Origin: Flaviaesturariibacter aridisoli
GTDB lineage: Bacteria > Bacteroidota > Bacteroidia > Chitinophagales > Chitinophagaceae
DNA: 34,640 nucleotides
Direction: 5' to 3'
NCBI RefSeq assembly: GCF_004343705.1
Contig: NZ_SKFH01000032.1
Span: 1 to 34,640 of the forward strand
The notes under the pieces are model-generated. The model was given only the letters and a program-made list of their open reading frames with translations, made no database searches and was not told the origin of the DNA. Numbering within the stretch: position 1 is the stretch's first letter; each line of letters starts with the position of its first letter. Shown in pieces: positions 1-34,640 of the stretch. The position numbers and the translations under genes are program-made.

Positions 1-148
1 CGGCCCCGTCCGCCGAAGCTTCCGCACAGCCAGACCTGTCCGCCCTCGTTTAAGACAGGCGGTTCCACCTTTCCGGTAGTGCTACCGGATCCAGAAATAT
101 CCGGCCGCCCGCTTCTTTTGTCGCAGTGCCCGCTACTGTTTACGTTCC

Positions 149-442
149 GTCAGGTCTTGTTTTCCAATGGTAACGGACCCTTTTGCCGTTGTCAGGTCTT
201 GTTTTCGCGTTGTTGCTGACCAAATGGCCGTTGTCGGGTCTTGTTTTCGTCTTGTTGCTGACCAAATGGCCGTTGTCAGGTCTTGTTCTCGCGTTGTTGC
301 TGACCAAATGGCCGTTGTCAGGTCTTGTTCTCTCCTTGTTACTGACCAAATGGCCGTTGTCAGGTCTTGTTTTCCAATAGTTATGGACTTAGTTACAGCT
401 GTCAGGTCCTGCTCTCACGCCGTCAGGCTACTGGGTGCTGCC
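149..442. repeat. 7-copy 42-bp tandem array (array 1)
   Basis: The anchor gtcaggtcttg (with small variants) recurs at 149, 191, 233, 275, 317, 359 and 401, exactly 42 bp apart. Copies 2-5 share a second half containing gttgttgctgaccaaatg (with variants), whereas copies 1 and 6 share a different second half beginning ttttccaat, so the array has a variant unit near each edge. Each inner unit contains the complementary pair gtcag/ctgac and could form a weak stem-loop. Because 42 is divisible by three, several frames stay open on both strands, giving 14-residue repeats, but no convincing start or codon signal was seen. Function unknown; best treated as a non-coding tandem repeat. Confidence 0.9.
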
Positions 443-484
443 CGGCCGGCTGCCCGTTCCCGTTGCCGGCTGTTTTTCGCCGGC

Positions 485-655
485 TACCCCTGGGGGTTGC
501 TTCCGGTGTTCGCCGGCGTTCGGTCCATATCGGCCGGGGTTTTTGACTCGTTGCCCGGGGTTATGCGCTCGTCGGGTGGGGTACTTGTTTGGCCGGGCAG
601 GGTAGGAGCGTTGTCGGGCAGGGTTTTACGGTTGTCAGCAGCGGTTAGTGCCCCA
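485..655. repeat. Degenerate 21-bp periodic tract next to array 1
   Basis: Successive 21-nt blocks begin near 485, 506, 527, 548, 569, 590, 611 and 632 and share a loose core of the form TTGTCGGGCAGGG (clearest at 590, 611 and 632). Twenty-one is half the 42-bp unit of array 1, and 'ttgtc(a/g)gg' occurs in both, so this looks like an older, decayed part of the same array. No gene is supported. Confidence 0.6.
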
Positions 656-836
656 TCGCCGGCACGGGGCGGGCCCTGCCCGCCGAAGCTTCAGCGAAGG
701 CGGGTGAGAAATGGGGGATATTCCCCGGATTTTTAAACCCGATGCAGCGTTTGCGGTCTATCTACCGTCTTATAGACACTTGCTGCACTTTTTTTCAAAA
801 GTCTGCTGTAAAGAATGGTTGAAGGTTAAACAGGAA

Positions 837-862
837 GGCCCCGTTGGGGTCTTTTTGTTTTG
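837..862 (+). terminator. Candidate Rho-independent terminator downstream of array 1
   Basis: A GGCCCC/GGGGTC stem with a gtt loop (837-851) is followed by a T-rich run on the plus strand. No plus-strand gene ends just upstream, so it would end either a transcript crossing the array or background transcription. The remainder of 737-983 shows no supported gene. Confidence 0.5.
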
Positions 863-983
863 GGGAGGGTAGAGCAAATGAGTACATGAGGGGCGAGGGA
901 GGGATGATTGTCTGACTTCAGGTAATCTTCCCTTCGCTGCAAGCCTCCTGACGAAGATCACCTTTCGCGGCAACTTCCTTTTC

Positions 984-991
984 TAGCTTTG
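984..991 (+). promoter_or_regulatory. Bacteroidota -7 box TAGCTTTG before cytochrome c gene
   Basis: TAGCTTTG fits the TAnnTTTG consensus of the Bacteroidota primary sigma factor. It lies 48 nt before the ATG at 1040. No good -33 TTG was seen at 19-21 nt spacing. Its position argues against any translation start near 989. Confidence 0.5.
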
Positions 992-1039
992 CGGGCGCAA
1001 ACGGGGGCCGCCCCGGCGGTCCTTTCAAAACCTTGTGTT

Positions 1040-1495
1040 ATGAATCAAGTCCGCTATCTCTTTTTGGCCATTTTCATCCTGCTGGCCGGCTGGAGCCTCT
1101 ATTGGATCGGGGAGCAGGTTTTCCTGACCGAACAACGCAGCGCCGCGCTCACGTCCGTCAAAACCGCTGCTGCCAGCACCGCCACTCCGGGCACTGCCGC
1201 TAAGGCCACCGCGCCGGCCGCCGCCCCCGGCAAAGGTATCTTCCAGCAAAACTGCGCCGCCTGCCACGCCCTCGACAAAGACATGACCGGCCCCGCCCTG
1301 CGCGGCCTTACCTCCCGCGGGCCCTGGGCCGACCGCAAAAAGCTCTATGCCTGGGTGCACAACCCCGCGGCGTTCCTCGCCAAAGACCCTTATACCCAGG
1401 GGCTTCAGAAGCAATACGGCGCCATCATGATGCCCTTCCCGCAGCTGAGCGAAAAAGACATCGACCAGATCGTCGAGTACGTAGAGGCCAAATAA
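1040..1495 (+). CDS. Membrane-anchored class I cytochrome c
   Basis: Predicted electron carrier of 151 aa on the periplasmic face of the inner membrane. Residues about 5-24 form one hydrophobic segment (anchor or uncleaved signal). An Ala/Thr/Pro-rich linker (about 40-64) leads to a small cytochrome c domain with the haem attachment motif CAACH at residues 72-76. Met130/Met131 in a conserved GAIMMPFP context near the C-terminal helix is the likely second axial ligand. The ATG at 1040 is chosen because it starts the signal/anchor directly and a -7 box lies at 984-991; the frame is open further upstream, but that stretch overlaps the promoter. The partner oxidase or dehydrogenase is not in the window. 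Confidence 0.88.
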   Translation: MNQVRYLFLAIFILLAGWSLYWIGEQVFLTEQRSAALTSVKTAAASTATPGTAAKATAPAAAPGKGIFQQNCAACHALDKDMTGPALRGLTSRGPWADRKKLYAWVHNPAAFLAKDPYTQGLQKQYGAIMMPFPQLSEKDIDQIVEYVEAK

Positions 1496-1503
1496 GCGTC
1501 CGT

Positions 1504-1582
1504 CCCCTGACCCCTTCCCGAAAGGAAAGGGAACAAGGCAGGGTTTTCTTAAGCCTCCCCTCGGGAGGGGCCGGGGGTGGGC
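1504..1582. repeat. REP-like palindrome pair after cytochrome c
   Basis: Two G/C palindromes face each other: cccttccc-gaaa-ggaaaggg-like at about 1511-1530, and cctcccc/ggggagg-type at 1555-1571 followed by ccgggggtggg. The same pattern recurs at 22555-22735, 25185-25345 and 27478-27622. Here it fills the gap between the convergent cytochrome and YciO-like genes and may also act as a terminator. Confidence 0.6.
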
Positions 1583-2188
1583 CTACTCCCAGGGCCCGGC
1601 GCCCATCCGCACCACTTCGGGGTCGCCGGTAGAATAGTCGATGATGGTGGAAGGGATCATCCCCCCGATGCCGCCGTGCACGACGGCGTCGACCTGCTTG
1701 CCGAAGCGTTCATCGATCACTTCGGGGTCGGTGTATTCTTCCACCATATCGCCGGGCAGGGAGGCGCTGAGGATCGGGTTGCCCAGCTCCCGTACGATGC
1801 AGCGGGCGATGTTGTTGTCGGGAATGCGGATGCCCACGGTGTCGCGTTTTGTTTTCAAAATGCGCGGCACCTCGCGGCTCGCCTTCAGGATGAACGTATA
1901 GGGACCCGGCAGGTACTGCTTCAGCGAGCGGTACACCGGCGTGTCGAGCTGGGCCGCATACTTGCTGAGATCGCTCAGGTCGTAGCAAACGAACGAGAGG
2001 GCCGCCTTTTGCGGGTCCACGCCCTTGATACGGCAGATGCGCTCAACGGCCTTGTGCTGGGAGATGTCGCAGCCGAGGCCGTAGATGGTGTCGGTGGGAT
2101 AAACGATGATGCCGCCGCCGCGCAGGATCTCGGCGATCTGCCGCAGCAGGCGTGGTTGTGGGTTGTCGGGATGAATGTGCAACAGCAT
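1583..2188 (-). CDS. YciO-like member of the YrdC/Sua5 family
   Basis: Protein of 201 aa, the usual length of the stand-alone YrdC-like fold, without the C-terminal Sua5 domain. The N-terminus (IHPDNPQ), the VYPTDTIYGLGC segment (about 29-40), the ERICRIKG segment and the PGPYTFILK segment closely match what I recall of E. coli YciO. The YrdC/Sua5 family makes threonylcarbamoyl-AMP for tRNA t6A, but YciO proteins are a divergent branch whose role is less certain, so true t6A synthase activity is not claimed. The start is the ATG at 2188. The stop lies directly beside the REP-like palindromes. Family assignment is strong; exact function is not. Confidence 0.85.
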   Translation of the reverse strand: MLLHIHPDNPQPRLLRQIAEILRGGGIIVYPTDTIYGLGCDISQHKAVERICRIKGVDPQKAALSFVCYDLSDLSKYAAQLDTPVYRSLKQYLPGPYTFILKASREVPRILKTKRDTVGIRIPDNNIARCIVRELGNPILSASLPGDMVEEYTDPEVIDERFGKQVDAVVHGGIGGMIPSTIIDYSTGDPEVVRMGAGPWE

Positions 2189-2273
2189 GGGAAAAACGTC
2201 GCAAAAGTTACGCCTTTAACAGCCATTTTACCGAAATGCTTCCGACTTCCCACTTCCGACTTTCAAACTTTCT

Positions 2274-2462
2274 CTACCCGATTGCGCTTTCCCCCGGGCT
2301 CACCTGGAATTCACTCTGGTCGCCGGGGTTATCGAGGGGTATTTGCGGCGCGCCCTTGGGCGGCTTTTCTTCCGCGCTTTTGTTGTGTTCCAGCAGCCAC
2401 CAGGCGAGGGCCGCGCCCATGGCGACGCCGGCGCCGAGCAGGATCCAGTGTTTCGTTTTCAT
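2274..2462 (-). CDS. Small single-span membrane protein, unknown
   Basis: A 62-aa protein with a basic N-terminus (MKTKH), one hydrophobic helix at about residues 6-24 containing small residues (GAGVAMGAALAWWLL), and a Pro/Gly-rich polar tail. It starts with ATG at 2462 and lies divergent from the hydroxyacyl-CoA dehydrogenase gene. An upstream TAACTTTA resembles a -7 box. Bacteroidota carry many such short membrane proteins; no function can be assigned. Confidence 0.6.
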   Translation of the reverse strand: MKTKHWILLGAGVAMGAALAWWLLEHNKSAEEKPPKGAPQIPLDNPGDQSEFQVSPGESAIG

Positions 2463-2544
2463 CTCCGCTTGTTTTTTCGTCCTCTTTAAAGTTACGGGGA
2501 CCCTGTTGGGACCCAGCCCCTAATTTTATGCGAAAATGGGGCCA

Positions 2545-3387
2545 ATGGAAATTCAATCGGTTTGTGTATGCGGCGCCGGCACCATGGGCAGCGGCATTGC
2601 ACAGGTGGCGGCCGCGGCCACACTCCCGGTCGTGCTTTACGAACTCAATGAAGCCGTACTGGAAAAAGCAAAAAGCGGCATTGCAAAGAACCTGCAGACC
2701 GCCGTGGAAAAAGGCAAGCTCGACGCCGCTGCCGCCGAGGCAACGCTGGGCCGCATCCGCTTTACGTCTGCCATTGCCGACTGCGTAGCCGACCTCGTGG
2801 TGGAAGCCATCATTGAAAAGATGGACGCCAAGACGACGCTCTTTCGCCAGCTGGCGGAGCGCAACGGTCCCACGACCATCTTCGCCTCCAACACCTCGTC
2901 GCTTTCGATCGCCGCGCTCGCCGAAACGCTGCCGCATCCCGAACGCGTGGCCGGCCTCCACTTCTTCAACCCCGCCCCGCTGATGAAGCTGGTGGAAGTG
3001 GTGCAAGGCCCCCACACCGACCCCGGCACCATCGACGCGCTGCTGGCCTTCACAAAGGCCGTGGGCAAAACGCCCGTGCTCTGCACCGACGCGCCGGGCT
3101 TTATCGTCAACCGCGTGGCGCGCCCCTACTACATCGAGTCGCTGCGGCTGGCCGAAGAAGGCCTGCCCTTCGACACGATCGACCGCCTGCTCGAAGCCCA
3201 GGGTTTCAAGATGGGCCCCTTCAAACTGATGGACCTTATCGGCAACGACGTCAACTACGCCGTGTCCTGCTCCGTTTATGCGCAGATGGGCAACCCGGAG
3301 CGCCTCCGTCCCTCCGACATCCAGAAAGAGCGCGTCGACAGCGGCAACCTGGGCCGGAAAACGGGAAAGGGCTATTACGCGTATTAA
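2545..3387 (+). CDS. 3-hydroxybutyryl/3-hydroxyacyl-CoA dehydrogenase
   Basis: NAD-dependent oxidation of 3-hydroxyacyl-CoA to 3-ketoacyl-CoA (or the reverse) in the cytoplasm, in short-chain fatty acid or butyrate-type metabolism. The 280-aa length is normal for the single-function enzyme. The Rossmann motif GAGTMGSG is at about residues 10-17, SNTSSL at 115-120, catalytic His139 in HFFNP, and PGFIVNR at about 184-190 opens the C-terminal dimerisation domain, which ends with GRKTGKGYY. ATG 2545 places the dinucleotide motif at the usual distance; an in-frame ATG at 2536 is also possible, but TAATTTTA at about 2521-2528 would leave it essentially leaderless. No thiolase or enoyl-CoA hydratase is adjacent. 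Confidence 0.88.
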   Translation: MEIQSVCVCGAGTMGSGIAQVAAAATLPVVLYELNEAVLEKAKSGIAKNLQTAVEKGKLDAAAAEATLGRIRFTSAIADCVADLVVEAIIEKMDAKTTLFRQLAERNGPTTIFASNTSSLSIAALAETLPHPERVAGLHFFNPAPLMKLVEVVQGPHTDPGTIDALLAFTKAVGKTPVLCTDAPGFIVNRVARPYYIESLRLAEEGLPFDTIDRLLEAQGFKMGPFKLMDLIGNDVNYAVSCSVYAQMGNPERLRPSDIQKERVDSGNLGRKTGKGYYAY

Positions 3388-3390
3388 TCC

Positions 3391-3441
3391 ATTAACCGGT
3401 TAATTCATCAACCAGTCAACTGATCAACCTATCAACCAGTC
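3391..3441. repeat. AT-rich palindrome and 24-bp direct repeat over the epimerase start region
   Basis: The perfect 14-nt palindrome ATTAACCGGTTAAT lies at 3391-3404. It is followed by two copies of atcaaccagtc at 3407 and 3431, 24 bp (eight codons) apart. The composition is unlike that of the neighbouring genes. The second copy lies where the start codon of the next gene should be. Confidence 0.7.
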
Positions 3442-4444
3442 TACCACACTCGTCACCGGCGGCACCGGTTTTCTCGGCGCCTACATCATCAAAGAACTCG
3501 TACAGCGCGGCGAATCCGTGCGCGCCATCCGGCGGAGCAACAAGCTGCCTTTCTTCATTGAAAAAGAGATTCTCGACAAGGTGGAATGGGTGGAAGGCGA
3601 CATCCTCGACGTGCTGTCGCTGGCCGACGCGATGCAGGGCGTGGACCGTATCGTGCATGCCGCTGCCCTGGTGTCTTTTCACAGCGCCGACCGCAAGCGC
3701 CTGCTGCAAGCCAACCGCGACGGCACCGCCAACGTGGTGAACGTAGCGCTGGAAGAAGGCGTGCGTCGCCTCGCCTATATTTCTTCGGTGGCCGCGCTGG
3801 GCCGCACGCGCGCCGGCGGCCTCGTGGATGAAAGCAAGAAGTGGTCGGAAACGAAAAGCAACACGCAGTACGCCGTGAGCAAGCACCTCGCCGAGATCGA
3901 GGTGTGGCGCGGCTTTTCCGAAGGCCTGGATGGCGTCATCCTCAACCCCAGCACCATCCTCGGCTTCGGCGACTGGCACCAGAGCTCGGGCGCCCTCTTT
4001 CGCAACGCCTGGCGCGGCTTTCCCTGGTACACCGAGGGCATCAACGGGTTCGTGGGCGTTGAAGACGCCGCCCGCGCCACCGTAGAACTACTCTTCAGCG
4101 ACATCAGCGAAGAGCGCTTCATCGTCAATGGCGGCAACTGGTCGTTTCACCAACTGCTCAACGCGATGGCTGACGGCTTCGGAAAGAAGCGGCCGGCACG
4201 CGAGGCCACGCCCTTCCTCGGCGAAATTGCGTGGCGGATGGAAGCACTGAAGTCGAAGCTCTCCGGCCGCAAGGCCCTGCTCACCAAAGAAAGCGCCCGC
4301 GTGGCCCACAGCCGCACCTCGTTCGACAACAAGGCGATCCTGGAAGCGTTGCCGGGATTTCAATTTACCCCGCTCGAAGAGGTCATTGCCAAGGCTTGCG
4401 GGCAGTACAAAGAAGCAGTGGCGACAGGCCAGGTCGCGCCATGA
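3431..4444 (+). CDS. NAD-dependent epimerase/dehydratase (extended SDR), start codon unusual
   Basis: Cytoplasmic nucleotide-binding oxidoreductase of the extended SDR family, of the type acting on sugar nucleotides or dihydroflavonol-like substrates. The frame upstream of GTG 3518 encodes LVTGGTGFLGAYIIKEL, the essential Rossmann motif, so the gene must start before it. Between the in-frame stop at 3401 and that motif there is no ATG, GTG or TTG. ATC 3431 would give (M)NQSTTLVTGG, exactly the length expected for the family. Further on are the usual AALVS segment, SSVAALG, and the YAVSK catalytic motif. It may be cotranscribed with the dehydrogenase upstream. Either a rare ATC start, a broken start or a sequence error is possible; the function call is firm at family level only. 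Confidence 0.78.
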   Translation: MNQSTTLVTGGTGFLGAYIIKELVQRGESVRAIRRSNKLPFFIEKEILDKVEWVEGDILDVLSLADAMQGVDRIVHAAALVSFHSADRKRLLQANRDGTANVVNVALEEGVRRLAYISSVAALGRTRAGGLVDESKKWSETKSNTQYAVSKHLAEIEVWRGFSEGLDGVILNPSTILGFGDWHQSSGALFRNAWRGFPWYTEGINGFVGVEDAARATVELLFSDISEERFIVNGGNWSFHQLLNAMADGFGKKRPAREATPFLGEIAWRMEALKSKLSGRKALLTKESARVAHSRTSFDNKAILEALPGFQFTPLEEVIAKACGQYKEAVATGQVAP

Positions 4445-4489
4445 GAGAAAGAACGCTGATCCCGCCTGCGGGATCAGCGTTCTTTCTCT
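4444..4489. terminator. 46-bp palindrome overlapping both stop codons (bidirectional terminator)
   Basis: A perfect 21-bp stem (agagaaagaacgc... paired with ...gcgttctttctct) with a CCTG loop spans the gap between two convergent genes. It overlaps the final base of the plus-strand stop TGA (4442-4444) and the minus-strand stop TAG (4488-4490). The arm matches the ends of the 121-bp element at 11012-11132 except for two bases, so this is probably a member of a genome repeat family used as a terminator. Confidence 0.85.
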
Positions 4490-5381
4490 AAGGCATCAGG
4501 AGCCGGAACGCATCGCGGATCACGCGGACCTCGAAGCGCTCCGCGGTCTCGCCGGGGTCGCCGTCGATGTGGAGCGGCGCACCGGCAGGATTGTAGATGT
4601 CGAGCGAATCGGTCTGGAAGTAGATCATACCCGCCTTTTCATTGAGTACATCGCTTTGCAGCTCGTTGTAGCCTGCTATCTGCCGCGCCGTTTGCAGCAG
4701 CAGCCCCAGCTTGCTTTGGCGCGTGGCCACCACGATGTCGAGCAGCCCGTCCGACAGCGACGCCTTCGGCGCGATGGTCACATTGTTGCCGAACTGGTTG
4801 GAGTTGGCGATGGAAATGAAGAACGCCTGCGTGTCGAGCTCCTTGTCGCCCGACTGGAGCAGGAAGGGATAGGCTTTGGCGGAAAAGAAGTTCGATACGG
4901 TTTTGCGGATGTAGGTGTTGAGGCCGCGGGCGGGGTCATTGGCGAAGTCGTGCGCCACCTGTGCGTCGAAGCCGAGGCCGCAGAGCATACAGGCAAAGCG
5001 CCCGTTGATGGTAAAGGCGTCTACGGGCTGTGGCGTGCCCCCGATGATGGTCTCCAGCGCCAGGGCGTGCTTGCGCGAAATGCCGGCGCTGAGGGCCAAT
5101 CCATTGCCCGATCCGCAGGGCAGGATACCGAAGGGCAGGCCGTGGCGGCGCAGGCTGTTCACGGCGGCATTGATGGTGCCGTCGCCGCCGGCGATGAGCA
5201 GGTCGGTCACGCCGTCGCCTTCGATAACGCCATCGAGGAAGCGGTAGTCGCCACTGGCCACCGAGGGGTACTGCGAAAAGCGGAAGCCCTCGGCCCGGCA
5301 GCGGGCTTCCACCATGGCGGGAAGGGACGCCTTTGCGCGGGTGCCGGAAATGGGATTGATGATGAGGAGCAGGTGGCGCAT
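4488..5381 (-). CDS. YegS/BmrU-type diacylglycerol or lipid kinase
   Basis: Cytoplasmic or membrane-associated lipid kinase that phosphorylates diacylglycerol or a related lipid, here 297 aa. It opens with the IINPISG motif (about residues 7-13), then GGDGT at 65-69 (nucleotide binding) and GSGNGLA at 90-96. The C-terminal beta-rich domain has LSDGLLDIV and HIDGDP, typical for the family. The start is ATG at 5381, placing INP close to the N-terminus; a TTG two codons further upstream is less likely. Which lipid it uses cannot be told from sequence. It converges on the epimerase gene through the 46-bp palindrome. Confidence 0.88.
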   Translation of the reverse strand: MRHLLLIINPISGTRAKASLPAMVEARCRAEGFRFSQYPSVASGDYRFLDGVIEGDGVTDLLIAGGDGTINAAVNSLRRHGLPFGILPCGSGNGLALSAGISRKHALALETIIGGTPQPVDAFTINGRFACMLCGLGFDAQVAHDFANDPARGLNTYIRKTVSNFFSAKAYPFLLQSGDKELDTQAFFISIANSNQFGNNVTIAPKASLSDGLLDIVVATRQSKLGLLLQTARQIAGYNELQSDVLNEKAGMIYFQTDSLDIYNPAGAPLHIDGDPGETAERFEVRVIRDAFRLLMP

Positions 5382-5508
5382 AAGCCCCAAAGAAAGAAAA
5401 AGTATACAGAATGACCGGCAGCATTAACAGGAACGAGAGCGAATAGAAAAAGCGCGCGCCGATGCCATTGCAACACCGGCTCACGCTTCACGGCTGACGG
5501 TTCAGCTT

Positions 5509-5958
5509 TTACACGATCCGGATCGTCACCAGGTGCACGCGGCGCACCCGCACCACGGCGGCTTTAGCGGGGTCGGAAGGCACGGCCGTGGTATAGATAC
5601 GGATCTCGCTGTGGCCCTTGGCCATTGCTCTCAGGGCGGCGCTGCTCACCGAAAAGCTGTTGCCTTTCTGCTGCTTCAGCACGTTGTCGGAGCCGTCGTA
5701 GGCGGCGATGCTGCGGTTCCAGCCCGACTTCTGGTCGGAGGCCGGCGTAAAGAGGATCGTAAAGGTATTTTTCTTGTTGAGGGCGGAGCGCTTGATGCTG
5801 ACCACGTTGGCGGCCTCGTCTTCCGCGGCGGCCTTGAGCAGGGACTTCTTCCCCCACAACACCTTCCAGGAAGCTTCCGAAGCACCGCGGTTCATCACCT
5901 TTTGGGCCGAAACGGCCAGCACGGCAAAAAACGAGAGCAGGAGTAAAAAGCCTTTCAT
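5509..5958 (-). CDS. Secreted protein, unknown
   Basis: A 149-aa protein with a clear Sec signal peptide: MKG, a hydrophobic stretch LLLLSFFAVLAV, and a likely cleavage after SAQ at about residue 19. The mature part is small and polar, with predicted beta strands and a Val/Arg-rich C-terminal end (VRVRRVHLVTIRIV). No known domain is recognised. It lies downstream of the FGE-like gene on the same strand, about 125 bp away, and could be cotranscribed. It is likely periplasmic or outer-membrane associated. Confidence 0.72.
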   Translation of the reverse strand: MKGFLLLLSFFAVLAVSAQKVMNRGASEASWKVLWGKKSLLKAAAEDEAANVVSIKRSALNKKNTFTILFTPASDQKSGWNRSIAAYDGSDNVLKQQKGNSFSVSSAALRAMAKGHSEIRIYTTAVPSDPAKAAVVRVRRVHLVTIRIV

Positions 5959-6084
5959 AACGTTGAATTTAGTTCAATGATAAGAAGGAAAAACGAGGCA
6001 GGGGGTTTAGCGGGGCAACGGCTTTAACAAAAAGAGTTCGGGGTTTGGCGTTCATCCGGGCGGCGAAAGCGGCTCCAGGCTCGT

Positions 6085-6888
6085 TTACTCCACCGTCGCC
6101 ACGCAACGAAACCCCAGCCAGGGTTTCGGGCCGTCGTAGTATTGCCGGGCGCCGATGCGGCAGGAGTCCGGGGGCAGTGCGTAGTAGCCGCCCTTGGCGA
6201 TGCCTTCTGCAGCCAGCATCTCGGCCACGTTGCCGATCCACCCCCGGCTGCCGCCAATACCGGCGGCGCCGGCGTTCACAGGCCATGTGGGCACCTCCAC
6301 AGGGTAAGCCGCCCCCGGGTCTTTCCAGCGGAGGTCGCTTCCCCAGTTGACAAGGTTGAATCCCTTTTTCGTCGTTGTATTCTTCACCCCGAACGGGTAC
6401 CGCGCCGTGTCCAGGCCGCCCTCGGCCAGCGCCATCCATTCGGCCTCAGTGGGCAGGCGGTAATGCACTTTCCGGAACGGCCAGCGCTCCGGCTGCCGGG
6501 CAATGAGCTCGTTTACCCGGTCGGAACGCCAGCGGCAAAAAGCCTCTGCCTGTGCGTGGGTGAGCCCCAGCACAGGATAGAAGCTGAAGCGCGGATGACG
6601 GAAATACACTTCCCCCATCGAACAGGAATAAACATCTCCGGGCCCATTGCCCGCCAGCGGCACCCAGCAACTATCGGGGAGGATGGCAGCCAGCGAGGTC
6701 GAATCTCCGTATTGCTGGTGCCAGAACGTGAACTCGCGCCAATGAGCATTGGCTATTTCAGTCCGGTCCACAAAAAGCGTATCGTTGGCCCGCACGGTAC
6801 CCGGCGGCGCTTTTTCGTTTCGGGGAAAACCAAAGGCCAAAAAGCCGGTGCAAATCGACAGAAAGCCCAACAGTCGTGCTCTTTTCAT
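6085..6888 (-). CDS. Exported SUMF1/FGE-sulfatase-domain protein
   Basis: A 267-aa protein with an N-terminal signal-like segment (about residues 5-22) followed by a formylglycine-generating-enzyme (SUMF1) fold. Visible family marks are VDRTEIANAHWREF near the start, LPTEAEWMALAEGG in the middle, GWIGNVAEML near 225-235 and the terminal GFRC. The catalytic cysteine pair of true FGE is not intact: one Cys is present in DSCRIGAR but the second, five residues later, is Arg. It is therefore more likely a structural relative, as are the gliding/T9SS proteins GldJ and GldK, than an active sulfatase modifier. It is divergent from typA. Confidence 0.8.
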   Translation of the reverse strand: MKRARLLGFLSICTGFLAFGFPRNEKAPPGTVRANDTLFVDRTEIANAHWREFTFWHQQYGDSTSLAAILPDSCWVPLAGNGPGDVYSCSMGEVYFRHPRFSFYPVLGLTHAQAEAFCRWRSDRVNELIARQPERWPFRKVHYRLPTEAEWMALAEGGLDTARYPFGVKNTTTKKGFNLVNWGSDLRWKDPGAAYPVEVPTWPVNAGAAGIGGSRGWIGNVAEMLAAEGIAKGGYYALPPDSCRIGARQYYDGPKPWLGFRCVATVE

Positions 6889-6945
6889 ATATGGTAACAG
6901 AAAGATAAAGATTCTCCATTATCTGTTTACCCCAACCTTTTGGCG

Positions 6946-6953
6946 TACCTTTG
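6946..6953 (+). promoter_or_regulatory. -7 box TACCTTTG upstream of typA
   Basis: TACCTTTG matches the TAnnTTTG consensus and sits in the divergent intergenic region, about 80 nt before the typA ATG, giving a leader of roughly 75 nt. TTTAC about 17 nt upstream is a weak -33 candidate. Confidence 0.5.
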
Positions 6954-7033
6954 CGCTCCGAAAAACAATGAAAAGTCCCGGTCGCAGTAAGCACTTCCGA
7001 CTTCCCACTTCCGCCTTTTCCACTTAATTTATT

Positions 7034-8851
7034 ATGGACATCAGAAACATTGCCATCATTGCCCACGTTGACCACGGTAAAACCACCCTGGTAGACAAGA
7101 TCCTGCACGCCACTGCTACCTTCCGGGAAAACCAGGAAACCGGCGAGCTGATCATGGACAACAATGACCTGGAACGCGAGCGCGGCATCACGATCTTCTC
7201 CAAAAACGCCGCCGTCACCTACAAAGGTGTGAAGATCAACGTGATCGATACCCCTGGCCACGCCGACTTCGGCGGCGAGGTGGAGCGTGTGCTCAAAATG
7301 GCCGACGGCGTGTGCCTGCTGGTGGATGCCTTTGAAGGCCCCATGCCGCAGACCCGCTTCGTGCTGGGCAAAGCCCTCGCGCTCGGCCTGAAGCCCATCG
7401 TGATCATCAACAAAGTAGATAAGCCCAACTGCCGCCCCGACGAGGTGCACGACGCCGTATTCGAACTCTTCTTCAACCTCGACGCTACCGAAGAGCAGCT
7501 CAACTTCCCCACCTACTACGGTTCGGGCAAGAACGGCTGGTTCAACGATTCGCTGGAGCAGATCGAAGGCATCGAGCCCCTGCTCGACGGTATCCTGAAG
7601 CACGTGCCCCCGCCGAACGCCTCCCGCGAAGGCACCCTGCAGATGCAGGTGACCTCCCTCGACTACTCTTCCTTCCTCGGTCGTATCGCCATCGGCCGCG
7701 TGGCCCGCGGTGTGATCAAGGAAAACATGCCCGTCTCCCTCATGCAGGCCGACGGCACCGTAAAGAAGCAGCGCGTGCGCGAGCTCTACGTGTTTGAAGG
7801 CATGGGCAAGAAAAAAGTATCCGAAGTAGTTGCCGGTGACCTCTGCGCCGTAGTAGGTATCGAAGGCTTCAACATCGGCGATACCCTCGCCGACTTCGAC
7901 GCCCCCGAAGCCCTGCCGACCATCTCCATCGACGAGCCGACGATGAACATGATGTTCTCGATCAACAACTCGCCCTTCTTCGGCCGCGACGGTAAGTTCG
8001 TGACCTCGCGCCACCTGCGCGACCGCCTCATGAAGGAAACCGAGAAGAACCTCGCCCTCCGTGTGAAAGACACCGACTCCGCCGACTCCTTCCTGGTATA
8101 CGGCCGCGGTATCCTCCACCTCGGTATCCTCATCGAAACGATGCGGCGCGAAGGCTACGAGCTGACCATCGGCCAGCCCCAGGTGCTCGTGAAAGAGATC
8201 AACGGCCAGAAGTGCGAGCCCTTTGAAACCCTCGTGGTAGACGTGCCGCAGGAATACGCCTCCAAAGTGATCGACCTCGTCACCCGCCGCAAGGGTGAGA
8301 TGCTGATCATGGAAACGAAAGGCGAAATGCAGCACCTTGAATTCGACATCCCCTCGCGCGGCCTCATCGGCCTGCGTACCAATATGCTCACCAACACGGC
8401 GGGCGAAGCCGTAATGAACCACCGCTTTGCCGAGTACAAGCCCTGGAAAGGACCGATCCCCGGCCGCAACAACGGTGTGCTGCTGGCGAAAGACAACGGC
8501 CAGACCACCGGCTATTCGCTCGACAAACTCCAGGACCGCGGCTTCTTCTTCGTAGACCCGGGTGAGGAAGTGTACAAAGGCATGATCATCGGCGAGAACA
8601 ACAAGCCCGGCGATCTCGTGGTGAACCCGAACGAAGGCAAGAAGCTCACCAACATGCGTGCTTCCGGCTCCGATGCGGCCTCCAACATCGCCCCGAAGCG
8701 CCTGATGACCCTCGAAGAATGCATGGAATACATCCAGCAGGACGAGTGCATCGAGGTGACGCCCAACAATATCCGGATGCGAAAAGTGATCCTCGACGAA
8801 GAGGAGCGCAAGAAGCAATCGAAGCGCATGAGCGCAGAAGCTGTTAACTAG
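7034..8851 (+). CDS. typA: Translational GTPase TypA/BipA
   Basis: Ribosome-associated GTPase of the EF-G/LepA group, involved in ribosome assembly and stress or low-temperature growth. The 605-aa length is normal. The G domain is complete: G1 AHVDHGKTT at about residues 10-18, the G2 region with RERGIT, G3 DTPGHADF and G4 NKVDKP. These are followed by domain II, an EF-G-like alpha/beta domain and the TypA-specific C-terminal domain (GLIGLRTNMLTNTAG, then DDE/R-rich tail). The start ATG at 7034 is well placed. Transcription is stopped by the hairpin just downstream. One of the surest calls in the window. Confidence 0.98.
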   Translation: MDIRNIAIIAHVDHGKTTLVDKILHATATFRENQETGELIMDNNDLERERGITIFSKNAAVTYKGVKINVIDTPGHADFGGEVERVLKMADGVCLLVDAFEGPMPQTRFVLGKALALGLKPIVIINKVDKPNCRPDEVHDAVFELFFNLDATEEQLNFPTYYGSGKNGWFNDSLEQIEGIEPLLDGILKHVPPPNASREGTLQMQVTSLDYSSFLGRIAIGRVARGVIKENMPVSLMQADGTVKKQRVRELYVFEGMGKKKVSEVVAGDLCAVVGIEGFNIGDTLADFDAPEALPTISIDEPTMNMMFSINNSPFFGRDGKFVTSRHLRDRLMKETEKNLALRVKDTDSADSFLVYGRGILHLGILIETMRREGYELTIGQPQVLVKEINGQKCEPFETLVVDVPQEYASKVIDLVTRRKGEMLIMETKGEMQHLEFDIPSRGLIGLRTNMLTNTAGEAVMNHRFAEYKPWKGPIPGRNNGVLLAKDNGQTTGYSLDKLQDRGFFFVDPGEEVYKGMIIGENNKPGDLVVNPNEGKKLTNMRASGSDAASNIAPKRLMTLEECMEYIQQDECIEVTPNNIRMRKVILDEEERKKQSKRMSAEAVN

Positions 8852-8857
8852 TATTTC

Positions 8858-8886
8858 AAAGCCCCGCCTTCGGCGGGGCTTTTTGT
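8858..8886 (+). terminator. Rho-independent terminator of typA
   Basis: AAAGCCCCGCC, a TTC(G) loop and GGCGGGGCTTTTT form a strong stem with a T-run immediately after the typA stop. The 95-bp repeat element begins at its 3' edge. Confidence 0.93.
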
Positions 8887-8979
8887 TTACAGTTTATAGT
8901 TTATAGTTTATAGTTGGCTGACGCGAATACCGCCACGCCGCATAGCGGAACTTAAAACTGTAAACTATAAACTATAAAC
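8885..8979. repeat. 95-bp inverted-repeat element, gene-less copy (MITE-like)
   Basis: The left arm (8885-8920) and the reverse complement of the right arm (8951-8979) agree at about 25 of 29 positions; both are built of tttatagt units. The left end runs into tagttggctg, matching the right end of the element at 30558-31092 (27 of 30). The right end, reversed, runs into agttttaagtt, matching that element's left end (21 of 24). It is thus an inverted, internally deleted copy of the four-helix-bundle element, keeping only about 30 bp of interior. It is wedged between the typA terminator and the stop codon of the EEP gene. Confidence 0.82.
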
Positions 8980-8980
8980 G

Positions 8981-10057
8981 TTACTCCCGCGCAACCACCG
9001 GCCGGCTGCTCTCCTCCTCCTTCCCCTCCTGGATCATCTCCTCCACCTCTTCCTCCCTTCCTGCCTCGAGGGTTTCCACCTCGCCTTCCTGCGCATCGTC
9101 TACGGGGTTGATGAAGAAGCGGCAGAACAGCGGCAGGTGGTCGGAGCCGATGGGCCGCAGCGTACAGAAGCGCTCCACGAACAGGTGTGGCGAGTGAAAG
9201 AACAGGTCGATCGGGAAGCGGAGCCAGCGGTAGCGCGCGTGGTAGGTCGATACGAAGCCGCGGCCGATGCGCGGGTCGATCAGGCCCGAGGTTTTGCGGA
9301 ACAACACCGACGAGCGTGCCCAGGCCACGTTGTTGAAGTCGCCCACCACCAGCACGGGGCCTTTGGCCGCCGCTGCTTTTTTGGCTACCGACAGCAGGTC
9401 GCCGTCGCGCTCGCGGGCCGTTTCTTCTTCGGTAGGACTCGGCGGCGCCGGGTGCACGCAAAAGATCGTGAAGCGCGTGCCGTCGGGCGTTTCCAGCTCC
9501 GCCTCGATGCTGGGCATATCGTCGGCCACGAAGTAGTGCACCTGCACCCGGTGCAGCGGCAGCCGGGTGTAGAAATGCATGCCGTACGTATTCTCCAGCG
9601 GCACCTTCTGCGCGTGCGGGTACAGGTCGCCGAGCGCATCGAGCGCTTCCTGCCAGGCGCCGTTCGTTTCCATCGTCAGCAGGATGTCGGGGCGCTCCGT
9701 GCGCACCAGGGCCAGTAGCCGGTCGTATTCGCGGTTGAACTGGTATACATTCACCGACAGCACCGATACGCTTTCGGAGCGTTTTTCCACGCGGTGCTTT
9801 TTACGGAAGAAGCGCGTGTAGGGCGCCAGCACCCAGGCGTTGTGCAGGGCCAGCAGGGTCAGCGCGCCTTCGAGGAACCAAAAGACGCGGTCGTGGGGAT
9901 GGAGCAAATGCCCGGCGGCGAGCACCAGCAGCTGCAGGAAGAAGGCCTGGATGCGGCCGTACTCCCAGATGCGGAAGATCCAGTGCGGGTGGGGGATCAG
10001 CGGCAGCAGCGCCGCCAGCAGCAGAAAGATCGAAAGGCATTTGTACACAAGTTCCAT
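8981..10057 (-). CDS. Membrane-anchored endonuclease/exonuclease/phosphatase-family protein
   Basis: A 358-aa protein with two or three N-terminal hydrophobic segments (about residues 6-25, 37-53 and 60-75) and an EEP-fold catalytic domain from about residue 95. Motifs seen are SVNVYQFN at the domain start, the acidic MET motif (ILLTMETNG), the VHPAPP segment, VVGDFNN and the final GSDHLPLF, which carry metal and catalytic residues. The family includes nucleases, sphingomyelinases and phosphoinositide phosphatases; the substrate is unknown. The C-terminal 40 residues are very acidic (Glu-rich). The start is ATG 10057; the stop abuts the 95-bp inverted-repeat element. Confidence 0.85.
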   Translation of the reverse strand: MELVYKCLSIFLLLAALLPLIPHPHWIFRIWEYGRIQAFFLQLLVLAAGHLLHPHDRVFWFLEGALTLLALHNAWVLAPYTRFFRKKHRVEKRSESVSVLSVNVYQFNREYDRLLALVRTERPDILLTMETNGAWQEALDALGDLYPHAQKVPLENTYGMHFYTRLPLHRVQVHYFVADDMPSIEAELETPDGTRFTIFCVHPAPPSPTEEETARERDGDLLSVAKKAAAAKGPVLVVGDFNNVAWARSSVLFRKTSGLIDPRIGRGFVSTYHARYRWLRFPIDLFFHSPHLFVERFCTLRPIGSDHLPLFCRFFINPVDDAQEGEVETLEAGREEEVEEMIQEGKEEESSRPVVARE

Positions 10058-10108
10058 AGGCCGGCGCCGGGCTGCTGTCCAAAGTTTAGCAAAGCGATTG
10101 CAAAGCTG

Positions 10109-10140
10109 TTGCCAACCCAGCCGTGCTGGCCCTTTCTTTG
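10109..10140 (+). promoter_or_regulatory. Candidate promoter of the M48 lipoprotein gene
   Basis: A -33 TTG at 10109-10111 and a -7 box TTTCTTTG at 10133-10140, separated by 21 nt, fit the Bacteroidota pattern with one departure (T for A at the second position). The ATG follows at 10154. Confidence 0.5.
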
Positions 10141-10153
10141 CATTTTCATCCGC

Positions 10154-10999
10154 ATGCTACGTTTCCTGCCGCTCCTGCTCGGGGCGATCCTCGCCTCCTG
10201 CAACGACCTTTCGCTGCCCGGCTCCGATACCAAAAAGGAGGCGACCTCCTATTCCTACGCCTGCCTCGACTCGTCGGTGGCCAACGATCCTACCGGAAAA
10301 AAAGTGGAGCGCGTGACCGGCATCCTCCGCGACCTGGCCGTGTCGAAGCGGAGCATTACCGACGAGGTGCAAACCCAGTGGGGCGCAGCCTTCCACAAAG
10401 ACCTCCTCGAAACCGGCGAGTCGAAACTCATCGACGACCCCGCCATCTCCGCCAAACTCAACAAGGTGCTGAAAGACCTGTTGGCGCAGCGTGCGCAGCC
10501 TTCGAAGATCCAATACTACATCTACGTGCTCGACGACACCGCGCTCAACGCCTTCACCTTCGGCGGCCGCATCTACGTGACCAAAACAATGTGGGAGCGT
10601 TGCAAGAACGACGATGCGCTGCTCTATGCCATCGTGGGCCACGAGATCGGGCACTCCGAGGCCGGCCACATCAAAACCAGCATCCAGGAAATGGAGGTAG
10701 CGGAAAAATACTTCGGCGAAGGCGGTTCCACCTACCTGCAGCTCAAGAGCATCCTCACGGCTTCCTTTAACCAGCGCAACGAGCTGGAAGCCGACTATTA
10801 CGGCATCAACCTCACCAACAAGCTCGGGATGGACCTTTGCACCGTGGTCAACTTCTGGCGCGAAATGGGAAACAAGGAAAACGATTACAGCCGCGTGGAA
10901 GACTTCCTGCGCACACACCCCTTCTCGCAGGCAAGGGCGCAATGCCTGAAGGATCATATCAAGCAAAACTTCGGGAAAGACTGTAATTCCACCAGGTAG
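10154..10999 (+). CDS. M48-family zinc metalloprotease, lipoprotein
   Basis: A 281-aa envelope protease. Residues 1-15 form a lipoprotein signal ending in the lipobox LASC with Cys16 as the lipidated residue. The peptidase domain carries the zinc motif HEIGH at 163-167 (VGHEIGHSEAGH) and a downstream NELEAD segment whose Glu is the expected third zinc ligand; the family's HxxxxRxxxL-like end is seen in RTHPFSQARAQCL. Relatives such as BepA and LoiP act in outer-membrane protein quality control. The open frame extends upstream over the opposite gene, but the lipobox fixes ATG 10154. Confidence 0.92.
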   Translation: MLRFLPLLLGAILASCNDLSLPGSDTKKEATSYSYACLDSSVANDPTGKKVERVTGILRDLAVSKRSITDEVQTQWGAAFHKDLLETGESKLIDDPAISAKLNKVLKDLLAQRAQPSKIQYYIYVLDDTALNAFTFGGRIYVTKTMWERCKNDDALLYAIVGHEIGHSEAGHIKTSIQEMEVAEKYFGEGGSTYLQLKSILTASFNQRNELEADYYGINLTNKLGMDLCTVVNFWREMGNKENDYSRVEDFLRTHPFSQARAQCLKDHIKQNFGKDCNSTR

Positions 11000-11011
11000 G
11001 GCGTTGCCCCA

Positions 11012-11132
11012 AAGAGAAAGAACGCAGATTCCGCTAAAGCGGAATGCGCTGATTTGTTATGATCTGCTGACGCCTGCAAAAACATATCTGCGTAAATCTT
11101 AAAAATCATACAGAATCTGCGTTCTTTCTCTT
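11012..11132. repeat. 121-bp element with 20-bp perfect inverted ends (MITE-like)
   Basis: The left end aagagaaagaacgcagattc (11012-11031) is the exact reverse complement of 11113-11132. Internal sequence includes a small hairpin (gattccgc/gcggaat) and ctgcgtaaatcttaaaaatcata. The outer arm equals the stem of the 46-bp palindrome at 4444-4489 apart from two bases, and 'ggaacgcagatt' recurs at about 13540. It carries no gene. Likely a non-autonomous repeat; no target duplication is evident. Confidence 0.85.
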
Positions 11133-11139
11133 CCGCCGC

Positions 11140-11169
11140 TTGCGGCGCCGGCACCATCGCCTACCTTTG
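11140..11169 (+). promoter_or_regulatory. Bacteroidota promoter, -33 TTG / -7 TACCTTTG
   Basis: TTG at 11140-11142 and TACCTTTG at 11162-11169 are separated by 19 nt, the classical spacing. The ATG at 11177 is only 7 nt beyond the -7 box, so the transcript should be leaderless or nearly so. Confidence 0.72.
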
Positions 11170-11176
11170 CCCCGAT

Positions 11177-11383
11177 ATGAAAAAGGGCCTGTTCACCATC
11201 CTGCTTTCCGCTTCGCTGCTCGCTGCCGGCGCCCAGTGCTCTGTATGCACCAAAACGGCCCAGCAGCTCGGCGAGAAACCCGCCAAGGGCCTCAACACGG
11301 GCATTATCTACCTGATGATCGTTCCCTTCAGCATCATCGGCACGATCGGCTACCGCTGGTGGAAGCGGAATGGAGCCGAATAG
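11177..11383 (+). CDS. Small exported membrane protein with CxxC, unknown
   Basis: A 68-aa protein with a signal peptide (MKKGLFTILLSASLLAAGAQ), a CSVC motif directly after the expected cleavage site, a short polar stretch (TKTAQQLGEKPAKGLNTG) and one membrane helix at about residues 44-60, ending in a basic/aromatic YRWWKR. A similar layout is common in Bacteroidota, but no function is known to me. The paired cysteines suggest redox or metal binding (inference). It has its own promoter and is followed 14 nt later by a glycosyltransferase gene. Confidence 0.8.
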   Translation: MKKGLFTILLSASLLAAGAQCSVCTKTAQQLGEKPAKGLNTGIIYLMIVPFSIIGTIGYRWWKRNGAE

Positions 11384-11397
11384 CTTATTTTGCGCGC

Positions 11398-12384
11398 ATG
11401 CCCGGTCTTTCCGTCGTCATTCCGAACTACAACGGCAACACGCTGTTGCCCGAAACGCTGCCAACGGTGTTTGAAGCCCTGCGCTCCCTCTCTTTTCCCA
11501 GCGAAGTCATTATTTCCGACGATGCTTCCACCGACGGGTCGCCGGAATGGGTGGCGCAGCACTACCCCGACGTGCGCATCGTGCGTGCCGCGGTAAACGG
11601 CGGATTTTCCAAAACAGCCAACCGCGGCGTGGCGGCCGCCCGCTACGAGCTCGTGCTGCTGCTCAACTCCGACGTCAAGCTGACGCCCGGCTACTTTGAG
11701 CCGCAGCTTCCCTTCTTCGAAAACCCCGATACCTGGGGCACCATGGGCCGCATTGTGGGCTGGGAAGACGATATCGTGCAGGAAGGCGCCAAGTACCCGT
11801 ATTTCCACGGCGTGAAGATCAAGACCTCGGGCAACTACCTGCTCCAGGACGAAAGCGAAATGCGTGGTGAGGGCCTCCTGTCGATCTACCTGTCGGGGGC
11901 CAACATGCTCTTTCGCCGGCGACTCTTTGAAAAGCTCGGCGGCTTCAACGAGCTTTTCTCGCCCTTTTACGTGGAAGACTACGAATTGTCGCTGCGTGCC
12001 TGGCGCCTCGGCCATCCCTGCTACTACGTGCACGATGCCGTGTGCCGTCACCGCACCTCCAGCACCATCCGTACGCCGGAACGCAAGCGGGAGATCGCGG
12101 TGGTATACAACCGCAACAAAATGCTGCTGCACGCGCTGCACCTGCCGCGCGGCAAACGCTACCTCTACTTTCTTCAGCTCATCCCCGAAACGATGCTCCG
12201 GCTCCTGACCGGAAAAACTTCTTTTGTGCAGTCCCTCAGCCAGCTCTTCGACCGTTACAACGAGGTCCGGGCGGCGCGGGCAAAGTTTTTGCAAAATGCG
12301 GAGGGTGGCCGCGTGTACTCCGTGCACGCCGTGGCCGAACGCATTTTACAATCCATTAAGCACAAAAAGGTTATTCGTTTCTGA
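11398..12384 (+). CDS. GT2-family glycosyltransferase
   Basis: A 328-aa cytoplasmic or membrane-associated enzyme adding a sugar to a surface glycan. The GT-A fold begins at once: VVIPNYNG at about residues 6-13, the nucleotide-binding SDDASTDGS, the metal motif within LLNSDVKL, the acceptor-side LSGANMLFRRRLFE, and FYVEDYELSLRAWR, typical of rhamnosyl- or galactofuranosyltransferase-like GT2 enzymes. Its stop overlaps the ATG of glf (TGATG), implying translational coupling and a linked role in Galf use. TTATTTTG lies 5 nt upstream of its ATG. The donor and acceptor cannot be set from sequence. Confidence 0.88.
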   Translation: MPGLSVVIPNYNGNTLLPETLPTVFEALRSLSFPSEVIISDDASTDGSPEWVAQHYPDVRIVRAAVNGGFSKTANRGVAAARYELVLLLNSDVKLTPGYFEPQLPFFENPDTWGTMGRIVGWEDDIVQEGAKYPYFHGVKIKTSGNYLLQDESEMRGEGLLSIYLSGANMLFRRRLFEKLGGFNELFSPFYVEDYELSLRAWRLGHPCYYVHDAVCRHRTSSTIRTPERKREIAVVYNRNKMLLHALHLPRGKRYLYFLQLIPETMLRLLTGKTSFVQSLSQLFDRYNEVRAARAKFLQNAEGGRVYSVHAVAERILQSIKHKKVIRF

Positions 12385-13514
12385 TGGTAAATTACGACTA
12401 CGTCATTGTGGGCGCGGGCCTGTTCGGGGCAACCTTTGCCCACCAGGCCAAGCAAGCAGGAAAGCGCTGCCTGGTCATCGACAAGCGGCCGCACAGCGGG
12501 GGCAATATCTATTGCCAGAATGTAGATGGGATCAACGTGCACTACTACGGCGCGCATATCTTCCACACCAACGACCGGCCCATCTGGGACTTCGTGAATT
12601 CGTTCGTGGAGTTCAACCGCTACACCAATTCGCCGGTGGCCAATCATGAGGGCAAGCTCTACAACCTGCCGTTCAACATGAACACGTTCTACCAGCTCTG
12701 GGGCGTCATTACCCCGGATGAGGCGCAGGCAAAGATCCAGGAGCAGATCGGGTCGCTGGGCATCACCCACCCGAAAAACCTCGAGGAGCAGGCGCTGATG
12801 CTGGTGGGCACCGACATCTACGAAAAGCTGATCAAAGGCTACACCGAGAAGCAGTGGGGCCGCAAGGCCACCGAGCTGCCGGCATTCATCATCAAGCGCC
12901 TCCCGGTGCGCTTTACCTTCGACAACAACTACTTCAACGACAAGTACCAGGGCATTCCCATCGGCGGCTACAACAAGCTGGCGGAAGGACTGCTCGAAGG
13001 CATCGAAGTACGCCTCGACACCAACTTCTTCGACGACCCGGAATATTTCCGCTCGCTCGGCGAAAACCTGGTATACACCGGTCAGCTCGATGAATACTAC
13101 AACTACCGCTTCGGCCCGCTCGAGTACCGCAGCCTGCGCTTCGAGCACAAGCACCTGGAGCGAGCCAACTACCAGGGCAACGCCGTGGTGAATTATACCG
13201 AGGCACACATTCCCTACACGCGTATCATCGAGCACAAACACTTTGAGTTCGGCACGCAGCCACACACGGTGATCACCTACGAGTATCCCGCCACCTGGGA
13301 AAAAGGCATGGAGCCCTACTACCCGCTCAACGACGAAGCGAACACGAAGCGCTTCAAGCAATACGCGGAGCTGGCGGAGGGCGAAAGCAACGTGATCTTC
13401 GGCGGGCGCCTCGCGGAATACCGCTACTACGACATGCACCAGGTGATCGGCTCGGCGCTGGCCAAAGCCCGCAAGGTGCTGCATCCCGACAGCAATTTGA
13501 AGATCAGCGCGTAG
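12384..13514 (+). CDS. glf: UDP-galactopyranose mutase
   Basis: Flavoenzyme interconverting UDP-galactopyranose and UDP-galactofuranose in the cytoplasm. It is 376 aa, as usual. The N-terminal FAD-binding motif is VGAGLFGATFA (about residues 8-18), followed by the mutase signatures RPHSGGNIYC, HYYGAHIFHTND, YNLPFNMNTF and, near the C-terminus, FGGRLAEYRYYDMHQ. Its ATG overlaps the stop of the GT2 gene by one base. Presence of Galf in the surface glycan of this organism follows from the family; which of the nearby GT2 enzymes uses UDP-Galf is unknown. Confidence 0.97.
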   Translation: MVNYDYVIVGAGLFGATFAHQAKQAGKRCLVIDKRPHSGGNIYCQNVDGINVHYYGAHIFHTNDRPIWDFVNSFVEFNRYTNSPVANHEGKLYNLPFNMNTFYQLWGVITPDEAQAKIQEQIGSLGITHPKNLEEQALMLVGTDIYEKLIKGYTEKQWGRKATELPAFIIKRLPVRFTFDNNYFNDKYQGIPIGGYNKLAEGLLEGIEVRLDTNFFDDPEYFRSLGENLVYTGQLDEYYNYRFGPLEYRSLRFEHKHLERANYQGNAVVNYTEAHIPYTRIIEHKHFEFGTQPHTVITYEYPATWEKGMEPYYPLNDEANTKRFKQYAELAEGESNVIFGGRLAEYRYYDMHQVIGSALAKARKVLHPDSNLKISA

Positions 13515-13530
13515 AAGCAACTTGCACCAC

Positions 13531-13645
13531 GAAAGCAGGAACGCAGATTTTTTAAGATCGTTACGATTGACGCGGGTCTGTACGAACTGCGCAAAGCGGT
13601 TGACTGTTGCACGAACTGCAACGTATGATCTGCATAGGATCGTTC
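13531..13645. repeat. Degenerate intergenic repeat after glf
   Basis: The sequence agcaggaacgcagattttttaag resembles the end of the 121-bp element at 11012, and a gttgca/tgcaac hairpin and a further atctgca follow. It fills the gap between convergent glf and a GT2 gene. Probably a decayed copy of the same family. Confidence 0.4.
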
Positions 13646-13653
13646 AGCGCGCC

Positions 13654-14589
13654 CTAATCGGTAAAGGCGTAGTAATAAGCATACTTCACCAGCCGCAACT
13701 TGTGTGCGCCTTTGCGGCGGCGGTAGTAGAAATACGTTTCGAGGTGCTGCAGGATGAGGCGGAAGAGGCGCCAGCGTCCGCCCTTCTCTTCGCGGCGCTG
13801 GTAGGCTTCGTAAAACATACGGGCAAAGGCGCGCACCCGCTCGCTTACCTGGGGCGCGTCCTTGAACACCTTCATGTGTCGCATGACGTCCTTACGCAGG
13901 TAAAGGATCACTTCGCTGCGCGAGGTTTCTTCGTGTCCCGATGCGTTCTTATCGTGAATGCGGTGCAGCACCAGCGGCTCGTTGAGCAGGCAAACCCCGC
14001 CGTTGTCGGCAGCGACGAAGGCCGTCCACCAGTCGTAAAAAATGCCTTCGGGAAAGGGCAGCACTTTGTCGAGGAAGGGCCGGCGGAGCATGAGCGCGTG
14101 GCCGCTCACCGTGTTGGCGAAGAGGAGCTGGCGCGCGTCGGTTCCCTCGAAGAACGCGTTGATGTGCGACTTCGCGGGCACCGCCGGCGGCTCGCCCTTG
14201 AAGCGCATCGAATCGCAGTAGATCACGGGGCATTCGGGCTTCCACACGGCCATCATCTTCGCCACTTTTTCGGGCATCCAGATATCGTCCTGGTCGGAGA
14301 TGGCGAGCACATCGCCGGTGGCGGCGCGGAGGGCCTGCTCGAAGTTGCGGTTGAAGCCCAGGTTGACCGGGTTGCGGTGCACCTTCAGCAGGGGCCATTG
14401 CTCGGCGTAGTCGTCGAGGAGGTCGAGCGTGGCGTCGGTGGAGCCGTCGTCGAAAGCCAGCACTTCGTGGAGCGGGTAGGTTTGCTGGCGGATGGAGTCG
14501 AGCTGCGCCCGCAGGAAGGCGGCGCCGTTGTAGGTGCAGAGCACCACCGAAACGGTGGCGGAGGGAGCGGTAGAAGCGGGTTGTGTCAC
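13654..14589 (-). CDS. GT2-family glycosyltransferase
   Basis: A 311-aa enzyme starting VSVVLCTYNGAAFL, with DDGSTDAT for nucleotide binding, the DQDDIW metal motif and FPEGIFYDWW in the acceptor region. It is a paralogue of the enzyme at 15778-16698, with the same motif order (DQDDIW, FP..-YYDWW, basic Tyr-rich C-terminus). GTG 14589 is chosen as start: the reverse-strand box TATTTTTG at 14608-14615 lies upstream, and the only start codon further upstream (TTG 14619) would lie in front of that box. It presumably builds the surface glycan with its neighbours; sugar specificity is unknown. Confidence 0.86.
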   Translation of the reverse strand: MTQPASTAPSATVSVVLCTYNGAAFLRAQLDSIRQQTYPLHEVLAFDDGSTDATLDLLDDYAEQWPLLKVHRNPVNLGFNRNFEQALRAATGDVLAISDQDDIWMPEKVAKMMAVWKPECPVIYCDSMRFKGEPPAVPAKSHINAFFEGTDARQLLFANTVSGHALMLRRPFLDKVLPFPEGIFYDWWTAFVAADNGGVCLLNEPLVLHRIHDKNASGHEETSRSEVILYLRKDVMRHMKVFKDAPQVSERVRAFARMFYEAYQRREEKGGRWRLFRLILQHLETYFYYRRRKGAHKLRLVKYAYYYAFTD

Positions 14590-14692
14590 GATCTTGGGGG
14601 AAAGGCGCAAAAATAGCAAATCCGGCGCAGCGGCCGCCGCGGCCGATTTGCCGGCGCGAATCGTTACCTTGCAGCTCTTTCAATCGCTTCCG

Positions 14693-15448
14693 ATGTCGCA
14701 CACCCGCAAACGCCTCCAGAAGCTGTTCGGCAAAGCCGACGGCTGGAAATTCTACCTGCACCACAAGCTGCGCAAAGAGCAGCCCCTGCGCTTTCCCTAC
14801 CTGAAGCACCCGGTGCACCTGCGGTACATCCCGAGCCTGTCGGACCACATCATGTTCGAGCAGATCTTCTACAGCCGCGGCTACGACATCGACATTCCCT
14901 TTGAGCCCCGCACCATCTTCGACATCGGCGCCAACGTGGGCCTGGCGGCACTCTATTTCGCCAACCGCTTTCCCGATGCGAAGATCATCGGCGTGGAGCC
15001 CGAGCAATCCAACTTCAGCCAGGCAAAGCGCAACACCCAACCTTATCCCAACGTGGAGATCCTGCACGGCGCCATCTGGCCCCGCGAGGAAACGTTGCGC
15101 CTGCTGGATAAAGGCTTCGGCGAAGCCTCCTTCATGGTAACGTCCAATGAGGGCGAAGGCTCCTACGAACTGCCGGCCTACACCATCGCCGGGCTCATGA
15201 AGCGCGCCGGCATTACCACCGTCGACCTCGTGAAGATCGACATCGAAGGCGCCGAGATGGACCTGTTTGCCGAGAACTTCGAAAGCTGGCTGCCCTACAC
15301 CAAGGTGTTGCTGGTGGAAACGCACGACCGCTACCGCCCCGGCACGAGCCGCACCGTGTTCGAGACCATCAACCGCTACGACTTCGACCTGGAAGTGAAA
15401 GGCGAGAACCTCGTGTTCTACAACCGCCAGCTGCTGCCACGCGGGTAA
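14693..15448 (+). CDS. FkbM-family methyltransferase
   Basis: A 251-aa SAM-dependent methyltransferase, cytoplasmic, probably O-methylating a sugar of the surface glycan (inference from context). The SAM motif I is FDIGANVGLAAL, followed by GVEPEQSN and, late, the FkbM mark KIDIEGAEMDLF and LLVETHDR. The ATG at 14693 follows TTACCTTGC, a weak -7 box at about 14664-14672; an in-frame ATG further upstream would overlap the opposite gene and is rejected. It lies between two paralogous minus-strand GT2 genes. Confidence 0.87.
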   Translation: MSHTRKRLQKLFGKADGWKFYLHHKLRKEQPLRFPYLKHPVHLRYIPSLSDHIMFEQIFYSRGYDIDIPFEPRTIFDIGANVGLAALYFANRFPDAKIIGVEPEQSNFSQAKRNTQPYPNVEILHGAIWPREETLRLLDKGFGEASFMVTSNEGEGSYELPAYTIAGLMKRAGITTVDLVKIDIEGAEMDLFAENFESWLPYTKVLLVETHDRYRPGTSRTVFETINRYDFDLEVKGENLVFYNRQLLPRG

Positions 15449-15505
15449 CCCGTAGATCTACGGGACCACTGTCTGTTTCTGCATTCCGGATACCGAAACG
15501 CCCTA

Positions 15506-15739
15506 CTGCTCCGAAGGAGCAGCATGTCCTTGGCCCCGGGTGAAACCCGGGGATAGGAGCATGCAAGAACGGACTTGCGCCCCGCAGGGGCGCCGTGTTT
15601 CTCCTGATTCCATAAAAAGATGGTCCCTTTTGCAGCATGCTCCTGCGCTACGGCGCCCCTTCGGGGCGCACGGATTCTGTATGCCTGTATGCCCCGGGCT
15701 TGCGCCCGGGGCCAGTGACACGGCGCCCTTTCAGGGCGC
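15506..15739. repeat. Composite REP/BIME: two inverted modules of three hairpins
   Basis: Six palindromes follow one another: 15506-15522, 15534-15552 (ccccggg/cccgggg), 15577-15593 (gcgcccc/ggggcgc), 15653-15669, 15692-15711 and 15723-15739. The first three and the last three are arranged as inverted copies: the segment around gtccttggccccggg matches, in reverse complement, the one around gtcactggccccggg. This explains all of the 329-bp gap 15449-15777; no gene is supported here. Confidence 0.85.
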
Positions 15740-15777
15740 TGCAGCACCGGCACGCGCCTCTTACACCGGATAGGGGG

Positions 15778-16698
15778 CTAAGCCAGGTGCTTCCGACTCG
15801 CGTAACGCGCCGCGTGCTTCGTATACGAGATCCAGGGAAAGGTGCGCTTCTTGTAGGCGAAGATCACGGGTGCGTGCTTCAGCAGGAACCAGAACAGAGG
15901 CCAGGAAAACTCCTTCTCCGGGAAGTCGCGCTGGTAGTGCGCCAGCAGTTCCTGGCCGAAGGCGCGGTGCGCGGGCTGGATGTCGGGGCTTTCGAGGATC
16001 GTGGGCAGTATGGATTGCACCTGCTTCCAGAAAGCGAGCCTGGGCTTGGCGCCGCCGGTGGCATTGCCGCCGTGCATGCGGTGCCACACCTGGATTTTCT
16101 CCACCGCTTCGATGCGCCCGATGAGGCAGGCCTGCGCGGCCAGCCACCAGTCGTAATACACGTGGCCGGGAAAAGGCAGTGAGCGGTCGAGGAGGCGACG
16201 GCGGAACAGCATGTTGTGGCCGGAGATGTAATTCGACAGGTAGAACAGCCGGAGGTCGTTGCCGCGGAAATAGTTCACCAGCTTGAGGCTGCGCAGGTGC
16301 GGGTGTTCGCGCTCCTCGAAGCGGGCCGAGATGCCGTGCACGAGCACGATGTTGTCGTCTTTCTGAATGGCGTCCATCAGCTCGGCGATCTTCGTCGGCT
16401 CCCAGATGTCGTCCTGGTCGGCAATGGCGATGAAGTCGCCGGTGGCGGCGGCGCAGGCGTTGCTGAAGTTGATATTGTAACCGGTGTTCTGCGCGTTGCG
16501 CGAAAGCCGGATGCGCCCGTCGCGCGCGGCGTATTGCTGCAGCAGCTCGTAGGTATCGTCTTTGGAGGCGTCGTCGGCCACGACCACCTCGATCGGGCTG
16601 TAGGTCTGCTGCAGGATCGACTCGAGCTGCTCGCCCACGAAGCGTGCGCCGTTGTAGGTGCACATCACTACCGAAACCAGGGGATTGCCATTCTTCAT
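15778..16698 (-). CDS. GT2-family glycosyltransferase
   Basis: A 306-aa enzyme beginning MKNGNPLVSVVMCTYNGARF, with ADDASKDDT, the DQDDIWEP metal motif, SGHNMLFRRRLLD and FPGHVYYDWWLA. It is a paralogue of 13654-14589. ATG 16698 is taken because it leads straight into the GT-A fold and because TATTTTTG (16705-16712 on this strand) ends only 6 nt upstream, making the mRNA leaderless. That box lies in the 29-bp gap to meaB, so the gene has its own promoter. A basic, Tyr/Lys-rich C-terminus may aid membrane contact. Confidence 0.88.
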   Translation of the reverse strand: MKNGNPLVSVVMCTYNGARFVGEQLESILQQTYSPIEVVVADDASKDDTYELLQQYAARDGRIRLSRNAQNTGYNINFSNACAAATGDFIAIADQDDIWEPTKIAELMDAIQKDDNIVLVHGISARFEEREHPHLRSLKLVNYFRGNDLRLFYLSNYISGHNMLFRRRLLDRSLPFPGHVYYDWWLAAQACLIGRIEAVEKIQVWHRMHGGNATGGAKPRLAFWKQVQSILPTILESPDIQPAHRAFGQELLAHYQRDFPEKEFSWPLFWFLLKHAPVIFAYKKRTFPWISYTKHAARYASRKHLA

Positions 16699-16704
16699 GC
16701 GGCT

Positions 16705-16712
16705 CAAAAATA
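16705..16712 (-). promoter_or_regulatory. -7 box TATTTTTG for the GT2 gene
   Basis: TATTTTTG on the minus strand fits TAnnTTTG and ends 6 nt before the ATG at 16698. No -33 TTG at standard spacing was found. Confidence 0.5.
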
Positions 16713-16727
16713 CGCGGCCCCGGCCAA

Positions 16728-17636
16728 CTAGCGCACACCGTAGCGCTCTACGAGGCGGTAGAGGTTGTGCTCGTCGCCCGCGGCGATGGCCTTGCGGAGG
16801 TCTTCCTTGCTCAGGTCTTTCATCCGCTCCTGCATAATCAGCTGCCAGGCTTTTTCGGCGAGGAGCCACTCCTTGCGGGCCCGCGCGTGCGGCTGCGCGA
16901 GGTCGGTTTCAATGGCGGCGGCAAGCTCCGGGATGCCGGTGCCGTCCTGCGCTACGGTGGAGAGGATCGGAATTTCATGGGTCCGCTGCGAGAAGGCCGG
17001 CGCCAGCATGAGGCGCAGGTTGCGGAGAAAGGCAGCCGCGTCGGGGCGGTCGGCCTTGTTGACCACGAAGATGTCGGCGATCTCCATGAGGCCGGCCTTC
17101 ATCGTCTGCACTTCGTCGCCGGCTTCGGGCACCAGCACCACCACGGTAGTGTCGGCCAGGCCGGCGATCTCGATCTCGCTCTGGCCCACGCCCACGGTTT
17201 CTACCAGCACGTAGTCGAAGCCGGCGGCACGCAGCAGGTCGGTGAGCTCGAGGATGCGCGGGTGGAGGCCGCCCATCGAACCGCGCGTGGCCAGCGACCG
17301 TATAAATACAGACGGGTGCGTATACCACTGGCTCATGCGGATGCGGTCGCCAAGCACGGCGCCGAGGTTGAAGGGCGAGGAGGGGTCCACGCAAAGCACG
17401 GCCACCTTCTTGCCCCGCGCCACCAGCGCGCCGATAAGGCCGTCGGTGAGGGTGCTCTTGCCCGCCCCCGGGGGGCCGGTGATGCCCACCACGTGCGTGC
17501 CTTCGGGCCAGCTGAGGCCGGCCAGCAGCTCGCGGTAACCGGGCAGGCCGTTCTCCACAAACGAAAGCAGCCGCGCCAGCGCGCGGACATCACCGGTATG
17601 GAAGGATTCGAGGAGCGCGGACCAATTGGGGAGCAT
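16728..17636 (-). CDS. meaB: MeaB/ArgK-type GTPase, methylmalonyl-CoA mutase chaperone
   Basis: G3E-family P-loop GTPase that protects and reloads adenosylcobalamin-dependent methylmalonyl-CoA mutase. The 302-aa length is normal. Walker A GPPGAGKST is at residues 54-62, followed by VLCVDPSSP, RGSMGGL, the ETVGVGQSE switch segment and the NKAD base-recognition motif. The mutase genes themselves are not in the window. It lies in the glycan region on the minus strand with no functional link to its neighbours, so its place looks incidental. Start ATG 17636. Confidence 0.94.
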   Translation of the reverse strand: MLPNWSALLESFHTGDVRALARLLSFVENGLPGYRELLAGLSWPEGTHVVGITGPPGAGKSTLTDGLIGALVARGKKVAVLCVDPSSPFNLGAVLGDRIRMSQWYTHPSVFIRSLATRGSMGGLHPRILELTDLLRAAGFDYVLVETVGVGQSEIEIAGLADTTVVVLVPEAGDEVQTMKAGLMEIADIFVVNKADRPDAAAFLRNLRLMLAPAFSQRTHEIPILSTVAQDGTGIPELAAAIETDLAQPHARARKEWLLAEKAWQLIMQERMKDLSKEDLRKAIAAGDEHNLYRLVERYGVR

Positions 17637-17650
17637 CGGGCCAAAAGTAA

Positions 17651-17757
17651 GGTTCTCAGGGTTTTTAAGGTTTATAGGGTTCTTAAGGTTATGGGTGAGA
17701 GGGTGCAGCGACCTTAAGAACCCTATAAACCCGAAGAACCTTAAAAACCTCGTAAAC
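17651..17757. repeat. Long imperfect inverted repeat between meaB and the ligase gene
   Basis: The arms at about 17670-17689 and 17711-17730 pair almost without fault (tttatagggttcttaaggt with accttaagaaccctataaa), with a 21-nt loop; outer parts (gtttttaagg / ccttaaaaac) pair again after a 9-nt insertion in the right arm. It lies between two divergent genes. It is A/T-richer than its surroundings and is of another sequence family than the tttatagt element. Confidence 0.8.
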
Positions 17758-17766
17758 CTTTTTGGC

Positions 17767-17774
17767 TAGCTTTG
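17767..17774 (+). promoter_or_regulatory. -7 box TAGCTTTG, 6 nt before ATG
   Basis: TAGCTTTG fits TAnnTTTG and ends 6 nt before ATG 17781, which suggests a leaderless transcript. A -33 element is not clear. Confidence 0.5.
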
Positions 17775-17780
17775 ACGGCT

Positions 17781-19013
17781 ATGCTGCTCCCGCCGAAGTA
17801 CCGGCAGCCCGTGCTGCTGGGGCTTTTACTGCTGTCCGTCCTGAGCCTGTTCCTGTCGCGCGCGGGGCTTTCCCTTTCGATGATCGCCTTCGTGGCCGTT
17901 ACGACCCTGCACAAAAACATCGGTGCGCAGCTGCGCCGGCTCGTGCGCACACCCGTGCTGCTGGCGATGAGCGGGCTCTTCCTCCTCCCGCTCCTGTCGG
18001 GGCTCTGGAGCGATGATATGGAGCGGTGGAACACCATCATCCGCATCAAGCTGCCGCTGCTGTTCTTCCCCCTCGCCTTTGCCGGGGCCTGGCAGCTGAC
18101 CCCAAAGCAATGGCGGATCCTTGCCTGGAGCTTCCTCGGATGCGTGGCCCTGGGCGCCGCCTGGAGCTTCGGTGGCTACCTCGCCGACTATGCCGCGCAC
18201 AACGACGGCTTCAACTACAGCCGCACCTTCGGCACGCCGCTCGAAAACGACCACGTGCGCTTCAGCTGGCTGGTGAGCGTGGCGGTGCTGCTGCTCTTCG
18301 TGCTCGGACAGGGCGCGCGCCGCAAGCTGCAGTGGGGGTTGGCGGCGCTGTTTCTTTTCTTCACGCTGTACCTCCACGTGCTGGCGGCGCGCACCGGCCT
18401 CGGCGCCTACTACCTCTGCCTGCTGGCCATCGCCGCGCGCTTCGTGTGGCGTCGCCGCAGCGTGGCGCTGGGCGTGCTGTTCCTCCTCGTGCTGGCCGCC
18501 TTGCCGGTAGTGGCGGCGCAGGTGCTTCCGAGCTTCCGCAACCGCCTCCACTACATCCGCTGGGACCTCGGCTTCGTGCGCGCGGCGCAGTACCACCCCG
18601 GCGTCAACGACGGCAACCGCTTCCTCAGCATCCGCGCCGGCTGGACGCTGCTGCGGGAGCATCCCTTCGGCGTGGGCTTCGGCGACATCTGGCCCGTGAC
18701 CGACGCCTGGTACAACGCGCATATCCCGGGCATGCTCGAAACCGACAAGTATTACCCCAGCTCCGAATGGCTCATTTACGGCCTCGGCGCCGGCTGGATC
18801 GGTGTGCTGCTCTTTACGGCCTGTATGGCGGCGCCTTTTTTCACGCGCGGAACGTCGGGCCGCTTCTGGTGGGTGCTGCTGAATATCAGCGCGGCTTTCA
18901 GTTTTTTGTTTGATATTGGCCTCGAAGTGCAGTACGGCGTGTACCTCTATGTCTTCCTCGTTTTATGGTGGTGGAAGTGGCGCGCGCCGGAAGCGAGGGA
19001 TTATGCCGACTAA
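17781..19013 (+). CDS. O-antigen ligase/polymerase-like membrane protein
   Basis: A 410-aa polytopic inner-membrane protein of the Wzy/WaaL (O-antigen ligase) type, joining lipid-linked glycan either to itself or to lipid A core. About ten hydrophobic segments are visible, beginning at residues 10-25. A large periplasmic loop between about residues 240 and 330 contains SIRAGWTLLREHPFGVGFGD, the usual R...H..GVG pattern of the family. ATG 17781 is chosen because of the -7 box directly in front; a TTG three codons earlier lies inside that box. The next gene starts within its last codons. Ligase and polymerase cannot be told apart by sequence alone. Confidence 0.85.
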   Translation: MLLPPKYRQPVLLGLLLLSVLSLFLSRAGLSLSMIAFVAVTTLHKNIGAQLRRLVRTPVLLAMSGLFLLPLLSGLWSDDMERWNTIIRIKLPLLFFPLAFAGAWQLTPKQWRILAWSFLGCVALGAAWSFGGYLADYAAHNDGFNYSRTFGTPLENDHVRFSWLVSVAVLLLFVLGQGARRKLQWGLAALFLFFTLYLHVLAARTGLGAYYLCLLAIAARFVWRRRSVALGVLFLLVLAALPVVAAQVLPSFRNRLHYIRWDLGFVRAAQYHPGVNDGNRFLSIRAGWTLLREHPFGVGFGDIWPVTDAWYNAHIPGMLETDKYYPSSEWLIYGLGAGWIGVLLFTACMAAPFFTRGTSGRFWWVLLNISAAFSFLFDIGLEVQYGVYLYVFLVLWWWKWRAPEARDYAD

Positions 19014-19791
19014 GTTTTCCATCATTATCATTTGCAAGAACGCGGCCGACACCATCGACCGGACGCTGCAAAGCGTGCGCGGGGTGAGCGACGACATCGT
19101 GGTCTACGACAGCGGCTCCACCGACGACACCGTGCGCTTCGTGGAAGGCGTGGGCCTCCCCGTGCACCGGGGCCCCTGGCTCGGCTTCGGCGCTACGCGC
19201 CGCGCGGCCACCGAGCTGGCGCGCTACGACTGGGTGTTTTGCCTCGATGCCGACGAGTGGATGGGCGTGCACCTCGCCGATGCGCTGGCGGAGCTGACAC
19301 CGCGGCCCGGAACGGCCTACAGCGTGCGCCTCGCCAACTTCCTCGGCAAGCGCCGCATCCGCTGGGGCGGCTGGGGCCGCGACCGCCGCGTGCGCTACTT
19401 TCACCGCCGCGAATACAACTGGAACCTCGCCCTCATCCACGAAAAGGTGCTGCCCCTCGGCGGCACCGCGCGCACGCAGCTGCTCCCCGGAAGCCTTTTT
19501 CACCGCACGGCCCGCTCCGTGGCCGACTACCGCGCCAAGCTGCGTGGTTACGCACCCCTGGTGGCCGAAGCCTACCGCCGGCAGGGCCGCAAGCCCACGC
19601 TGTTCAAGCAGCTCCTTTCGCCGCTGGCGGCCTTTTGCAAAGACTATTTTTTACGACTGGGCCTGCTCGAAGGCGTGGCCGGCTTTCAGCTCGCCTGGGC
19701 GGCGGCGGGGTATACGTGGCGGAAGTACCAATATTTGAAGCAACCGGCTTTGCTGCGCCCCTTATCGTCACAGGACTCCGAGCTGCCGTAA
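19003..19791 (+). CDS. WaaE/KdtX-like GT2 glycosyltransferase
   Basis: A 262-aa GT2 enzyme of the LPS-core beta-glucosyltransferase-like branch. It starts FSIIIICKNAADTI, then YDSGSTDDT, the compact metal motif CLDADEW, and a His/Arg-rich acceptor part (IHEKVLP, LFHRTARSVADY) with a hydrophobic helix near the C-terminus. ATG 19003 overlaps the end of the ligase gene by 11 bp, so the two are translationally coupled and likely act on the same glycan. The 3' end overlaps the opposite gene by 24 bp. Confidence 0.88.
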   Translation: MPTKFSIIIICKNAADTIDRTLQSVRGVSDDIVVYDSGSTDDTVRFVEGVGLPVHRGPWLGFGATRRAATELARYDWVFCLDADEWMGVHLADALAELTPRPGTAYSVRLANFLGKRRIRWGGWGRDRRVRYFHRREYNWNLALIHEKVLPLGGTARTQLLPGSLFHRTARSVADYRAKLRGYAPLVAEAYRRQGRKPTLFKQLLSPLAAFCKDYFLRLGLLEGVAGFQLAWAAAGYTWRKYQYLKQPALLRPLSSQDSELP

Positions 19792-21240
19792 TGCTTCCTC
19801 GCGTTGAACGGAAAGCGCGCTTTTACGAGCGGCCTGCAACTGGCCTGCATACCATTGGTACAATGGGTTTGTTTTACCATCCATTTTTTTCGGGAAGGCA
19901 AACTTGCCCGTCTTTGGATCCCTGCAACTTTTCAATTCTTCCAATCGCTGCTCCCATTTAGCATCCCATTGTTCCGACGGACGCCAGGAAAAACCAGCAG
20001 CCTCGAGCTTTGCGATCTTTTCCGGGTCGAGAGGCTTTTGGTTTTTGAGCGTGCCCCTATAGGCCTGTCGTTGGGATTGGCACCAGATAGCCAATGACCG
20101 TTCCTCCGGGCGCCTCTTATCGCTGGCCGGCCATCGCCCCGGGTTAGCCGCCCGAAAGGTGCACAAAGAAGCGAATTGTTTTTCCCAGCGATCCCGCGCC
20201 GAATCCGCCTCGAACAGGTTCAAGGGTAAAGCGCCCAGTTTTTGGAGCCGCCCGGGCGGCAGCCTTTGCCTGCGCAGCGCGGCGCGTTGCCGCAACATCC
20301 ATTGATGCAAGTGCCCGTCGACGGGCCGAGGCAAGCGACCGTGCGTTTTCATAAAAGCCGCCAGGGCTTTACAATCCTGCTCCCATCGTAGGTTCGGGTC
20401 GCTGGCCTGCCGCCACCTGCGGTAGGCCGCCACGCAGCCGGTGCGCGTCAACTGCTGCTTCCGGAGCCTGCCCAGCTGGTCGAAACAGGCCATTTGACGG
20501 CACAACCATTTGAACAGAGTGGCATTCCCGAACGGAAGGCAACGGTTCTTTTTAAGGTAGCCCGCGAGCTCATCGCAATGCCGCTGCCACCGGCCTGCAT
20601 GGCCGCCCGGGTCGAAACCAACTGCCCTGAGCTTTTTTTCCACCGACGCAGGCAACACGCCTTGCGCATACTGCCTGCGCACCTCCATGCACCAGTTGCC
20701 GGTTTTGCGGTGCGCAGGTATTGGCTCGCGCACGTTTGGCCAACGGTTGGGGTATAGGGCGCGGAAAGCAAGCAGGCCGGCTATCTTTTCGTCCCAATTC
20801 ATTTTGGCAGCAGCCTGCATTTTCTGCCAGCCCGCCAAGAACAGGTCCACTTTGGGTGCCAGTTCCAGCAACCGGTCCAGAGATTCTTGCGGAAGGCGGC
20901 CCTTTTCTCCGGCCTGCACCTGAAGGCGAAACCATTCGATGGTCGCATACCATTCATTCTGGCGCCGCGCCGGCGGTGCGGCCAATAAAACGCACAAACG
21001 CTCGTAGCGTCGCTCCCAGTCCGGGCGTTTGCCCACCAGTATTCCGAATCGGCGCAGAATGGCCAACTGTTCTTCCGCAAGCCGTTTGTACCTGATGGCC
21101 TGGCGTAGCCGGCTGACCCACAGGCATATTTCTTCGTCTTCGTCGGGGCGCGGATAGCGGCCCCGGCACGCTATGAAATCCGCGAGATGCCGCGCGCGGT
21201 CCTTGAATTCAACGACTGTGTTTGCAGGAATCATTTGCAT
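19768..21240 (-). CDS. Helicase-associated-domain repeat protein without helicase
   Basis: A 490-aa protein consisting of about seven tandem units of roughly 65-75 residues resembling the helicase-associated (HA) domain: each has an early Trp-containing helix (W...), a G.(L/W)P loop, a central W....R (for example LWVSRLRQ, NWCMEVRRQ, KWLCRQM, QWMLRQR, IWCQSQRQ, QWYAGQLQ) and a closing L...G(F/I) segment. There is no DEAD box, Walker motif or other catalytic part. HA domains are thought to bind nucleic acid. ATG 21240 (or 21234) precedes the first unit; the frame is open upstream only as antisense to the next gene. Very basic, so nucleic-acid binding is plausible. Convergent overlap of 24 bp with the GT2 gene. 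Confidence 0.8.
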   Translation of the reverse strand: MQMIPANTVVEFKDRARHLADFIACRGRYPRPDEDEEICLWVSRLRQAIRYKRLAEEQLAILRRFGILVGKRPDWERRYERLCVLLAAPPARRQNEWYATIEWFRLQVQAGEKGRLPQESLDRLLELAPKVDLFLAGWQKMQAAAKMNWDEKIAGLLAFRALYPNRWPNVREPIPAHRKTGNWCMEVRRQYAQGVLPASVEKKLRAVGFDPGGHAGRWQRHCDELAGYLKKNRCLPFGNATLFKWLCRQMACFDQLGRLRKQQLTRTGCVAAYRRWRQASDPNLRWEQDCKALAAFMKTHGRLPRPVDGHLHQWMLRQRAALRRQRLPPGRLQKLGALPLNLFEADSARDRWEKQFASLCTFRAANPGRWPASDKRRPEERSLAIWCQSQRQAYRGTLKNQKPLDPEKIAKLEAAGFSWRPSEQWDAKWEQRLEELKSCRDPKTGKFAFPKKMDGKTNPLYQWYAGQLQAARKSALSVQREEALRQLGVL

Positions 21241-21275
21241 AAAAAGGCTTATTGTCGGCAAGCCGAACTTAACAA

Positions 21276-21306
21276 AAAAAGCCGGCGACCTTTCGGCGCC
21301 GGCTTT
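21276..21306 (-). terminator. Rho-independent terminator on the minus strand
   Basis: AAAGCCGGCG (21278-21287) pairs with CGCCGGCTTT (21297-21306); on the minus strand the stem is followed by a run of seven T. It lies 15 bp after the stop of the unknown gene and separates it from the HA-repeat gene. Confidence 0.85.
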
Positions 21307-21320
21307 CGAATCGTAAGAAA

Positions 21321-22016
21321 TCAACCCGGCTGCCCGTCTTCGGCTTTGGGCTGCCCCACGCCTTCGCCTTTCAGCAGGTGCTCCCGGAAGAATTCCAGGC
21401 ATTTGTCGGGCTGGTTGAAATACCGGAGCAGTACGGTGGCGCTCAGCTTCCACAAGGCGAGCACGAGCTGCTCGCGGGCCGTAAGCCGCTCGCTGCGGTT
21501 GGTGCCCACTTCGCTTTTCTTTTCCAGCTGCTCGCCGCGCACGGCCGTCCAGTCGGCCTCCAGGCGCTGCAGCGTGGCTTTGATGCGGTCGTCGAGCTGG
21601 GCGCCGTAGCGGTCCACCGCCAGCGAGATGCGGCGCATCGTTTCGTCGGCGTCCTTCTTGGCCAGGTGGGTGAATTCGGTGCGGCCATCGGGGAAGAAGG
21701 CGAGAAAACCTTTCGACTGCCGGCCGCCGAGGAAGTGGGAGATCCCGTCCACGCAACCCTCCATGGTGGAGCGCAGGTTGAGGATAAAGGCGTCGACGTC
21801 GCCGGTGGCGCTTACCTGCTCGCCCAGGGCAATGCGCACTTCGGCGCTTTCCTGCACGCAACGATGGAGGGCGGTCCGGACCTCCGTCGCTTCGGGGACG
21901 AATTCGCGGACACTCCGGGTGGCCGCATCTTTTCCAAACAAACAGAGGTCTACCAGGCTGTAGTCCTCGCGGGCGAAGGGATTGTGAAACATCGCCTTGA
22001 ACATGGATTTGGGCAT
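21321..22016 (-). CDS. Conserved-looking cytoplasmic protein, unknown
   Basis: A 231-aa protein without signal peptide or membrane segment. It is predicted mostly helical, with a start MPKSMFKAMFHNPFAREDYSL and a long charged middle (THLAKKDADETMRRIS, LEADWTAVRGEQLEKKS). No domain was recognised. A FLAFFPDGRTEFTHL segment may mark a small sheet. Codon use is like that of its neighbours, and ATG 22016 is the first start. It has its own terminator, so it is probably monocistronic. Array 2 lies just upstream and could affect its promoter. Confidence 0.72.
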   Translation of the reverse strand: MPKSMFKAMFHNPFAREDYSLVDLCLFGKDAATRSVREFVPEATEVRTALHRCVQESAEVRIALGEQVSATGDVDAFILNLRSTMEGCVDGISHFLGGRQSKGFLAFFPDGRTEFTHLAKKDADETMRRISLAVDRYGAQLDDRIKATLQRLEADWTAVRGEQLEKKSEVGTNRSERLTAREQLVLALWKLSATVLLRYFNQPDKCLEFFREHLLKGEGVGQPKAEDGQPG

Positions 22017-22072
22017 GTTGATCGTATTTGTGGGTTAAAAAAAACAGGTCCGGGCTCTCTCTTCCCTCGCCG

Positions 22073-22337
22073 CCGGTTGTTCCGGAAGGCGGTTACACGC
22101 CGTGTAACCCTCGTCCGCTTGTTCCGGAGGGCATGCACACGCTGTGATGCTGCCTTCCGGCTGTCCCGGTGGATGGTTACATGCCGTGTGGATGCCACCC
22201 GGTTGTTCCGGATGACACTTACACGCCGTGTAGATGGCTTCCGGTTGTCCCGGCAGGCAGTTACACGCCGTGTGGATTCAAACCGGTTGTTCCGGAGGGC
22301 ATCCACACGGCGTGCGGGTCCAAACCGGGACAACCGG
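22073..22337. repeat. 7-copy 42-bp tandem array (array 2)
   Basis: Units start at 22073, 22115, 22157, 22199, 22241, 22283 and 22325 (last one partial), exactly 42 bp apart. Each has two palindromes: ccggttgt(t/c)ccgg and, about 21 bp on, acacgccgtgt (variants atgccgtgt, acacgctgtg, acacggcgtg). In the last unit the first motif appears as its reverse complement (ccgggacaaccgg). One minus-strand frame stays open and reads as a 14-residue Arg-rich repeat, but coding is not supported. The flank 22338-22550 holds no recognised gene. Confidence 0.9.
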
Positions 22338-22554
22338 CTTCCGCGTACGGCCGCCGGGAGGGTGTCATCCGTCCAAAAGGGTCCTTGCAAAGAGCCGTTA
22401 CAAGTTTAAACAGCTTTTCCGACCTGTGGCACCGTATAAATACGGAGTTTTTGGCCAATGTTTTTAGCAAAACGCCCGGCCTCACTTGACCCATGTCCCG
22501 GCCCGACCCATCCCCCGGCCTCCCGCAAGGGCGGGACAGGCTCTTCCCTAAGGG

Positions 22555-22735
22555 AAGGGGAGCAAGGCCTCACCCCTAACCCCGCTCCAAAGGAGCGGGG
22601 AACAAGAAGCCCCGATGCCGTAGGCATCGGGGCTATGTACCAACAGGCTATGTATGGAGTACCGTGTCGGACGAAAAGAATCTCCCACAGAGTCACCCCT
22701 CTCCCCCCGGAGAGGGGCCGGGGGTGAGGTCAAAC
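22555..22735. repeat. Composite REP-like hairpin cluster before YciI
   Basis: Hairpins follow in series: cttccc/gggaag near 22541-22556, cccgctcc/ggagcggg at 22580-22600, agccccgatgcc/ggcatcggggct at 22608-22634, and ctccccccggagagg with gccgggggtgaggt at 22701-22731. The 12-bp agccccgatgcc hairpin recurs unchanged at 25225-25251. The last palindrome encodes the C-terminal tail of the YciI protein. Together with array 2 this accounts for the gap 22017-22692. Confidence 0.8.
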
Positions 22736-22998
22736 CCCTTCGCCCACATCGTAGGCTGAAATTCCTGCAGGTGGTACTCCGCCACGCTGTGTACGTAAAA
22801 AGGATCTTCAGCGATCAGGCGCATGATGCTGTCGTAGTCGCCGCGGGCGAGGATGATGCCGCCCGTGCGCGGCGCTTTGGGCCCGGAGCAGATAAAGTGG
22901 CCGTCGGCGTAGCCGCGCTCGAGGAAGACGCGGTGGGCGTCGAGGTGGCGGTCAACTTCGTCGGGTGCAACGCGGTAGGTGAGGTTGATGAGGAACAT
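22693..22998 (-). CDS. YciI-like protein with REP-encoded tail
   Basis: A 101-aa cytoplasmic protein of the YciI/dimeric alpha-beta barrel family. It begins MFLINLTYRVAPDEVDRHLD, has the characteristic His in HLDAHR, SGPKAPRTGGIILA and DPFYVHSVAEYHLQEF, a very typical YciI order. The final residues LTPGPSPGGEG are encoded by a REP-like palindrome and are not part of the fold; the natural end is probably near FQPTMW. YciI proteins are of uncertain enzymatic role. ATG 22998. Confidence 0.88.
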   Translation of the reverse strand: MFLINLTYRVAPDEVDRHLDAHRVFLERGYADGHFICSGPKAPRTGGIILARGDYDSIMRLIAEDPFYVHSVAEYHLQEFQPTMWAKGFDLTPGPSPGGEG

Positions 22999-23120
22999 GG
23001 GCGGGCTGTTTGGGCGTGCCCACGAAGGTACGGCCGGGGCCGGGCCGGCAGACCCATCCCCCGTTTATCCCGTTTTCCCCTTTGCCCGGGTCCATTATCT
23101 TCGTTTTTTACACGAACTGC

Positions 23121-25172
23121 ATGAGAAAATCAACCGCCCTCCTGCTGGCGCTGCTGCCCGCAGCAGCGCTGCAGGCGCAACCGCCCGCCGACAGCAGCGC
23201 GCCCCTGGCCCAAAAAGTAAACGCCACCTACCGCCCGCTCTACACCCTGCAGCGCGCCGACATCGAACGGATCCCCGCCAGCAACTTCATGGACCTCGTC
23301 AACGGCGCCTTCCCCTTCGTGGCCACCGACCGCATCCGCGCGCAGGACTACTCCTTTATCATCGACGGCGCCCTACTTTTGGACCCGCAAAGCCTGAACC
23401 TGTCGCAGATCGCCTCCATCGCCTTCTACCCGCAGGGCACGGGCTTCCTCCGCGGCAGCACGGTACAGCGCGGCACCTTCGTCATCACAACGATCGCCGG
23501 GCAACCGGTAAAAGAAATCTTCCTGCACGGCGGCCTCAGCCTGCCGCAGCAGGAAACGCTCCGCGGCGACGACGCGCCCCCGCTGGGCGGGCAGCGCGCC
23601 CCCTTCGTGCATGCCGAAGCCGTGCTGGGAAAACAGTTTAAAAAGAAGGGCGGCTTCAGCACCGCGTTTGCCTACACCCGCTACGGCACGCCCACCCTGT
23701 CGCAATGGCAAAGCCTATCGAGCGCCAGCCAGACCGACGCCGCCGGCAGCGGCCGCGAACGCTACCGCCTCAGCAACTTCGGGCACTGGACCCTGGGCCG
23801 CGGCCTCCAGCTGCAGGTGGCGGTGCTCGGCACCGTGGTCACCGGCACCGATACCGCCGGGCGCCTCATCACCGGCACCCAGGTGTCGGAACGGCAGCTA
23901 CGCCGGCTCACCGGCAGCCTCGGTGTGCAAACCGGCCTCCAATACGACGGCGGCCGCTTTCACAACAGCTTCCAGGCTTCCTGGAGCGGGCAGTCGCGGA
24001 GCGACGATAACGCCCTGCATTCCATGGCCAGCAGCATCGACTACTGGATCACCAGCAACGGGCACGAGCACCTGCGGCGCTGGAGCCTCTGGAACCGCGC
24101 CAGCTACGACGTGCTCCGGCTTCGCAGCTTCCGGCTGGAGGCCGCCCTGCAGGCCCACTACCGCGACGAGAGCCACAGCGCCGACATCGACGAGGAAACG
24201 CATAACAACGGGATACTCACCGGCTTCCGTAAAAGCTGGGTGAAAACCGAGGCGCACTTCCTGGAGCTGACGCCGGCGCTGTTTTTCGATTACAGGAACA
24301 TCCTGCAGGCGGAATTGAGCTACACCTTCGACCAGCAAAAGGGCAACAGTTATTTCGCAAGCCCCCGCATGGATACCGGGGCATTGCAGGCCGGCCTGCG
24401 CCTCGATGCTTTGTCGCTTGTGGGCGGCAAGCGCCTGAGCCGCCTCGAGCTCGGCACCGACTACCGCGCGCGCCGCATCAGCACGTCCGCGGCGGGCCTG
24501 CTCGACGAAGACCCGCAGGCCAACCCGGCGGCGTTCGAAGCCTACGGCGCCCAGCCGATGGCGAAAAGCTGGCTGCACTACCTTCACGCCGGCTTCTTCG
24601 GGGACCGGCTGGGGCTATCGGTACAATGGATTCATTCGAAGGAGTCGATCCAGGCGCGGGCGATGAGCAGCATCGGCTTTATTTCGAGCTGGACGCCGGC
24701 CCGGCGCGGCGGCCTCGGCCTTTCGGTACGGGGCGTGCCCGTGCAAAGCGGCCCCATTACCTGGACCCTGCAGGCGTCCCTGTACCGCGACCGGTACCAC
24801 CTGCTTACCGATGCCCTGAATGGCCCCTTTGCCCTGATCACCGAAAACCCCAACGTGGAGCCCGACGACCGCGATCTCGTGCGCGGCGGCCTGCAAACCT
24901 GGCTGCGTGCCGGCAACGTGCACCTGCAGGCATCGGTGCTCCAGGTCTTCGACGACCGGCGACAGGACCTCTACGTGCGCAAGTACGATTACTTCGACAA
25001 CACGCAGCTGACCAACCTGCTGGCCGGGTATACCCTGCGCTTCCGGAAGGGCGCGCTGACCGCGCTCGAGATCAACGGCGTGGTGCAGAACGTACCGGTA
25101 AACCGCCGCGCCTACCTCCCGCGCCAGCGGTTCCCGTATTTCGGGATCGGGCTGCTGGCGAAGGCGCGCTGA
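23121..25172 (+). CDS. TonB-dependent-receptor-like outer-membrane protein
   Basis: A 683-aa outer-membrane protein. Signal peptide MRKSTALLLALLPAAALQAQ, then a plug-like domain (about residues 40-150, with IPASNFMDLVNGAFPFV and GTFVITT), then a long series of alternating beta strands. It lacks an N-terminal carboxypeptidase-like domain and no TonB box was picked out. The C-terminus ends in LAKAR rather than a clear aromatic residue. Substrate unknown; no SusD-like partner follows. ATG 23121 starts the signal peptide. A REP-like hairpin (25225-25251) lies downstream and may end transcription. Confidence 0.8.
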   Translation: MRKSTALLLALLPAAALQAQPPADSSAPLAQKVNATYRPLYTLQRADIERIPASNFMDLVNGAFPFVATDRIRAQDYSFIIDGALLLDPQSLNLSQIASIAFYPQGTGFLRGSTVQRGTFVITTIAGQPVKEIFLHGGLSLPQQETLRGDDAPPLGGQRAPFVHAEAVLGKQFKKKGGFSTAFAYTRYGTPTLSQWQSLSSASQTDAAGSGRERYRLSNFGHWTLGRGLQLQVAVLGTVVTGTDTAGRLITGTQVSERQLRRLTGSLGVQTGLQYDGGRFHNSFQASWSGQSRSDDNALHSMASSIDYWITSNGHEHLRRWSLWNRASYDVLRLRSFRLEAALQAHYRDESHSADIDEETHNNGILTGFRKSWVKTEAHFLELTPALFFDYRNILQAELSYTFDQQKGNSYFASPRMDTGALQAGLRLDALSLVGGKRLSRLELGTDYRARRISTSAAGLLDEDPQANPAAFEAYGAQPMAKSWLHYLHAGFFGDRLGLSVQWIHSKESIQARAMSSIGFISSWTPARRGGLGLSVRGVPVQSGPITWTLQASLYRDRYHLLTDALNGPFALITENPNVEPDDRDLVRGGLQTWLRAGNVHLQASVLQVFDDRRQDLYVRKYDYFDNTQLTNLLAGYTLRFRKGALTALEINGVVQNVPVNRRAYLPRQRFPYFGIGLLAKAR

Positions 25173-25184
25173 GCCCCCCCGCCC

Positions 25185-25345
25185 GGCCCCACCCTAACCC
25201 TCCCCGAAGGGGAGGGAAACGAAGAGCCCCGATGCCTATGGCATCGGGGCTTTGTACATAACACTTCGCCTGAAGTAAGATTCCGGAAAAAGAAAACGCG
25301 TGCCCCTAAGTGCCCCCTTTGGGGGACAGGGGGCAAGGGTGGGGT
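25185..25345. repeat. Composite REP-like cluster between receptor and ferritin-like gene
   Basis: It begins caccctaaccctcccc-gaag-gggaggg (25190-25217), continues with the hairpin agccccgatgcc/ggcatcggggct (25225-25251), and ends with tgccccctttgggggacagggggc and gggtggggtca (25310-25347). The final tca supplies the minus-strand stop of the ferritin-like gene. The order of parts resembles the cluster at 22555-22735. Confidence 0.8.
25225..25254 (+). terminator. Hairpin agccccgatgcc, likely terminator of the receptor gene
   Basis: A 12-bp perfect stem with TAT loop followed by ttgt, 52 bp after the receptor stop. An identical stem lies at 22608-22634. Confidence 0.55.
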
Positions 25346-25659
25346 CAGTCCGCCTTTTCCTCGCCTTTCTCGCCCCGCTTTACGATGTCGCCGTCGTGGA
25401 AGAGGATCTCCTTGAGGGTGGTGCGCCACTTGTCTTTGCGCCGCAGCAGGAATTCGAGGTCCATGCCGAAGTGCTTGAACTCTTCCTGCTGGGCGTTCTC
25501 CATAATGGCTTTGGCCTCGGGGTCTTTTTCCACCGAGATGCGCTGCTCGTACCAGTTGATGGCTTCGGCTTCCTCAATCAGGGAGGTGATCATGCGGGCG
25601 AAGGTTCGGGTTTCGGCGGACAGCTCGCCGGGAGGCTCATGGTATTGTTCGGTAGCCAT
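25345..25659 (-). CDS. Encapsulated-ferritin-like (EncFtn) protein
   Basis: A 104-aa two-helix ferritin-like protein. The segment IEEAEAINWYEQRI (about residues 28-41) and, after a DPE turn, ENAQQEEFKHFGMDLEFLLRR match the iron-binding helices of encapsulated ferritins such as that of Rhodospirillum rubrum as I recall it; Glu, Trp/Tyr and the EE..H motif are kept. These proteins oxidise iron at subunit interfaces and normally sit inside an encapsulin shell. Here no shell gene is adjacent and the C-terminus (KRGEKGEEKAD) shows no encapsulin-targeting peptide. ATG 25659; TAATCTTA ends 5 nt upstream. Its stop codon belongs to the REP-like cluster. Confidence 0.85.
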   Translation of the reverse strand: MATEQYHEPPGELSAETRTFARMITSLIEEAEAINWYEQRISVEKDPEAKAIMENAQQEEFKHFGMDLEFLLRRKDKWRTTLKEILFHDGDIVKRGEKGEEKAD

Positions 25660-25724
25660 GCATATAAGATTAGGGGTGAAGAATGCTATGAAGATAAGGG
25701 CGGTGCTGGCCCAATTTTCACAGT

Positions 25725-25732
25725 TACCCTTG
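25725..25732 (+). promoter_or_regulatory. -7 box TACCCTTG, 5 nt before the ABC gene
   Basis: TACCCTTG is close to TAnnTTTG and ends 5 nt before ATG 25738. The minus-strand TAATCTTA (25665-25672) serves the divergent ferritin-like gene in the same 78-bp intergenic region. Confidence 0.4.
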
Positions 25733-25737
25733 CACAC

Positions 25738-27489
25738 ATGAAGCTGTTTTGGAAATACCTCCGTCCCTACAAGCGCCTGGTGCTGCTCTCGATGCTCCTC
25801 GCCGGCGTGGCGCAGGCCCTCACCTTCCTCGACCCCGTGGTGTTCGGCTGGATCCTCGACCGCTACGCCCTCCACCCCGGCGGCCGCAATGAAGAGGAGC
25901 TTGTGCGTGGTGTGCTGGGGCTGCTGGCCCTGGCCGTTGGCGTGGCGCTGGCCGCCCGCCTCGCCCGCTCGTTCCAGGAATACGTGCTGCGCCTGCTGGT
26001 GCAGCGCTTCGGCCAGTCGGTGTTCGACGACGGGCTGAAGCAAACGCTGCGCCTTTCCTTTGAAGAATACGAAGAACAGCGCAGCGGCGAGGCGCTTTCC
26101 ATTTTACAGAAAACGCGGCGCGATACCGAGTCCTTTCTCACTGCCGCCGTCAACCTGCTGTTCTCCACGCTGGTGGGGGTGGGCTTCCTCGTATACTACG
26201 CTGTCACGCGGCACTGGGCGCTCATCCCGGTGTTCCTTATCGGGGTGCTGCTGCTGGGCGGGTTGACGGGGCTTTTGAGCAAGCGCATCAAGACGGTTCA
26301 GCGGAGGATCTTCCGGGAGAACGCGGTGCTGTCGGGCCACATCACCGAGTCGCTGCGCAACATCGAGCTGGTGAAGAGCCTCGGACTTACGTACCCCGAG
26401 ATCCGGCGGCTGAAGACCTTCACCAAACAGATCTTCGACCTCGAGATGCAGAAGACGAAGCAGGTGCGCACGCTCGGCTTCCTGCAGGGCGCCACGCTGC
26501 TGCTGCTGAAGCAATCGATCCTGTTCATCCTGCTGTGGCTCATCTTCCGCAAGGCGCTGAGTCCCGGCGAGCTCATCTCGATGCAGCTGATCCTGAACTA
26601 CATCTTCATCCCGATACAGGACCTGGGCACCATCATCCTCGCCTACCGCGAGGCGCAGGTGTCGCTGCAGAATTTCGACGCGCTGATGGCCAGGCCCGTA
26701 GAAATACGGCCCGAAGATCCCATCGAGATCGGTCCGTTTACGAGCCTGGAGTTCCGCAACGTGGTATTCCGCCACCGCACGGCGCAGCACAACGCCATCG
26801 ACGGCATTTCCTTTTCGGTAAAAAGCGGTGAATCGATTGCCTTCGTGGGTCCTTCCGGCTCGGGCAAGAGCACGCTGGTGAAGCTGCTCGTGGGTCTTTA
26901 CCGGCCGCAGGCCGGCAGCATCCTCTTCGACGGCGTGCCCGTGGGTTCCATCCGCTACAACCGCGTGCGGCGGCAGATCGGCTTCGTCACGCAGGACACG
27001 CAGCTGTTCGCGGGCACCGTGCGGCAGAACCTGCTGTTTGTGAAAGCCGGCGCCACCGAGGAGGAGATGCACTCGGCCCTCCGCCGCGCCGAAGCCGCGC
27101 ACCTGGTATCGGGCCCGAAAGGCCTCGACACGGTGCTCGGCGAAGGCGGCACACGCCTCTCCGGCGGCGAAAAGCAGCGTCTCTCCATCGCGCGGGCCTT
27201 GCTCCGCGCGCCGCAGCTGCTCATCTTCGACGAGGCCACGGCCGCGCTCGACTCGATCACCGAGGAAGCCATCACCGGCACCCTCAACGGCATCGCCGCC
27301 GCGCGGCAGCAGATGATCATTTCCATCGCCCACCGCCTGTCTACCATCCGCAACGCGGGCCGCATCTACGTGCTGGAGCGGGGGCGCATCGCCGAGCAGG
27401 GCACCCACGAGGAGCTGCTGGCCAATAAGGGGTTGTATGATGCGCTGTGGCGGCAGCAGGGTCCGGCCGCACCCACACCTCACCCCTAG
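25738..27489 (+). CDS. ABC exporter (fused membrane and ATPase domains)
   Basis: A 583-aa half-transporter of the MsbA/lipid-drug exporter type. Six hydrophobic segments fill about residues 1-310; the ATPase domain carries Walker A GPSGSGKST at 371-379, the Q-loop in FVTQDTQLF, the signature LSGGEKQR at about 474-481, Walker B LLIFDEATAALD and the switch His in IAHRLST. It works as a dimer in the inner membrane; the substrate (lipid, drug or peptide) is unknown. ATG 25738 starts the first membrane segment. The last residues (APTPHP) and the TAG stop fall in a REP-like sequence. Confidence 0.93.
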   Translation: MKLFWKYLRPYKRLVLLSMLLAGVAQALTFLDPVVFGWILDRYALHPGGRNEEELVRGVLGLLALAVGVALAARLARSFQEYVLRLLVQRFGQSVFDDGLKQTLRLSFEEYEEQRSGEALSILQKTRRDTESFLTAAVNLLFSTLVGVGFLVYYAVTRHWALIPVFLIGVLLLGGLTGLLSKRIKTVQRRIFRENAVLSGHITESLRNIELVKSLGLTYPEIRRLKTFTKQIFDLEMQKTKQVRTLGFLQGATLLLLKQSILFILLWLIFRKALSPGELISMQLILNYIFIPIQDLGTIILAYREAQVSLQNFDALMARPVEIRPEDPIEIGPFTSLEFRNVVFRHRTAQHNAIDGISFSVKSGESIAFVGPSGSGKSTLVKLLVGLYRPQAGSILFDGVPVGSIRYNRVRRQIGFVTQDTQLFAGTVRQNLLFVKAGATEEEMHSALRRAEAAHLVSGPKGLDTVLGEGGTRLSGGEKQRLSIARALLRAPQLLIFDEATAALDSITEEAITGTLNGIAAARQQMIISIAHRLSTIRNAGRIYVLERGRIAEQGTHEELLANKGLYDALWRQQGPAAPTPHP

Positions 27490-27622
27490 CCCCTCTCCGG
27501 TACGGAGAGGGGCATTTGAAGTGCCGACAGATCGCGCATCGGACTGGCAGGATTCAATAGGAACTATTCCACAGAGGCACCCTCCCCTCCGGGGAGCGCC
27601 GGGACGGGGTGGGGTCTGCACC
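27478..27622. repeat. REP-like pair after the ABC exporter
   Basis: The left part, cctcacccctag then gcccctctccg/cggagaggggc (27489-27513), and the right part, cctcccctccggggag... gggtggggtc (27581-27616), face each other. The left part includes the exporter stop codon and forms an 11-bp stem that could stop transcription. Confidence 0.78.
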
Positions 27623-27644
27623 CTTTTTGCTGTAGCTAGGAGCT

Positions 27645-28301
27645 ATGACGAACTTCATCCCGATCTTCCCCCTGAACATCGTCGTGTATCCCGATGAGCA
27701 GCTGAACCTGCACATTTTCGAGCCGCGCTACAAGCAACTGATCGCCGAGTGCTACGAGTCGGGCCGGGAATTCGGCATTCCCACCGTTATCAACAACGAG
27801 TTGCAGGACTTCGGCACCCTCGTGCGCATCACCGAGCGGAGCAAGCTGTACGAGAGCGGCGAGATGGACATCAAGACCCGCGGCGAGAAGGTGTTCCGCA
27901 TCCTGCAGGTCATCGAGGAGGTGCCCGACAAGCTGTACGGCGGCGCCATCGTCAACTACCCGCAGACCTTTGAAGATGCCAAACCCGAGGTTCGGCGCCT
28001 GCTGGTGGCCGCCGTGCGCGAGCTGCACCGGATGCTCAAGGTGAGCAAGGATTTCAAGAAAGAAGACGACGACCTCCGCTCCTACGACCTCGCCCACCAC
28101 GTAGGCCTCACCCTCGAAGAAGAGTACCGCCTCCTCAATTTCCTCGACGAGCGGCAGCGCCTCGAATTTCTGAAGCAGCACATAAGCAAAGTGCTGCCCC
28201 TCGTGTCGGAAATGGAAAAGCTGAAGGAAAAGATCCAGCTCAACGGCCACTTCCGCAACCTGGGTGGCCTCAGCCCCCTGTCCCCCCAAGGGGGCACGTA
28301 G
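27645..28301 (+). CDS. LON substrate-binding-domain protein
   Basis: A 218-aa cytoplasmic protein with the N-terminal substrate-binding (PUA-like) domain of Lon protease but no ATPase or protease part. It opens IPIFPLNIVVYPDEQLNLHIFEPRY (seen in parts: FPLN, HIFEPRYK), the standard start of the family. A helical second half follows (about 120-205). Its role is unknown; such proteins may bind unfolded substrates. The last residues GGLSPLSPQGGT are encoded by a repeat of the type that also enters coaX. ATG 27645; coaX follows about 70 bp later. Confidence 0.9.
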   Translation: MTNFIPIFPLNIVVYPDEQLNLHIFEPRYKQLIAECYESGREFGIPTVINNELQDFGTLVRITERSKLYESGEMDIKTRGEKVFRILQVIEEVPDKLYGGAIVNYPQTFEDAKPEVRRLLVAAVRELHRMLKVSKDFKKEDDDLRSYDLAHHVGLTLEEEYRLLNFLDERQRLEFLKQHISKVLPLVSEMEKLKEKIQLNGHFRNLGGLSPLSPQGGT

Positions 28302-28370
28302 GTGGTTCCTTCCTTTCTCCACGGCACATTGCCTTAGGCCGTATCTTGCCGGGCGCTGACTGCTTTGAAC

Positions 28371-29153
28371 ATGACAACAAACAAGAATGCAGGTTCTGAT
28401 GTAAGTGCCCCCCTGGGGGGACAGGGGGCTTCCTTCTGTCTTGACTTTGGCAACACGCGCCTGAAGCTGGCCGTCTTTGAAGACGACCAGCTGAAAGAGG
28501 TGGTTTACCTGCGGCCCGACACGCTTTTACACCTGCAGGAGCTGCTGGAGCAATGGCGCCCGGCGCATAGCATCCTTTCTTCTGTCATCCACCACGACCC
28601 CGAGCTGGAAACATTGCTGGCGGCCCATACGCGGTTTCACCGGCTTTCCAATGCGTCGAAGCTCGACTTCACTATTCCCGTGGGCAAGCCCGAGACCGTC
28701 GGCGCCGACCGGCTTGCCGTGGCTGCCGCTGCCGTGTATATGTTCCCGGGGAAGAACAACCTGGCCATCACGCTCGGAACGTGCATCACCTACAACTTCG
28801 TCAACATGCAGCACGAGCTGATCGGCGGGTCCATTTCGCCGGGGATGGAGATGCGTTTCCGGGCGATGCATGAATACACGGCGAAGCTGCCGATGGCGAA
28901 GGGCGACTGGAATGTGCCGCTGATCGGCTACGATACCGTGACCAACCTGCAAAGCGGTGTGGTGCTGGGGATGGCCGCCGAGATCGACGGCATCATCGAC
29001 CGCTACCGCGCGCGCTTCGGGAACTTTAACGCCCTTTTAACCGGGGGTGATGGCGGCATTCTAGCCCCTCATTTAAAAAACAAGATATTTGCAGACCCCG
29101 AACTAATCTTTAAAGGTTTATATGCGATTTCCCGCGTCAATACTGCTTTCTAA
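28371..29153 (+). CDS. coaX: Type III pantothenate kinase, N-terminus from a repeat
   Basis: Phosphorylates pantothenate, the first step of coenzyme A synthesis, in the cytoplasm. It is 260 aa. The ASKHA-fold phosphate motif DFGNT is at residues 25-29, GADRLAVAAAA in the middle, TLGTCITYNFV, and GGSISPGMEMRFRAMHEYTAKLP near the substrate site: all family marks. Normally DFGNT lies within the first ten residues; here about 20 extra residues come before it, of which 12-20 are encoded by a REP-like palindrome. No start codon exists between the repeat and DFGNT, so the repeat must be translated. ATG 28371 is the only good start. The next gene follows directly. Confidence 0.94.
   Translation: MTTNKNAGSDVSAPLGGQGASFCLDFGNTRLKLAVFEDDQLKEVVYLRPDTLLHLQELLEQWRPAHSILSSVIHHDPELETLLAAHTRFHRLSNASKLDFTIPVGKPETVGADRLAVAAAAVYMFPGKNNLAITLGTCITYNFVNMQHELIGGSISPGMEMRFRAMHEYTAKLPMAKGDWNVPLIGYDTVTNLQSGVVLGMAAEIDGIIDRYRARFGNFNALLTGGDGGILAPHLKNKIFADPELIFKGLYAISRVNTAF
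28400..28430. repeat. REP-like palindrome inside the 5' end of coaX
   Basis: The sequence agtgcccccctggggggacagggggct is the same type as that at 25305-25335 (gtgccccctttgggggacaggggg) and, reversed, at 28272-28298. It is translated as SAPLGGQGA within CoaX. Confidence 0.8.
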
Positions 29154-29160
29154 ACGAACG

Positions 29161-30525
29161 ATGAGCCGCACGCTGGGCGTTTCCGCCCTGGCGTTGACTG
29201 CCTCGGCCGCTTTCGCCCAGGGCAACTCGCCCTACTCGCGCTACGGCCTCGGCGACCTCGTTTCGCCTACCCATATCAGCAACCGCGGCATGGGCGGCAT
29301 CTCGGCAGGCGACGCCGATTTCAACCACATCAACTTCAACAACCCGGCGTCTTACTCGCAGCTCCTCGGCTTTGCCCAGGTGCGCAACAAGAAGCGCCTC
29401 AGCTCCGGCCGCGCCATCTTCGACGTCGGCGTCCACATCGACCAGCGCACGCTGCGCGAGCCCGGCCGCACCGATAAGTTTACCGCCTCCGACGTCAACC
29501 TGGCCTATATCCAGGTGGGCGTGCCCCTGCGGCACAACTGGGGCCTCGTGTTCGGCATCCGCCCCATCAGCCGCGTCAGCTACGACATCGTGGAAGCCGG
29601 CCGCTTTACCAACGGCGACTCCATCCGCACCCAGTTCAGCGGCAACGGTGGCGCCTACCTGCCCTCTATCGGCACCGGATTTTCCATCGGTTCGCTGAGC
29701 CTCGGCGCCAACATCGGCTACCTCTTCGGCAACCGGGAAAGCAACTCTGAGCGCTACTTCGAAAACGACAGCGTGGCCTTCTACCAGGGCCTGTTCCGCT
29801 CCAACAGCTCCTTCGGCAAGATCTTCTTCAACTTCGGCGCCCAATACTACATCAAGCTGGGCGGCGGCCGCACCGACAGCGCCTCTGCACGCCTCGCCAA
29901 GCGCGGCCAGCTGCAGTTCCTGCGCCTCGGCGTCGCCGGCAACGTGCGCCAGTCGCTCGGCGGCACGCAAAACCAGACCATTGGCACCTTCACCTTCGAC
30001 CCCGGCGGCACGCTCACCGACACGGTACTGAGCCGCAAGGACGTTTCGGGCACGGTGGTATATCCCAGCTCCCTCACCAGCGGCTTTATGCTGGGCGGCC
30101 TCACCGGTGGCGGCGCCTCCTGGACCGCCGGCGCCGATGTGGTGTATACCAAGTGGAGCGAGTACCGCTTCTTCGGCGTGGCCGATGCGGTGACCGACAA
30201 CATGCTGTTCCGCGCCGGTGCCCAGATCGCACCGAGCCCGCGCGAAAGCTTCTTCAGCCGCGTAGCCTACCGCGCCGGCTTCGGCGTTGGCAAAGACTAC
30301 ATCACGGCGGGCGGCGAGCTGCCCTACTGGTCGGCCTCGGCCGGCTTCGGCTTCAACCTCGGTCACTTCAACAGCCAGGCCCGCAACCAGGCCACCCTGG
30401 TGAACCTCGGCTTCGAATACCAGAACCGCGGCAACAACAACAGCCTGCTGAAAGAAAATACCTTCCGCCTTTCCATCGGGCTTTCGCTCAGCGACGCCTG
30501 GTTTATCAAGCGGAAATACGATTAA
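29161..30525 (+). CDS. Outer-membrane beta-barrel protein, unknown substrate
   Basis: A 454-aa protein with signal peptide (MSRTLGVSALALTASAAFAQ) and a mature N-terminus NSPYSRYGLGDL, a pattern I know from hypothetical outer-membrane proteins of Bacteroidota, followed by GMGGISAGDADF and many amphipathic strands. The general shape resembles the FadL/PorV-like transport porins, but this is inference. ATG 29161 is preferred since it starts the signal peptide; an in-frame ATG at 29122 would overlap coaX by 32 bp. It is close behind coaX and may share its transcript. A strong terminator follows. Confidence 0.82.
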   Translation: MSRTLGVSALALTASAAFAQGNSPYSRYGLGDLVSPTHISNRGMGGISAGDADFNHINFNNPASYSQLLGFAQVRNKKRLSSGRAIFDVGVHIDQRTLREPGRTDKFTASDVNLAYIQVGVPLRHNWGLVFGIRPISRVSYDIVEAGRFTNGDSIRTQFSGNGGAYLPSIGTGFSIGSLSLGANIGYLFGNRESNSERYFENDSVAFYQGLFRSNSSFGKIFFNFGAQYYIKLGGGRTDSASARLAKRGQLQFLRLGVAGNVRQSLGGTQNQTIGTFTFDPGGTLTDTVLSRKDVSGTVVYPSSLTSGFMLGGLTGGGASWTAGADVVYTKWSEYRFFGVADAVTDNMLFRAGAQIAPSPRESFFSRVAYRAGFGVGKDYITAGGELPYWSASAGFGFNLGHFNSQARNQATLVNLGFEYQNRGNNNSLLKENTFRLSIGLSLSDAWFIKRKYD

Positions 30526-30526
30526 G

Positions 30527-30554
30527 AAAAAACGCCCCGGTGGGGCGTTTTTTT
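30527..30554 (+). terminator. Rho-independent terminator
   Basis: AAAAAACGCCCC, GGT loop, GGGGCGTTTTTTT directly after the outer-membrane protein stop. The left end of the four-helix-bundle element begins 4 bp downstream, the same arrangement as behind typA. Confidence 0.93.
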
Positions 30555-30557
30555 ATT

Positions 30558-31092
30558 AGTTTATCGTTTGTAGTTTTAAGTTTATAGTCAGGCCTCTTCA
30601 CAAAACGATGCCATCCGCGAAAATCGTTTCTATGCCTACTATTCAAAACCTGGAAGATGTGCTGGTGTGGCAAAAGGCCCGTTGCCTGGCCCGCAAAATT
30701 TATGGCCTTACGTTCGAGCCGCCCCTTTCACTGGACTTTCGCCTCAAAGACCAGATGCGGGGAAGCTGCGGCGCGGTAATGGATAACATAGCCGAAGGAT
30801 ATGGACGTGGCAGTCAATTTGAAGCCGTCAATTCGTTCAGCTATTCCAAAGGTGAAGCCGAGGAGCTTAAATCCCAACTGTACCGTGCTTTAGACGTAGG
30901 CTATATCAGCCAGGGTAAATTTGACGAACTGTATGCAGACAGCAAGGAAATTATCCGGATGCTCAGTTCCTGGATCGAATACCTGAATACCACGAACATC
31001 AAAGGGTTAAAATTCAAAGGTCGCTAGTAGGCAACCCCTGTTTTACCGACATTTACAGCCAACTACAAACTGCAAACTATAAACTATAAACT
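30558..31092. mobile_element. 535-bp inverted-repeat element carrying a four-helix-bundle gene
   Basis: The left end (30558-30588) and the reverse complement of the right end (31062-31092) agree at about 26 of 31 positions; both are runs of the tttatagt type. The inner edge of the left end is agttttaagtt and that of the right end, reversed, is tagttggctg; both edges are also found in the 95-bp element at 8885-8979, in swapped order because that copy is inverted. It contains one gene only, with no transposase. Mobility is inferred from the two copies with matching ends. Confidence 0.65.
30608..31027 (+). CDS. Four-helix-bundle protein (23S-IVP/Avd-like)
   Basis: A 139-aa (131 if started at ATG 30632) cytoplasmic, all-helical protein of the family called four helix bundle protein, related to the protein in intervening sequences of some 23S rRNAs and to the Avd accessory protein of diversity-generating retroelements. 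Marks are VWQKAR near the start, LKDQMRGSCGAVMDNIAEGYGR (seen as LKDQMRG, NIAEGYGR), and SKGEAEELKSQLYRALDVGYI. Many bear basic surfaces that can bind RNA or DNA. No reverse transcriptase or variable repeat is nearby, so a retroelement is not supported. The gene sits alone between the inverted ends of the element. Confidence 0.9.
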   Translation: MPSAKIVSMPTIQNLEDVLVWQKARCLARKIYGLTFEPPLSLDFRLKDQMRGSCGAVMDNIAEGYGRGSQFEAVNSFSYSKGEAEELKSQLYRALDVGYISQGKFDELYADSKEIIRMLSSWIEYLNTTNIKGLKFKGR

Positions 31093-31638
31093 TTGCGAGT
31101 CCTACTGCCCGTTATATGTCTCCTGATGTTTGCAGCTTGCCAAAACAGCGACAGCGACATCCGTCGCTTTAGCGGCAAAGTGGAGCAGGTAGAAGAAGCG
31201 CGTGAGGTGCGGAGCCTCTTCAGCCAGACCGGCCGCCTCAAGGCCATTCTCAAGGCACCGCTGATGCTGCGCCACCTCGGCGACTCCGTGGTGATTGAAT
31301 TTCCCCGGACGATGCATGTCGACTTTTACGATTCGCTCAACAAGATCGAAAGCTTCCTCGACGCCCGCTATGCCCGCTACGTGGAGAACCGCGCCCTCGT
31401 CCTGCTGCGCGACTCGGTGCGCGTCATCAACCGCAAGGGCGACACCCTTAAAACACAGGAACTGTGGTGGGACCAGAACGCCCGGAAGTTCTACACCGAC
31501 TCGATGGTGCACATTGTGCAGAAAGACAAGCGCATCAACGGCGGCAAAGGCCTCGAGGCCGGCCAGGATATGACCTGGTACCTCATCAAGCAACCCGTGG
31601 GCACCGTGCTGGTGGGGGGCGACGTGCTGCCGCAATGA
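31093..31638 (+). CDS. lptC: LptC-like LPS export lipoprotein
   Basis: A 181-aa envelope lipoprotein of the LptC family, which passes LPS from the LptBFG exporter to the periplasmic bridge. Signal MRVLLPVICLLMFAAC with Cys16 as the lipidated residue, then a beta-jellyroll: SGKVEQVEEAREVRSLFS, PRTMHVDFYDS, ARYVENRALVLLRDSVRVIN, LWWDQNARKFYTD. In Bacteroidota LptC is often a lipoprotein. No ATG precedes the signal: the start is TTG 31093, at the very edge of the inverted-repeat element, whose insertion may have replaced the original start region. Other lpt genes are not nearby. Confidence 0.85.
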   Translation: MRVLLPVICLLMFAACQNSDSDIRRFSGKVEQVEEAREVRSLFSQTGRLKAILKAPLMLRHLGDSVVIEFPRTMHVDFYDSLNKIESFLDARYARYVENRALVLLRDSVRVINRKGDTLKTQELWWDQNARKFYTDSMVHIVQKDKRINGGKGLEAGQDMTWYLIKQPVGTVLVGGDVLPQ

Positions 31639-31650
31639 TTCGACGCGAAG

Positions 31651-31806
31651 CGCTATTGCGAGCGCAGCGAAGCAAACTCCCCAACTCGAAAGCTGTTCCC
31701 ACCATGCAAAAATCTCAATTGTAAAGTCGTTCGACTCAGAAGCACTCCGCGGTAACGCAGGAGTTTGCTTCCCCGCCATCGGCCGGGCAGGCTGCTGCGC
31801 AATGAC
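31651..31806. repeat. Inverted repeat of the attgcgagcgcagcgaagcaa type
   Basis: The left part (attgcgagcgcagcgaagcaaactcc, about 31655-31680, written here in parts) and the right part (ggagtttgcttc ... ctgctgcgcaatgac, about 31760-31805) are inverted. This is the widespread bacterial repeat of the form CATTGCGAGCGnAGCGAAGCAA. It fills most of the 243-bp gap between lptC and the reductase gene. Confidence 0.7.
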
Positions 31807-31881
31807 GGGCCTCGCCCGTCTGGCATTTCCCTAATTTGTTCCGCAAACCCGAAGCATTTTAAAAAACTTAAGAACCTTTCT

Positions 31882-32871
31882 ATGGAATACAGACGGATGG
31901 GAAAAACCGGCCTGCAGCTGAGCGCGCTGTCTTACGGCAGCTGGGTCACGTTTCACAAGCAGGTCGACGACCGCCTGGCCGACGAGCTGATGGGCCTCGC
32001 GTACGATGCGGGCGTCAACTTCTTCGACAACGCCGAAGTATATGCGAACGGCGAAAGCGAGCGCCTGATGGGCCGCGTGCTGAAAGGCAAGAACTGGGAT
32101 CGCACCTCGTATACCGTTTCCTCCAAAGCCTTCTTCGGCTGGCGCGGCAAAGAAAACAAACCCAACCAGAGCGGCCTCTCGCGCAAGCACCTCACCGAGG
32201 CCTGCCACGAGGCCCTGCAGCGCCTGCAGACCGATTACCTGGATCTCTACTTCTGCCACCGCCCCGACAAGCACGTGCCCATCGACGAAGTAGTGCACAC
32301 GATGAACACGCTTATCCAGCAGGGCAAGGTACTCTACTGGGGCACCTCCGAATGGAGTGCCGCCGAGATCATGGAAGCGCACCGCGTGGCCGCCGACTAC
32401 CGCCTCATCGGCCCCGCGGTGGAACAACCGCAATACAACCTGCTCGAGCGTGAGAAGGTAGAAAGAGAATTCCGCGACATCTTCCGCACCGTAGGCATGG
32501 GCACCACCATCTGGAGCCCGCTGGCGTCGGGCCTGCTCACAGGCAAATACAACGACGGCATTCCCGAAGGCAGCCGCCTCTCGCTCGAAGGCTTCGACTG
32601 GTTGCGCGACAAGCTGATGGCGACTGAAAAATTCAGCAAGGTGAAAGCGCTCGGCACCATCGCCGGCGAGCTGGGCGTGCAGCAATCCACCCTGTCCATC
32701 GCCTGGACGCTGGCCAACCCGAACGTTACCACGGCCATTCTTGGCGCTACCCGTCGCGAGCAGCTCGAAGAAAACCTGAAAGCGCTCGACGTGCTGCCCC
32801 TGCTTACGCCGGAGGTCTTAAAGCGCATCGACGATACGATGGGCACAGCGCCGAAGCTGCCGGACTTCTAA
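31882..32871 (+). CDS. Aldo/keto reductase (K-channel beta-subunit-like)
   Basis: A 329-aa NADPH-dependent cytoplasmic oxidoreductase with a TIM barrel. It begins YRRMGKTGLQLSALSYGSW. Catalytic residues are visible: Asp in FFDNAEVY, Tyr in the same motif, Lys in SSKAFFG, His in YFCHRPD. The WGTSEWSAAEI motif and VEQPQYNLLER are typical of the AKR6/YghZ branch related to voltage-gated K-channel beta subunits. Substrate unknown; probably aldehydes. ATG 31882 begins the fold; the frame upstream lies in the repeat. Followed by a terminator. Confidence 0.94.
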   Translation: MEYRRMGKTGLQLSALSYGSWVTFHKQVDDRLADELMGLAYDAGVNFFDNAEVYANGESERLMGRVLKGKNWDRTSYTVSSKAFFGWRGKENKPNQSGLSRKHLTEACHEALQRLQTDYLDLYFCHRPDKHVPIDEVVHTMNTLIQQGKVLYWGTSEWSAAEIMEAHRVAADYRLIGPAVEQPQYNLLEREKVEREFRDIFRTVGMGTTIWSPLASGLLTGKYNDGIPEGSRLSLEGFDWLRDKLMATEKFSKVKALGTIAGELGVQQSTLSIAWTLANPNVTTAILGATRREQLEENLKALDVLPLLTPEVLKRIDDTMGTAPKLPDF

Positions 32872-32975
32872 GATTTTAATGGAAACAAGGTTCCTTACCG
32901 CTCCGCCTGCGCTAGAACTCCGGCGGACGGAGGAAGACAACAAGGAGCGAAGCGTTTCGCGAAGAAAACATGTAC

Positions 32976-33006
32976 ACGTCCCGCCGATGGCGGGACGTTT
33001 TTTTTT
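32976..33006 (+). terminator. Rho-independent terminator of the aldo/keto reductase
   Basis: ACGTCCCGCC, loop GAT, GGCGGGACGT and a run of nine T at 32998-33006. It lies 105 bp after the stop codon; the stretch between holds no gene. Confidence 0.9.
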
Positions 33007-33123
33007 GAAAGAGACGTCCATGGTGCGTCTCCACTTACCGTAACCACTTCTTTTCTTATTCTCTTCGCAGTTCCGGCACTTCTTCCCCTTTCTCTCCCTA
33101 CCTTTCTCCTTTACGCAAAGCTT

Positions 33124-33945
33124 ATGACGTTCCAGAACAAAACCGTCTTCATTACCGGTGGCTCGCGGGGCATCGGTAAGGCCATCGCCCTGCGCCTCGC
33201 GCGCGAAGGCGCCAACATCGCCATTGCGGCCAAAACCGCGGAGGCGCATCCGAAACTCGAAGGCACCATCCACACAGCCGCCGCGGAGATCGAGGCGGCC
33301 GGCGGGAAGGCCCTTGCCCTGCAGACCGACATCCGCTTCGAAGACCAGATCGAGGCCGCGGTGCAGCGTACGGCGGACACGTTCGGCGGCATCGACATCC
33401 TGATCAACAATGCCAGCGCCATCAACCTGCTGCCCACGGAGCAGCTGGAGGCCAAGCGCTTCGACCTGATGCACGGTATCAACGTGCGGGGCACCTTCCT
33501 CGTTTCGAAGGCCTGCATTCCTTTTCTCAGGAAGGCAGACAACCCGCACATTCTCAACCTCTCCCCACCCCTTGACCTCGACCCGCGCTGGTTCGGGATG
33601 CACCTCGCCTATACCTTGAGCAAGTACGGCATGAGCATGGTGGTGCTTGGGCTCGCCGAAGAACTGCGTGCCGCGGGTGTTGCGGCCAACGCCCTGTGGC
33701 CGCATACCACGATCGCCACGGCGGCGGTGCAGAACCTGCTGGGCGGCGATTACCTCATTCAGCGCAGCCGACGCCCCGAGATCGTGGCCGACGCCGCCTT
33801 CGCCATCCTGTCGCGCCCCTCGCGGGAATGCACGGGCAACTTCTTCATCGACGAAGACGTGCTGCGCGCCGAAGGCGTGACCGATTTCGACAAGTATGCC
33901 GTGAACCCCGGTGGAGAGCTGCAGAAAGACCTGTTCGTGAAATAG
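33124..33945 (+). CDS. Short-chain dehydrogenase/reductase (HSDL2-like)
   Basis: A 273-aa cytoplasmic NAD(P)-dependent oxidoreductase. The cofactor motif GGSRGIG is at residues 12-18, NNAS at about 97-100 and the catalytic YTLSK in AYTLSKYGMSM. The region before it (NLSPPLDLDPRWFGMH) and IAAKTAEAHPKLEGTIHTAA are typical of the hydroxysteroid dehydrogenase-like 2 branch, though without the sterol-carrier domain of animal HSDL2. Substrate unknown, possibly an acyl-CoA or hydroxy acid. ATG 33124; terminator at 33984-34018. Confidence 0.92.
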   Translation: MTFQNKTVFITGGSRGIGKAIALRLAREGANIAIAAKTAEAHPKLEGTIHTAAAEIEAAGGKALALQTDIRFEDQIEAAVQRTADTFGGIDILINNASAINLLPTEQLEAKRFDLMHGINVRGTFLVSKACIPFLRKADNPHILNLSPPLDLDPRWFGMHLAYTLSKYGMSMVVLGLAEELRAAGVAANALWPHTTIATAAVQNLLGGDYLIQRSRRPEIVADAAFAILSRPSRECTGNFFIDEDVLRAEGVTDFDKYAVNPGGELQKDLFVK

Positions 33946-33983
33946 CCGGCCGCAGTTGTATCGGCCCGCACTGTATCAAATGG

Positions 33984-34018
33984 AAAAAGCCCCCCGACCT
34001 TTTCGTCGGGGGGCTTTT
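33984..34018. terminator. Bidirectional terminator
   Basis: AAAAGCCCCCCGAC paired with GTCGGGGGGCTTTT over a 7-nt loop, between convergent SDR and PorP/SprF-like genes. T-runs flank the stem on both strands. Confidence 0.9.
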
Positions 34019-34040
34019 GTATGCGGTTCCGGTAGTTCGG

Positions 34041-34640
34041 TTAGAAGCTATGCTGCAGGGTCACCTCCAGCGACTGGCGGTTGAGGCCGGCCTGCTTGCT
34101 CTGGTTGGTGGTCACATCATAAGTGATCGCCCCTTTGGTGCGGCCGTAGCTCAGCCCCAGGTAGGGAATCACCGTCCGCGTGTCGCGGCCCAGCACCCCT
34201 ACGTCCAGCGTCGTCTCGGTTGCCGACAGGTGGATGTTCTTGGAAAACACCAGTCCGCCCTGCAGGTAGTTCTGCTCGCCCAGGTTGACGTACTGCGCCT
34301 GCACGGTCAGCTTGTCGCCGCCCTTGAGCTTGGCAAACACCTGGCCGTGGGCCGTGTAGGTCATCGGCAGGCGGTAGTCGCCGTCCCAGAACGATTCCCT
34401 GGCCCGGTTGACGTGGCGCAGGGCCCCGCCGACGGAGGCGCCCCAGCGGGCCACCTCGTGGGAGAGCTGCAGGCCTACGTTGAGGTCCAGGTGGTGGTCG
34501 GTGCCGCCGCGGGCGGCATCGCGCGAGGGCAGGGTCGAAAAGCCGCCCGAGGTGAACTGGTCTTCGAAGGTGAGCTTCGAAGTGTTCAGCGTGCGGGAGG
34601 TGTAGGCCGCCTGGGCCCCCACCCCGAGGCGGGTGGCGCC
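34041..34640 (-). CDS. PorP/SprF-like type IX secretion protein, C-terminal part
   Basis: The last 199 codons of an outer-membrane beta-barrel cut by the window edge; the start lies to the right. RLGVGAQAAYTSRT, LNVGLQLSHEVARWGASVGGALRH, FWDGDYRLPMTY, VQAQYVNLGEQNYLQGGLVFSKN and the final VTLQHSF fit the PorP/SprF family, which supports secretion or attachment of gliding adhesins and T9SS cargo. The terminal Phe is as expected for a barrel. Upstream genes of the usual C-terminal-secretion type would lie outside the window. Confidence 0.8.
   Translation of the reverse strand, partial: GATRLGVGAQAAYTSRTLNTSKLTFEDQFTSGGFSTLPSRDAARGGTDHHLDLNVGLQLSHEVARWGASVGGALRHVNRARESFWDGDYRLPMTYTAHGQVFAKLKGGDKLTVQAQYVNLGEQNYLQGGLVFSKNIHLSATETTLDVGVLGRDTRTVIPYLGLSYGRTKGAITYDVTTNQSKQAGLNRQSLEVTLQHSF

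Follow-up and report, generated by a model that had tools for sequence, protein, structure and literature searches.

Why does a lone gene for a small helical protein lie between two matched, inverted rows of a short DNA word? The question arises in Flavisolibacter-group bacteria, in which a helical IVP protein is met together with such mirror-image rows. The window analysed here (34,640 nucleotides) is a whole contig, C32, of a 4.37-Mb draft genome that is 95.7% complete and is called G000 below. We read the segment as belonging to a large class of Bacteroidota mobile elements in which the IVP protein acts as a dedicated end-recognition factor, and we put the probability of this reading at about two in three.

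The window gene matches the Pfam profile PF05635 (E 2e-28, 99.2 bits against a cut-off of 33.8) and the NCBIfam profile TIGR02436 (E 7e-27, 93.8 bits against a cut-off of 24). Its ORF has no other Pfam domain at E up to 0.001 and is no known transposase, and no known recombinase motif was recognised in the element. The start at 30632 is more likely than that at 30608, because homologues begin at the second ATG (MPT/MAT..). The profile matches and the paired ends (Table 1) bear out the first-pass annotation, which had described a single helical-protein gene of the 23S-IVP family between inverted repeats. The element occupies the spacer between a BamG-like gene (244 bits with the NCBIfam BamG model, below its cut-off of 250) and lptC, and is not inside an rRNA gene. 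A terminator had been proposed before the element, and a terminator-like inverted repeat indeed stands upstream at 30527-30553. The element had also been said to reach the start of lptC; the identity of that gene is backed by TIGR04409 and PF06835, but its TTG start at 31093 is only the one chosen by the ORF lister. Likewise, the 'tttatagt' ends are real but are one version within a wider class, because the ends are heptad arrays with a GTTT core and three variable bases. With up to two mismatches allowed, the window holds 9 copies of GTTTATAGTTTATAG, where 0.01 would be expected.

Table 1. Word arrays and the IVP gene in the window
Feature	Position	Strand	Description
Single unpaired array ACTTCCG	2239..2262		Resembles the word of the L020 IVP element (by eye)
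Single array, reverse complement GGTTGATA	3408..3446		Resembles the DLDVWKK-subfamily word of other species (by eye)
Single array ACTTCCG	6993..7012		
Gene-less inverted pair	8885..8979		Word of the window element; arms 8885-8915 and 8949-8979, 33-nt loop
Gene-less inverted pair	17651..17759		9-nt word GGTTCTTAA, the word of the G000 IVP element L015
Left array	30558..30588	+	About 4 heptads GTTTNNN, period 7; 26/31 identical to the reverse-complemented right array
IVP gene (PF05635/TIGR02436), 131 aa	30632..31027	+	Upstream ATG in the ORF at 30608
Right array	31062..31092	-	Inverted heptads, NNNAAAC on the + strand

This arrangement is general in the window's genome. All 10 PF05635 matches in G000 (9 of them above Pfam's cut-off) lie between inverted arrays, and every locus has a separate word of 7-9 nt, such as GTTTATA, GGTTCTTAA, ATCGGCA or TACATGAG (by eye). 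Array scores at these loci range from 18 to 81, against a 99th percentile of 15.0 and a 95th of 12.0 when left flanks are aligned to the right flanks of other loci. The ends are paired around such genes, as had been supposed, and not randomly scattered. Among 76 loci of the genus and order (two of 78 were dropped for short flanks), 50 exceed the 99th percentile and 63 the 95th. An enlarged set of 122 loci (two of 124 dropped) holds 91 that score at least 15 and 107 that score at least 12, the weak arrays being the 31 below 15 and the 15 below 12. For 30 loci from across the phylum, taken as the best-scoring matches, the percentiles were drawn from the set itself: 12 pass the 99th and 19 the 95th. 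PF05635 itself was present in 116 of 148 sampled phylum genomes, with a maximum of 16 matches in one, and reaches 18 in one genome of the genus. In arms with clear periodicity and scores of 15 to 45, the word period is 7 in 235, 8 in 61 and 9 in 2, and the median is 4.4 words per arm. Elements measured 437-606 bp in 15 cases.

Several loci depart from this pattern or add to it. An approximately 490-bp run of GAACTTGTGAACCC-type units in G024 (L183, 14727-15218) far exceeds other arrays, and an IVP locus on contig C48 of G010 (L216) carries several nested arrays of the same word, like an element inserted into an element. IVP genes with inverted word-like arms also occur in records titled as Planctomycetes and Limisphaerales MAGs (L293, L317), where binning errors are possible. 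Between the left array and the start codon, some loci carry a leader motif near GGTGGGAAA, followed in some by CCATG. It was seen at L015, L022, L024, L121, L134, L210 and L216, which span several IVP subfamilies in G000, G020 and G010; a search for leader motifs across IVP loci returned this clade-limited motif only.

The first-pass annotation had supposed a link between the protein and the ends, and the words support such a link. Between genomes, protein identity correlates with arm similarity (Mantel r 0.453, against a maximum of 0.142 in 2000 permutations) over the 51 loci that score at least 15 and lack internal stops. In 20 between-genome pairs with at least 60% protein identity, mean arm similarity is 14.9, compared with 5.3 for an antisense control; 11 of these pairs score at least 15 and 9 fall below, so words can change faster than the protein. 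The subfamily of the window protein was followed through 80 loci from named genomes, mostly Bacteroidota, of which 76 were usable and 4 were dropped. Its GTTT core appears in sense orientation in 56 of 68 left arms and in antisense in 1 of 68, and in only 6 of 103 arms of other subfamilies. Over 447 units, the four core positions carry 1.26, 1.69, 1.54 and 0.89 bits and the linker positions 0.09, 0.17 and 0.22, in a profile phased on GTTT that somewhat favours the core.

The linkers vary freely between elements, yet their order is shared within one element: own arms score a mean of 21.6 and mismatched arms of the same subfamily 11.2. Own-arm scores lie above the 95th percentile at 44 of 76 loci and above the 99th at 22 of 76. 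This comparison of own with mismatched arms is a fairer control than a palindromic-register test, which is biased because the aligner itself chose the register. Two duplicates of genus loci (L269, L277) were kept out of the mismatch, core and register tests and retained in the unit profile. At two orthologous sites (L016/L121 and L021/L134) the word in G000 differs from that in G020, yet both arms agree, which looks like concerted change. Common descent could explain the sharing of a word at one orthologous site. As the whole cause it is disfavoured, because the core is phylum-wide and because words are also shared by pairs at unrelated sites and by gene-less pairs.

The gene-less pairs carry the same relationship beyond the IVP genes. 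In 434.6 kb of G000, a detector of inverted 6-9-nt arrays found 29 pairs, of which 2 contain an IVP gene and 27 are gene-less; it found 10 pairs in 400 kb of G003 (none with an IVP gene) and 8 pairs in 400 kb of G024 (2 with an IVP gene, 6 gene-less). It undercounts, because only 4 of the 6 IVP loci within the sampled stretches were found. Contigs of G010 and G020 brought the number of gene-less pairs to 52, and these were compared with the IVP arms of the 11 genomes that have at least 4 usable IVP loci. The pair's own genome ranked first in 24 (expected 4.7, p 3e-12) and first or second in 33. A good match to the word of an own IVP gene was found for 34 of the 52 and none for 18, and the polarity is that of the IVP element in 33 of the 34. 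Outside the family the sample is thin, with 2 pairs in 200 kb of IVP-rich genomes against 0 in 200 kb of IVP-less genomes, and one of the 2 is a low-complexity run of period 6.

What recurs in these pairs is the arrays, because gene-less loops share stretches of 12-25 nt at most, except in one nested pair. The loops often contain a terminator-like hairpin, and since they share little else, the arrays seem to enclose intervening sequence. An origin as deletion derivatives of IVP elements was rejected because the loops are mostly unrelated. This qualifies an earlier claim, that 8885-8979 is a second, gene-less copy of the window element: the inverted pair is real but does not look like a deletion copy. 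Its DNA fold is pronounced (z -5.0, with 1 of 200 shuffles as good), whereas that of the whole window element is less striking (z -2.7). A diverged counterpart that the array detector missed aligns at its place in G020, and at the site of 17651-17759 G020 has other sequence between equal flanks.

One word, CGTGAGG, occurs in 9 of the 27 gene-less pairs of G000 and has no IVP partner among the 10 found there, perhaps through a lost gene or an assembly gap. Its CGTGAG pairs keep a single polarity in 9 of 9. Examples are L225 (11186-11472), L233 (1-269) and L236 (4950-5089), and the words closest to CGTGAGG are those of IVPs in other genomes. A separate repeat family, of the CATTGCGAG / CTCGCAATG type, lies beside or within gene-less arrays at L001, L003 and L010 (by eye).

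Comparison of equivalent sites bears on movement. The spacer between the BamG-like gene and lptC was followed through 17 genomes, using one of the two lptC copies of G010, and the IVP element was seen there in G000 and G020 (by eye). Gene-less inverted arrays of another word (GTCAAAC/GTGAGAC) occupy this spacer in G003, G006, G009 and G021, G023 is ambiguous, and 10 of the 17 genomes are array-free; in one of these the gap to the lptC match is 136 bp, and in the other nine it is 25-52 bp. A second site, L056, was compared in 16 of 18 genomes, G005 and G001 being left out as having weak matches only. There the element is present in 3 of 16 (G003, G011 and G024, the last with a broken IVP gene), and a 10-nt spacer stands in G009, G007, G006 and G021. 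Elsewhere in their genomes, G006 and G009 do have IVPs that share 81-82% identity with the L056 protein. In G000 and in G010 the site holds a single array made of other words (by eye). Orthologous loci are thus often without the segment.

Of 35 hand-picked pairs of related IVPs, 13 lack similar flanks, and L136 (G021) and L066 (G006) have a common surrounding spacer with different IVP families inside (by eye). No target-site duplication was seen in the junctions read, where the compared genomes are too diverged to reveal one. By sequence comparison, the empty sites, the related elements at unrelated sites and the swapped spacer content show past mobility. The proposal of a small mobile or once-mobile unit with the helical protein as its only gene gains from the sites that lack the element and from the related elements elsewhere.

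The protein family shows low dN/dS where this could be measured. Of 44 close pairs, the 10 with finite dS give dN/dS of 0.056-0.122, with dS below 1 in only two; for the window gene and its G020 counterpart dS is saturated and dN is 0.176. Among 131 proteins, four residues are nearly invariant: Q41 in 128, N52 in 119, E55 in 122 and E78 in 127. The PDB relatives 2gsc and 2rld have 5 chains each, and one further, weak match is to a designed protein. A passage of PMC4990558 describes a Xanthomonas IVP relative as a toroidal homopentamer, and the PF05635 domain was called functionally uncharacterized in 2024, in the relevant part of PMC11270868. Taken together, the comparative data show arrays, their inverted polarity, the match of word to subfamily, presence and absence at sites, a single gene and low dN/dS.

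From these properties a working scheme can be drawn. The element consists of one IVP-family four-helix-bundle gene with an inverted array on either side, each of about 4-5 short words with a pitch of 7 or 8 and rarely 9, and in the window's subfamily a word of 4 core and 3 free nucleotides. A homopentameric IVP ring would read one array at about one word per subunit and keep the two ends joined, perhaps with single-stranded DNA folded back into hairpins. The ring may then promote relocation of its own element and, in trans, of gene-less inverted pairs that carry its word. Cutting and joining of DNA would fall to the IVP protein itself or to host replication and repair. The 4-5 words per arm fit a pentamer without proving one. 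Direct binding of the protein to the arrays, the subunit-word stoichiometry and a DNA rather than an RNA target are what we infer.

A bolder version, which we hold only tentatively and think doubtful, makes the IVP pentamer the recombination machine itself of a new mobile-element class with no known transposase. The ring would read an iterated code on the two inverted arrays, with one core per subunit and the linkers free, and would rearrange foldback DNA. Q41, N52, E55 and E78 would be candidate active or switch residues, and the IVP genes of rRNA intervening sequences and Avd would be offshoots.

A different and unlikely reading takes the protein for a regulator, a TRAP-like ring on words in transcript or DNA. 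The arrays would be its operators, flanking both its own gene and its targets, and would have spread for another reason. The spacing of core and free linker does resemble the iterated sites of a ring protein such as TRAP, and gene-less arrays often enclose a terminator-like hairpin or adjoin start codons (by eye). However, an operator needs neither a second inverted array beyond the gene nor an equal order of linkers in it, and whole units stand at unrelated sites in related species while the sites are empty elsewhere.

Action through RNA is more improbable than regulation. The complementary ends would form a transcript stem that is cut out by RNase III, bound by the protein and copied via reverse transcriptase. 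There is precedent in the known IVP genes within rRNA intervening sequences, whose complementary borders are cut by RNase III according to a section of PMC4990558, and in the homology to Avd of diversity-generating retroelements suggested in part of PMC10053308. The arms tell against it. Among 753 mismatches at 176 loci, counted in arms with scores of 14 to 45, 170 transitions are wobble-compatible and 176 of the opposite kind (p 0.79). With this lack of G-U bias, a sense-RNA hairpin is not favoured as the selected form, and the earlier suggestion that the protein may bind RNA hairpins of the ends is not supported in that respect; DNA is favoured over RNA as the target because the bias is missing. 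Reverse transcriptase fares no better: of 18 genus genomes, 12 gave no PF00078 match, several of these being incomplete drafts, and all 12 carry PF05635 (3 to 18 matches). G000, a 95.7% complete draft, is without a PF00078 match, and G005 has the reverse combination of a PF00078 match and no PF05635 match. Dependence on reverse transcriptase was rejected on this distribution, and the comparison shows no detected need for one.

Still less credible is the view that replication slippage, together with template switching at hairpins, gave rise to the arrays as a side effect, with the IVP gene as a passenger. It would account for the mirrored order of linkers, for words that vary by species yet agree between arms at one site (L016/L121, L021/L134) and for the terminator-like hairpins in many loops. 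It leaves unexplained the phylum-wide core of the window's subfamily, the own-genome words of gene-less pairs and their fixed polarity. Moreover, the only IVP-free control in the genus, a thin one, is the draft G005 (estimated 100% complete, no PF05635 match); it has 1 pair in 400 kb of one contig, against 27 gene-less pairs in 435 kb of G000, 10 in 400 kb of G003 and 6 in 400 kb of G024. Markov shuffles, one for each of the four stretches, gave 0 pairs in all four.

Mobilisation of the arrays in trans by a Y1 (REP-associated) transposase hardly deserves credence. In its favour, 14 of 18 genus genomes have a Y1_Tnp match and the IVP-free G005 has none, and 2 of 20 Y1 genes (L360, L367) are flanked by inverted GTTTNNN arrays. 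Against it, at 0 of the 20 Y1 loci was a 7-9-nt array the best inverted pair found within 500 bp (by eye; many loci have other palindromes), on which count a Y1/REP origin of the arrays was also rejected, and G011, G004 and G008 (62-84% complete) carry 12, 3 and 5 PF05635 matches with no Y1 match. At L360 the arrays lie at 352-383 and 2315-2345, and at L367 at 790-827 and 1831-1861, with the Y1 genes placed as if captured.

If the end-recognition reading is correct, the match of word to subfamily offers a concrete candidate DNA ligand for the PF05635 family. The same match offers a common origin for the ORFs of rRNA intervening sequences and Avd. Should the protein move DNA, this would be a class of mobile element without a known transposase, whose ends change their word while the arms stay matched. 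No description of IVP genes between word arrays was found in the open-licence PMC literature, the scope of the search, with subscription papers and preprints outside it. What is new here is the combination of arrayed ends, a cognate protein and the absence of a known transposase, which suggests an unrecognised, tiny mobile element.

Parallels can be drawn with several known systems. In the RAYT transposases with their REP/REPIN palindromes, as in the IVP elements, a small protein gene goes with inverted sequences of its own and with numerous intergenic copies that lack the gene. The IVP elements differ in that the protein is of another family, an IVP gene and no Y1 gene lies between the repeats of the window element, and the arrays are not the best inverted pairs at the 20 Y1 loci. 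Insertion sequences and MITEs likewise have terminal inverted repeats, one gene and non-autonomous pairs; here, by contrast, there is no known transposase, the words are subfamily-specific and the gene-less loops are mostly unrelated, which disfavours a simple MITE model because that model does not predict such loops. TRAP is a ring protein of 11 subunits with an RNA target. Reading of iterated cores by one subunit per word, with free linkers, may be common to both, yet TRAP differs in its unrelated fold, its RNA target and its number of subunits. Avd of diversity-generating retroelements is a pentamer. As a four-helix-bundle relative with homology suggested in part of PMC10053308 it resembles the IVP protein; unlike its retroelements, the G000 draft yielded no reverse transcriptase.

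Intergenic TAACTGA heptad repeats, reported from Beggiatoaceae, Cyanobacteria and some Bacteroidetes in passages of PMC4679880, are also words of 7 nt that come in small groups, of 2-6 copies in one genome, and whose spread is unexplained. They are mostly direct sets before start codons, with one inverted case, and the passages of PMC4679880 on them make no link to IVP. Closest are the 23S rRNA intervening sequences that encode IVP/S23p in Coxiella, Leptospira and others, described in part of PMC4990558 as selfish or parasitic elements with complementary borders and an RNase III cut. Like the window element, they hold one IVP-family ORF between complementary ends and, in that account, have a scattered distribution. 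Unlike them, units of the window class lie between protein genes, have ends made of iterated 7-9-nt words matched to the protein subfamily, reach 18 PF05635 matches per genus genome and are accompanied by gene-less pairs.
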